Shown: positions 1-50,511 of the stretch, one piece after another | Numbering within the stretch: the first letter of the stretch is position 1 | Layout of the letters: each line of letters begins with the position of its first letter | From: an uncultured delta proteobacterium | GTDB taxonomy: Bacteria > Desulfobacterota > Desulfovibrionia > Desulfovibrionales > Desulfovibrionaceae | DNA: 50,511 nt | Assembly: GCA_903843965.1 (NCBI GenBank) | Contig: CAIMRY010000036.1 | Span: forward strand, 1 to 50,511 | Direction: 5' to 3' | Program-made: the position numbers and the translations under genes | Notes under the pieces: model-generated | The model's database searches: none | Seen by the model: only the letters and a program-made list of their open reading frames with translations | Told to the model about the DNA's origin: nothing

Positions 1-147
1 AACGGCATCGCCACCATCGTCGTGGCCAAGTGGGAAGGCGCGCTCAACGTGGGCCAGATGCAGGCCGCCTTCTCCGGGGCCAATGAAATGGCCGAGGACT
101 CCCCGGAAGAGATCATGGACGGCAGCTCCAACGGAAACGGCAAATAG
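1..147 (+). CDS. C-terminal end of a dicarboxylate:cation symporter (DAACS family), partial
   Basis: The window opens inside this gene. The 48 visible residues, read in frame 1 to the TAG at 145-147, begin NGIATIVVAKWEGALN, which resembles the conserved last helix of DctA/GltP-type sodium or proton:dicarboxylate symporters. The tail after it is acidic and ends in a low-complexity SSNGNGK. Family members import fumarate, malate or succinate across the inner membrane. That fits the genes that follow (fumarate reductase and fumarase), so substrate supply for fumarate respiration or disproportionation is the likely role. Only the C-terminus can be seen, so substrate and cation are inferred from family and context. 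Confidence 0.6.
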   Translation, partial: NGIATIVVAKWEGALNVGQMQAAFSGANEMAEDSPEEIMDGSSNGNGK

Positions 148-164
148 CAACGAAGCAGAGAGAC

Positions 165-205
165 CATCCAGGCCCAGACCGCTCAAGTCTGTCTGGGCCT
201 GGATG
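165..205 (+). terminator. Perfect 15-bp hairpin between symporter and frdC
   Basis: Arms 165-179 and 191-205 are perfect inverted repeats (core CCAGGCCCAGAC / GTCTGGGCCTGG) with an 11-nt loop. No T-run follows, so this is not a classic intrinsic terminator. It may be a partial terminator or an mRNA-stabilising or processing hairpin that sets the symporter:frd transcript ratio. The structure is seen directly; its role is inferred. Confidence 0.6.
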
Positions 206-291
206 ACATGGCAAAGACACCATACCGCTTGGCACAAACCGCTTCGGCAACCCGCTGGGGCAGATTCCCCGAAATGGAGATGGAGGTTCAA

Positions 292-948
292 ATGTCCGTT
301 CCCTTGACCGCCAATCACAAAAGTCTGCAATGCCATCGCTGGGACGGCGTGCTGGACTGGGCGCAGATGCTCTCTGGCGCAGGCCTCATCACGTTCATGT
401 GGATGCACATGATCCTGGTGGCCAGCGTCGTCATCAGCCCCAGCGTCATGAACGCCATCGCCGGGTTCTTCGAGTCCACCGGCCTGGCCCAGGTTGGCGG
501 CCCGCTCATCTTCCTGCTCTTCCTTGCGCACTTCGTGCTCGCGGCGCGCAAGATACCCTTCCGCCTGGAGGGCCAGAAGACCATCTGGGAGCACGCCAAG
601 CTCTTGCACCACACCGACACCTGGCTCTGGGTGGTCCAGGTCGTCTCGGCCATGATCATCCTGGTCATGGGCGCCATCCACATGTGGGTGGTTTTGTCCG
701 ACCTGCCCATCACGGCGCTGAAAAGCGCGGCGCGCATCCAAAGCGGCGCCTGGATTTTCTTCTACCTGCTGCTTTTGCCTCTGGTGGAGCTGCATGTGGG
801 CATCGGGCTGTACCGCATCGCGGTGAAATGGGGCCTGGCCGGACGCAGCGACCGCAAGGGCCTGAAGCGCGGCGAGAACCTGCTCACCCTGATTTTCATC
901 ACGATCGGCGTGCTCACGCTGATCCGTTTCTGGTTCCTGAAGGGATAG
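292..948 (+). CDS. frdC: Fumarate reductase / succinate dehydrogenase cytochrome b subunit
   Basis: Membrane anchor of a menaquinol:fumarate reductase, 218 residues, with about five membrane spans. Candidate haem ligands are histidines in the helices MWMHMIL (His39), LAHFVLAARK, GAIHMWVV and LVELHVGIG, matching the four-His, two-haem pattern of the Wolinella-type (type B) enzyme. The start at 292 is chosen because GGAGG lies at 281-285; upstream in-frame ATGs lack a ribosome binding site. It is followed at 10 bp by frdA and then frdB, so it is the first gene of an frdCAB operon. In sulfate reducers this enzyme can run in either direction (fumarate reduction or succinate oxidation). Confidence 0.9.
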   Translation: MSVPLTANHKSLQCHRWDGVLDWAQMLSGAGLITFMWMHMILVASVVISPSVMNAIAGFFESTGLAQVGGPLIFLLFLAHFVLAARKIPFRLEGQKTIWEHAKLLHHTDTWLWVVQVVSAMIILVMGAIHMWVVLSDLPITALKSAARIQSGAWIFFYLLLLPLVELHVGIGLYRIAVKWGLAGRSDRKGLKRGENLLTLIFITIGVLTLIRFWFLKG

Positions 949-957
949 GTGAGAAAC

Positions 958-2805
958 ATGCAGACCATCTACACTGACGTACTCGTCATCGGCGCCGGCC
1001 TGGCCGGCGAACGCGCGGCCATCGAGGCCGCCCAGGCGGGCTTTTCCGCCATCTGCTTGAGCCTTGTGCCTGCGCGCAGGTCGCACTCCTCGGCCGCCAT
1101 GGGCGGCATGCAGGCGGCTCTGGGCAACTGCGACAAGGGCGCGGGCGACTGCCCGGACGTGCACTTCGCCGACACGGTGAAAGGCTCGGACTGGGGCTGC
1201 GACCAGGAAGTGGCCCGGCTCTTCGCCGACAATGCGCCCATCGAGATGCGCCAGCTGGCGCACTGGGGCGTGCCCTGGAACCGCGTGGTGCCCGGCAAGA
1301 GCATGTACTTCAAGGGCGGCAAGCAGTTCGAGAAAGAGGAAAAAGAGGAAAACCGCGGGCTCATCACCGCCCGCGACTTCGGCGGCACGGCCAAGTGGCG
1401 CACCTGCTACGTGTCCGACGGCACCGGGCACTCCGTGCTGTTCACCGTGGACAACGTCTGCGCCCAGCTGGGCGTGGAGGTGCATGACAAGACCGAGGCC
1501 GTGGCGCTGATCCAGGACGGGCAGACCTGCTTCGGCGCGGTTGCCCGCTGCCTGCGCACCGGCGAGCTGCGCGTGTACCTGGCCAGGGCCACGACCATCG
1601 CCACCGGCGGGTTCGGGCGCATCTACCCCTGCACCACCAACGCCGTCATCTGCGACGGCGGCGGCCACATTCCGGCCATCAACACCGGCGTGGTGCCCAT
1701 GGGCAACATGGAGGCCGTGCAGTTCCACCCGACAGGCATCGTGCCCACGGACATCCTGGTCACCGAAGGCTGCCGCGGCGACGGCGGCACCCTGCTCGAC
1801 GTCAACGAAGAACGCTTCATGAACATCTACGAGCCCGAGAAGCAGGAGCTGGCCAGCCGCGACGTGGTCAGCCGCTGGATGACCCACCACATCCGCCAGG
1901 GCAAGGGCGTGAAGTCCCCCTACGGCGAGCACCTCTGGCTCGACATCCGCCACCTGGGCGAGAAGCACATCACCGGCAAGCTGCGCGAGGTGTATGAGAT
2001 CTGCACGAGCTTCCTCGGCGTCGATCCCATCCACCAGCTCATCCCGGTGCGGCCCACGCACCACTACAGCATGGGCGGCGTGCGCACCAACAAGGACGGC
2101 GCGGCCTACGGCCTGAAGGGCCTGTTCAGCGTGGGCGAGGCCGCCTGCTGGGACATGCACGGCTTCAACCGCCTGGGCGGCAACTCGCTGGCCGAGACCG
2201 TGGTCGCGGGCGGCATCGTGGGCAAGAAGATCGCCGAGTTCCTGCAAGGGGCCGAGGTCACCTTCAACTCCGCCGTCATCGATGCCGAGGTCAAAAAGCA
2301 GCACGAGCGCATCGGCAACATCATCAGCTGCAAGGCCGGCACCGAGAACGTCTACAAGGTCAAGAAGGCCATGCAGGATGCCCTGCACAAGGGCGCGAAC
2401 ATCTTCCGCTCCGAGGCCGGCCTCACCGAATGTGTGGCGACCCTGCAAGAAACGCTTGAGCGTGCGCGCAAGGTGGGCCTCAAGAGCAACGGCAAGGGCG
2501 TCAACCCCGAGCTGTCCGCCGCGCTGAAGATCGAAGGCCAGGTCAAGATGGGCCTCATGGTGGCCTATGGCGCGCTGATGCGCACCGAGTCGCGCGGGAG
2601 CCACAACCGCGAAGACTTCACCGCCAGAAACGACCGCGACTGGCTGAAGCGCACCCTGGCCTACTGGAAGAGCGATGCCGACACCCTGCCGACCCTGAAC
2701 TACGAGGCGGCGACCAACATCTTCCACATTCCGCCGGGCGACCGCGGCTACGGCAAGAGCGAGATCATCAAGGCCGACGACGTAAAGACCACGGACAAGG
2801 GGTAG
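958..2805 (+). CDS. frdA: Fumarate reductase flavoprotein subunit
   Basis: Catalytic subunit, 615 residues, reducing fumarate to succinate on covalently bound FAD. The N-terminus has the dinucleotide-binding motif VIGAGLAGERAAIEA and the FAD-linking histidine region RSHSSAAMGG. Further on are the HPTG motif, GTLLDVNEERF, the SRDVVSRWM segment with the conserved active-site Arg, and RPTHHYSMGGVRTN. Length fits the Wolinella/Desulfovibrio FrdA group. An in-frame GTG lies at 949, but the ATG at 958 has a better-spaced AGGTGAG and is preferred. It lies 4 bp before frdB. Confidence 0.93.
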   Translation: MQTIYTDVLVIGAGLAGERAAIEAAQAGFSAICLSLVPARRSHSSAAMGGMQAALGNCDKGAGDCPDVHFADTVKGSDWGCDQEVARLFADNAPIEMRQLAHWGVPWNRVVPGKSMYFKGGKQFEKEEKEENRGLITARDFGGTAKWRTCYVSDGTGHSVLFTVDNVCAQLGVEVHDKTEAVALIQDGQTCFGAVARCLRTGELRVYLARATTIATGGFGRIYPCTTNAVICDGGGHIPAINTGVVPMGNMEAVQFHPTGIVPTDILVTEGCRGDGGTLLDVNEERFMNIYEPEKQELASRDVVSRWMTHHIRQGKGVKSPYGEHLWLDIRHLGEKHITGKLREVYEICTSFLGVDPIHQLIPVRPTHHYSMGGVRTNKDGAAYGLKGLFSVGEAACWDMHGFNRLGGNSLAETVVAGGIVGKKIAEFLQGAEVTFNSAVIDAEVKKQHERIGNIISCKAGTENVYKVKKAMQDALHKGANIFRSEAGLTECVATLQETLERARKVGLKSNGKGVNPELSAALKIEGQVKMGLMVAYGALMRTESRGSHNREDFTARNDRDWLKRTLAYWKSDADTLPTLNYEAATNIFHIPPGDRGYGKSEIIKADDVKTTDKG

Positions 2806-2809
2806 CATC

Positions 2810-3547
2810 ATGGCCAGATCACTGAAATTCAACATCTTCCGGTACAACCCGCAGGACCCGGAGTCCACCCCGCACATGGAGTCCTTTGTGCTGGAGGAAA
2901 CCGACTCCATGACCCTGTTCATTGTCCTGAACCGCATCCGCGAGGAGCAGGACCCGAGCCTCCAGTTCGACTTCTGCTGCCGGGCGGGCATCTGCGGCTC
3001 CTGCGGCATGGTCGTCAACGGGCGGCCTTCACTCGCCTGCCACACCAAGACCAAGGACCTGCCCGAGGAGATCACCCTGCTGCCCCTGCCGGTGTTCCAG
3101 CTGGTGGGCGACCTCTCGGTGGACACCGGCAGCTGGTTCCGCGAGCTGTACGACACGGTGGAGTCCTGGATCCACACCAAGAAGGCCTTTGACCCCACGG
3201 CGAAGGAAGAGCGCATGGAGAACGAGGTGGCCGAGGCCATCTACGAGCTGGACCGCTGCGTGGAATGCGGCTGCTGCGTGGCCGCCTGCGGAACGGCAAG
3301 GCTTCGTCCGGACTTCCTGGGCGCGGCGGGCCTGAACCGCGTGGGCCGCTTCCTGATCGACCCGCGCGATGAGCGCACCGAGCAGGACTACTACCAGATC
3401 ATCGGCAACGACATGGGCATTTTCGGCTGCATGGGCCTCTTGGCCTGCGAGGACGTGTGCCCCAAGCACATGCCCCTGCAGGACCAGCTGGGCTTCTTGC
3501 GCAAGAAGATGGGCATCACGGCGCTGAAGAGCTTCTTCACCAAGTAG
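2810..3547 (+). CDS. frdB: Fumarate reductase iron-sulfur subunit
   Basis: Electron-transfer subunit, 245 residues, linking the haem anchor to FrdA. An N-terminal plant-type [2Fe-2S] motif is visible (CCRAGICGSCGMVVNG with a later SLAC). Two further clusters follow: CVECGCCVAACG and CMGLLACEDVCP, the arrangement expected for one [4Fe-4S] and one [3Fe-4S] cluster. It begins 4 bp after frdA and ends 24 bp before the fumarase alpha gene, so all five genes probably share a transcript. Confidence 0.93.
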   Translation: MARSLKFNIFRYNPQDPESTPHMESFVLEETDSMTLFIVLNRIREEQDPSLQFDFCCRAGICGSCGMVVNGRPSLACHTKTKDLPEEITLLPLPVFQLVGDLSVDTGSWFRELYDTVESWIHTKKAFDPTAKEERMENEVAEAIYELDRCVECGCCVAACGTARLRPDFLGAAGLNRVGRFLIDPRDERTEQDYYQIIGNDMGIFGCMGLLACEDVCPKHMPLQDQLGFLRKKMGITALKSFFTK

Positions 3548-3571
3548 AACGCACAACAGGAAGGGAACGCC

Positions 3572-4408
3572 ATGAGAGAAATCAAGGCGGCGGACATCAC
3601 GGCGGCCGTGGCGCAGATGTGCATGAGCGCCAACACCAAGCTGCCGGCGGACGTGCGCAAGAAGTTCGAGGAAGGCCACAAGAACGAAACCACCGAGGCC
3701 GGCAAGGAGATCTTCCGCCAGCTCTTGGAGAACGCGGACCTGGCCTTTGAGACCAAACTGCCGCTGTGCCAGGACTGCGGTCTGGCCATCTTCTACGTGG
3801 AGCTGGGCGAGGACGTGTTCGTGCCCGGCGGCGTGAACAAGGCCATCACCGAGGGCATGGTGGCGGGCTACAAGGACGGCTTTTTGCGCAAGAGCAGCTG
3901 CGACCCGCTGACGCGCAAGAACACCGGCGACAACACCCCGGCCATCATCCACATCGACCTGGTGCCCGGAGACAAGCTCAAGATCAGCTACATGGCCAAG
4001 GGCGGCGGCTCGGAAAACATGAGCCGCGTGACCATGCTCAGCCCGTCCCAGGGCTGGGAGGGCATCAAGAAGTTCGTGGTGCAAAGGGTGGCCGAGGCCG
4101 GGCCCAACCCCTGCCCGCCCGTGATCCTGGGCATCGGCATCGGCGGCACCTTCGAGTACGCGCCCAAGATCGCCAAGCAGGCGCTGTTGCGCAAGCTCGA
4201 CGACGTGCACCCGGACCCCAAGGTGGCGGCCATGGAGGAGGAGCTCCTCACCGCCGTGAACAAGCTGGGCATCGGCCCCATGGGCCTGGGCGGGTCGTAC
4301 ACCTGCCTGGCCGTGAAGATCGCCCTGGCCCCCTGCCACATCGCCAGCCTGCCGCTGGCCGTGAACGTGCAGTGCCACAGCGCCCGGCATGAGGAGGTTG
4401 AATTCTGA
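3572..4408 (+). CDS. Fumarate hydratase class I, alpha subunit
   Basis: N-terminal half of the two-subunit, oxygen-sensitive [4Fe-4S] fumarase, 278 residues; with the beta subunit it interconverts fumarate and malate. LPLCQDCGLAIFY carries one conserved cluster cysteine and GGSENMSRVTMLSP is a family signature. The ATG follows GGAAGG with normal spacing. The stop TGA overlaps the beta-subunit ATG (TGATG at 4406-4410), giving translational coupling. Split alpha and beta fumarases are usual in anaerobes, where one-chain FumA is rare. The neighbours frdCAB provide or consume its fumarate. L-tartrate dehydratase is a related alternative, but this operon favours fumarase. Confidence 0.9.
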   Translation: MREIKAADITAAVAQMCMSANTKLPADVRKKFEEGHKNETTEAGKEIFRQLLENADLAFETKLPLCQDCGLAIFYVELGEDVFVPGGVNKAITEGMVAGYKDGFLRKSSCDPLTRKNTGDNTPAIIHIDLVPGDKLKISYMAKGGGSENMSRVTMLSPSQGWEGIKKFVVQRVAEAGPNPCPPVILGIGIGGTFEYAPKIAKQALLRKLDDVHPDPKVAAMEEELLTAVNKLGIGPMGLGGSYTCLAVKIALAPCHIASLPLAVNVQCHSARHEEVEF

Positions 4409-4953
4409 TGCCTACCTACACCCTGAACACCCCGCTGACCGATGCCGACATCGAGAAGCTGCGCGCTGGCGACGTGGTGCTGTTAAACGGCATCATCTAC
4501 TCCGGCCGCGACGCCGCGCACAAGAAGCTCATGGACCTGCTCGACGCGGGCAAGCCCCTGCCCTTTGAGCTCAAGGGCGCAAGCATCTACTACGTGGGGC
4601 CCTCTCCCGCGCCTCCGGGCCGTCCCATCGGCTCCGCCGGGCCCACCACCAGCTACCGCATGGACGCCTACGCCCCGCGCCTGCACGCGCTCGGCCTCAA
4701 GGCCAGCATCGGCAAGGGCAAGCGCAGCGACGAGGTGAAAAAGGCCATGCAGGAGCACAAGGCCGTGTACTTCGGCGCCACTGGCGGCGCGGGCGCGCTC
4801 TTAAGCAAGTGCATCACGGCGTCCAAGGTCATCGCCTTTGACGACCTGGGGCCCGAGGCCATCCGCGAGATGACGGTGAAGGACTTCCCCCTGCTCGTCA
4901 TCAACGACGCCTTTGGCGGGGAGCTGTACGCCAAGCCCAAGCTGGACGACTAG
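4408..4953 (+). CDS. Fumarate hydratase class I, beta subunit
   Basis: C-terminal half of the heterodimeric class I fumarase, 181 residues. The motif GPTTSYRMD and the segment YFGATGGAGALLSK are hallmarks of the beta domain, which supplies substrate-binding residues to the cluster in the alpha subunit. It starts inside the alpha stop codon, so the two are made in equal amounts. It is the last gene of the dicarboxylate block; 300 bp separate it from hdrC. Confidence 0.9.
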   Translation: MPTYTLNTPLTDADIEKLRAGDVVLLNGIIYSGRDAAHKKLMDLLDAGKPLPFELKGASIYYVGPSPAPPGRPIGSAGPTTSYRMDAYAPRLHALGLKASIGKGKRSDEVKKAMQEHKAVYFGATGGAGALLSKCITASKVIAFDDLGPEAIREMTVKDFPLLVINDAFGGELYAKPKLDD

Positions 4954-5253
4954 CAGGCCCGGCGGACAAGACATCGAACAAGCAATTGGCCGGGGGAGGC
5001 CACTGTGCGGCGCTACCGCAGCAGGCCCTTTCAAACCGCCCCCGAATGCCGCGCGCACCAGGCGGGCTGGGCTTCCGTCGCCCCGGATCGACGGAAAGCG
5101 CCAGCCCCCTCTGGCGGGCATAGCCACTTTCCCGCATACGCCCAGGGGCGCGGCCGGGGCCACAGCCCTGGCCCGCCCCCACAATGACACCCTTGCCTTG
5201 GCGGAACCTGTCTGCTAGTCCCGACCATGGGAGCCACTCCCCGGAGGCATGCC
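4954..5253 (+). other. Intergenic region before hdrC with a GC-rich hairpin
   Basis: No supported gene is present. A long imperfect stem spans 5145-5179 (GGGGC, GGCC and GGGC on one side; GCCC, GGCC and GCCCC on the other, loop CACA). It has no T-run and lies about 75 bp before hdrC. It may end the fumarase transcript or sit in the hdr leader. The hdrC ribosome site GGAGG is at 5243-5247. No clear -35/-10 pair was found by eye. Confidence 0.5.
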
Positions 5254-5955
5254 ATGCACATCCCCACGCCGCCCCTGGACCTTGAACACGCGCGCGACGC
5301 GAGCTTCCAGGCCGCCGTGGCCAGCGAAAGCGGCCAATGCCTCGCCTCCTGCTACCAGTGCGGCATGTGCACGGCAGGCTGCGCCTACACCCCGGACTAC
5401 GACGTTCCCGTGCACCAGGTCATGCGCCTGGTGCAGCTGGGGCTGCGCGAGCAGGTTTTGTCCTGCCGCGCCATCTGGCTGTGCGCCAGCTGCCAGGCCT
5501 GCACCACCCGCTGCCCCAACAACATCGACGTGGCCAGGGTCATGGACGTGCTGCGGCACATGGCCCGCCGCGCGGGCCACGCCCCGGAGGCAAACGTCAA
5601 GACCTTCGCCGACAGCTTTCTCGCCTCCGTGGCCCGGCATGGCCGGGTCTTCGAGGCCGGGCTGGCCGCCGTGTTCGCCATCAAGTCCGGCAGGCCCATG
5701 CAGGACGCCGGGCTCGGCCTGCCCATGCTCACGCGCGGGAAGCTGGCGCTCATCCCGCACGAGCCCACGGGCAACGGCAAGGCCGAGGTGGCCGCCATCT
5801 TCGCCCGCTTCAACCGCTTCGCGGATCAAGGGGCTGGCCGCCACTCCCACGACGACGTCCAGCGCAGCGGCACGCCCAAGGCCAGCGCCAACACCCCGAA
5901 GGCCCGCTCCGACACGGCGAAGGACAGCGCCCCCACGACGGAGGACGGCCAATGA
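5254..5955 (+). CDS. hdrC: Heterodisulfide reductase-like subunit C
   Basis: Iron-sulfur electron carrier of an HdrABC complex, 233 residues. Two [4Fe-4S] motifs are visible, CYQCGMCTAGC near residue 30 and CASCQACTTRCP near residue 78. The remainder is helical and passes electrons between HdrA and HdrB. GGAGG at 5243-5247 sets the start at 5254 rather than the in-frame ATG at 5227. The last 40 residues are a low-complexity Ser/Thr/Ala/Lys tail beyond the usual family end. The stop overlaps the hdrB start (ATGA). Gene order hdrC-hdrB-hdrA-flxD-C-B-A follows the Desulfovibrio Flx-Hdr clusters. Confidence 0.9.
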   Translation: MHIPTPPLDLEHARDASFQAAVASESGQCLASCYQCGMCTAGCAYTPDYDVPVHQVMRLVQLGLREQVLSCRAIWLCASCQACTTRCPNNIDVARVMDVLRHMARRAGHAPEANVKTFADSFLASVARHGRVFEAGLAAVFAIKSGRPMQDAGLGLPMLTRGKLALIPHEPTGNGKAEVAAIFARFNRFADQGAGRHSHDDVQRSGTPKASANTPKARSDTAKDSAPTTEDGQ

Positions 5956-7052
5956 GCGACGCCACAACAACAAATCTGACCCTGGCCTACTACCCCGGCT
6001 GCTCCCAGACCGGCACCGCAGCCGAGTACGACCGCTCCAGCCGGGCCTGCTGCGCGGCCCTGGGCGTTGGGCTTGTGGACGTGCCGGACTGGAGCTGCTG
6101 CGGGTCGACGCCCGCGCACACCGTGGACCACCACCTGGCCGGGGCCCTGGCCGCGCGCAACCTGATCCAGGCCGAGCTGACCGGGCACGACCGCGTGGCC
6201 ACGCCCTGCCCCAGCTGCCTGGCAGCCCTGCGCACCGCGAGCCATCACCTGGCCGAGGACAGCCATCCCAACGGCGCGGCGCAGAACAACGCCTCCCCTG
6301 GGGACGCCGACCCAAATTCCCGGACCAGGCCAAGTTTTCGCAGCCAGGTGGAGCGCCTGCTGGACCGGCCCGCGCCCCTGCGCTCCGTTGCCGTGTCCGT
6401 GCTCCAGGTGCTGGTGGAGGACGTGGGGGTCGAGGCCATCGCCGCCGCAGTGAAGCACCCGCTCACCGGCCTGCGCGTGGCCCCGTACTACGGCTGCATC
6501 ATGAACCGTCCGCCCGGGCTCATGGCCTTTGACGACCCGGAGAACCCCACGGCGCTGGACCGCGTGCTGACCGCCTGCGGGGCCACGGTGGTGGACTTCC
6601 CGTTCAAGACAGAGTGCTGCGGCGCGGCCTTTGCCATGCCCCGGCTGGACATCATGCAGCGGCTCTCCGCGCGGCTGCTGGACATGGCCGCCAGTTGCGG
6701 CGCGGACGCCATCGCGGTGGCCTGCCCGCTGTGCCAGATGAACCTGGACCTGCGGCGCGGGCAGGTGAACGCGTTTTCCCTTGGCCAGGGCGGAATCGGC
6801 CACGCCATGCCCGTGCCCTACTTCACCCAACTGCTCGGCCTGGCCCTGGGCCTGCCGGAGTCCGGGCTCGGCCTGGACAAGCTGGTGCTGGACCTGCGCC
6901 CGGCCTTGGCGGCGGCGGCGGAGCGGACCGCTGAAGCCCAAAAATTGAGCGCCCAGGCCGCCCAGGCACAAAAATCCGCCAAGGCCAACGGCAAGAACGG
7001 CACTGGGCACGGCCCCAAGCCCGGTTGCAAGGAGAACACCCCATGCGCATAG
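5952..7052 (+). CDS. hdrB: Heterodisulfide reductase-like subunit B
   Basis: Catalytic disulfide-reducing subunit, 366 residues, with two CCG domains that bind non-cubane [4Fe-4S] clusters. The first has YYPGCSQTG and DWSCCGSTPAHT; the second has APYYGCIMNRP, FKTECCGAAF and a later CPLCQMNLD. In sulfate reducers the likely partner is DsrC trisulfide or another thiol carrier rather than CoM-S-S-CoB; that is inference from the literature on Flx-Hdr. The C-terminus carries a 40-residue Ala/Gln/Lys/Gly tail of unusual composition. Its end overlaps the first copy of the repeated hdrA start. Confidence 0.9.
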   Translation: MSDATTTNLTLAYYPGCSQTGTAAEYDRSSRACCAALGVGLVDVPDWSCCGSTPAHTVDHHLAGALAARNLIQAELTGHDRVATPCPSCLAALRTASHHLAEDSHPNGAAQNNASPGDADPNSRTRPSFRSQVERLLDRPAPLRSVAVSVLQVLVEDVGVEAIAAAVKHPLTGLRVAPYYGCIMNRPPGLMAFDDPENPTALDRVLTACGATVVDFPFKTECCGAAFAMPRLDIMQRLSARLLDMAASCGADAIAVACPLCQMNLDLRRGQVNAFSLGQGGIGHAMPVPYFTQLLGLALGLPESGLGLDKLVLDLRPALAAAAERTAEAQKLSAQAAQAQKSAKANGKNGTGHGPKPGCKENTPCA

Positions 7053-7180
7053 GCGTCATGGTCTGCCATTGCGGCGACAACCACGAGGAGGCCCCGTGCG
7101 CATAGGCGTCATGGTCTGCCATTGCGGCGACAACCACGAGGAGGCCCCGTGCGCATAGGCGTCATGGTCTGCCATTGCGG
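7044..7180 (+). repeat. 53-bp tandem repeat reiterating the hdrA start region (2.6 copies)
   Basis: Two identical 53-bp units (7044-7096, 7097-7149) and a 31-bp partial third (7150-7180). Each unit holds the first codons of hdrA (RIGVMVCHCG), a stop for that frame, and the ribosome site GAGGAGG. This gives three starts: ATG 7043, GTG 7096 and GTG 7149. Because 53 is not a multiple of three, the first two yield only 20-residue peptides ending at TAG; only 7149 reads into hdrA. Confidence 0.95.
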
Positions 7181-9152
7181 AAACAACATCGCCGCCACCG
7201 TGGACTGCGAGGCCGTGGCCGCCGCAGCGCGGGAATTCCCGGACGTGGTCTTCGCCACGGACCACATGTACGCCTGCTCCGACCCCGGCCAGGGCACCAT
7301 CGAGAAGACCATCCGCGAGCTGAAGCTCGACGGCGTGGTGGTGGCCTCCTGCTCGCCGCGCATGCACGAGGTGACCTTCCGCCGCGCCGTGGAGCGCGCG
7401 GGGCTGAACCGCTACATGTTCGAGATGGCCAACATCCGCGAGCACGTGGCCTGGATCTCGCTGGACCGCAAGCGCAACACCGAAAAGGCCATCGACCTGG
7501 TGCGCATGGCCGTGGAGAAACTGCGCTACGACAGGCCGCTGACGGCCAAGAGCTTCGAGGTGCAGAAGCGCGTGCTGATCATCGGCGCGGGCGTGGCCGG
7601 CATCCAGGCCGCGCTGGACTGCGCCGAAGGGGGCCTCGACGTGGTGCTGGTGGAGCGCAAGGCCTCCATCGGCGGGGTCATGAGCAAGCTCGACAAGACC
7701 TTTCCGACCATCGACTGCTCGGTCTGCGTGCTCGGCCCCAAGATGGTCGACGTGGGCCAGCACCCGCGCATCACCCTGCACACCTTGAGCGAGGTGGAGG
7801 AGCTTTCCGGCTACGTGGGCAACTTCGAGGTCACGATCCGCAAGAAGACGCCCTATGTGGACTGGGTCAAGTGCACGGGCTGCGGGGCCTGCCTGGAGAA
7901 GTGCCCCAGCCGCAAGGTGCCGGACAGCCACAACGAGGGCATCTCGACCACCACGGCCATCACCATCCCCTTTCCCCAGGCCATTCCCAAGCGCGCGGCC
8001 ATTGATCCGACCGTCTGCCTGCACTTCACCAAGGGCACCTGCGGCGTGTGCAAGAAGGTCTGCCCGGCGGACGCCATCGACTACGACCTCAAGGACGAGG
8101 TCGTGACCGAGAAGGTCGGCGCGGTCATCGCGGCCACCGGGCTTGATCTCTTCGACCACCGCAAGTGCGGCGAGTACGGCGGCGGGCGCTATCCCGACGT
8201 CATCACCAGCCTGCAGTACGAGCGCATGCTCTCGGCCTCGGGCCCGACCAACGGCCACATCCAGCGCCCCAGCGACGGGGCCGAGCCCAAGACCGTTGTC
8301 TTCATCTCCTGCGTGGGCAGCCGCGACCGCTCGGTGGACCGGCCCTACTGCTCCAACTTCTGCTGCATGTACACGGCCAAGCAGGCCATCCTGACCCGCG
8401 ACCACATCCCGGACTCCCGGGCCTATGTCTTCTACATGGACATCCGCGCCACGGGCAAGGGCTACGAGGAATTCGTGCGCCGCGCCCAGGAGGAGTACGA
8501 GGTCCAGTACATCCGGGGCCGCGTGGCCCAGATCTACCCCTTGTACCCCTTGGCCGGACCGGAGGGCAATCAGCTGGTGGTGCGCGGGGCGGATACGCTC
8601 CTCGGCGTCCAGGTGGAGATCAAGGCCGACCTGGTGGTGCTGGCCGTTGGGGCGGAGTCGGCCCACGGAGCGCCCGCCCTGGCCGAGAAGCTGCGCATCT
8701 CCTACGATGCCTACGGCTTCTTCCTGGAAAGCCACCCCAAGCTCCGGCCCGTTGAGACGAACACCGTGGGCGTGTTTCTGGCCGGGGCCTGCCAGGCCCC
8801 CAAGGACATCCCGGCCAGCGTGGCCCAGGCCAGCGCCGCTGCGGGCAAGGTCCTGGCGCTGTTGTCCAAGGACAAGCTCGAAAGCGACCCGCAGATCGCC
8901 CAGGTCCAGGCCATGCGCTGCATCGGCTGCGGCAAGTGCGAGCGCACCTGCCCATTCGGCGCCATCCGCATGCGCGAGCTGCGCGACGGAGCCAAGCGCG
9001 CCGAGGTGGTCGAAACCGTGTGCCAGGGCTGCGGCATCTGCAGCGTCACCTGTCCTGTGCGGGCCATCCAGCTTGCGCACTTCACCGATTCACAGCTCCT
9101 TGCGGAGGTCAATGCGCTATGCCGGACATGGACCGAGACTACCGGATCATAG
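7149..9152 (+). CDS. hdrA: Heterodisulfide reductase-like subunit A (FAD, iron-sulfur)
   Basis: Flavin hub of the Hdr complex, 667 residues, the site proposed for flavin-based electron bifurcation. It has the N-terminal CHCG segment, an FAD motif IIGAGVAGIQAALDCAEGG near residue 142, the CSVCVLGPKMVDVG cysteine segment, and four [4Fe-4S] motifs: CTGCGACLEKCP, GTCGVCKKVCP, CIGCGKCERTCP and CQGCGICSVTCP. The GTG at 7149 is chosen because GAGGAGG sits just upstream and the copies at 7043 and 7096 are out of frame. The ancestral start was probably an ATG overlapping the hdrB stop, now displaced 106 bp by duplication. It overlaps flxD by 34 bp. Confidence 0.93.
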   Translation: MRIGVMVCHCGNNIAATVDCEAVAAAAREFPDVVFATDHMYACSDPGQGTIEKTIRELKLDGVVVASCSPRMHEVTFRRAVERAGLNRYMFEMANIREHVAWISLDRKRNTEKAIDLVRMAVEKLRYDRPLTAKSFEVQKRVLIIGAGVAGIQAALDCAEGGLDVVLVERKASIGGVMSKLDKTFPTIDCSVCVLGPKMVDVGQHPRITLHTLSEVEELSGYVGNFEVTIRKKTPYVDWVKCTGCGACLEKCPSRKVPDSHNEGISTTTAITIPFPQAIPKRAAIDPTVCLHFTKGTCGVCKKVCPADAIDYDLKDEVVTEKVGAVIAATGLDLFDHRKCGEYGGGRYPDVITSLQYERMLSASGPTNGHIQRPSDGAEPKTVVFISCVGSRDRSVDRPYCSNFCCMYTAKQAILTRDHIPDSRAYVFYMDIRATGKGYEEFVRRAQEEYEVQYIRGRVAQIYPLYPLAGPEGNQLVVRGADTLLGVQVEIKADLVVLAVGAESAHGAPALAEKLRISYDAYGFFLESHPKLRPVETNTVGVFLAGACQAPKDIPASVAQASAAAGKVLALLSKDKLESDPQIAQVQAMRCIGCGKCERTCPFGAIRMRELRDGAKRAEVVETVCQGCGICSVTCPVRAIQLAHFTDSQLLAEVNALCRTWTETTGS

Positions 9153-9673
9153 GTTTCTTGTGCAACTGGTGCTCCTACGGCGGCGCGGACGCTGCTGGCG
9201 TGGCCCGGTTCAACCAGCCCACGGAGCTGCGGATCATCCGCGTGCCCTGCTCCGGCCGGGTGGACCCTATGTTCGTGGCCAAGGCGCTCTTGTCCGGGGC
9301 CGACGGCGTGCTTGTGTCCGGCTGCCACCCGCGCGACTGCCACTATACCGAGGGCAACCTGTACGCCCGCAGGCGGCTGGAGCTCTTGCGCCGCTTTCTG
9401 CCCATCATCGGCGTGGACGAGGGCCGCTTCGAGTACGTCTGGGTCTCAGCCTCGGAGGGTTCGCGCTGGCGCGACATGGTGACCAAATTCACCGAGAAGA
9501 TCCACCAGCTGGGGCCCATGCCGCGCATGGCCGAAACCGCGCGCACCCTGTGCGCCCTTGAGGGCATGCTGGGCGTCAGCTCGGCCCAGCCGGACATGTG
9601 GCGGCCCGGCGAGCCCGGCCACGACGCCCTGCTCAGCATGGACGAGTACAAGGAGGTCATGGATGGCGAGTGA
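9119..9673 (+). CDS. flxD: FlxD, MvhD-type iron-sulfur subunit
   Basis: Small subunit, 184 residues, of the methyl-viologen-reducing-hydrogenase delta (MvhD) family, which carries electrons into HdrA. Signature residues are GFLCNWCSYGGADAAG near the N-terminus and GCHPRDCHYTEGN in the middle, the cysteines that bind a [2Fe-2S] cluster. The start lies inside the end of hdrA, indicating translational coupling. Here the electron donor is the Flx module rather than a hydrogenase. Confidence 0.88.
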   Translation: MPDMDRDYRIIGFLCNWCSYGGADAAGVARFNQPTELRIIRVPCSGRVDPMFVAKALLSGADGVLVSGCHPRDCHYTEGNLYARRRLELLRRFLPIIGVDEGRFEYVWVSASEGSRWRDMVTKFTEKIHQLGPMPRMAETARTLCALEGMLGVSSAQPDMWRPGEPGHDALLSMDEYKEVMDGE

Positions 9674-10745
9674 GTCGTCGGCGAGTGCGTTATCTGCGAA
9701 TGAGCCATCGGTGAATGATTCTGCGGCGAACGAGTCGTCGACAAATGCCTCTGCTGACCGCATGGAGACCCTGCGCGCCAAGATCGCCGCAGAGCTGCCG
9801 AACGTCGACTTCGTGCTGGCCTATGGCCGGGGGTTTGACCCCCTGCACGCCACGCCCGTCACCGTGCGCGGCGAGAAGGACCTGGACCGGCTGATTTTCG
9901 ACCCCACCTGCGTGCAGAACCTGGCCACCAGCCTCTACGGCCTGCGCGGCAAGCGCCTGGGCGTGGTGGTCAAGGGCTGCGACTCCCGCTCCATTGTGCA
10001 GCTCTTGCAGGAACGTTTGTGGGAGCGCGAGAACCTGGTCATCTTCGGCCTGCCCTGCGAGGGCGTGCTGGACCTGGCCAAGCTGCGCGCCACCCTGGAC
10101 ATCGCCTCGGCGCGCGCCGCCAGCTTCACGGGCTCCCCACGCGACGGCCTGCTGCGCCTGACGTTCAATGACGACGGCGGCCACGACGGCGAGCGCACCC
10201 GCGAGATCGAGACCAAGGGCCTGCTGGCCGACAAATGCCTGCGCTGCCAGCACCCCAACCCGCTGGTGTTTGACCACATGATCGGGCCCGAGACCCTGCC
10301 CCAGGGCGCGCAGGACGACTACGCCGACCTGGCCGCCCTGGAGAAGCTGTCGACCCAGGAGCGCTTCGACTTCTGGAAGCGGCAGATGGGCCGCTGCATC
10401 CGCTGCTACGCCTGCCGCAACGCCTGCCCGCTGTGCGTGTGCAAGCACGTCTGCCTGGCCGACAGCCGCGAGCCGCATTGGCTGAGCGCGGAGGCCACCC
10501 TGCAGGAAAAGTGGCTGTTCCAGGTCATGCACGCCCTGCACCTGGCCGGGAGGTGCACCGAATGCGGGGAGTGCCAGCGCTCCTGCCCCATGGGCATCCC
10601 CATCCTGCTTTTGAAGCGCATGATGAACCGGGAGCTCAAAGAGCTGTTCAACTACCAGGCCGGGGTCAGCCTGGAGGCCATCCCGCCCCTGCATACCTTC
10701 CTCATGGAGGAGGACCGCATCAAGGACCGGGGGTTGTTATGGTAA
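9663..10745 (+). CDS. flxC: FlxC, iron-sulfur protein of the Flx module
   Basis: A 360-residue electron-transfer protein. The N-terminal domain resembles F420-dehydrogenase beta-type proteins (VVVKGCDSRSIVQLLQERL, FGLPCEGVLD). The C-terminal part has two ferredoxin-type clusters (CIRCYACRNACPLCVCKHVC and CTECGECQRSCPMG). The ATG at 9663 overlaps the flxD stop by 11 bp. Residues 1-33 are a Ser/Ala/Asn-rich, repeat-encoded extension (ANEPS, ANESS); a shorter protein could start at the Met codon 9762. The order flxD-C-B-A matches Desulfovibrio clusters. Confidence 0.82.
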   Translation: MASESSASALSANEPSVNDSAANESSTNASADRMETLRAKIAAELPNVDFVLAYGRGFDPLHATPVTVRGEKDLDRLIFDPTCVQNLATSLYGLRGKRLGVVVKGCDSRSIVQLLQERLWERENLVIFGLPCEGVLDLAKLRATLDIASARAASFTGSPRDGLLRLTFNDDGGHDGERTREIETKGLLADKCLRCQHPNPLVFDHMIGPETLPQGAQDDYADLAALEKLSTQERFDFWKRQMGRCIRCYACRNACPLCVCKHVCLADSREPHWLSAEATLQEKWLFQVMHALHLAGRCTECGECQRSCPMGIPILLLKRMMNRELKELFNYQAGVSLEAIPPLHTFLMEEDRIKDRGLLW

Positions 10746-11896
10746 CGCGCTTCCTCAAGGAAACCGATCTGGCGGCGGTCACCGCAGCCTGGGCCCGGGA
10801 CTACCGCGTGCTGGCCCCGGTGCGCGAGGGCGCGGCCATCGTCTACCGCGTGTTCTCGGAAGACATGCACCCCTTCCTGGGCCGCCCGCCCACGTCCTCG
10901 GCCAAGGAGGCGCTGCTGCCCCAGACCGAGAACCTGTTCACCTACACCTACCGCAAGGACCACGCCGACCTGACGCGCACCGAGGTCTTTTTGTCCGAGG
11001 CCCTGCCGCCGGAACCCACGCTGATCCTGGGCCCGCGCCCCTGCGATGCGCGGGGCCGCCACCTGCTCGACCGCGTGTTCCTGGAACGCGGCGTGACAGA
11101 CCCGCAGTACAAGGCCCACAGCGCGGCCACCCTGTTCGTGACCGTGGCCTGCACCAGTTTGCAGAACACCTGCTTCTGCCACTGGACCGGCGGGGCCATG
11201 GACGACGAGACCGGCTCGGACGTGTTGCTGCACCCCCTCGTCGTGGGGAACACTGGCGGGTTTGTGGCCAAGGCCGTGACCCTGGCCGGGGAGAAGCTCT
11301 TGACCTCCCTGGGGGCCAGCCTGCCCGAGGCCACGCAGGAGATGCTGGCCAAACTGGACGAACGCCGGGCCAAGGCCACGGACCCGGAGTCGCCTTCAGA
11401 GCCGGTCCCAGACCTCTCCGCCGTGGCCGAAAGCTTCCTGGCCGTGTTCGACGACCTGGACTTCTGGACCGACCAGTCGGCCCGCTGCCTGTCCTGCGGG
11501 GTCTGCACCTACCTGTGCCCCACCTGCTCCTGCTTCAACATCACCGACGAGAACCACGGCTTAAGCGGCCGCCGCCTGCGCACCTGGGACACCTGCATGA
11601 GCGCGCTGTACACCCTGGAAGGCAGCGGCCACAATCCGCGCTTCAGCCGGGCCCACCGCCTGCGCAACCGCGTGGGGCACAAGTTCAGCTACCACCCGCG
11701 CGAATTCCCGCAGGCCGCAACCGAGCCGCCATCTTCGCCCTCGGGTTTGGAATTCTCGTGCACCGGCTGCGGCCGCTGCATCAAGTCCTGCCCCGTGGCC
11801 GTGGACATCCGCAGGATCGTGCTCGACGTCATCAAGACGGCGACAGGGGCCGCAGCAGCGCACAAGACGGCGCAGAAAGCCGAGGAAGCACAGTGA
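10739..11896 (+). CDS. flxB: FlxB, dicluster ferredoxin subunit
   Basis: A 385-residue protein of the kind related to anaerobic sulfite reductase subunit A and hydrogenase beta chains. The last 140 residues hold two [4Fe-4S] motifs, CLSCGVCTYLCPTCSC and CTGCGRCIKSCP. The N-terminal two thirds contain LILGPRPCDARGRHLLDRVF, a segment typical of this family. It relays electrons between FlxA (NADH oxidation) and FlxC/FlxD. The start overlaps the flxC stop (ATGGTAA) and its stop overlaps the flxA GTG. Confidence 0.85.
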   Translation: MVTRFLKETDLAAVTAAWARDYRVLAPVREGAAIVYRVFSEDMHPFLGRPPTSSAKEALLPQTENLFTYTYRKDHADLTRTEVFLSEALPPEPTLILGPRPCDARGRHLLDRVFLERGVTDPQYKAHSAATLFVTVACTSLQNTCFCHWTGGAMDDETGSDVLLHPLVVGNTGGFVAKAVTLAGEKLLTSLGASLPEATQEMLAKLDERRAKATDPESPSEPVPDLSAVAESFLAVFDDLDFWTDQSARCLSCGVCTYLCPTCSCFNITDENHGLSGRRLRTWDTCMSALYTLEGSGHNPRFSRAHRLRNRVGHKFSYHPREFPQAATEPPSSPSGLEFSCTGCGRCIKSCPVAVDIRRIVLDVIKTATGAAAAHKTAQKAEEAQ

Positions 11897-12726
11897 ACGC
11901 ACTCAATCCCTACATCCCGGAGCTGGCCACCATCATCGAGACCTTTGACGAGACCCCGGACGTGAAGACCTTCCGGGTGGTGCTGCAGGACGAAGCCAAG
12001 ATGGCGGCCTTTTGCTTCGAGCCGGGCCAGGTGGCGCAGCTGTCCGTGTTCGGCACCGGGGAAAGCACCTTTGTCATCTGCTCGCCCCCCACGCGCATGG
12101 AGTACCTGCAGTTCAGCGTCATGCGCGTGGGCGAGCTGACCCACCGCCTGCACACCCAGAAGGCGGGCGACCCCATCGGGCTGCGCGCGCCCCTGGGCAA
12201 CCACTTCCCCTACAAGGACATGCAGGGCAAGGACATCGTGTTCATCGGCGGAGGGTTGGGGCTGGCCCCCCTGCGCACCCTGCTGTTGTTCATGCTCGAC
12301 AACCGGGCCGACTACGGCAAGATCACGCTCATCTACGGCGGCAGAACCCCGGAGCACCTGTGCTTCAAGGACGAGCTGAAAGAGTGGGCCGCACGCGGCG
12401 ACATGCGCGTGGAGCTCACTGTGGACACCCCCGGCGAGGGCTGGCAGGGCCGCACGGGCGTGGTCCCGGCGGTGCTGACCGAACTTGGGGTTCGCCCGGA
12501 GAACGCCGTGGCCGTGACCTGCGGCCCGCCGATCATGATCCGCTTCACCCTGGAGGCCCTGGGCAAGCTGGGCTTCACCGACGAGCAGATCGTGACCACG
12601 CTGGAGCGGCGCATGAAGTGCGGCATCGGGCTGTGCGGCCGCTGCAACATCGGGGAGAAGTTCGTCTGCGTGGACGGGCCCGTGTTCACCCAGGCCCAGT
12701 TGAGAGGCCTGCCGCAGGAGTTCTAG
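11893..12726 (+). CDS. flxA: FlxA, FAD/NAD-binding oxidoreductase subunit
   Basis: NAD(P)H-oxidising entry subunit, 277 residues, ferredoxin-reductase fold. It shows the FAD region STFVICSPP, the NAD-binding GGGLGLAPLRTLL, the TCGPPIMIRFTLEAL segment and a C-terminal cysteine cluster MKCGIGLCGRCNIG that probably binds [2Fe-2S]. The GTG start overlaps the flxB stop (GTGA). NADH is the likely donor, by analogy with Desulfovibrio FlxABCD-HdrABC. An alcohol dehydrogenase gene often linked to this cluster is absent downstream; a broken copy of this gene lies there instead. Confidence 0.88.
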   Translation: MNALNPYIPELATIIETFDETPDVKTFRVVLQDEAKMAAFCFEPGQVAQLSVFGTGESTFVICSPPTRMEYLQFSVMRVGELTHRLHTQKAGDPIGLRAPLGNHFPYKDMQGKDIVFIGGGLGLAPLRTLLLFMLDNRADYGKITLIYGGRTPEHLCFKDELKEWAARGDMRVELTVDTPGEGWQGRTGVVPAVLTELGVRPENAVAVTCGPPIMIRFTLEALGKLGFTDEQIVTTLERRMKCGIGLCGRCNIGEKFVCVDGPVFTQAQLRGLPQEF

Positions 12727-12780
12727 CAGCCCCAATCCCCTGGGAACGACTACCGGAAACCCCGGAGCCGGGCCGAAAGA

Positions 12781-13015
12781 ATTCTGGAGCACCTGTGCTT
12801 CAAAAGCGGGCTGGCCGAGTGGGCCCGGCGCGGCGACATGCGCGTGGAGCTCACCGTGGACAATTCCGGCCCGGACTGGCGGGCACGGACTGGCGGGGCC
12901 CGGACTGGCCGGGCCGCACGGCCGTGGTCCAGGCGGTGCTGACCGAACTGGCCGTAAACCAGGGGAACGCTGTGGCCGTGACCTGGGGCCCTCCCATCAT
13001 GATCCGCTTCACCTT
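12781..13015 (+). pseudogene. Decayed duplicate of the flxA C-terminal region
   Basis: Translated in the flxA-like frame the segment begins EHLCFKSGLAEWARRGDMRV and continues LTVDNSG, matching EHLCFKDELKEWAARGDMRV in flxA. After a frameshift around 12890-12920 (a GGACTGGC-rich microrepeat) the match resumes as VVQAVLTELAVNQGNAVAV and TWGPPIMIRFTLE. The family cysteine in TCGPP is Trp here. It has no start codon and ends before the Cys cluster. A 17-bp direct repeat (GGAGCCGGGCCGAAAGA) flanks it at 12764-12780 and 13016-13032. Confidence 0.9.
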
Positions 13016-13080
13016 GGAGCCGGGCCGAAAGATTTTTTGGAACCGGGCTGCAGCACTGGATATTTTTCTTGCCCCCCCTG

Positions 13081-13108
13081 TTGACATGGTTTGCCCAAGG
13101 AGTATCCT
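13081..13108 (+). promoter_or_regulatory. Sigma-70-type promoter
   Basis: TTGACA at 13081-13086 and TATCCT at 13103-13108 are separated by 16 bp. This is one of the best host promoter matches seen in the window, yet no long gene follows. Transcription would run to the terminator at 13687-13720. Confidence 0.6.
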
Positions 13109-13686
13109 GACTTTGTAGGAATCTTTCTTCAACGGATGAAAGAGGAGGACACTCCAATGGACAGGTCCAATCGCGCTTAGCAGGCCCCTGACCGGCCCGC
13201 GCTCCGATCTGCTTCCGCCCCGCCGCGCTCACGCGGTTGCGGGCCCAAAGTCGGCAGCCAACGGTCAGGCACTCAAGGAGTTCAACGCAAAGAGGTCCCC
13301 CAGGGAACGGGATCTGACGCCGGAAACCTCCAAGATGCGCCCAGGCAAGGAGCCGCACGGCGCGTTGCAAAACGTCCACGTGGACCAAGCGGCCCGCAAG
13401 GCCATCCTCAAGGAAAAGGCCGGGCCCGGCGCAGACGACGCTGCCAGCGTGGAACATACCTGTCGACCAGCCATGCAACTGGCCGCAGGCACGAGGCAGG
13501 ACAAGAAAAGAAAAGGCCACCCAGGCCAGGTGAAAAGGCGGCTCAAGTACAGCCCGGACGCGCCAACGGCTGTCACGGGCAAGGCAGCACCCCTGCGAAC
13601 GACGCCGCCGCCAGGCCAAGGATGCCGACTCCGTCGCGCCGGTTCCGCTTAAATACTGCAACCGGCAAACCAGACCCCAACAAACA
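13109..13686 (+). other. Transcribed region without a convincing gene; 7-codon ORF
   Basis: A strong ribosome site (GAGGAGG, 13142-13148) precedes ATG 13157, but that frame stops after seven codons (MDRSNRA, stop 13178-13180). In another frame, open from about 13200 to 13652, residues such as NGQALKEFNAK and DQAARKAILKEKAG look protein-like, so a frameshifted small gene is possible; I do not recognise it. The alternative is a leader or small RNA of about 600 nt bounded by the promoter at 13081 and the terminator at 13687. Confidence 0.4.
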
Positions 13687-13720
13687 GGCCGCCCAGGACA
13701 ACCGGGGCGGCCTTCTTTTT
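13687..13720 (+). terminator. Intrinsic terminator
   Basis: Stem GGCCGCCC (13687-13694) pairs with GGGCGGCC (13705-13712) and is followed by TTCTTTTT. It closes the transcription unit that begins at the 13081 promoter. Confidence 0.8.
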
Positions 13721-13937
13721 GCCGCGCCTTGCGCTGCCCGCCGGGCTTGCCTTGCGCGGGCCGTTTCGATCTGGCCCGCGCAGGACCCCAGCCGCTCCCC
13801 AAACAACAGCGGGCCGCGCCGGACAGATCCGGGGAGGCCCGTTCTCAGGCCGACTGTTGTCTTGGGCGAACCCGCTGCGGCAAGCCGATGCGGCAAACCG
13901 ATACGCCAAGCCGGGGCGGCGAAGCCAGGCCTGCGGG

Positions 13938-14435
13938 CTAAAAGCGGAACAGGGCGAACTCGCTGGGCCGCACCGCGCCGTCGTGGTCGGCGTCGGCCCG
14001 GATGAAGGCCTCGTGGTGCTTGCGCCGGAAGTACTCGTCGATGTCCTCGCGGCTGACGTAGCCGTCGCCGTTCTGGTCCAGCTCCTTCAGGTTGATGGCG
14101 CCGAACTGCTCCAGCCCGGTGATGCCCGCCTTGTGCTGCTCCTCCACGGTCAGCATGCCGTCGCCGTCCAGGTCCGCGTCGGAGACGCGGAAGGGCTGGA
14201 CCTCGGCCCCGGACTTCTTGGCGTAGGCCAGCACCTCCTCCAGGGTCAGGTGCCCGCTCTTGTCCGTGTCCATGGCCGCAAAGGACAGCCCGGCTGGCTT
14301 CACAGGCGGCGCGACCTGGGCCTGGGCCGAAAACGCGCCGCCCAGCAGCGCCAAGCCCAGCGCGCACGCCGCGCATGTCGGCCACGCCACTCTCCTCATC
14401 TGGCCCCCCATCTGGCCCCCCATCTGGCCCCCCAT
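13938..14435 (-). CDS. Secreted EF-hand calcium-binding protein
   Basis: A 165-residue exported protein with four EF-hand loops: DTDKSGHLTLEE, DLDGDGMLTVEE, DQNGDGYVSRED and DADHDGAVRPSE, each with Asp/Asn ligands and a final Glu or Asp. An N-terminal signal peptide (hydrophobic segment ending AFSAQA) directs it to the periplasm. AGGAGG at 14442-14447 lies 6 nt before ATG 14435, so translation should begin in the repeated MGGQMGGQMGGQ leader and not at the innermost ATG 14399. The partner is unknown. The N-terminal 12 residues are encoded by a 12-bp repeat. Confidence 0.85.
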   Translation of the reverse strand: MGGQMGGQMGGQMRRVAWPTCAACALGLALLGGAFSAQAQVAPPVKPAGLSFAAMDTDKSGHLTLEEVLAYAKKSGAEVQPFRVSDADLDGDGMLTVEEQHKAGITGLEQFGAINLKELDQNGDGYVSREDIDEYFRRKHHEAFIRADADHDGAVRPSEFALFRF

Positions 14436-14441
14436 CTGGCC
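14397..14441 (-). repeat. 12-bp tandem repeat with four in-frame start codons
   Basis: About 3.5 copies of ATCTGGCCCCCC (plus-strand reading) place ATG codons at 14399, 14411, 14423 and 14435 of the minus strand, all in frame with the EF-hand protein and encoding MGGQ units. Loss or gain of a unit shifts the distance from the ribosome site to the signal peptide by four residues without frameshift. Confidence 0.9.
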
Positions 14442-14526
14442 CCTCCTGGTGCCCGGACCTGGCCGGGCTGCGGTTTTTGCCAGCCTACACGGGTCCGACC
14501 GCACTGGGCAAGGCCTAGGGCGCCCC

Positions 14527-14826
14527 TCAGCCCACCTTTTTGAGCAGCTCCTTGGTGCCGACGTAGTTGGCGCCCTCTTCGCTGCGCACCAGCTTGTAGA
14601 ATTCGCACTCCATGCAGTTGTTGGCCTTCTGCGCAAAGGAGCCCTGAACCTTGCCGCCACACAGGGTGCCGGCCAGCGCCCAGCAGGCCCGGCCAGCGCA
14701 CTTGCCCTGGTTCGCGCCATCAACGCTCTTGTCCTTGGCCGCCGGGCACTCGCCCAGCTCCGCCACCTTGGCGCCGCTTGGCTGGCGGCCACACTTCTTG
14801 AACTCCCAGCAATTCAACTTGGCCAT
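14527..14826 (-). CDS. Two-CW domain protein
   Basis: A 99-residue soluble Cys-rich protein beginning MAKLNCWEFKKCGRQPSG, the signature of two-CW domain proteins, with a second Cys/Trp unit CAGRACWALAGTLCGG and a late NNCMECEFYK. The paired C-W motifs suggest metal or iron-sulfur binding; function is not established for the family. GGGAGG precedes ATG 14826; an upstream in-frame ATG at 14856 has no ribosome site. It reads in the same direction as the EF-hand gene, about 90 bp upstream of it. Confidence 0.8.
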   Translation of the reverse strand: MAKLNCWEFKKCGRQPSGAKVAELGECPAAKDKSVDGANQGKCAGRACWALAGTLCGGKVQGSFAQKANNCMECEFYKLVRSEEGANYVGTKELLKKVG

Positions 14827-15015
14827 GCGAAAAACCTCCCTGTGGGTGTGCGACACAAATCCATACCGAACAAATCGGGTTCACTGTGAGAATACCGCCG
14901 CTTCAGGGGTTATGGCAAGCTTCCCCTTAAGAATATTGTGAGCTATGACTAAAACGAAACCGTCACCACGCCCCGGGCCCCATGACCAGCGTCCCTCGCC
15001 CGGAAGGAGCCACAT

Positions 15016-16896
15016 ATGCCCATGAATGTCCTGAACGCCCTCGGCAGGGCCAAGATCTCCGTCAAAATCTGGACCATCTCCGCCCTGACCATCGTCCTGT
15101 TCATCCTGGTCACCCTCTATGCCTTTCTGCCGCTCATGGCGGACAAGCTCATGGAGGAGAAGCGCACCATGCTGGCCAACCTCGTGCGGGTGGAAGACGC
15201 CCAGATGCACGACTACCAGGCGCGGGTGACCAAGGGGGAACTGACCGTCGAGCAGGCCAAGGCCACGGCCCTGGAATTCATCGCCAAGCACCGCTACGGC
15301 CCGGAAGGCAAAGACTATTTCTGGGTCAACAGCGCCGACGCCACCCCGGTCATGATCATGCATCCGACCGTGCCCGCCCTGAACGGAAAGCCCATCGTGG
15401 ACCAGAAGTTCAACACGGCCACGAGCATGCGCTACCGCGACGCCGACGGCAAGTGGGTGGTCATGACCATCCCCGGCGGCAAGGGCAACCTCTTCCAGAC
15501 CATGATCCAGGTCACGGCCAAGAGCCCGGACGGTCTGGGCTACGTCACCTACAACTGGCCCAAGCCCATGGCTGGCGGCGGCGTAACGGAAAAGATGTTC
15601 CCCAAGGAGTCCTGCGTCAAGCTGGACAAGGACTGGGGCTGGATCATCGGCACCGGGGTCTACGTGGACGATGTCGAGGCCGAGGTGAGCTCGATGCGCC
15701 TGGCCGTCCTCGGCGTGGTGGGCGTGGTGGCCCTGGCCGCCGCGATTCTGACCCTGCTGATCCTCCAGGGCATCACCAAGCCGCTGGGACGACTGGTGGG
15801 CTACTCCCTGAAGGTGGCCGGCGGCCAGCTCGACGCCGACATCGAGGGCAGCTACCACGCCGAACTCGGCGAACTGAAGGACTCGCTCTCCCTCATGGTG
15901 GCGCATCTCAAGCAGGAGATCGCCGTCGCCAAACAGCAGGAGGCCCTGGCGGCCGAGAAGACCTGCGAGAGTGAAAAAACCCTGCAAGCCCTCCGCTGCG
16001 CCGAGGATGAGGCCAAGGCGCAGACCAGGCAGGCCGTGGCCGCCATCGTGGAAAAGCTCCAGGGCGCCAGCGACGAGGTCTTCTCCACGGTCATGTCGGC
16101 CATGGTGGAGATCGAGGACATCCACAACGAGGCCGAACAGCAGATGGGGCACATCGGCGAGGTGGCCACGGCCATGGACGAGATGACCGCCACGGTCATC
16201 GAGGTGGCCAAGAACGCCGGGCGCGCCGCCGAGGGCGCGGAAAACGCCCGCCAGAGCGCCGAGAGCGGCGCAGACGTTGTGGAGAACTCGGTCAAGTCCA
16301 TCAACACCGTGCACGGCCTCACTGTCCAGCTCAAGGCCAACATGGTCGAGCTGAGCAGCCAGGCCGACGGCATCGGCCAGATCATGGGCGTCATCTCCGA
16401 CATCGCCGACCAGACCAACCTGCTGGCCTTGAACGCCGCCATCGAGGCCGCGCGCGCGGGCGACGCCGGACGCGGCTTTGCCGTGGTGGCCGACGAGGTG
16501 CGCAAGCTGGCCGAAAAGACCATGAACGCCACCAGGGAGGTGGCCCAGGCCGTGAGCGCCATCCAGGGCGCGGCCAAGGTCAACATGGGCAGCGTGGACG
16601 CGGCGGCCCAGGCCGTGGAGCAGGCCACCGCCTATGCCAACGAGTCCGGCCAGGCCCTCAGGACCATCGTCCAGTTCGTGGCCGGCACCTCGGATCAGGT
16701 GCGTTCCATCGCCACGGCCTCGGAGGAGCAGTCTGCCGCCAGCGAAGAGATCGACCGGGTCATCGGCAAGGTCCGCTCCGCCTCCCAGGTGGCGCTGGAC
16801 AACACGTCCTCTGCGGCCAACGCCGTGGCCAAGTCCTCCGCCGCTGTGCGCACCTTGCAAGGGGAGATCGAGGACCTGGAGAAGATGTACAAGTAG
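15016..16896 (+). CDS. Methyl-accepting chemotaxis protein, Cache sensor
   Basis: A 626-residue transmembrane chemoreceptor. The N-terminal membrane helix (about residues 20-40) is followed by a periplasmic single-Cache-type sensor ([20 protein letters not shown] and [17 protein letters not shown]), a second helix near residues 230-252 and a HAMP linker. The long cytoplasmic signalling helix contains the CheA/CheW-binding hairpin ([20 protein letters not shown]). No C-terminal CheR-tethering pentapeptide is seen. GGAAGG lies upstream of ATG 15016. Similar Cache domains often bind small organic acids; the ligand cannot be read here. Confidence 0.92.
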
Positions 16897-16920
16897 CCCC
16901 GCAGCATACGGCCGCACGGC

Positions 16921-16967
16921 ACACGGCAGCCAGACAGGGAAGCCCCGTCCTGGCGGTCTTGCCGTGT
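16921..16967. terminator. Hairpin between convergent genes
   Basis: ACACGGCA (16921-16928) and TGCCGTGT (16960-16967) are perfect inverted repeats, with an inner GCCAG/CTGGC pair. It lies between the convergent chemoreceptor and nitroreductase genes and probably limits read-through both ways. No T-run is present, so strength is uncertain. Confidence 0.5.
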
Positions 16968-16985
16968 CTAAAGTCCGGTGGCGCG

Positions 16986-17783
16986 CTACAGCCAGCGCAC
17001 CCGGGCGGCCTTTCTGGGCGGCAGGCGCTGGAAGCCGTATTTCGGCATGCCTGCCATGAGCGCGCAAAGGACCCGGTGGCCTTCCGGCAGGCCCAGGGCC
17101 TGGTTCAGCTCCGGCGAGTCGTTGGCCGCGCGCATGAACAGCCCGGCCCAGCAGGTGCCCACCCCGCGCGCGTGGGCCGCCAGCTCGAAGTAGGTCAGGG
17201 CGATGGCCGCATCCACGGTGTGGTCGAAGCCGGCGCGCTCGGCGTGGGCCACGATGAGGTTCGGCGCGCCGCGCAGGATCACGTCCTCCCCCCGCTCCCA
17301 GGACTCCAGGAAGCGCAGGAAATAGGGCAGTCGCCGCAGGGCCCCCGCCGTGAGCCCGGCCAGCTCCAGCATGCGCTCGCGGCCCTCCACCACCAGCCAG
17401 TGGACCGGCTGGGCGTTCATGCCCGAGGGGGCGTAGCGCGCGGTGTCGATGCACTGGAGCAGCAGCGCGCGGTCCACCGGCGTTTTTTTGTAGCGCCTGA
17501 TCGACCGGCGCGAGCGCAGCAGCTGTTCGGCGGCCTCCGGGCTCACGCCGAGCCCCTTTTCCAGCGCAGGCAGCGACTCCGGGGCCTGCCCGGCCAGGGT
17601 CAGCGCATCCTTCGGGCACACGGCGATGCAGTGGCCGCAGCCGATGCAGCGCTCCACCGCGTCCGTGACCCCGGCGGGCAGACCGTCCGGGCCAAAGGCG
17701 ATGATGGCCACCGGGCATTCGGCGATGCACAGGCCGTCGCGGTCGCAGCGGGCAGGGTCAACGAGAATGTGGGGCTGGGACAT
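16986..17783 (-). CDS. Ferredoxin-nitroreductase fusion protein
   Basis: A 265-residue protein. Residues 1-65 hold two [4Fe-4S] motifs (CDRDGLCIAECP and CIGCGHCIAVCP). A nitroreductase-type FMN domain follows, beginning RSRRSIRRYKKTPVD, with the SGMNAQPVHW FMN/substrate segment and GVGTCWAGLFMRAA near the end. Such fusions are common in anaerobes and presumably transfer electrons from ferredoxin to a nitro- or enone-type substrate; the natural substrate is unknown. It ends 19 bp from the chemoreceptor hairpin and starts 55 bp after the nucleoside transporter gene. Confidence 0.85.
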   Translation of the reverse strand: MSQPHILVDPARCDRDGLCIAECPVAIIAFGPDGLPAGVTDAVERCIGCGHCIAVCPKDALTLAGQAPESLPALEKGLGVSPEAAEQLLRSRRSIRRYKKTPVDRALLLQCIDTARYAPSGMNAQPVHWLVVEGRERMLELAGLTAGALRRLPYFLRFLESWERGEDVILRGAPNLIVAHAERAGFDHTVDAAIALTYFELAAHARGVGTCWAGLFMRAANDSPELNQALGLPEGHRVLCALMAGMPKYGFQRLPPRKAARVRWL

Positions 17784-17795
17784 GGGCCCTCCTTC

Positions 17796-17838
17796 CGGTT
17801 TACAACAATGCGGTTCACAATCCGGTTTACAATCCGGT
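17796..17838. repeat. 12-bp tandem repeat (ATCCGGTTTACA) between two genes
   Basis: Copies of CCGGTTTACAA/T and a degenerate CGGTTCACAAT occur about three and a half times between the transporter stop and the nitroreductase start. The transporter stop codon (TTA on the plus strand, 17839-17841) directly abuts the last copy. No promoter could be separated from the repeat. Confidence 0.75.
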
Positions 17839-19092
17839 TTACAATGAAGCGATGACGCCGACCACGCAGCCGGTCATGAGCGAGGCGATGACCCCGGCCA
17901 AAAGCGCGCGCATGCCCAGGCCCGTGATCTCGCTGCGGCGCTCCGGGCACAGGGTGCCCAGGCCCGCGATGAGGATGCCTAAGCTGCCGAAGTTGGCGAA
18001 GCTGCACATGGCGTAGGTCAGGATCAGCCGCGTGTGGGCCGAGAGCGCGCCCAGGGGCAGGGCCGCCAGGTCCATGAAGGCCAGTATCTCGTTGAGGATG
18101 ATCTTGGTGCCCAAGAGCGAGCCTGCGGTCTGGGCCTCGGCCCAGGGCACGCCGATGAGCCAGGCCACGGGCGAAAGCGCCAGGCCCAGGCCGCGCTGCA
18201 GGGTCATGGGCGCGCCGTAGACCTCCGGCAGGGCCGCCAGGCCGATGTTGGCCAGCTTGACCACGGCCACGAACACGATGAGTATGGCCACGATGTTCCA
18301 GAACAGCGTGAGCCCCTCCCAGGTGCCCCGGCACAGGGCGTCCACCGAGCCCGTGGCCGAGGACCCCGGCATCTCATGGCCCAGGGTGGGCTGGCCGCGC
18401 TCCGGGATCATCAGCGCGGCCACCAGCAGCGCGGCCGGAGCGTGGATCACCGAGGCCGTGAGGATGTGGCCCAGGGCGTCGGGAATGACGTTTTGCAGCA
18501 GCGTGGCGTAGAGCACCAGCATGGTGCCCGCGATGCAGCTCATGCCCGTGGCCATGAGCGCAAAAAGCTCGCTCTTGGTCATGACCGCCAGATACGGGCG
18601 GATCAACAGCGGCGACTCGATCATGCCCAGAAATATGCAGCCCGCCGCGCCCACGCCGAGCGCCCCGCCGATGCCCATGGCCTTTTCCAGCACGAGCGAG
18701 AACAGCCGCACCACGCGCTGCAAAATGCCCCAGTAAAACAACAGCGAGGCCAGGGCCGCGATGAGGATCACCAGGGGCAGGGCCTGGAAGGCCATGCTGA
18801 ACATCAGCGCCGGGTTGACCAGGGTGAAGGGCGTGGGCCCGCCGCCCACAAAGCCGAAGGCGAAGGTCGTGCCCGCGCGGGTGGCCTCATCCATGGCCTG
18901 AACCATGCCGTTTAGGCCCATGAACAGTGCCTTGAACACCGGAACCCGGAGCACCAGCCCGGCGATGGCGAACTGCAGGCCCAGGCCCGCAAAGATCATG
19001 CGCCAGGGCAGGCGCGACAGGGAGCTGCGCTCCGCGCTGGCCAGCCAGGCCAGAAACATCAGGACCACAAGACCCAGGACGCTGTGCAGCAT
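17839..19092 (-). CDS. Concentrative nucleoside transporter (CNT/NupC family)
   Basis: A 417-residue inner-membrane symporter. The core segment MAFQALPLVILIAALASLL, followed by FYWGILQRVV and then MIESPLLIRPYLAVMTKSEL, matches the NupC/CNT motif around the substrate and cation site (usually QTEAPLLIRPYL). The late NFGSLGILIAGLG segment is also conserved. The family imports nucleosides with H+ or Na+. AAGGAG precedes ATG 19092; the longer frame to 19233 lacks a ribosome site. Ile replaces the usual Thr in the QTE motif, which may alter specificity. Confidence 0.85.
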   Translation of the reverse strand: MLHSVLGLVVLMFLAWLASAERSSLSRLPWRMIFAGLGLQFAIAGLVLRVPVFKALFMGLNGMVQAMDEATRAGTTFAFGFVGGGPTPFTLVNPALMFSMAFQALPLVILIAALASLLFYWGILQRVVRLFSLVLEKAMGIGGALGVGAAGCIFLGMIESPLLIRPYLAVMTKSELFALMATGMSCIAGTMLVLYATLLQNVIPDALGHILTASVIHAPAALLVAALMIPERGQPTLGHEMPGSSATGSVDALCRGTWEGLTLFWNIVAILIVFVAVVKLANIGLAALPEVYGAPMTLQRGLGLALSPVAWLIGVPWAEAQTAGSLLGTKIILNEILAFMDLAALPLGALSAHTRLILTYAMCSFANFGSLGILIAGLGTLCPERRSEITGLGMRALLAGVIASLMTGCVVGVIASL

Positions 19093-19293
19093 GGAGATCT
19101 CCTTGCGGGGATTGGGGCCTGCGCATGGCGCTTGGCCCTGAGACCTTGTGCTGGATTTTTCGGGCTTTGTGAAGGGGCGCGCGGCCAAAACCGCCATGCA
19201 ATATCGGCTGGTTGACCACCGACTCCGGCGCATGTATGCATTGGACTGACTGGCGCGGGCAGGTGGATTATTGCGAAAATCAAGGGGGTCAGC

Positions 19294-20178
19294 GTGACGC
19301 GGAATGAACCGGGACTTTTGCGGACAAGCCTGCGCTTCGTCAAGACGGCCCTGAACGAGAACGCCCTGCTGCGCACATCCGTCCTGGCCACGGTGCTCTG
19401 CATCACCCTGGCCTGCATCGCCCTGGCCTTTTTCGGCGCCACCTACACCCTCGCCCCCAAGGACGGGCCGCAGACCTACTCGCCCCGGCTGTTCGGCCTT
19501 TTGTTCCTGCCTGCCGAATTTCTCATTTACGACATCATTCTGGGCAACCCGAGGCCGCGCATCGCGCTCTCGGACCTGTATCTGGACTGGCGCTTTCTGC
19601 GCTGGTTTTGGGCCTGCATCAAGATGTTTTCGGCCATGATGCTGCCATTTGCTGTCGCGATGCTGCTGCTTGTGGCTGTGACCGTGGGCTTTGGCAAGGG
19701 CGGAAAGCCGACAGGCGCCGGCGTCCTGGTGCTGGTTGTCGGCATCTTGGCCGTGGTTGGGGCGTTGTTCTATTTCACGTTTCGGTTTCTCTACCTGAAT
19801 CTTGTGGTGGCCCGGCGGGAGCCACAGGAGCTGCGCACAGCCTTCCGCGAAACAAAAGGCAAGGTCTGGCGGATGGGCTGCGCCCTGTTCCTGCCCTGGA
19901 CAGCCATCCTGGCCGTGACCATTCCGATGGAACTTCTGGGGCCGGTGCTGGAGCGCAGGCTCGGCTTCGTGGGGCTGGCGCCCTGGTTTTTGTTCGACGC
20001 TGGCCTGACGGGCTTCATGTGCTGCCTGGGCGCGGCGGTGCTGGCCTTCTCCTACCAGCGGATCATCGAGAACGGGCCGGGGACGGAGCCCGCACGCGCG
20101 GAGTACGCGCCGGGCCAGGGGCAGACTGCGCCCGTCGCCACGCCCCAGGACGGAGAGGATGCTGGCGGGGAGGGATAA
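19294..20178 (+). CDS. Hypothetical multi-pass membrane protein
   Basis: A 294-residue protein with five or six hydrophobic segments (about residues 28-50, 65-82, 110-135, 145-165, 195-215, 225-250) and a charged, Pro/Gly/Gln-rich cytoplasmic tail. The layout resembles proteins that form several membrane helices around short soluble loops, but no family motif was recognised. Translation probably starts at GTG 19294 after GGGGG. It is divergent from the transporter gene, 200 bp apart. Confidence 0.6.
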   Translation: MTRNEPGLLRTSLRFVKTALNENALLRTSVLATVLCITLACIALAFFGATYTLAPKDGPQTYSPRLFGLLFLPAEFLIYDIILGNPRPRIALSDLYLDWRFLRWFWACIKMFSAMMLPFAVAMLLLVAVTVGFGKGGKPTGAGVLVLVVGILAVVGALFYFTFRFLYLNLVVARREPQELRTAFRETKGKVWRMGCALFLPWTAILAVTIPMELLGPVLERRLGFVGLAPWFLFDAGLTGFMCCLGAAVLAFSYQRIIENGPGTEPARAEYAPGQGQTAPVATPQDGEDAGGEG

Positions 20179-20327
20179 GCAGGGCCTAGCGTCTGCGGGG
20201 CGACAGCCTCAAAAGGCATTCGCGCCTGCGCACAGCCCTCGGCCCTGAAGCCTTGCGCTGATTGTATCGGACAGCATGAACAAGCGCATGAACGGGCAGC
20301 ATGAACAGGGCGGCGTGGCGTTCCCGT

Positions 20328-20891
20328 TCACACAAACTGGGGCCACTTGACCATGCGGCTCTTGAGATTCAGCGTCTGGCCCGCCACGCGGAAGGTGCCG
20401 TCGCCCACGTGGTGGATGGTCTTGGGCGCGCGCAGGTCCGGCCCCATCAGGGCGGGCGTGCGCCAGGCCTGCAGCACCTCCAGCACGAAGAAATTGTACT
20501 GCTCGACCAGGGTGGTGTCGGCCACGCGGCACTCCAGGTTGGCGAAGCACTCCGCCACCAGCGGGGCCTGCACGCGCGCGGCGGGCAGCGAGGTCAGGCC
20601 GATGCTGGCGAATTTGTCCACGTCGCGGCCGGAGCAGTTGCCGATGTCCACCACCTGCCTGGCCAGGCCCACATCCGGCAGGGCGATGACGCACTCCCCG
20701 GTCTGAAGCAGGGCCGCAAAGCTGTGGTTCGCGCCGCTGAGCACGCAGCCGATCAACGGCGGCTCAAACTCCATCATCATGTGCCAGGACATGGTCATGA
20801 CATTGGCCCGGCCAGCCAGGGCAGTGGTCACAAGGACCGTGGGGCCGGGCTCAAGCAGCTGGAAGACCTTGGCCAGCGGGTAGTCCTTCAT
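20328..20891 (-). CDS. Flavin reductase-like FMN-binding protein (flavoredoxin type)
   Basis: A 187-residue protein of the split-barrel flavin reductase family. The N-terminal TVLVTTALAGRANVMTMSWH and PPLIGCVLSGANHSFAALL match the FMN-binding core, and CRVADTTLVEQYNFFVLEVL the C-terminal barrel. Flavoredoxins of this type in Desulfovibrio carry electrons in the cytoplasm. GGAGGGAG upstream of ATG 20891 sets the start. It stands alone, converging on the membrane protein gene. Confidence 0.82.
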   Translation of the reverse strand: MKDYPLAKVFQLLEPGPTVLVTTALAGRANVMTMSWHMMMEFEPPLIGCVLSGANHSFAALLQTGECVIALPDVGLARQVVDIGNCSGRDVDKFASIGLTSLPAARVQAPLVAECFANLECRVADTTLVEQYNFFVLEVLQAWRTPALMGPDLRAPKTIHHVGDGTFRVAGQTLNLKSRMVKWPQFV

Positions 20892-21389
20892 GGCGCGCTC
20901 CCTCCCCCCCTTCATTCCCGAAGGGCGGTTTAGTGAGGCTGGGCAGAAGGCTGGATTTTCCCCCCGCAGGCGCAGGATGTCAACGCAGGTCAACGCAGGG
21001 GGAAGGCCACGCCGCCCTTCCCGTACTCTCCGCGCCGCAGTGGTTGGCGAAACAGCCGAACCCTGGCCGTCGGCCCAGACCCACGTGCGTGACCATGCGC
21101 CGCCAGGCCAGGGCCGCAGGTCTCTTCCCCGCCGTCGAACCTTTCCTCAAGCTCCAAGCGCTGAGGACAGCTCTCGTGCCTGGACCTGGCCGCCGCCGCC
21201 CTGGTGGCATTCCCGCCATGTTGGCTGGTGACGGCGCAAATAGCGTCTCCCCCGTCAACTGTCGGGCGTAGCGGCCAGAAACGCGTATTGAAGCTGAGCA
21301 AGAACCGGCGGGTTGGCGAAACAGGAACGGGCCGTCCGGCGAGGGGGCGCCAGACGGCCCATGGTGCTTGGGGGGCTTCCGCGTTGGGG
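20892..21389. other. About 500 bp without a supported gene
   Basis: GC-rich spacer between the flavin reductase start and the end of the unknown 189-residue gene. Short open frames on both strands have no ribosome site or family match. A small direct repeat GTCAACGCAGG occurs near 20978-21000. Nothing else was recognised. Confidence 0.4.
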
Positions 21390-21959
21390 CTAGGCGACGC
21401 GGATATCGCCCCCCAGAACTTCCTTGCGCACGTTGTCCAGGTCGATGACCACGGGGTCGATCATGCTGTGGCCGTTGCGCTCGCCCCAGGACTGGTCGTC
21501 GGAGAAGCGGCCGGCGTAGCGGATGTCGTCCACGATGTAGAAGTCGTCCTCGTGCAGCAGGCGGTCCCAGCGGTGCACGAAGAAATCGAAGCTGGCGGTG
21601 TCGAAGTCCTGCACGTTGGCCCAGTGCCAGGTGAGCGAGCAGACCTCGTCGTTGTAGCCCATGAGCGCCAGGAACTTGGCCTTGCTGTCCAGGTACATGC
21701 GGCGGCGCAGCAGCACTGCGGCATCCTTCACGGGCTGGGGATCAAAGTCCACCGGCTTGCCGTCCAGGGTCACCTCGACCATGGATTCGTCGCCCAGCTT
21801 CATGCCGCAGGTGCAGGTGTTGCCCTTGCGCCACCATTCCAGGTACTTCTGCTTGTAAATGTCGCGGCCCTGGGTGCGGATCTTTTCGGCTGTGGCCGTG
21901 GAGACGGGGTGCAGGGCCATGTCGCAGCAGCGTCCGTAGATGGTGAAGGCGAGTTCCAT
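21390..21959 (-). CDS. Unrecognised soluble protein under a sigma-54 promoter
   Basis: A 189-residue cytoplasmic protein with no signal peptide or membrane span, rich in aromatic and acidic residues. Cysteines cluster at the N-terminus (GRCCDMA) and in NTCTCGMKLGD; later segments include LTWHWANVQDFD and FFVHRWDRLLHEDDFYIVDD. I do not recognise the family. GGAGGACAG lies upstream of ATG 21959. The gene has a perfect -24/-12 promoter at 22047-22061 and a divergent sigma-54 activator, which implies expression only on a specific signal. The C-x-C pattern might bind metal, but that is a guess. Confidence 0.75.
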   Translation of the reverse strand: MELAFTIYGRCCDMALHPVSTATAEKIRTQGRDIYKQKYLEWWRKGNTCTCGMKLGDESMVEVTLDGKPVDFDPQPVKDAAVLLRRRMYLDSKAKFLALMGYNDEVCSLTWHWANVQDFDTASFDFFVHRWDRLLHEDDFYIVDDIRYAGRFSDDQSWGERNGHSMIDPVVIDLDNVRKEVLGGDIRVA

Positions 21960-22046
21960 GTCTGTCCTCCAGGTGGGTTGGTCTCTTTGGGTGGCCTTGG
22001 CGGGGCCGCGCCCCTGTGCGCCCCGCGGCCATGTGACTGCCTCTTC

Positions 22047-22061
22047 GCAACTCTTGTGCCA
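22047..22061 (-). promoter_or_regulatory. Sigma-54 promoter (-24/-12)
   Basis: Reading the minus strand, TGGCACAAGAGTTGC has TGGCAC and TTGC separated by 5 bp, a perfect consensus. It sits about 88 bp upstream of the unknown gene start (21959). The sigma-54 activator gene starts 160 bp away in the opposite direction. Possible enhancer sites lie between; a small GTGCAGCAC palindrome is at 22094-22102. Confidence 0.85.
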
Positions 22062-22219
22062 CGTAAAAATATCGTACTATTCAGGCGTGTTAATGTGCAG
22101 CACCTTTGCTGGACACCCGGCGGCGGACGAATTTTGCTTCCGCCACGGTTGACCTCTCCGGCAAGCCAGGGCAGAGTACGTACACCTCGCCCGTTCCGGC
22201 GCAACAGGGGGAAATCACT

Positions 22220-23614
<1,395 letters not shown>

Positions 23615-23786
23615 AACTCGTCCGTTGCCGGGCCGCAAACGCAAAACTCGTCCGGTTTCGGGGTTTCACGGTGGCTTCGTCGCAGCCGAAAGCTCAGTGC
23701 ACTTCTTATTGAGGCTCAAGGCCCCCTTCGGGGCTTCAAGGGGCGACGCGCCGCAGCCTGATCGGGTGAGTTTTTCTTTTAAGAAT

Positions 23787-23826
23787 CAGGGCAGCGCCGC
23801 AACGGCCAGCGGAATGCGCCAGCCCA
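23787..23826 (-). pseudogene. Duplicated 3' end of nadE (fragment)
   Basis: The minus strand reads GWRIPLAVAALP then a stop, matching the NadE C-terminus GWRMPLAAAALP (24034-24069) with a few substitutions. The fragment lies about 245 bp beyond the nadE stop and has no other part of the gene. It looks like a small segmental duplication, as with flxA. Confidence 0.7.
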
Positions 23827-23985
23827 AGCCGCCCTCTTCGGGGGTTCATGGGGCATTTCGCCACGGGCTGGCCCGTTGTGCCGGGCAAGCTGCGCGACCT
23901 CAGGGAAACGGCGCGCCCCCTCTTCGGGAGTCCACTGGACGGCTTCCCGGTGGGCGGGAAAAATGAAAAATCTTTGGAAGGGGGT

Positions 23986-24022
23986 CCGGGAGAGAACCTT
24001 TCTGCAGAAAGGTTTCCCCCGG
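23986..24022 (-). terminator. Terminator hairpin downstream of nadE
   Basis: CCGGG...AACCTTTC / GAAAGGTT...CCCGG forms a long stem around a TGCA loop. On the minus strand it is followed after about 20 nt by AAAGATTTTTCATTTTT, so it should end nadE transcription. The stem sequence resembles hairpins I recall as recurrent in Desulfovibrio genomes; that was not checked. The rest of 23615-24031 shows only a repeated AAAACTCGTCCG near 23612 and 23641. Confidence 0.7.
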
Positions 24023-24031
24023 CTGCGCCCC

Positions 24032-25861
24032 CTACGGCAGTGCCGCAGCGGCCAGCGGCATGCGCCAGCCAGAGCCGAAACTGCGCCAGGCGATCTTGAT
24101 GCCCGGAGCGGCCTGCCTGCGCTTGAACTCCGCCAGTTTGACCAGCCTGCACACCCGCGCCACCACGGCGGCGTCGAACCCGGCGGCCGCGATCTCCGCC
24201 GCTGTCTGGTGCTTCTCCACATGCAGGGCCAGGATGGCGTCCAGCACGTCGTAGGGCGGCAGGGAGTCCTGGTCGGTCTGGCCGGGCCGCAGCTCGGCGG
24301 ACGGGGCCTTCACGAGGATGTTTTCCGGGATGACGCCGCCGCCCGCCGCACCCCGCAGGGCGTTGAGGTGCAGGGCGTTGAGGTGCCGGGCCAGGGCGTA
24401 GACCTGGGTCTTGCGCAGGTCGCTGATGAGCGCGAACCCGCCGCTCATGTCGCCGTAGATGGTGCAGTAGCCCACGGCCAGCTCGCTCTTGTTGCCCGTG
24501 GTCAGGAGCAGCGCGCCGGTCTTGTTGGACAAGGCCATGAGCAGGTTGCCCCGGATGCGCGACTGGATGTTCTCCTCCGTGGTGCCTGGCCCGGCCCCTG
24601 GGGCCAGCGCGGCGAAGCTCCCGGCCAGGGCGGCGGCGAAGCCCTGCATCAGCGGTTCGATGGGAATGGTGCGCGTGGGCATGCCGAGATTTTTGGCCAG
24701 GGCCAGGGAGTCGTCGATGCTGCCCTGGCTCGACCAGGGCGAGGGCATGAGCACGCCGAGCACATTGGCCGCGCCCAGCGCCTCCACGGCCACCGCCGCC
24801 ACCACGGCGGAGTCGATGCCGCCGGACAGACCGAGCAGGGCCTTGGTGAAGCCGCACTTGCGCAGGTAGTCGCCCGTGCCGAGCACCAGCGCCCGCCAGA
24901 TTTCCGCACTGGAAGAGGGTCCCTCGCTGGAAGAGGGCTCCGCGCTGCCCGAAGGCTCCGCGCTGCCCGAAGGCTCCGCGCTGGACGAGGGCTCGTCGTC
25001 ATTCACAGCGTGTAGGGCCGCAACATTGTCAAGGGCCGCAACGCTGGGGGAGGCCGCGAGATCCTGGGAGCCGCCGCCCGCAAGGCCCGCCACCAGCACC
25101 TGCTCGCCAAACCCCGCCGCCTGGGCCAAAACCGCGCCCGTGGGGCCGTAGACCGCGCTGCGGCCATCAAAAACCAGCTCGTCGTTGCCGCCCACCTGGT
25201 TGCAGTAGACCAGCGGCAGGCCCCGCTTTGCGGCGATGGCCGAAAGCATGTCCCGCCGCAGCGCCTGCTTGCGCAGGCTGAAGGGCGAGGCCGAGAGGTT
25301 CAGCAGCACCTGCGCACCGGCGGCGCAGGCGGCCTCCACCGGGTCCACGGGGTACAGGCGATGCGGCCAGTAGTCCTTGTCGTTCCACAGGTCCTCGCAG
25401 ATGGTCACGCCGAACTTCAGGCCGCGGTACTCCACAACCCCTGAAGCCCCGAAGGGGCCCGGCTCGAAGTAGCGGGCCTCGTCAAAGACATCGTAGGTGG
25501 GCAGCAGGGCCTTGCGGATGCGCTCGCGGATGGCTCCGGCCTCGCACCACAGGGCGGCGTTGAACAAGGCCTTGCCCTGGCCCGAGTCGTTGGGCTCCGG
25601 GCAGCCCAGCACCAGGGCCGGACCGGCGGGGAAGCGCCGGTGCAGGCGCAGGGCAAGGGCCTGGGCCTCGACAAAGGCGGCCCGGCAAAAGCCTGCGTAG
25701 AGCAGCAGGTCGCGCGGGGGGTAGCCGGTGAGCGCCAGCTCCGGGGTCAGGCAGAGGTCTGCGCCAGCGGCTTCGGCCTCGGCATAGGCCTGCTCGATGC
25801 GCGCGGCGTTGCCGCTGATGTCGCCCACCACGGGGTTGATCTGGAGCAGGCCGATCTGCAC
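24032..25861 (-). CDS. nadE: Glutamine-dependent NAD+ synthase
   Basis: Converts deamido-NAD to NAD with ATP and glutamine. Residues 1-270 form a nitrilase-type glutaminase (IGLLQINPVVGDISGN, catalytic Glu in LTPELALTGYPP, Lys in IRKALLPTYDVFDE, Cys in GVTICEDLW). The C-terminal synthetase domain has the P-loop LGLSGGIDSAVVAAVA and the TTGNKSELAVGYCTIYGDM segment. GTG 25861 gives a family-like N-terminus, MQIGLLQINP, but the frame stays open to TTG 25963 through repeated GTG-CAG codons, so the true start is unsure. A Ser/Glu/Pro linker near residue 300 is encoded by an 18-bp repeat (24945-25000). Confidence 0.9.
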   Translation of the reverse strand: MQIGLLQINPVVGDISGNAARIEQAYAEAEAAGADLCLTPELALTGYPPRDLLLYAGFCRAAFVEAQALALRLHRRFPAGPALVLGCPEPNDSGQGKALFNAALWCEAGAIRERIRKALLPTYDVFDEARYFEPGPFGASGVVEYRGLKFGVTICEDLWNDKDYWPHRLYPVDPVEAACAAGAQVLLNLSASPFSLRKQALRRDMLSAIAAKRGLPLVYCNQVGGNDELVFDGRSAVYGPTGAVLAQAAGFGEQVLVAGLAGGGSQDLAASPSVAALDNVAALHAVNDDEPSSSAEPSGSAEPSGSAEPSSSEGPSSSAEIWRALVLGTGDYLRKCGFTKALLGLSGGIDSAVVAAVAVEALGAANVLGVLMPSPWSSQGSIDDSLALAKNLGMPTRTIPIEPLMQGFAAALAGSFAALAPGAGPGTTEENIQSRIRGNLLMALSNKTGALLLTTGNKSELAVGYCTIYGDMSGGFALISDLRKTQVYALARHLNALHLNALRGAAGGGVIPENILVKAPSAELRPGQTDQDSLPPYDVLDAILALHVEKHQTAAEIAAAGFDAAVVARVCRLVKLAEFKRRQAAPGIKIAWRSFGSGWRMPLAAAALP

Positions 25862-26105
25862 GGAGTCGAGCTGTAGGACATCGGGGTGCACGGGGCCGGT
25901 CTGCACGGAGTCTGTCTGCACGGCAAGTCCTTGGCCGGGCGGCCTGTTGGGGCCAGTTTCCAAAAGACGGCACGCGCGCCCAGCCGGAACGAACGCCTCC
26001 AGGGGGCCGGACAGGGGCCGGAGAAGTCACCCGCGCCGCGCAGGCCTGAACGAAATTCTGCGCGCGAAGCCGCACAGGGGAGAACAGGCGCGTTCGCGAC
26101 AGGCC

Positions 26106-27221
26106 CTAGTCGCGGGGGTCGGCCAGGCTCCCGGCGGAGCTGTCGGCAGAGCTGTCGGCAGAGCTCCCGGCAGACGGGCCGCGCACCACCTCGCGCACCT
26201 TGAAGGGCATGGTGCCGCTGACCGCATCGTGGGTGTTCACCAGCACCTCCAGGATCAGCCCGGTGCTCATGAACCCGAGCGAGGACAAGTAGAACAGCAC
26301 GGCCCCCAGAAACGGCGGGCGGGTGCCCATGTGCATGCCCCAGAACATCTTCTCAAACAAAAGCCAGGCCATGGTCAGGGAGGCCAGCAAAAAAAGCCAC
26401 AGGCTGATGCGCCCGAAAAGATACACGGGCCGCTGCTTGTAGGAGTTCTGGAACCACAGCAGCACGATGTCGAAGAGCACGTCGATGCTGCGGCCAAGGC
26501 CGTAGTGGCTCTTGCCCGCGAAGCGCGGCGGCGCGCTGGTCGGCACCTCGCACACGGCCCCGCCCAGGCCGTAGACCAGGGCCGGGATGAGCCGGTGCTG
26601 GCCCTCGCGCAATTTGAGCGAGCGCGCAAGGTCGCCGTCCAGGCAGGACAGCCCGCCCATGTCGTGCACGTCGCACTTGCTGGTGGCGCGCATCAGGTAG
26701 TTGGCGACAAGGCTGGGGATGCGGCGCAGCAGCAGCGATTCCTGGCGCTTCTGGCGCACGCCCTTGACCAGCTCGTAGCCCTCGCGGATCTTTTCGACGA
26801 GGCCCGGAACCTCCTCAGGCGGGTGCTGCAGGTCGCCGTCCATGATGACCACGTAGCGGCCCCGGGAATGCTGGATGCCCGCGTAGATGGCCGTGCACTG
26901 GCCCCGGTTGCGCGCCAGGAACACGCCCACCAGATGCGGGTCGGCGTTCGCCAGTTCGCGGATGATCCCAGGCGTGGCGTCGGTGCTGCCGTCGTTGACC
27001 AGCACGATCTCGTAGCTGGCCCCCAGGCCGGTCAAAGCCGCGCCGATGCGCCGGTGGAACTCGCGCACGCAGAGCTCCTCGTTGTGCATGGGCGTGACGA
27101 TGCTGACTTCCACCGGCCAGGCCCCTTCGGGGTTCAAGGCCCCTTCGGTGTTCAAAAGTCCACCGGCCCCGTTCCGGGCAAGGGATTCGTTCAGGGGGCA
27201 GTTCAGGGCGGATCGTGACAT
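26106..27221 (-). CDS. Membrane glycosyltransferase, family 2 (GtrB/DPM type)
   Basis: A 371-residue transferase that probably moves a sugar from a nucleotide donor to a polyprenyl phosphate on the cytoplasmic face. The GT-A domain starts VSIVTPMHNEELCVREFHRR, with VLVNDGSTDAT, the metal-binding DGDLQHPPE and the conserved Q-K-R region VKGVRQKRQES. Two membrane helices follow at about residues 255-330. The tail SAGSSADSSADSSAGS and the N-terminal NTEGALNPEGA are both encoded by short tandem repeats. AAGGGA spaced 8 nt before ATG 27221 sets the start. A deacetylase gene lies 34 bp upstream, a pairing typical of lipid-linked sugar modification. Confidence 0.85.
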   Translation of the reverse strand: MSRSALNCPLNESLARNGAGGLLNTEGALNPEGAWPVEVSIVTPMHNEELCVREFHRRIGAALTGLGASYEIVLVNDGSTDATPGIIRELANADPHLVGVFLARNRGQCTAIYAGIQHSRGRYVVIMDGDLQHPPEEVPGLVEKIREGYELVKGVRQKRQESLLLRRIPSLVANYLMRATSKCDVHDMGGLSCLDGDLARSLKLREGQHRLIPALVYGLGGAVCEVPTSAPPRFAGKSHYGLGRSIDVLFDIVLLWFQNSYKQRPVYLFGRISLWLFLLASLTMAWLLFEKMFWGMHMGTRPPFLGAVLFYLSSLGFMSTGLILEVLVNTHDAVSGTMPFKVREVVRGPSAGSSADSSADSSAGSLADPRD

Positions 27222-27255
27222 GCTTGGCATCCCTTGTTCGTAGCGTGGTCGCGTA

Positions 27256-28164
27256 CTATTGCCGAAATTCGGGCCGCAGGCCGCGCGTGGCCGGGTCGAG
27301 CTGGCCGTAATGCACCAGCCGGGCCCCGGCGCTGGCCAGGGCCTCGCCCCAGCCAGGCGCGGCCAGGGCGTCGCGCTCGGCTGTCCACTGCCCGCTGATG
27401 CGCATGGGGCCGTAGTCCGCAGGCAGCGGGGCGTCCCCTTCACCATCTTCTGAGGACAGTGCGCCAGGGTGGCAGACCACCTCCAGCACGTCGGGCCGCA
27501 CCCGCTTCATATACGCAGCCAGCCGCCCCGGCAACAGGCTGGCCCCCTGGTCGGCCACGCCGAACACGCAGGCCGGACAGGCCACGCGGCCACCCGCCGG
27601 GAGCCGGTGGAACAGGCCAAAGGCGTTCAAAATGCGCGCGCGCCGCCCCCCCTTGTCCCAGCGCAGGGGCGACACATGCTCCACGGGCCTGCGCACCCAG
27701 CCGATGCCGAACTTTTCGGCCACGCGGCAGGCGGCCTCGAACAGGCCGGGCCAGACGTGGATGTGCTTCTCGGAGTCCAGGTGCGTGGGCCGCACGCCCA
27801 GGTCCAGCGCGCGCTCCACCTGGCGCGACCACTCCAGCTCGGCGTCCGCCGGGGTGAAGGCCCGGCTGAGGTAGCGCCTGAAAAGCGCCACATAGTCGCC
27901 CAGAAACAGGCCCTGCGACCCCACCAGGCCGGGCATCTCGCTGGCCGGGCCCTCCGGGCGGCCGCGAAGGATGTTCAGGTGCACGCCGATGCCCAGCCCG
28001 CCGCCGTCCTCGAACAGCCGGGCCGCAAGGGCGGCATCCGGGCCGTTGACCAGGAGCGTGGCCGAGCTGACGCGCGACAACGCGGCCAGGTCCTCCACGG
28101 CGCGGCGCACGGCGGGCGAGAGGCCCAGATCATCCACGTTGACCACCACAAACATGGGGTCCAT
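27256..28164 (-). CDS. ChbG/HpnK (YdjC-like) carbohydrate deacetylase
   Basis: A 302-residue metal-dependent deacetylase of the YdjC fold. FVVVNVDDLGLSPAVRRAV carries the metal-binding Asp pair, GVHLNILRGRP the first His, and THLDSEKHIHVWPGL the His-x-His region; VVCHPGALSSEDG holds the last. It likely removes an acetyl group from an N-acetyl sugar. AGGGG precedes ATG 28164. It is the first gene of a two-gene unit with the glycosyltransferase, resembling HpnK or ArnD-like partners in glycolipid building; the exact sugar is not known. Confidence 0.83.
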   Translation of the reverse strand: MDPMFVVVNVDDLGLSPAVRRAVEDLAALSRVSSATLLVNGPDAALAARLFEDGGGLGIGVHLNILRGRPEGPASEMPGLVGSQGLFLGDYVALFRRYLSRAFTPADAELEWSRQVERALDLGVRPTHLDSEKHIHVWPGLFEAACRVAEKFGIGWVRRPVEHVSPLRWDKGGRRARILNAFGLFHRLPAGGRVACPACVFGVADQGASLLPGRLAAYMKRVRPDVLEVVCHPGALSSEDGEGDAPLPADYGPMRISGQWTAERDALAAPGWGEALASAGARLVHYGQLDPATRGLRPEFRQ

Positions 28165-28345
28165 GCTATCCCCTGCCGGGCAGAAGGTAAAGCTTCGGCG
28201 CGGCCAGGCCGGGCCGAACATCCTTCGGAGCCAGTGGGGCAGCCGTTTCGCGCGAAATTTCCACTAGCCAACATGCACGAGCTCGGATAGTATCAACAAA
28301 AATGACACCACCGCCCTGAACAGGGGCGCAGCACAGGAGACAGGC

Positions 28346-28996
28346 ATGCTCATCGAAAACTGGATGACCAAGGACGTCGTGACCACGACCCCGGAGACCT
28401 CGATGATGAAGGCCTCCAAGGTCATGAAGGAGAAGGGCATCAGCCGCCTGCCCGTGGTGGACGAGAAGGGCGTGCTGGTCGGCATCGTCAGCGACCGCGA
28501 CGTGAAGGACGCCTCGCCCTCCAAGGCCACCACGCTCGACATGCACGAGCTGTACTACCTGCTCTCGGAGATCAAGATCAGAGACATCATGACTAAGAAG
28601 GTCGTGACCATCAAGACGGGCGAAACCGTGGACACCGCCGCCGCCATCATGCTGGAGCACAAGATCGGCGGCATGCCCGTGGTCGACGCGGGCAGCAAGG
28701 TCGTGGGCATCGTCACCGACTCGGACATCTTCAAGGTCCTGGTGCGCATCACCGGCGTGCTGGAGGGCGGGGTGCAGATCGGCCTGCGGCTGTCCAACGA
28801 GCCCGGCGGCCTGGTGCCCGTGCTGGACTACCTGAAGGACCACGGCGCGCGGCTGATGAGCCTTTTGACCTCCTGCGAGCCGCCGGAGGTGGGCCTGCGC
28901 GACGTGTACCTGCGCATCCGCGACATGGACAAGAGCGCCATGAACGCGCTCAAGGCCGGAATGCAGAAGACCTTTGAGGTGGTTTACTGGGCCTAG
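28346..28996 (+). CDS. CBS-domain protein (AcuB-like)
   Basis: A 216-residue cytoplasmic protein with two tandem CBS domains: MLIENWMTKDVVTTTPETS to IVSDRDVKDA, and IRDIMTKKVVTIKTGETV to GIVTDSDIFKVL. A C-terminal ACT-like segment (GGLVPVLDYLKDHGARLMSL) follows. CBS pairs bind adenine nucleotides and report energy state; the regulated target is not obvious here. GGAGA precedes the ATG. It stands alone with its own terminator at 29022-29054. Confidence 0.82.
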   Translation: MLIENWMTKDVVTTTPETSMMKASKVMKEKGISRLPVVDEKGVLVGIVSDRDVKDASPSKATTLDMHELYYLLSEIKIRDIMTKKVVTIKTGETVDTAAAIMLEHKIGGMPVVDAGSKVVGIVTDSDIFKVLVRITGVLEGGVQIGLRLSNEPGGLVPVLDYLKDHGARLMSLLTSCEPPEVGLRDVYLRIRDMDKSAMNALKAGMQKTFEVVYWA

Positions 28997-29021
28997 GCTT
29001 TCCGAATATTCTTCAGGTGAT

Positions 29022-29054
29022 GGGCCGGGGGGTTGCAGCCTCCGGCCCTTTTTG
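29022..29054 (+). terminator. Intrinsic terminator after the CBS gene
   Basis: GGGCCGG (29022-29028) pairs with CCGGCCC (29042-29048), followed by TTTTTG. It lies 26 bp after the CBS stop codon, between convergent genes. Confidence 0.85.
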
Positions 29055-29081
29055 TTCGGCGCAAAACTGCTGAAAACGCGT

Positions 29082-30359
29082 TCACTGCCGCCGGGCCGAC
29101 CATGTCCAGGTTTTGCCGACGGTGTTGTGGCCCGTACCGCTCATGCTGTCGCCCCGGATCACCGCGTCGCGCTCCGCGTAGCGGTTGTTCATCTCCATGT
29201 ACACCGCGCTCCCGCTCTGCCTCCAGGTGCCATTTGTGAAGGTGCTTCCATTGTAGGAGTACTTGAGCACGCCGGTGGGCAGGAACTCGTACACGGTCTC
29301 CCCGACGACGTCCTGGGCCAGCCAGGACGTCCCGGCCAGGGAGGTCGAAGAGGGTTCGCCCGAAACGGGGTTCTCCGGCACGTTGGCCAGCTGCGGCGCA
29401 GGCCGCGCCACCGACACTTGGCCCTGTTGCTTGGCCCGCTCCAGCTTTTGCCGGTCGTCCTCCAGCCGCTGCTTCTCGGCCTTAAGCTGCTCCATTTCCT
29501 CCTGCTCGCGCCGCAGGCGCTCGACCTCCCCAGCCAGACGCGCCTTTTCCGCGCCAAGATCGGCGGCCTTCGACACAGAGGCCTGCGGCGCGGACAAGGA
29601 CGCCTGCCCCCCGCCGACAAAATAGAAATCGCCCATGAGGCTGGAGGACTCCCACGGCGTTTGGCGCTTGCCCATCTGGGCGGACTCCCCGGCCACGCCG
29701 ATGCGCACCTGCTTGAGCACGTCCTCGATCTTGAGCCCCGGCGTGCGCAGCACCCGAAGCAGGTGGCTGGTGTACAGGCCGTTCTTGCCTGCGCCGTCTG
29801 CGGCCACGTCGCCCGGGGCCGTGGCAAAGGCCACCAGCGAGCCTGTGGGCGCGTCCATCTTGGCCAGGCCGCGCGTATCGCTGCGGAAGCTGCGGGCAAA
29901 GGGATTGTTGCGGCAGGCGTCGAGGATGACGATGTTCAGGCCGTTGCCCGCGTCCTCCATGCGGCCCAGCACCTTGCCCGCGTTGACGCACTCGTACTGC
30001 ACGTCCTTTTCCAGGGCCACGCGCGCGTCGACCGGCACGAGGTAGTTCTCCCCCGCCACCTGCAAGCCATGCCCGGCAAAGAAGAACAGGCCCACACCGC
30101 CCTTTTTCAGGCTGGCCCAGAACTGGTCGATGGCCTCGTTCATGGCGCGCAGGCCCGCATTCTCGCGCAGGATGACCTCAAAGCCGACGCCTTTGAGCGC
30201 GGCCGCCATGTCGCGGGCGTCGTTGGCGGGATTTTTCAGCGGGCCGGTCTTGTACGCGCCGTTGCCGATGATGAGCGCCACGCGGCGCTCCGCAAAGGCT
30301 GGAGCGGACAGTCCGAGGACAAGACAGGCCAGGACGAAGAGGGAAAGAACGCGGTTCAT
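29082..30359 (-). CDS. Secreted caspase-like (C14 family) protein
   Basis: A 425-residue exported protein. A signal peptide (residues 1-24, ending APAFA) is followed by a caspase/metacaspase fold starting RRVALIIGNGAYKTG. The catalytic His is His97 in FFFAGHGLQ and the Cys is Cys149 in ILDACRNNPF, so the enzyme appears active. After about residue 250 a Glu/Lys/Arg coiled coil (EVERLRREQEEMEQLKAEKQ) leads to a C-terminal beta domain ending GKTWTWSARRQ. GGAGG, 6 nt before ATG 30359, sets the start. Targets of such bacterial caspase homologues are largely unknown. Confidence 0.85.
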   Translation of the reverse strand: MNRVLSLFVLACLVLGLSAPAFAERRVALIIGNGAYKTGPLKNPANDARDMAAALKGVGFEVILRENAGLRAMNEAIDQFWASLKKGGVGLFFFAGHGLQVAGENYLVPVDARVALEKDVQYECVNAGKVLGRMEDAGNGLNIVILDACRNNPFARSFRSDTRGLAKMDAPTGSLVAFATAPGDVAADGAGKNGLYTSHLLRVLRTPGLKIEDVLKQVRIGVAGESAQMGKRQTPWESSSLMGDFYFVGGGQASLSAPQASVSKAADLGAEKARLAGEVERLRREQEEMEQLKAEKQRLEDDRQKLERAKQQGQVSVARPAPQLANVPENPVSGEPSSTSLAGTSWLAQDVVGETVYEFLPTGVLKYSYNGSTFTNGTWRQSGSAVYMEMNNRYAERDAVIRGDSMSGTGHNTVGKTWTWSARRQ

Positions 30360-30515
30360 GGCACCTCCCATTCCGGGCGCGGCTCCTCCGCCGTCAGCCC
30401 ACAGCCATTGCGTTTGCGGTGCAGCGAACTCCGGGCCGTGCCCGCGCCCTTGCCAGGGCCCTGCCTCACGCTCTGCCGCCCATTTCCAGCGCCCGGCGCA
30501 GGCCCGTGCTGCGGC

Positions 30516-30992
30516 TCACCACTGCGGCCGCACGCAGCAGGGGGTGGGCTTCTTGGCCAGGTGGATGATGTGCATGGACGTGAACACAATCCAGCCGATC
30601 TTCTCGCCGTTTTTCAGGTAAAAATACTCGTCCGTGTAGTTTTCGCGGATGCCGATGTCGCTCTTGGAGACCTTGTGCGCGATGTGGGCCAGGTTGACCA
30701 CGCCGGGGAACTTGAACCGTATCTCGGACCCCGGGAAATCAAGGGCGCGGTAGTACGCCACCTTGTCCTTCACCTCTCCCGTGACCTTGGGCGTCTTCAT
30801 GTCGTCGTGGAAAAAATAGACTTTCCCGTCGCTGGCCTCCACGGCAAAGGACGTGGTGCCGACATGGTTGCCCCCGGCGTAGGCCGTATCGAGCACCTTC
30901 CCGGTGAGACTGTCCTGTGCGGAGGCCGGGGCGCCCGTACCCAGCAGGATAAAAACAAATAAAACCGTTAGAATGACTGTTCTGGCTCGCAC
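30516..30992 (-). CDS. Hypothetical periplasmic protein
   Basis: A 158-residue protein with a signal peptide (MRARTVILTVLFVFILLG, cleavage near APASA). The mature part has mixed strands (GKVYFFHDDMK, EIRFKFPGVVNLAHIAHKVS, GEKIGWIVFTSMHIIHLA) and ends with CC. No family was recognised. It lies just upstream of the caspase-like gene on the same strand and could share its transcript, so a joint envelope function is possible but unproven. Confidence 0.6.
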   Translation of the reverse strand: MRARTVILTVLFVFILLGTGAPASAQDSLTGKVLDTAYAGGNHVGTTSFAVEASDGKVYFFHDDMKTPKVTGEVKDKVAYYRALDFPGSEIRFKFPGVVNLAHIAHKVSKSDIGIRENYTDEYFYLKNGEKIGWIVFTSMHIIHLAKKPTPCCVRPQW

Positions 30993-31298
30993 GTCGCCGC
31001 CCTCAATGCTGATTCGGAAAACCCACGCAAACGCCTCTTCCCTCAGGCAATTCTTTCCTCAAGCGGTTATTTCGTCAAGCAATTCTTTCAACAGATCGCT
31101 TTTTCGCCACACTGTTGCCCAGGCCAACACGCTTCAACTGCCCAAAACCTGAAAATCCCGTCCGCCTTTTCGTTGCGGGCCGCGCCACGGCGCGCGCACA
31201 CGAGGGGTGTGGCTGCGGGGTGTGGCCGCCAGCAGGCTGCGTCTGCGCAGGCCGCCGCCCTCCGACTCCGGCCTCCAGTCCGATCTTCAATCCGGTCT
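30993..31298. other. Regulatory spacer with an 11-bp direct repeat
   Basis: GCAATTCTTTC occurs at 31047-31057 and 31079-31089, 32 bp apart and so on the same DNA face. On the minus strand the copies flank a possible -35 (TTGACG) upstream of the 30992 gene, so they may be operator half sites. No gene is supported in this stretch. Confidence 0.4.
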
Positions 31299-32794
<1,496 letters not shown>

Positions 32795-32795
<1 letters not shown>

Positions 32796-34240
32796 CATTC
32801 CTCCGTGGCCAGGGGCGCGGCCAGCCGGGAGAGGTCCGGGGCGGGCGCAGCCGGGCAGGACTCCGGCTCGTCAAAGGTGAAGCCGCCGCCGTTCATGAGC
32901 GCCAGGCAGGCGTCCACGGCCTCGGCGTCGTAGATGCGGTCGCGCCCGCTTCTGATCTCGTCCAGGGCCAGGGGCAGGCCCAGGGCCGCGCGGTAAGGCC
33001 GGTGCGAGCTCATGGCCTCGACCACGTCGGCCACGGCCAGGATGCGCGCCTCGCGCGAGATCTCCGCGCCCTTGAGCCCGCCGGGATAGCCGGAGCCGTC
33101 CAGGCGCTCGTGGTGCTCCAGCACGCTGCGCGCCACGGGCCAGGGAAAGTTCACCTCGCGCAATATCTCAAAGCCCACCTCGGAGTGGCTCTTCATGATG
33201 CCCATCTCCATGTGCGACAGGCGCGCGGGCTTGGCCAAGATCTCCGCCGGGACGTAGACCTTGCCGATGTCGTGCAGGGTGCCCGCCACCTCCAGGCCCT
33301 CCACGGACTCCGGGCTGAGGCCCAGCTCCCGGCCGATGGCGCAGGCGAGCCGGGCCACGCGCTGCTGGTGCCCGGCGGTGTAGGGGTCGCGTTTTTCGGC
33401 CATGCTGGCCAGGGCGCGCACGGTCTGGCGGAAGGCGGTGCGCAGGGCCTGCATGCTGCCCTGCAGCTCGGCCTCGGCATTTTTGCGCAGGGACACATTG
33501 CGCAGCACCTGCACGCGGCCCCGGAAGTCCCCGCGCGAGCCGCGCACCGGCGAAATAGAGAGCCCCACCGGCACCTCCAGCCCGGCCCGGGTGACGAGGA
33601 GCATGTCCTCGCACATGGGCTGCGCCGTGTGCGGGCAGCAGATCTCATCCAGGCCGGTGATGGGCAGGCGGGTGTCCTGGTCGAGCACGGTGAACACGCC
33701 CGCCACCTCCATGCCCAGGGCCTCTTCCTGGCCCACGCCCAGCATGACCGCCGCAGCCGGGTTCATGTAGGTCACGCGGCCTTCGGTGTCGGTGGCCACC
33801 ACGGCCTCGGCCAGGCTGCCCAGGGTGGTGGACAAAAGCTGCTCGCTCTCCTGCAATTGCGACTCGGTGCGGGACTTGTACAGGGCCACCTCAATGGTCA
33901 GGGACAGCTCATGGTCCTTGAAGGGCTTGGTGATGTAGCCGAAGGGGTCGGTGCGCTTGGCGCGGTCCAGGGTCTTTTCGTCGGTGGCGGCGGAGAGGTA
34001 GACCACCGGCAGGTTGAAGCGCTCGTGCAGCTCCAGGGCGGTGTCGATGCCGTCCATGCCGCCGCCCAGCATCACGTCCATGAGCACCAGATCCGGCCCT
34101 GCGGCCTGGGCCAGGGCCAGGGCCTCCTGCCCGGTGCTGGCCCGCCCGACGACCTCATAGCCCAGGCGCTCCAGATTGTTCTGAATGCCCAGGGCCACCA
34201 CGGCCTCGTCCTCCACCACCAGAATCCTGCCTTTGCCCAT
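32795..34240 (-). CDS. Response regulator with PAS and HD-GYP domains
   Basis: A 481-residue predicted c-di-GMP phosphodiesterase. Residues 1-120 form a receiver ([19 protein letters not shown], Asp in DLVLMDVML). A PAS domain follows at about 130-250 ([20 protein letters not shown]), with a [10 protein letters not shown] insert. The HD-GYP domain runs from about 280: [11 protein letters not shown], the metal pair in [10 protein letters not shown], and GYP in [14 protein letters not shown] lies before ATG 34240. It overlaps the sigma-54 regulator by a few bases, so both answer to one signal: c-di-GMP turnover and transcription. Confidence 0.88.
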
Positions 34241-34267
34241 GGGCGCTCCCTGAAATTCAATCGGTTT

Positions 34268-35209
34268 CTATGCATGGTCCAGCACGTCCGCAAGGGCGGC
34301 GGCCAGCCGGGGGCGCCGGAACCGATACCCTGCGGCCAAGAGCCGCGTGGGCTCCGCGCGCACGCCGGAAAGCAGCACCTCCTCGGCCATCTGTCCCAGG
34401 AGCAGCCGCAAGGCGAAGCCCGGCACAGGCAGAAAGGCCGGGCGCTTCAGCGCGCGGCCCAGGGCCCGGGCGAACCCGCGCGAGTCCACGGCCTCGGGCG
34501 CGGCCAGGTTGAACGGACCGGACAGGCCCGGCGTCTGGATCAAAAAGGCGATGGCCCCGGCCTCGTCGTCCAGGTGGATCCAGGGCACCATCTGCGTGCC
34601 CGCGCCCAGCGGCCCGCCCAGGCCCAGGCGGAAGGGCGGCAGCATCTTGGCCAGGGCCCCGCCCCGGCCCAGAACCATGCTGGTGCGCACCACGACCCGG
34701 CGCACGCCCAGGGCCTCTGCCTCCAGGGTCGAGGCCTCCCAGCGGCTGGCCACCCGGGCCAGAAAATTCGCGCCCGGCGGGGCGTCTTCGCCCACGCCCT
34801 CGGCCCCGCGCGCGCCGTAGTAGCCCACGGCAGAGGCCTGCACCAGCACCGCCGGGAGCACCCCGGCCTGACGGATGGCGTCCATGACCGCCGCGCCCGC
34901 GTCCAGGCGGCTTTCCAGGATGCGCCGCTTCTTGTCCGGGGTCCAGCGGCCGTCGGCGATATTCTCCCCGGCCAGGTTCACGATGGCCGTGTCCGGCGTG
35001 ATGAGCCCGGCCCAGCCCGCGCCGGTCTGGCCGTCAAAGGGCGCGCCGACGATCTTCCGGGCGGGCCCACCCCCGAAGAGGGCCCCGAACAGGGCCGACA
35101 CCTTTTCCGGTCGGCGCGAGGGCACGACGACCTCGTGCCCCTGCCCGCAGAGCAGCCGCGCCAGCGCCTGGCCGATGAATCCTGTGCCGCCGAGAATGAT
35201 GGTCCGCAT
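34268..35209 (-). CDS. TIGR01777 family NAD(P)-binding epimerase
   Basis: A 313-residue member of the extended short-chain dehydrogenase superfamily. [20 protein letters not shown] holds the Gly-rich nucleotide motif, [18 protein letters not shown] the family signature, and [10 protein letters not shown] the active-site Tyr region. E. coli YfcH belongs here; its substrate is not established. The start is at 35209, where the family N-terminus begins; the longer open frame upstream is antisense to lepA. It is divergent from lepA. Confidence 0.85.
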
Positions 35210-35383
35210 GGTCCGCTTGATACCCGCAAACAGCAGCAAGGGCAAGCCGCGCGGCCCACGCCGGGATATGCCAGGCCCATTAGACAGCCGGGCAATTATG
35301 CCGTACAAGTGCTCTCGCCCCAAGCCGGGGCATATCCCCAGAACACGGCCCGGTTGATCAGTCCGGCCCAAACGTGCGAGACC

Positions 35384-37192
35384 ATGACCGACACACAGTT
35401 CATCCGAAATTTCAGCATCATCGCGCACATAGACCACGGCAAGTCGACCCTGGCCGACCGCATCCTGGAGCTCACCGGGGTGGTCTCCGCGCGCGACCAG
35501 AAGGCCCAGTACCTGGACAAGATGGACCTGGAGCGCGAGCGCGGCATCACCATCAAGGCCCAGACCGTGCGCATCCCCTACACCGCCAAGGATGGCAACA
35601 AGTACATCCTGAACCTCATCGACACCCCGGGCCACGTGGACTTCTCCTACGAGGTCTCGCGCAGCCTCGCCGCCTGCGAGGGCGCGCTGCTCGTGGTCGA
35701 CGCCTCCCAGGGCGTGGAGGCCCAGACGCTGGCCAACGTCTACCTGGCGCTGGACAACAACCTTGAGGTCGTGCCGGTGCTGAACAAGATCGACCTGCCC
35801 AGCGCCGAGCCCGAACGCGTGGCCCGCGAGATCGAGGAGGTCATCGGGCTGGACTGCACGGACCCGGCCCTGGTGAGCGCCAAGAGCGGCCTGGGCGTGG
35901 CCGACCTGATCGAGCGCATCATCACCCACCTGCCGCCGCCGGGGGGCGACGCGGGCGCGCCGCTCAAGGCCCTGATCTTCGACTCCTGGTACGACACGTA
36001 CCTGGGCGTGGTGGTGCTCTTCCGCGTGCTCGACGGCACCATCAAGAAGGGCGAGAAGATCCGCATCTTCTCCTCGGGCAAGGAATTCGACGTCATGAAG
36101 CTCGGCGTGTTCAGCCCCGAGAGCGTGGAGATGCCGGACTTCGGCCCGGGCGAGGTCGGCTTTCTGTGCGCCAACATGAAGGAGCTCTCCGACGCGCCCG
36201 TGGGCGACACCATCACCAAGGCCGAGAACCCGACCAAAACGCCGTTTCCCGGCTTCAAGAAGGTCAAGCCCATGGTCTTCTCCGGCCTGTACCCGGTGGA
36301 GCCAAACGAGTACGAGATGCTCAAGGTGGCCCTGGAAAAGCTCCAGCTGAACGACGCCGCCTTCAGCTTCGAGCCGGAGACCTCCAAGGCGCTGGGCTTC
36401 GGCTTCCGCTGCGGCTTCCTCGGCCTGTTGCACATCGAGATCATCCAGGAGCGGCTGGAGCGGGAGTTCCAGGCCCGGCTCATCACCACCGCGCCCTCGG
36501 TCATCTACAAGGTCAAGACCATCGACGGCCGCGAGCTCTCCATCGACAACCCGAGCCTGCTGCCCGACCCAAGCCACATCGCCGAACTGCACGAGCCGTA
36601 TGCGCGCGTCGAAATCCACGTGCCCAACGAGTTCGTGGGCAACGTGCTCGGCCTGTGCGAGGAGAAGCGCGGCATCCAGAAGGACATGAAGTATCTGACC
36701 GCCTCGCGCGTGGTCATCACCTACGAGATGCCCTTTGCCGAGATCATGTACGACTTCTTCGACAAGCTCAAAAGCAACACCAAGGGCTACGCCAGCCTCG
36801 ACTACGAGATCGTCGACTACCGCCAGAGCGACCTGGTGCGCCTGGACATCCTCATCAACACCGAGCCTGTGGACGCCTTCTCGGTCATCATCCACCGCGA
36901 CGCGTCCTACCGCTTTGGCCGCAGCCTGGCCGTGAAGCTCAAGAAGAGCATTCCCCGCCAGATGTTCGAGGTCATCATCCAGGCCTGCATCGGCAACAAG
37001 ATCATCGCCAAGGAGCGCGTGGCGCCCTTCCGCAAGGACGTCATCGCCAAGTGCTACGGCGGCGACATCACACGAAAGCGCAAGCTGTTGGAGAAGCAGA
37101 AGGAAGGCAAGCGCCGCATGCGCCGCATGGGCAACGTGGAGATACCGCAGGAAGCCTTCCTGGCCGTGCTCAAGGCCGGCGACGACGAGTAA
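35384..37192 (+). CDS. lepA: Elongation factor 4 (LepA)
   Basis: A 602-residue translational GTPase that back-translocates or rescues stalled ribosomes. It has the P-loop [13 protein letters not shown], switch [16 protein letters not shown], the NKID motif in VLNKIDLP, and the LepA-specific C-terminal domain with Lys/Arg-rich [19 protein letters not shown]. Length matches the family. It is followed 41 bp downstream by lepB, the usual neighbour, and they likely share a transcript ended at 38029-38058. Confidence 0.96.
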
Positions 37193-37233
37193 ACCGGCGG
37201 CAGCTGTACCGTCGCAACGAGAAAGGAACGCGC

Positions 37234-37953
37234 ATGAATCCCAGATGGCTCAAGACCCTCAAGGAATATGTGGAGGCGCTGCTGGTCGCGGTGGTGCTGG
37301 CGCTGGTCATCCGCGCCTTCATCGTGCAGGCCTTCAAGATCCCCACCGGCTCCATGCTGGAGACCCTGCAGATCGGCGACCAGCTGCTCGTCAGCAAGTT
37401 CCACTACGGCATCCGGCTGCCCTTTTCCGACAACATCCTGATCCCGGTGTACGAGCCCGCGCGCGGCGACATCGTGGTCTTCGAGTACCCCTTCAACGAG
37501 AAGCTCGACGCCAGCCGCCCGAACCTGCGCGACGTGGACTTCGTCAAACGCATCGTGGGCATACCGGGCGACATGGTGGAGATCCGCGCCAAGCAGGTCT
37601 TCGTCAACGGCAAGCCCGTGGGCGGCCCGTACATCCAGCACACCCGCGACGACATCGAGCAAAGCCCCCTGCCCGAAGGCCACGTGGAGATCAGCGTGGA
37701 CCCCAAGACCTACTTCGACCACTGCGAGGACGTGACCACCCTCTGCCGCTCCAAGCGCGACTGGATGCCCAAGATCACCGTGCCTGCGGGCAAGTACTTC
37801 TGCATGGGCGACAACCGCGACGAGTCCTTCGACTCCCGCTTCTGGGGCTTTGTGGACCGCGCCAGCATCAAGGGCAAGGCCATGGTCATCTACTGGTCCT
37901 GGACCGGGCCGACAAATGTCCGCTGGGAGCGCATAGGTCGCGTGATCCACTAG
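37234..37953 (+). CDS. lepB: Signal peptidase I
   Basis: A 239-residue membrane protease that releases exported proteins. One N-terminal membrane helix (about residues 13-32) is followed by the catalytic Ser40 in KIPTGSMLETL and the general-base Lys105 in VDFVKRIVGIPGD. The conserved MGDNRDESFDSRFWGFV lies near the end. GAAAGGA precedes the ATG. It is the second gene of a lepA-lepB operon. Confidence 0.95.
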   Translation: MNPRWLKTLKEYVEALLVAVVLALVIRAFIVQAFKIPTGSMLETLQIGDQLLVSKFHYGIRLPFSDNILIPVYEPARGDIVVFEYPFNEKLDASRPNLRDVDFVKRIVGIPGDMVEIRAKQVFVNGKPVGGPYIQHTRDDIEQSPLPEGHVEISVDPKTYFDHCEDVTTLCRSKRDWMPKITVPAGKYFCMGDNRDESFDSRFWGFVDRASIKGKAMVIYWSWTGPTNVRWERIGRVIH

Positions 37954-38028
37954 CCGCGTGCTGCGCTAGCAGCCTGCCGCCTCCGCCCGGCCCCACACGG
38001 CCAGGCCCAGCGCCACGGATTGAAGGAA

Positions 38029-38058
38029 ACCGGCCCGCGCCCCTGCGGGCCGGTTTTT
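38029..38058 (+). terminator. Intrinsic terminator after lepB
   Basis: AACCGGCCCGC pairs with GCGGGCCGGTT around a short CCCCT loop and runs into a T-tract. It ends the lepA-lepB transcript about 75 bp after the lepB stop. Confidence 0.9.
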
Positions 38059-38168
38059 TTGCCCCGCACGCACCAGCCCCTATTGACCGTGCCGACACCT
38101 TCCGATAGACATAAGCAAGGTCAAGATCGGCCTTGTCGATAGAAAATGACCACCTGCGAGGAAAACTC

Positions 38169-38780
38169 ATGAACAAGATCTTCGGCCTCCTGTGTCTGCT
38201 GGTGCTGCTCTGCACCGCTGGCTTCGCCCAGGCCAACCTGATCACCAACGGCGACTTTGAAACCCTGCCCTCGACCATCAACAGCGGAAGCTGGACCATC
38301 TATTCCTCGCTGCCGGGCTGGACCCTGTACACGGGCGAGGCCGAGATCCAGCACGGGATGTTCGGCACCAACAATCCCACGAACTATACCGAGCTGGACG
38401 CCAACAGGAACGTGCGCATGGGCCAGAGCGTCAGCCTGACCAAGGGCGCGACCTACCAGCTGTCCTTTGATTACTTCAACCGCCAGCAGAGCACGGCCTC
38501 GGGCTCCATGGCCGTCAGCATCGGCGGCTTCACGTACGAAACAGCCGCCCTGGGCCCCAAGTGGGCGACCCTGACAACCTCCTTCGTCTACACCGGGGCC
38601 TCGCCCAGCGCGATCCTGTACCTCAGCGGCACCGGCGTCAGCGATTCGTACGGCGCGTTGGTGGACAACATCTCGCTGGTGCAGACAAAGCCCGCCCCCA
38701 CGCCCGTTCCCGGCGCGGTGTGGCTGCTCGGCTCGGCCCTGCTCGTGCTTTTGGCCTTCAAGCGCAGGCTCCCGGCCTAG
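38169..38780 (+). CDS. Secreted PEP-CTERM-like protein with DUF642-type domain
   Basis: A 203-residue exported protein: signal peptide MNKIFGLLCLLVLLCTAGFA, then a beta-sandwich domain beginning NLITNGDFETLPS with SWTIYSSLPGWTLYTGEAEI, similar to DUF642/galactose-binding-like domains. It ends with VPGAVWLLGSALLVLLAFKR, a Pro-containing motif, hydrophobic helix and basic tail typical of a PEP-CTERM variant (VPxPxAxWLLGSG form). Such tails are sorted and cleaved by exosortases. CGAGGAAA precedes ATG 38169. It has its own terminator. No exosortase gene is in the window. Confidence 0.78.
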   Translation: MNKIFGLLCLLVLLCTAGFAQANLITNGDFETLPSTINSGSWTIYSSLPGWTLYTGEAEIQHGMFGTNNPTNYTELDANRNVRMGQSVSLTKGATYQLSFDYFNRQQSTASGSMAVSIGGFTYETAALGPKWATLTTSFVYTGASPSAILYLSGTGVSDSYGALVDNISLVQTKPAPTPVPGAVWLLGSALLVLLAFKRRLPA

Positions 38781-38804
38781 ATTCTCCTTCCACCTGGACT
38801 GCAC

Positions 38805-38835
38805 GGGCGGGGTCGGCAACGGCTCCGCCCTTTTT
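38805..38835 (+). terminator. Intrinsic terminator after the PEP-CTERM-like gene
   Basis: GGGCGG (38805-38810) pairs with CCGCCC (38825-38830), extended by GGTC/GGCT mismatched pairs, and is followed by TTTTT. Confidence 0.8.
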
Positions 38836-38974
38836 CGTTTGTCCGGGCCGCGCGAACCGGGTCGCACGAACGGGGTGGCAGACGGCCTGACCGCCTCTTC
38901 CAGCGGAAAGCGCTGGGCAAAGTGCGCGGAATCGCTTACGCTCTATGCGTCAACCAACGCGAAGGAGCCCCCCT

Positions 38975-39727
38975 GTGATCGCCAAAGTCCGCACCGCCGC
39001 CCTGCTCGGCATCGAGGCGCAGCCCGTCTCCCTTGAAGTCGACCTGACCCGCTCCGGCATGCCCGCCTTCACCCTGGTGGGCCTGGCCGAGGGCGCGGTG
39101 CGCGAGGCCAAGGAGCGCGTGCTCTCGGCGCTGAAAAACGCCGGGTACCGGCTGCCGCCCGCACGCATCACCGTGAATCTGGCCCCGGCGGACCTGCGCA
39201 AGGAAGGCAGCGCCTACGACCTGCCCCTGGCCCTGTGCCTGCTGGCGGCTGCTGAGTCCATCGACACAGGAAGTCTGGCCGAACGCCTGGCCCCGGAAGT
39301 CGTGTCTTCTGGCGGCGTGTCTTCTGGCGGCCTGACTTCCGGTGACGGCGGCTGGTTTTTGGCCGGGGAGCTGTCGCTGGACGGCGCGCTCAAGCCCGTG
39401 CCGGGCGTTTTGCCACTGGCCATCCTGGCCCGGAACCAGGGCGCGGCCGGACTCATCGTCCCGGCGGAGAACGCCGCCGAGGCCGCCGTGGTCCAGGGCC
39501 TGCGCGTCTTTGGCGTGGACAGCCTGACCCAGGCCGTGCGCCTCATCACCGGGGAGGACCAGCCCGAGCCGCTGGTGGTCGACGTGGACGCGCTCTGGGC
39601 CGGGCAGGACCGGGCCGAGGGCGACTTCGCCGAGGTCAAGGGCCAGGACCACGCCAAGCGCGCCATCGAGATCGCCGCCGCCGGCGGGCACAATCTGCTC
39701 AACATGGTGCTCCATAACCCCGAATAA
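38975..39727 (+). pseudogene. comM: comM (YifB family) 5' part, interrupted by a mobile element
   Basis: N-terminal 243 codons of the Mg-chelatase-like AAA+ helicase ComM, which drives branch migration during natural transformation. The N-terminal S5-like domain reads VIAKVRTAALLGIEAQPVSL and GMPAFTLVGLAEGAVREAKE. The family sequence ends at GGHNLLNMVL (about 39712), just before the Walker A; the last codons are element DNA, with TAA at 39725. GTG 38975 follows AAGGAG. A 15-bp repeat encodes SSGGVSSGGL near residue 115. The rest of the gene resumes at about 50078. Confidence 0.92.
39704..39721. other. Left attachment site (attL) of the comM element
   Basis: Host comM sequence runs into ATGGTGCTC (39704-39712), which matches ATGATGCTC at the right junction (50078-50086) except at one base. 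The element arm TAACCCC (39715-39721) is the reverse complement of GGGGTTA at 50062-50068. Confidence 0.7.
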
Positions 39728-39747
39728 GTGAAGGAGGGACTAAAATC

Positions 39748-40431
39748 GTGCATCCGAATGCAAAGCCAAGATACGAATTGTCGTCCGAGGTCTTGAAGTC
39801 ACGCCGCAACCTGATAATATTCTCTTTCGTGCTGCTTTCTCTCTATGTCTTGGCCCCAGAACTCATTGAATTTAAAATTGCGTTTATTGAAGCGAAGATA
39901 TCACAAATATACGGCATTAAATTACTGCTGTTCGGTGCAATACTGGTCGAATCTTTTACTTTTTACAGTAGATGGTATGTGTGTTTTATCGATTTCAATG
40001 TAGACAACATCTACTCGAAAAACATTATGATTATGGATAGAGCCGATAATTTATGTGCTGGTGCAGTGTCTTGTACAAACAAAGAATGCAAAGATGAAAT
40101 ACTTCAAATCAAATTGGACGCACGTGAATCACACAACACAATCGTTGAACTTGCTGGAGTTAATTTTTTCTTCGGTGCAAAAGTGGAATTGCTTGCTCCA
40201 ACATTTCTTATTTCAGCTGTTGCTGTGTACTCTTTGTATGATTACCAAGGCGCTACTATTTCAAAATATCTATCGCGCTCGGATTGCCTTCTCTCTGTAC
40301 TTATGTTTGTCGCTGTCTTGATGTGGTATGTGATTCTTCGTCACCGCTGCCTGTCTATACTGGTATACGCTGCAAATCTATTGACTCGCTTGTTGCGCTT
40401 GAACAAGCCCGACACTGGACGTAATCTGTAA
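39748..40431 (+). CDS. Hypothetical four-helix membrane protein of the element
   Basis: A 227-residue protein with about four membrane spans (NLIIFSFVLLSLYVLA, GIKLLLFGAILVESFTFY, FLISAVAVYSLYDY, SVLMFVAVLMWYVIL) and a central soluble loop with CAGAVSCTNKEC. Not recognised. The GTG start follows a strong AAGGAGGG (39731-39738) only 21 bp after the comM stub stop, so it may be expressed from the comM promoter. It is the most AT-rich gene of the element. Confidence 0.6.
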   Translation: MHPNAKPRYELSSEVLKSRRNLIIFSFVLLSLYVLAPELIEFKIAFIEAKISQIYGIKLLLFGAILVESFTFYSRWYVCFIDFNVDNIYSKNIMIMDRADNLCAGAVSCTNKECKDEILQIKLDARESHNTIVELAGVNFFFGAKVELLAPTFLISAVAVYSLYDYQGATISKYLSRSDCLLSVLMFVAVLMWYVILRHRCLSILVYAANLLTRLLRLNKPDTGRNL

Positions 40432-40631
40432 TGGTAAGGCCATCACTCCGAACCAGAACCCAGCCTACCCACTGCCGCCAAGAACTACTTGCCTGTGTCT
40501 CCGCTCAGGGAGCTCTACAACCGCTGCTTGACCTCTCTGTGGCCTTGATGAGTCCTGGGGTAGCTTAACTTCGTTGGCTCATAGGATAGACCAAGCTCTT
40601 TTAACTCAGCAACAGAAGTAGGAGGTCGGCA

Positions 40632-41153
40632 GTGAAGCGACTGGCCCTTGCGCTCGGTGTCCTACTCATCCTGTCAGCTTCATCGTGGGCGTACGACCTC
40701 ACCCTGCATGACACCAAGGCCGAGGTGTACTTCTCACCCCGTGGAGGCTGCACAGAGGCCCTTGTGAGGCACCTGGAGAGGGCGGAGAGGTCTATCTACG
40801 TCCAGGCGTACAGCTTCACTTCCCCTACCATCACGCAGGCTCTCATTGGCGCTCAAGCCAGAGGTGTTGAAGTGGAAGTCATCCTCGACAAGAGCCAGAG
40901 CCGAGGACAGGGAGCGGCAGGTACCATGCTTAGGGATGCTGGGGTGAAGGTGTTCATCGACTCTGCCCATGCCATTGCCCACAACAAGGTCATGCTCATT
41001 GACGGGCGTACTCTCGTCACCGGGAGCTTCAACTTCACGAAGGCTGCGGAGAACAGCAACGCAGAGAACTTGGTGGTGTTGGAATCGCCTGAGGCCGTTG
41101 GGTTGTACCGGGAGAACTACCTGAAGCACCTGGAGCATTCACTGGGGCTGTAG
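40632..41153 (+). CDS. Exported phospholipase-D-family nuclease (Nuc type)
   Basis: A 173-residue single-HKD protein of the Nuc/PLD nuclease group. A signal peptide (MKRLALALGVLLILSASSWA) directs it to the periplasm. The HKD motif is His117-Asn-Lys119, Asp124 and the GSFNFT (131-136) that completes it. The family dimerises to form one active site and cuts DNA or RNA without metal. The GTG start follows AGGAGG. In an element that breaks comM, a periplasmic nuclease could destroy incoming DNA. Confidence 0.88.
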   Translation: MKRLALALGVLLILSASSWAYDLTLHDTKAEVYFSPRGGCTEALVRHLERAERSIYVQAYSFTSPTITQALIGAQARGVEVEVILDKSQSRGQGAAGTMLRDAGVKVFIDSAHAIAHNKVMLIDGRTLVTGSFNFTKAAENSNAENLVVLESPEAVGLYRENYLKHLEHSLGL

Positions 41154-41162
41154 TCCATTGTG

Positions 41163-41546
41163 CTATGTGGCCTGGAGTTTAGCTCTGGCCTTCTTATAGT
41201 CCAAGATGGGCCAGATGACGGGTATGCTGAAGCTGATTTTCGACTGCGAAGACGAGGTTGTCTCGGACCCGACACCCCCACCAACCTTCAACCCAAGTAC
41301 TTGGATGCCACCTTCGCCGCTTGCCTTAGAAGCGTCCGCCACGGTGACGACAAGGTCAAAAGAAACGACTTGGAGAATCTGGTCTCCACCGTCCACTCCC
41401 CGGCCCCACACCGACGCAGCCTTTGCGTTGCCATACTCGGTGGTTGGATTTATTACCGCCCCTGCTTCAAGGGTGGCTTCCTGGGCCGAGATGATGCCCT
41501 TCGTGATTTGCGTCAAGGCCGAGGAGACAAACTGTTCAAGGTCCAT
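41163..41546 (-). CDS. Conserved-looking hypothetical protein
   Basis: A 127-residue soluble protein. An N-terminal helix (MDLEQFVSSALTQITKGIIS) precedes a strand-rich part (VVSFDLVVTVADAS, ISFSIPVIWPIL). I recall similar small proteins with an FSxPI-type motif near the end, but assign no function. GGAGG lies before ATG 41546. It is the last gene of the minus-strand cargo series and converges with the nuclease gene, 9 bp apart. Confidence 0.6.
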   Translation of the reverse strand: MDLEQFVSSALTQITKGIISAQEATLEAGAVINPTTEYGNAKAASVWGRGVDGGDQILQVVSFDLVVTVADASKASGEGGIQVLGLKVGGGVGSETTSSSQSKISFSIPVIWPILDYKKARAKLQAT

Positions 41547-41577
41547 CTAAACCTCCATCAGGTAACGCGCAGAACTT

Positions 41578-42144
41578 CTAGAACTTCACCTTGTCGCTTG
41601 GCACGTACCCGTCTGGGTATGTCGCTCTCATTTGCTGTACCCATTCCTCATGCTCCTCTACCGCCCGTTTGGCCTCTGACTCAAGGACACCACTGCTTTC
41701 AAGGGTGAGCGCCATGCCGAGGATGCACCTCGCAATCGGCTTGCGCAACATGGTGACGGAAATCCAATTGACGAGGGAGAACAGGGCATACAAGTAGAGC
41801 ATGGATGAATCCGAAGATATTCCGAGTGTCTTTAGTCCAGGGTGGAACCCGATGGATAAGACCCCAGCGAGTAGAACAACGTAGCCGATGATGTCTCCGC
41901 GAAACTCGCGTGGTTCAAGTTTCGTGTGCACAAGGGCAACGTAGGGATACATGAAGTTTGAGGCTGTTGCTGCGAAAGCAAGCGTGAACCACGGCCACTT
42001 CATAAACAATTCCACCCCGAAGCCAATGCGGTAGAACTCCATGTAGCCTGTCCACAAGTAGGGCAGCAGCACGGAGAGGACATTCCCGACGAAGGTGAAA
42101 GCTAGAACCTTGATGACGAACCGTTTATCTGCCTGCTCCCACAT
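41578..42144 (-). CDS. Hypothetical membrane protein
   Basis: A 188-residue protein with four likely helices (VLAFTFVGNVLSVLLPYL, WPWFTLAFAATASNFMYPY, IIGYVVLLAGVLSIGF, MLYLYALFSLVNWISV) and a charged cytoplasmic C-terminus (ESEAKRAVEEHEEWVQQM). No family recognised. The start has GTAGGAC upstream. It lies 31 bp before the previous gene in a same-strand series. Confidence 0.6.
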   Translation of the reverse strand: MWEQADKRFVIKVLAFTFVGNVLSVLLPYLWTGYMEFYRIGFGVELFMKWPWFTLAFAATASNFMYPYVALVHTKLEPREFRGDIIGYVVLLAGVLSIGFHPGLKTLGISSDSSMLYLYALFSLVNWISVTMLRKPIARCILGMALTLESSGVLESEAKRAVEEHEEWVQQMRATYPDGYVPSDKVKF

Positions 42145-42170
42145 GTCCTACCCACCCCCCGTGAAGTTGG

Positions 42171-42440
42171 CTAGTTCACTGGTCCTTCGTCCTTCTCGCA
42201 CCTACAGGACGGACTCAAGCTACCGTCACAGCACACCACCCGGCCACCTTCGCAACCGCACTGCCCCTTGTGATGTGAGCAGCAACCACGGCCAGCCAAG
42301 GTCATAGGTTCCTTGTTGTCCTGTGGTTGTGTGCAGATGAGCGCTGGCGGGTTTGCCTCCCTTTGCTGACCCATCTCATCGGCGAACGATGTAGAGCACA
42401 GGGCTACTACCACCCCAAGAGCGAGAAAGACCCGTTTCAT
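42171..42440 (-). CDS. Small secreted cysteine-rich protein
   Basis: An 89-residue protein with signal peptide MKRVFLALGVVVALCSTSFA. The mature C-terminal half has nine cysteines: CCSHHKGQCGC, RVVCCDG and SPSCRC. I recall the CCSHHxG...VVCCDGxxSPxC pattern from the ends of other bacterial secreted proteins; disulfides or metal binding are likely. The start is the ATG just before the signal peptide, not the upstream 42506 ATG. Function is unknown. Confidence 0.65.
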   Translation of the reverse strand: MKRVFLALGVVVALCSTSFADEMGQQREANPPALICTQPQDNKEPMTLAGRGCCSHHKGQCGCEGGRVVCCDGSLSPSCRCEKDEGPVN

Positions 42441-42447
42441 CTTGGGC

Positions 42448-42657
42448 CTACAGCTTGGACTGAAGCGAGGAAGCCGCTGCCTGTTCGACCTGGGCAACCT
42501 TCGCAACCTTCCTCGTCTGCTCGTTCAAGGCTAGTTCCTCCTGCTTCTTCTTCTCGGCCTCGACCACGAGACGCTTGCACCCCTCCGCTGCGCTATCACC
42601 AACACCGCTCGACTGCGTATTTTTGCACTGGTTGCTGACCTTGCTGATTTCCGCTGT
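42448..42657 (-). pseudogene. In-frame coding tail after an amber stop
   Basis: Directly after the TAG ending the lipoprotein gene (42658-42660), the same frame stays open for 69 codons to a second TAG (42448-42450). The residues look like real protein: TAEISKVSNQCKNTQSSGVG, then AAEGCKRLVVEAEKKKQEEL, a coiled-coil-like stretch with a Cys pair. There is no ATG or obvious ribosome site, so it is either a tail lost by a nonsense change or reached by read-through. Confidence 0.6.
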
Positions 42658-43104
42658 CTACTTCTTGTCAATGTCAGCTTTGATTCGGTCGAACCAAGCG
42701 TCACGTTCATCCAAGGTGGCAAACTGCTCTGGCTCCAGGATGATGGAGTACTTCGGCGGGAACTTGAAGCCTGAGCCCTTGGCAGCATCAACGATGAGCC
42801 CAATGCCGCCCCCCAAGAGGATGTTCCCCCAAATCCATCCGTCATGCTTCGTGTCCAGGGTGGCAGTAGTCCGCTTGTAGCCAGGGGCTGTGCAAGCGAC
42901 TGTGATAGGTGCGGCCTCGGAGGGGAGAGGGATGCTGTTCGGCGTGGTGACGACTCGCTTGAAGTCCTGCCCGTGCAGCTCACATTTGGCGACCTCAGGG
43001 GTTGTCTCCAGGTAGGTGACGGACTTGTTGTCACTCATCATGCTGGCACAGGCCGGGAGAAGGCACACCATAGACAGCAAAAGAAGTTGCCGGGCGTAGC
43101 TCAT
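42658..43104 (-). CDS. Putative lipoprotein with Gly-rich transmembrane segment
   Basis: A 148-residue protein with a type II signal peptide; the lipobox LLPAC at residues 15-19 makes Cys19 the lipidated residue. A strand-rich domain (KCELHGQDFKRVVTTPNSIP, ITVACTAPGYKRTTATLDTK) precedes a Gly-rich hydrophobic segment GNILLGGGIGLIVDAAKG, like a group of envelope lipoproteins. It ends ADIDKK at an amber codon after which the frame stays open (see 42448-42657). AAAGGAC precedes ATG 43104. Confidence 0.72.
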   Translation of the reverse strand: MSYARQLLLLSMVCLLPACASMMSDNKSVTYLETTPEVAKCELHGQDFKRVVTTPNSIPLPSEAAPITVACTAPGYKRTTATLDTKHDGWIWGNILLGGGIGLIVDAAKGSGFKFPPKYSIILEPEQFATLDERDAWFDRIKADIDKK

Positions 43105-43149
43105 GCTCTTGTCCTTTTGCGGTTGAAGTGGAAGCTGAGAAGACCGCCG

Positions 43150-43458
43150 TTACGGGTTCTTGGTTCCGACTTTGCCCGTGTCGGGGTTGACGTTGCCCTT
43201 CGTGGACCAGTTGTCGGCCTTGCTACTGTTGGCTGCGGACCTCTTGTGGGCCTTGACACGGGTGCCGCTCTTCTTCGTGTAGCTACGGACAGACACGGCG
43301 CTCTTGCTGCTGCGGCTGCTGCTACCTGAGGATTTGTAGCTGTGGCCTCTCCCCCCACCTCCGCCACTCCTGCCACCCCCACGGGCCTCAGCGGTGAAGG
43401 GGAGGACCAGACTCAGGGCAAAGAGGAATACGAAGGCCAGGGCGACCAGCTTTTTCAT
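43150..43458 (-). CDS. Small secreted Gly/Ser-rich protein with a repeated-family C-terminus
   Basis: A 102-residue exported protein: signal peptide to about residue 25, then a Gly/Arg/Ser region (ARGGGRSGGGGGRGHSYKSS) and a C-terminal unit VRSYTKKSGTRVKAHKRS...NWSTKGNVNPDTGKVG. That unit aligns with the neighbour at 43527-43850, and I recall a similar Y-x-R-x-D/S-G-T-x-V...N-x-NP-x-TG motif in short periplasmic proteins. GAGGAG precedes ATG 43458. Function unknown. Confidence 0.68.
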   Translation of the reverse strand: MKKLVALAFVFLFALSLVLPFTAEARGGGRSGGGGGRGHSYKSSGSSSRSSKSAVSVRSYTKKSGTRVKAHKRSAANSSKADNWSTKGNVNPDTGKVGTKNP

Positions 43459-43526
43459 GGGGGGGTCTCCTCAGCGTAGCCTTTCAGTTCATACCGCACA
43501 AGGTGGGCACTCAAGCGACCCTTTGA

Positions 43527-43850
43527 CTAGTACCCGCGCTTCCCGTGGGTCGAGCCGCCATAGGGGTTGCTTCCATAAGGGTTGCTACTGCCGTAGGGGT
43601 TGCTGCTGGGCTGCGAATAGCTGGAATCAGGGGCCTTGTGGCCTTCCTGCCCTGTGTAAGGGTTCGTGTTCCCCTTTGTTGAATAGTTGTTGTCGCGGGT
43701 GCTGTCCGGAGCGGTCCTCATGTACGAATTGACGTGGGTGCCATCTTGGCGGTCGTAGCCATTGACTCGCATATCTGCCGCAACAGCGCAGGTAGCCCAT
43801 ATGGCAAGCATCATGGCAATAATGGTCAGAAGAATGGTGAGCTTTTTCAT
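43527..43850 (-). CDS. Small secreted protein sharing the same C-terminal motif
   Basis: A 107-residue exported protein: signal peptide MKKLTILLTIIAMMLAIWAT, then the unit VNGYDRQDGTHVNSYMRTAP and NNYSTKGNTNPYTGQEG, paralogous to its neighbour. The C-terminus is a SNPYGSSNPYGSNPYGG repeat encoded by a tandem microrepeat. GGGAG precedes ATG 43850; the longer frame upstream has none. It is the first gene of the minus-strand cargo series. Confidence 0.68.
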   Translation of the reverse strand: MKKLTILLTIIAMMLAIWATCAVAADMRVNGYDRQDGTHVNSYMRTAPDSTRDNNYSTKGNTNPYTGQEGHKAPDSSYSQPSSNPYGSSNPYGSNPYGGSTHGKRGY

Positions 43851-44386
43851 GGTAACTACTCCCTTTTGTGAGTACGTACGCGCCTTGAATAGGGGTGTCC
43901 ATATCAACTGTGCTGGCAAGCACTTCTGGGAGCGTCGCCCATGAGATTCCCACCCACAACCGGTAGTTAGCGCAATTCAATGAATCTAGGTAGTTGCCTG
44001 TTGCAGCGTCGGACAAGTAATCCGGTGTGCCCCGAACCCGACCGCGCAGAAAGTATCAATTATACCATCAACTTGCTTGTACGCACCTCCGCCCGGACGG
44101 CTTCCTGACGAGCAAGGATGGTCGAAGGATGGAAGGTTACACGGGGGTCCCTAAAGGAGAAGGTTCGCACCACAATGAGTGCTGGCCTGTCTGCCTGACT
44201 GATTCTCCCAACAAGGCAACGTGTGCGCCAGTATGTGCTTGAAGGGGCGGGGAAGGTGTTCTTCCTCGTCCTTTCTTGCTCCGTGGGCGTGGATAGCTCT
44301 ACGTGGAGACAGTCGAGGCTGGCGGGTTCAGGACAAGTTGAAAGTGGAACCTCCTTCTACGCACACAATACCCTTGAAGGAGAACC
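43851..44386. other. Gap between divergent cargo and ATPase genes
   Basis: About 535 bp with no supported gene. It must hold promoters for both directions. An extended -10 for the minus strand lies at 44059-44067. No clear plus-strand promoter was found. Confidence 0.4.
44059..44067 (-). promoter_or_regulatory. Extended -10 promoter of the cargo series
   Basis: On the minus strand TGGTATAAT is a perfect TGnTATAAT extended -10; the -35 is weak. It lies about 210 bp before the first cargo gene (43850), giving a long leader. Confidence 0.5.
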
Positions 44387-44407
44387 ATGAAGAATGACTA
44401 CGACTGA
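44387..44407 (+). CDS. Possible 6-residue leader peptide before the ATPase
   Basis: ATG 44387 starts MKNDYD and a stop at 44405-44407. It has the better spacing to AAGGAG (44377-44382, 4 nt) than the ATPase ATG at 44394 (11 nt) and overlaps that start in another frame, so it may tune ATPase translation. Low confidence. Confidence 0.3.
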   Translation: MKNDYD

Positions 44408-45455
44408 GAAGAAAGAAACGAGGAAGATGTTGACCTTTGCAGACCTGAAGAAACTGGAGCTACCTCCACGCAAGTACATCATCGCGCCCTGGCTAAAGGA
44501 AGGTGAGAGCGCAATGGTGTATGCGCCTACGGGGGTTGGCAAGTCGATGTTCGCTATGACCTTAGCACTAGCTGTGGCTGGTGTCGGTGATGTTTTCGGG
44601 TGGTCCTGCCCGGAGCCGAGGCGGGTGCTGTACGTCGATGGTGAAATGCACATTGCTGACCTTCAGGAGCGGGCCGTACTTCTGTCGAAGACAATTGAGG
44701 GTCGGCCTAGCTCTGACATTATGGAAGAATTGCTGAAAATCTATGCGCGACAGTATCAGGGCTCTAGTGATTTCCTTGACCTCGCTACACTTGAGGGACA
44801 GGCAGAGCTACTAAATGTGCTTGATGATGAAGATGCTACAGAGGGGAAAGTTGACCTGCTTATCCTCGACAACCTCTCTACCCTCGCCACGATTGCTGAT
44901 GAGAACGCAGCCTCGTCCTTTGACCCCATCCTGAAGCTGCTCATGGAACTGAAGAGGCGTGGTGTCGCTACCATCCTCGTACACCATGCGGGCAAGAGTA
45001 AGACAAGGAATGACTTTCGGGGGTCCAGTAAGCTAGCGACAACTTTTGAGGTCATCATGGGTTTGAAGCCGATGGATGAGGCAGACAAGCAGACGGCATG
45101 GGGTACTGGGTTCGCTATCCAGTGGGACAAGTACCGCCAGAAGCCTGATGAACGTGTTGGGCCTATGGATGTGAGGCTTAACACCTCTGACCCTGAGCTT
45201 CCGCGCTGGGTGGTTACTCAAGCTGAAGATGCTGACCTGATGAAGCTGGTGGTGGCAGTGAAGTCCTGCGAGTACCCGACTGATGATGCCCTGAGGGAGA
45301 AGTTGTTCCCGAACCTGAAGCACAAGTCTCAGATGTCCAGGCTGAAGCAGAGGGCCATTGAAACGAAGCTGATAGACCGGGCGCATTGGGCTGCATGTAT
45401 GAAGGATGCGAGGGAAGCTTTCGCGGTGCCCCCTCTGCCCAACAAAGACTTCTAA
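44394..45455 (+). CDS. RepA/RecA-fold ATPase (AAA_25-like)
   Basis: A 353-residue P-loop ATPase resembling RepA-type hexameric replicative helicases. Walker A is APTGVGKS (residues 44-51), VLYVDGEMH is the catalytic Glu region, and Walker B is VDLLILDNLS. IATEN-like polar and HHAGKS segments complete the fold (TILVHHAGKSKTRNDFRGSS). Such proteins unwind DNA at plasmid or element origins, or act in phage/plasmid primase-helicase modules. It might start at Met12 (44427) instead. A 1.5-kb gene-poor region follows, which could hold the origin. Confidence 0.75.
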   Translation: MTTTEKKETRKMLTFADLKKLELPPRKYIIAPWLKEGESAMVYAPTGVGKSMFAMTLALAVAGVGDVFGWSCPEPRRVLYVDGEMHIADLQERAVLLSKTIEGRPSSDIMEELLKIYARQYQGSSDFLDLATLEGQAELLNVLDDEDATEGKVDLLILDNLSTLATIADENAASSFDPILKLLMELKRRGVATILVHHAGKSKTRNDFRGSSKLATTFEVIMGLKPMDEADKQTAWGTGFAIQWDKYRQKPDERVGPMDVRLNTSDPELPRWVVTQAEDADLMKLVVAVKSCEYPTDDALREKLFPNLKHKSQMSRLKQRAIETKLIDRAHWAACMKDAREAFAVPPLPNKDF

Positions 45456-46413
45456 ACTCGACATCTGCTAACCGTCTGACTTTAAGCTCCAGGATAACCA
45501 GAGGGTGTCCTCACAATACGCGATGGTAACGCCATTCATTTGGTGCGACCTTCGAAGCGTGAGGGCATCCTCTGTCACTATATGGAAGGTTGGGTGGCAA
45601 GGAGGCAAGGGAGAACGCGAGGTTTATCACTGCTAAACAAGCGGCCTTCTGCGCAGGTTTAAGCCAGGGGGGCCTGGGTGGACCTGAGGTGGTGCGCTAG
45701 GCCGCTCAGTAGGGTCCTCGCTACGCTCTAGCTTAAGTTATTGTTCATGGTTCTCTTCTTTCTTATAGGGCTGTGAACTGTAAATACTGCATTATTTCAG
45801 CATGTTCCATTGAAACAAAACGGAGCCAGTTCACGGACGGGGGTATCAATTCACCTTTTGGAGCCACACATCAGCAGTCCCCGCATAAGGCGTGGAGCAA
45901 GGTCAGGTAGTTAACTAGGCATGGGAGGTATTGGGCATAACTATAGCTATTCCTGATACCTCCTATCACTAATCCTGCTGAGTTTGAAAATGTGTGAACC
46001 CTAAACAGGAGGGGAAGGAGTACTAGAGGTATACTTAAAGTTGATGAGGGAGGTGTGAGGACTCTTGTTACTACTATCATTAAGGAGCGAGAGCGATTCC
46101 CTCCCGAAGGGACCTAAGGTAAAGTATGAAGCTTAATACTTAGGTACTAAGGTTGAACCTTCAGTTAGTGGGAGAGCAGCCAAAGGCAGGGGAGGCTACA
46201 TTCTCTTTCTTCTAAGACCCGAGACACCGGAGACACAACCTCCCTTACACCCTTGTTAACTAGTTCTTACTAGAATGCCTGTTAAACAGCCCTCCCTCCC
46301 TGGACAGTAGAACATGAACCTTTAGTGTATCATTCAAATATGCGCGTGGTTGCCGCATAGGAGGCGAGAGGCACTAAGGGGCGGAGGTAGTACCAGAAAC
46401 TATGTCCGAGGTC

Positions 46414-46671
46414 TTAGGAGCAATCCTCAGGATAAGTAGAGCATGGTGAGAGTAGGTGGCGGGATGAAGTAGAGGTCAAAATGGAAAAGTAGTAGAAAAA
46501 TGTGTGTGGGGTACGTTTAGGCTTGGTCAGGACTGGTTTCCCCATAGGGCCTCTGCGGATGCCTGTGAGGGTTGCTTTCACATTATCCAAAGCATCGCCT
46601 AGGGCGCGTCCATCATCTAGAGGCATTGCCTGTCCGAGGCAGCGCAACTTGCTCCTCACCCTTTCGTGCAT
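46414..46671 (-). CDS. Doubtful small ORF, possible gene remnant
   Basis: An 85-residue frame starting MHERVRSKLRCLGQAMPLDD with GALDNVKATLTGIRRG-like composition, then a less protein-like tail (FFYYFSILTSTSSRHL). GAGAAG lies just before the ATG. Not recognised; it may be chance. Confidence 0.25.
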   Translation of the reverse strand: MHERVRSKLRCLGQAMPLDDGRALGDALDNVKATLTGIRRGPMGKPVLTKPKRTPHTFFYYFSILTSTSSRHLLSPCSTYPEDCS

Positions 46672-46764
46672 CTTCTCACGGCAACAGTAGTGATACCAAC
46701 GAGGAGCACCGGGCGCTGGAATGGTGTACCTGCGTTTTTTCGAGTTGCCTTGTTAACATGCTTG

Positions 46765-46878
46765 TATAATAGACTATTACCTGTGCGCCAGCCCTTGGCT
46801 ACAGCCCTGAGCCCATGAACCGCCTTTAGCTGCTGGTATGCATGTAGGGGGGTACGCCAATCACTTAATTAGTTAAGT
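46765..46878 (+). promoter_or_regulatory. Promoter -10 and dyad upstream of the small recombinase
   Basis: TATAAT at 46765-46770 is a perfect -10 with a weak -35. ACTTAA-TTAG-TTAAGT at 46863-46878 is a perfect 6-bp dyad. They lie about 240 and 135 bp before the recombinase start and could be its promoter and a resolvase or operator site. Confidence 0.45.
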
Positions 46879-47011
46879 CTTTATAGCCTGAGAAAGTACT
46901 CTCACAAGCATTATAACGATATTAATCTTTAGAATGTTGTCGTTGTAATTCCATCTGGATGCTGATACCTATGAACCACAGCACGTTTCTACCGTGTCTG
47001 CGGAGGTACAT

Positions 47012-47722
47012 ATGGGCACACCAAGGAAGGCTTACGGCTACATCAGGGTGTCGAGCCAGGGGCAAGTCGAAGGCGATGGTTTCAGGCGGCAGGAAGCTGA
47101 GATTGAGACCTACGCTATGGCCCACGGCTATGAGGTAGTCCATGTGTACCGTGAAGAGGGGGTCTCAGGCACTACGGGTGAAGCCGATAGACCAGCCTTC
47201 CAAGCGATGGTGGAAGTCATACTACGCAACGGTGTCAGGGCCATCATTGTGGAAGGTCTGGACAGGCTTGCCAGAGAGTACCGAGTTCAAGAGACCTTGC
47301 TTGTGTACCTCGTGTCCAAGGGCATCACCCTCATTGCCGCGAGGACAGGCGAGAACGTGACAGAGGCTATCATGGGAGACCCTATGAGGAAGGCTCTTAT
47401 TCAGGTTCAGGGAATGTTCGCAGAGCTTGAGAAGGGGCTACTCGTAAAGAAGCTCAGGGTAGCTAGGGAGCAGATGCGTAAGGACACTGGCAGGTGTGAG
47501 GGGCGGATAGCCTACACCCCTGAGACGCTTCCAGAAGGGTCTAGGAAGGCACTAGAGGCCATCAAGAAGCTTCGGCATAGCAACCCCGGCCAGAAGGTTA
47601 TGAGCTTCCCTAATGTTGCTCAGGCTCTCGACTCAATGGGGCTTGTGACTTCACGAGGCACTCAATTCACAGGCACAAACGCACAAGCCATTTGGGCTAG
47701 ATACAGGAAGATGATTTTGTAA
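47012..47722 (+). CDS. Small serine recombinase (resolvase/invertase family)
   Basis: A 236-residue serine recombinase. The catalytic Ser14 is in GYIRVSSQGQ, the arginine region is VEGLDRLAREYRVQE, and the long E helix ends KLRVAREQMR. A short C-terminal DNA-binding segment (NVAQALDSMGLVTSRGTQF) replaces the large zinc-ribbon domain of integrases. It may resolve, invert or excise DNA within the element, or be a remnant of an older insertion. GGAGG at 47002-47006 sets the start at 47012. Confidence 0.85.
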   Translation: MGTPRKAYGYIRVSSQGQVEGDGFRRQEAEIETYAMAHGYEVVHVYREEGVSGTTGEADRPAFQAMVEVILRNGVRAIIVEGLDRLAREYRVQETLLVYLVSKGITLIAARTGENVTEAIMGDPMRKALIQVQGMFAELEKGLLVKKLRVAREQMRKDTGRCEGRIAYTPETLPEGSRKALEAIKKLRHSNPGQKVMSFPNVAQALDSMGLVTSRGTQFTGTNAQAIWARYRKMIL

Positions 47723-47775
47723 CTGAGGCATTCAGTGGCTACCTGTCCCTATTGTTTTTCTCGTCTACTGATTTA

Positions 47776-47806
47776 CACTTGACAAAATTCAAGTGACGAA
47801 TATTCT
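47776..47806 (+). promoter_or_regulatory. Promoter overlapped by an operator-like dyad
   Basis: TTGACA (47779-47784) and TATTCT (47801-47806), 16 bp apart. CACTTG (47776-47781) and CAAGTG (47790-47795) form a perfect dyad across the -35. Such an arrangement suggests a repressor site for the 89-residue gene downstream. Confidence 0.65.
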
Positions 47807-47871
47807 TGCTTAATGTGCTGATAGTGATATGGCTGTCCTCTTGCTAACAATTCAAACGAGGAGGATAGGCT

Positions 47872-48141
47872 ATGAGAGTGATTATGGGTGGAGATAGTAG
47901 CATCGAAAACGGCAAGTACGAGACAGAAGTTGAGGTGGCAATTGGTGAGTTTGTTTACCTCAGCAGGGACATAGCGCCTTACGATACACCCCATAGTTTG
48001 CTTTGTTCTTGGGAGAAGTTGCCTCAGGACCAAAAGGACAGATTTCAGGAAGTACACAGTGAACTGATGCAGATCGTAAGAAAGATACAGGTCATGTTTG
48101 CCAAAGTGCCACAGTCTACACATTTTGGAGAGTGTTTGTAA
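47872..48141 (+). CDS. Small hypothetical protein, possible directionality factor
   Basis: An 89-residue acidic soluble protein (MRVIMGGDSSIENGKYETEV, later LPQDQKDRFQEVHSELMQIV, a likely helix). Not recognised. GAGGAGG precedes the ATG and a regulated-looking promoter lies upstream. Its place next to the large serine recombinase, convergent to it, makes a recombination directionality factor one option, but there is no sequence evidence for that. Confidence 0.55.
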   Translation: MRVIMGGDSSIENGKYETEVEVAIGEFVYLSRDIAPYDTPHSLLCSWEKLPQDQKDRFQEVHSELMQIVRKIQVMFAKVPQSTHFGECL

Positions 48142-48167
48142 TCGTCGGCACACTCTATTTCTTCTCA

Positions 48168-48208
48168 GGGTGCCTTGTGGTTGGCTTTCGCGCTTCTGGT
48201 AGGCACCC
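48168..48208. terminator. Hairpin between convergent genes
   Basis: GGGTGCC (48168-48174) and GGCACCC (48202-48208) are perfect inverted repeats between the convergent 89-residue gene and the large recombinase. No T-run, so activity is uncertain. Confidence 0.4.
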
Positions 48209-48265
48209 GTGTATCAGATTGAGCCTACTATTGACCACAGGGCATCCTGGCGGACCGCATACCGC

Positions 48266-50035
48266 TCATTCAATGTCAAACAGGTACCCCATTGATGCCA
48301 TGTTCATGATACGTCCCTCTGGAGGCCACACAGCATCAGGCTCAACAACGTGAAGCACCTCCGCACCACCCTTCAGGACTCGATACCCTTTGGAACTCTT
48401 CTGGCCCTTCTCGACCTTGATACGATGGATGCTGGCTGTTCCCTTGAAGGCGATTTCAATAATGCCATGAAAGGAAGAGTCTGGACTGTGGGCCGGGTGG
48501 AACTTGATGCTGTCCAACTGACGAAGTAGAAGCTGGTGCATCCTACGGCGCATCTCATACACCTGCCCTGGTTCTCCCTCATGCTCGGCATCAATGAACG
48601 CCCTGAAGGCATCCTCTGATTCATCGGCTACGGCTTCAGCTTCCAGGGAGCGGCTACGGGCAGTTTCAAGCTGCGAGGAAGCCAAAACGAGGCGGGCCTC
48701 AAGCTCCTGTTCCTTTGCCTCCAGCTTGTCCAATGCGCGGCGTAGGGCTTGGCTCGGACTCTCGGCAATCTGGTCCGCTACGTTGTCCACCTTGACTGTG
48801 GTTGCCCCTAGCTCTGAACGCAGACCCTCAAGCCGTTGCTCCAGGGCCAGGGCCTCATCCTGAGCTTGCCGAGCAATGTCAGGGAGTAACGTGCGGTAGT
48901 CCAGGGAATGAAGGTTCAGCAGGATATGGGCCTGGGCCTGAGGGTACCTCCACGCATGGCGCTTACAAGTTCCAAGCTTCCTCTTTGCCGCTGAACAGAC
49001 GAGGTAAGTTCCTCTCCTGGGGCCAATACCTTTGTTGTCGAAGGCCATCGTTGAGCCGCAGGTGCCGCACTTGACCAGCCCAGTGAACAGGTTGGAAAAC
49101 TTGGCAACAGTCCCACCACCAGGGATGCGCCGCTCTTGTCTCATGGCCTGGGCTCGGTAGAACGTCTCCTGGTCAACGACGGCGGGGTAGTACCCATCAA
49201 CAGGTTCTCCTACAGGCACCCTGCGGCCCTCAACCAGCTTGGTAGTATGAGGCTGGAGCCTCCCGAAGACGGCCTCGTTTGCCAAAATCTTCTTCACGTA
49301 GGAGTCCCACCATCCGCTTGCCCGCCCAAATGGGGGGATGCTCTCAGCATTGAACTTTCGCGCCAGGGTGTTGGCCCCTTTGCCCTCAAGTGTCTCCCTG
49401 AAGATACGCTCTACCACCCCTACCCTGTCTGGGATGGGGGTGTACTTCCCTATGGCCTTGTCCAGCTTCAACCACTGCGGGCATGTACTGGTCATGGCCT
49501 TGCCCTTCTCCCTGGCATCCTCACGCTTGTGTTTCCAGGCTTTGGATAGTCGCTCAGACTTCACCACTGACTCTTGATGCGCCCGGTGCATGGTGAGTAA
49601 CGACACCAGGAGTTGCGTGAAGTCCCTGGCAAAACTCTCCGGGGTGTACGTCTGGCGGTCCTGAAGGGAGACTACAACTATACCACTGCCCAGGATGCCA
49701 GAGAGGAGGCGGTACGCTGTGTTTGGGTCTTCGCGGCTCAGGCGGTCTAGGTTCTCAATGATGAGGTAGGAACCGGGGCGAATTGCACCTTGCTCAACTG
49801 CGGCGAGAAATCTACTCAAGGCTCCGTCCTTGGCATGTTTCCCCTTGAACGCAGACACTCCCTCATCCTTGAACATGAGGTCTTCATCAAGGTCTAGGCC
49901 ATGCTCAAGGGCGTACTGGCGAGTGGCCTCGTACTGGCGGTGGAAGCTATCGCCCTTCGCCTGTTCTGGGCTGGAGAACCGGATGTAGCTGTACGCCTTG
50001 GGCCTTGGGCCAGTAGTGGTGGTGGGTTCGCTCAT
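48266..50035 (-). CDS. Large serine recombinase (integrase)
   Basis: A 589-residue site-specific integrase, the likely cause of the comM insertion. The resolvase domain has catalytic Ser21 in [10 protein letters not shown] and [10 protein letters not shown] recombinase domain follows ([31 protein letters not shown]), then a zinc ribbon (CGTC at 323-326, Cys347, Cys357). A coiled coil runs from about residue 385 to 500 ([20 protein letters not shown]), as in phage and ICE integrases. ATG 50035 is used; an in-frame ATG at 50059 lies inside attR. Its 5' end is 40 bp from the right junction. Confidence 0.93.
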
Positions 50036-50061
50036 GCGGCCAATGTAGCACAGGACCATCA

Positions 50062-50086
50062 GGGGTTACAAGGGCCAATGATGCTC
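50062..50086. other. Right attachment site (attR) of the comM element
   Basis: GGGGTTA (50062-50068) belongs to the element arm; ATGATGCTC (50078-50086) is the shared core and comM continues with TTCGTGGGC. With the left end it rebuilds a dyad attP centred near ATG (50078-50080). Confidence 0.7.
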
Positions 50087-50511
50087 TTCGTGGGCCCGCC
50101 GGGCAGCGGCAAGACCATGCTTTCCCAGCGCATCCCCACGGTTTTGCCGCCGCTCACCTTCGACGAGGCCCTGGAAGTCACCAAGATTTACTCCGTGGCC
50201 GGAATGCTCCCGCGCGAGGCCGCGCTCGTGGTGCGTCGCCCGTTCCGCTCGCCGCACCACACCATCAGCGACGCCGGGCTCATCGGCGGCGGGGTCAGCC
50301 CCAGGCCCGGCGAGGTCTCCCTCGCCCACAGAGGGGTCCTGTTCCTGGATGAACTGCCGGAGTTCAAGAAGCACGTGCTGGAGGTGCTGCGCCAGCCCCT
50401 GGAAGACGGCCGGGTGACGATATCCCGCGCGGCCCAGGCGCTGACCTACCCGGCGGACTTCATGCTCGTGGCGGCCATGAACCCCTGCCCCTATGGTTTT
50501 GCTCTTTGCCG
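50078..50511 (+). pseudogene. comM: comM (YifB family) 3' part, running off the window
   Basis: Resumes the ComM frame after the element: [20 protein letters not shown] is the Walker A region, followed by [20 protein letters not shown], the [13 protein letters not shown] motif, Walker [12 protein letters not shown] and AAMNPCPYG. The final codons (after about 50495) depart from the family pattern (usually CPCG then GD) and turn AT-rich, which may be a frameshift, another junction or poor end sequence. It has no start of its own. Confidence 0.9.

Follow-up and report, generated by a model that had tools for sequence, protein, structure and literature searches.

The comM gene of an uncultured bacterium of the family Desulfovibrionaceae is split by a serine-integrase island, denoted element A, and also contains an unrelated element of the same broad kind, element B; very probably, each was inserted by its own large serine recombinase (LSR). 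The window, that is, the whole stretch of DNA analyzed (50,511 nucleotides), comprises all of contig CAIMRY010000036.1 (C36) from a host genome of 3.56 Mb in 46 contigs, and comM (YifB, TIGR00368), a DNA-uptake gene, is cut in two in its right part. We observed precise junctions, an empty site in relatives, a symmetric attP, an integrase gene at the end of element A, and the same junction for members of this integrase family in many genomes. LSR A and LSR B are the likely agents of integration, and both elements may still be able to excise.

A match to the N-terminal ChlI and Mg_chelatase profiles occupies positions 38945–39724, and the Walker A part of comM is found from position 50081. As proposed in the preliminary description, a serine-recombinase element lies between these parts, splitting the gene just before the Walker A motif: the intervening DNA encodes an LSR with Resolvase, Recombinase, and Zn-ribbon domains, along with an AAA ATPase and cargo, and is AT-richer, with a GC content of 48–58% at 40001–50000 vs 61–73% before 40001 (1-kb steps). 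The pentanucleotide TGCTC is common to both comM halves (39696–39700 and 50082–50086), and the crossover falls on the CT within it, in a codon just before Walker A (the ATP-binding motif). The size of about 10.4 kb given earlier is accurate (10,386 bp from core to core), but the earlier end of the 5′ frame, GGHNLLNM, was off by a few bases; because TGCTC is shared by both junctions, the residues NM belong to element A. The ATG crossover that GGHNLLNM would imply was rejected, given that empty alleles read GGHNLLF, placing the crossover at TGCTC. Uninterrupted comM across this site joins as GGHNLLFVGPPG. The host gene is in three pieces because element B also integrated in it; all three are open and, joined at both cores, form one frame of 536 aa that is 78.7–89.5% identical to the full-length comM of ten congeners. 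A failure of the parts to join in frame, named at the outset as evidence to the contrary, was looked for and not found. The split of comM is real and not due to chance: the joined frame is intact, and full-length comM, the empty site expected in relatives, is present in 10 of the 15 genus genomes searched (the host's own included in the 15). The features of the locus are listed in the table.

Table. Features of the interrupted comM locus (window coordinates unless a contig is named).
Feature	Position	Strand	Evidence
comM 5′ part, 241 whole codons to the crossover, ends ...GGHNL	38975..39697	+	Pfam ChlI + Mg_chelatase; in-frame join
attL crossover dinucleotide CT inside TGCTC	39698..39699	.	shared core, attP symmetry
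Element A, 10,386 bp	39698..50083	.	core-to-core distance
ORF1, 227-aa hydrophobic protein adjoining attL	39748..40431	+	
PLD-superfamily nuclease, NucT-like, putative signal peptide (by eye)	40632..41153	+	PF13091 E 3.7e-27
188-aa hydrophobic protein, without family match	41578..42144	-	
Small cysteine-rich ORF; tail matches an ORF of the G038 element	42171..42506	-	
Putative lipoprotein (by eye)	42658..43104	-	phrog_6823
Small putative secreted protein	43150..43458	-	phrog_29674
Second small phrog_29674 protein; relatives in the G038 and G135 elements	43527..43919	-	
AAA_25 ATPase	44394..45455	+	PF13481 E 3.1e-30; phage primase/helicase PHROGs
Second, small serine recombinase (Resolvase domain)	46994..47722	+	
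89-aa ORF adjoining LSR A, without family match	47872..48141	+	
LSR A, 597 aa, Resolvase + Recombinase + Zn-ribbon	48266..50059	-	
attR crossover dinucleotide CT inside TGCTC	50084..50085	.	shared core, attP symmetry
comM middle part (Walker A to NPC)	50086..50488	+	Mg_chelatase E 2.3e-66; junction
Element B left edge	50489..50511	.	138-bp overlap with C19, junction positions
LSR B	C19:87-1697	minus	ORF

LSR A sits at the right end of element A. The nuclease near the opposite end is matched by NucT models, but far under their cut-offs, and ORF1 matches, at 88% identity, a copy in the remnant described below (contig C19) and nothing else in 149 family genomes. The two phrog_29674 proteins have relatives in the comM elements of genomes G038 and G135, the integrases of which differ, and the small serine recombinase has a 73% identical copy in the G135 element, the LSR of which is 39% identical to LSR A. 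Searches of element A for relaxase or conjugation genes (Pfam, NCBIfam) produced no match, no RNA family was detected in 38900–50511 at the Rfam gathering threshold, and a tandem-repeat search and a repeat search within the element revealed nothing informative.

The last 138 bp of the window are identical to the first 138 bp of contig C19, on which comM is broken again at the NPCPCG motif, with a 536-aa LSR at the edge of the inserted DNA. This second element in the same gene was absent from the preliminary description; the window ends at its edge. Element B measures 20,068 bp from core to core, reaching base 20183 of C19, after which the C-terminal part of comM follows. It is an LSR element unrelated to element A (about 24% identity between the two recombinases over residues 26–338 of LSR A), and its linkage to element A rests on the 138-bp contig overlap. 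Its cargo (L014:4715–19947) includes a DrmD-like SNF2 helicase, a sacsin/TmtA-like protein, a C5 methyltransferase, a UvrD helicase, and an ArdC-like protein, and appears to be defense-like.

Just past comM on this contig, at C19:20667–21608 (L015:2667–3608), lies a remnant that contains a diverged comM fragment (about aa 180–219; 91% to the window DNA), an attL-like junction, the open ORF1 copy, and 50 bp that exactly duplicate the 3′ end of comM; it resembles the left end of a further A-type element derived from another comM. In two congeners (L066:2960–3640 and L069:3000–4020), a single small ORF directly follows comM, and beyond it part of the comM 3′ end occurs a second time.

The reconstructed attP of element A is an imperfect palindrome centered on the crossover CT. 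Its arms match about CT at 14 of 24 positions (shuffle mean 6.3; a fraction of 0.0008 of 5000 shuffles as high) and at no more than 10 of 24 when the center is slid by 1–6 bases; the center was selected from the dinucleotides within the shared pentanucleotide, so the symmetry is slightly favored. For the other elements, the arm matches are 16/24 (element B), 19/24 (G044), 20/24 (G038), and 15/24 (G002), with 0 of 5000 shuffles as high in each case. The crossover in G044 is the CT of element A, and that in G038 is the CC of element B. Under the proposed mechanism, LSR A would recombine attP with a conserved attB in comM, crossing over on CT in a codon just before Walker A, and LSR B would insert element B at the NPCPCG motif through a reaction of this type.

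Within the genus, comM is in pieces in three of the 15 genomes, namely, the host, G029, and G062 (on separate contigs in the latter), and a comM match is absent in two, each 82–83% complete. The ten full-length congeners read GGHNLLF at the site of element A; eight have CT(C/T/G) as the crossover codon, and L072 and L073 have TTG. The pattern of this site among relatives is HN[LI]L-[FL]-xGPPG. TIGR00368 matched 55 of 59 family genomes at 1e-20, 51 of them above the cut-off. A multi-kb insert cuts comM in five of the 59 (the host, G002, G029, G038, and G044), and several further partial matches are located at the ends of contigs.

Searched against 297 genomes of the class, with few candidates scored per genome, LSR A identified ten places in nine genomes at E ≤ 1e-75. 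Six are by comM: those of the host, G044, and G190 at the same codon, that of G135 near aa 34, and those of G186 and G222 at NP/CPCG (the slash marks the split). The other four (G130, G013, and two in G032) are away from comM, which is intact elsewhere in these three genomes; the G013 LSR is nearly identical to that of G222 (L090 and L089). The LSR B query matched six of the 297 genomes at 1e-70, and in four of these (the host, G038, G109, and G127) comM is split at the same NPCPCG motif, with only part of the junctions placed in G127 and one TGA in the C-terminal comM match of G109; around the matches in G135 (contig C24) and G100, the 1.5 kb of flanking DNA covered contains no comM. G002 contains a third type, a 548-aa serine recombinase with a symmetric attP at EVK/GQE, in which Pfam recognizes the Resolvase domain only. 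Across the class, serine-recombinase elements occupy five comM positions: near aa 34, aa 199, aa 217, NP/CPCG, and NPC/PCG, the last being two codons past NP/CPCG. The position near aa 34 counts as shown for G135 only; in L163 and L165, two of the best 80 relatives from named genomes (see below), the comM match starts near aa 30 with no N-terminal piece detected, and these loci were not counted as splits. A Tn7-like transposon in the congener G029 marks a sixth position.

Named genomes were scanned with one genome per species, and the best 80 of 231 LSR A relatives were kept. Among these 80, a comM match was present in the fetched DNA for 58, and a comM part ended or started at aa 205–226 in 55 (L100 is probably one more), with both comM parts present for 17; in 52 of these 55 cases, an end of a comM match was no more than 181 bp from the LSR match. 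The remaining 22 of the best 80 had no comM match in the fetched DNA, and eight of these are flanked on each side by 9.4 kb or more and therefore are not in comM. We count these 22 relatives against the preferred reading, together with the four class places away from comM and the finding that only one of 50 LSR relatives on viral contigs (L193) has a comM match. Relatives at the aa-217 site bear labels of Alpha-, Beta-, and Gammaproteobacteria, Desulfobacterota, Gemmatimonadota, Verrucomicrobiota, and Bacillota, with one metagenome bin behind each of the last three labels. These comparisons suggest that integration at a single conserved comM codon is widespread in the LSR A family and spans several phyla.

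A quick tree was built from 87 LSRs (78 of the best 80, two short ones being left out, and nine from the class), in which L163 and L165 bear the label S0 (near aa 30). The aa-217 label requires 16 changes on this tree; shuffles require 24.5, and 1 of 500 was as low. The G135 LSR pairs with an aa-217 integrase (support 91), and the G222 LSR pairs with that of G013, beside G044 (support 98); given that the G013 LSR lies outside comM, this clade is not confined to the gene.

Element A might instead be a degraded prophage or phage satellite and not a self-standing island, which we consider possible but doubtful. The 50 viral-contig loci with LSR A relatives speak for a phage connection, as do 199 phage records that match LSR A, the phage primase/helicase matches of the ATPase, and the matches of four small proteins to PHROGs of unknown function. 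However, none of the 199 records covers 80% of the protein in one place (nor does any of 77 matching plasmid records), the element is only 10.4 kb long, and no capsid, terminase, tail, or lysis family was found among the ten element A ORFs scanned against PHROGs. An intact prophage was rejected, as no virion or packaging genes were found among these ten ORFs.

It is improbable that comM was already a dead gene in which the elements are neutral passengers. Two elements within one comM would fit such a history, as would the comM of G029, with its transposon and a frameshifting deletion; the open state of all three host pieces and their identity to the comM of ten congeners, the precise junctions, and the use of the same comM sites in other genera argue against it.

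Tn7-like islands in comM have TGT...ACA ends with a 5-bp duplication. Such an element cuts comM of G029 at GLIGGG: it is 21 kb long, encodes TnsA, TniB, and a Mu-type (DDE) transposase, and has GCGGG on both sides and TGT...ACA ends. The Walker B motif of comM is found a short distance downstream of its site, and about 52 bp spanning the element A site are missing from the same gene (by eye), a deletion that shifts the frame (L053/L054). In Tn6022, TnsF is reported to need and recognize a conserved stretch in the comM Walker B motif, and comM is a proven Tn6022 target (PMC10293859). That element A is itself a Tn7-like (AbaR/Tn6022-type) transposon, with the five bases TGCTC common to both junctions as its target duplication, is nevertheless very unlikely and was rejected, considering that no Tn7-type protein (TnsABC/TniQ) was found among the element A proteins scanned (Pfam, NCBIfam), TGT/ACA ends are lacking (by eye), the stretch shared at the same codon in G044 is 11 bp (by eye), the attP is symmetric about CT, and the G029 element is at a different comM position.

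Integration of elements A and B by their own LSRs has precedents. The genes annotated as "magnesium chelatase" in PMC10083194 and PMC9203015 we take to be comM/yifB. LSR integrative elements disrupt homologs of a "magnesium chelatase/ATP-dependent protease", the target of 12.4% of predicted site-specific integrases (Durrant 2022, PMC10083194), the same gene as that disrupted by element A; unlike the present case, the relevant section of that report neither places the insertions within the gene nor describes a gene with two elements. In the Wolbachia phage sr1WO, a serine recombinase integrates into a magnesium chelatase gene, the parts of which flank the prophage (Bordenstein 2022, PMC9203015); unlike element A, sr1WO is a full phage of obligate endosymbionts, and the likeness lies in the target gene. 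Targeting of comM is also known for Tn7-like and Tsy elements (Faure 2023). AbaR/Tn6022 and Tsy are, like element A, islands in comM, but they use DDE or tyrosine chemistry and another position in the gene, and element A has no Tn7 proteins in the scans. The convergent targeting suggested in the preliminary description is borne out to the extent that LSR and Tn7-like elements both occupy comM in one genus, but it is not news: LSR targeting of comM is already published, and element A is a further case of a known kind. In the parts of the literature on serine integrases and comM/yifB/Mg chelatase covered here, we found neither two elements in one comM nor several crossover positions of serine recombinases or related integrases within it; the double occupancy of one comM and the several sites within one gene are what is unusual here.

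In Acinetobacter, AbaR insertion in comM lowers transformation, and removal restores it (PMC7508600). By analogy, loss of comM would lower natural transformation in the present host, the genome of which encodes ComEC and DprA. Transformation is prevented by DNases encoded on some mobile elements (PMC11472951), which lends interest to the NucT-like protein of element A; the lack of a match to it at 1e-4 in the other element loci searched weighs against an anti-transformation role. We tentatively propose, as a possibility and not the likeliest outcome, that serine integrases pick comM as a gene and not as one sequence, that what is selected is the loss of transformation-mediated removal of the element, and that element A may add a further block through its putative exported nuclease. 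Choice of the gene would be consistent with the unrelated recombinase types at five comM positions in one class and with clade members that switched codon within comM (G135 near aa 34 beside an aa-217 relative; G222 and G186 at NP/CPCG beside G044 at aa 217); the location of the G013 LSR outside comM, despite its near identity to that of G222, speaks against a strict choice.

The analysis defines the att sites of element A and assigns it to an integrase family that targets a single conserved codon of comM. One comM with two independent integrase elements is a testable case for the repeated disabling of a transformation gene. If loss of comM is selected, the sites would vary within comM and the gene would stay fixed, a pattern that the class survey shows in outline.
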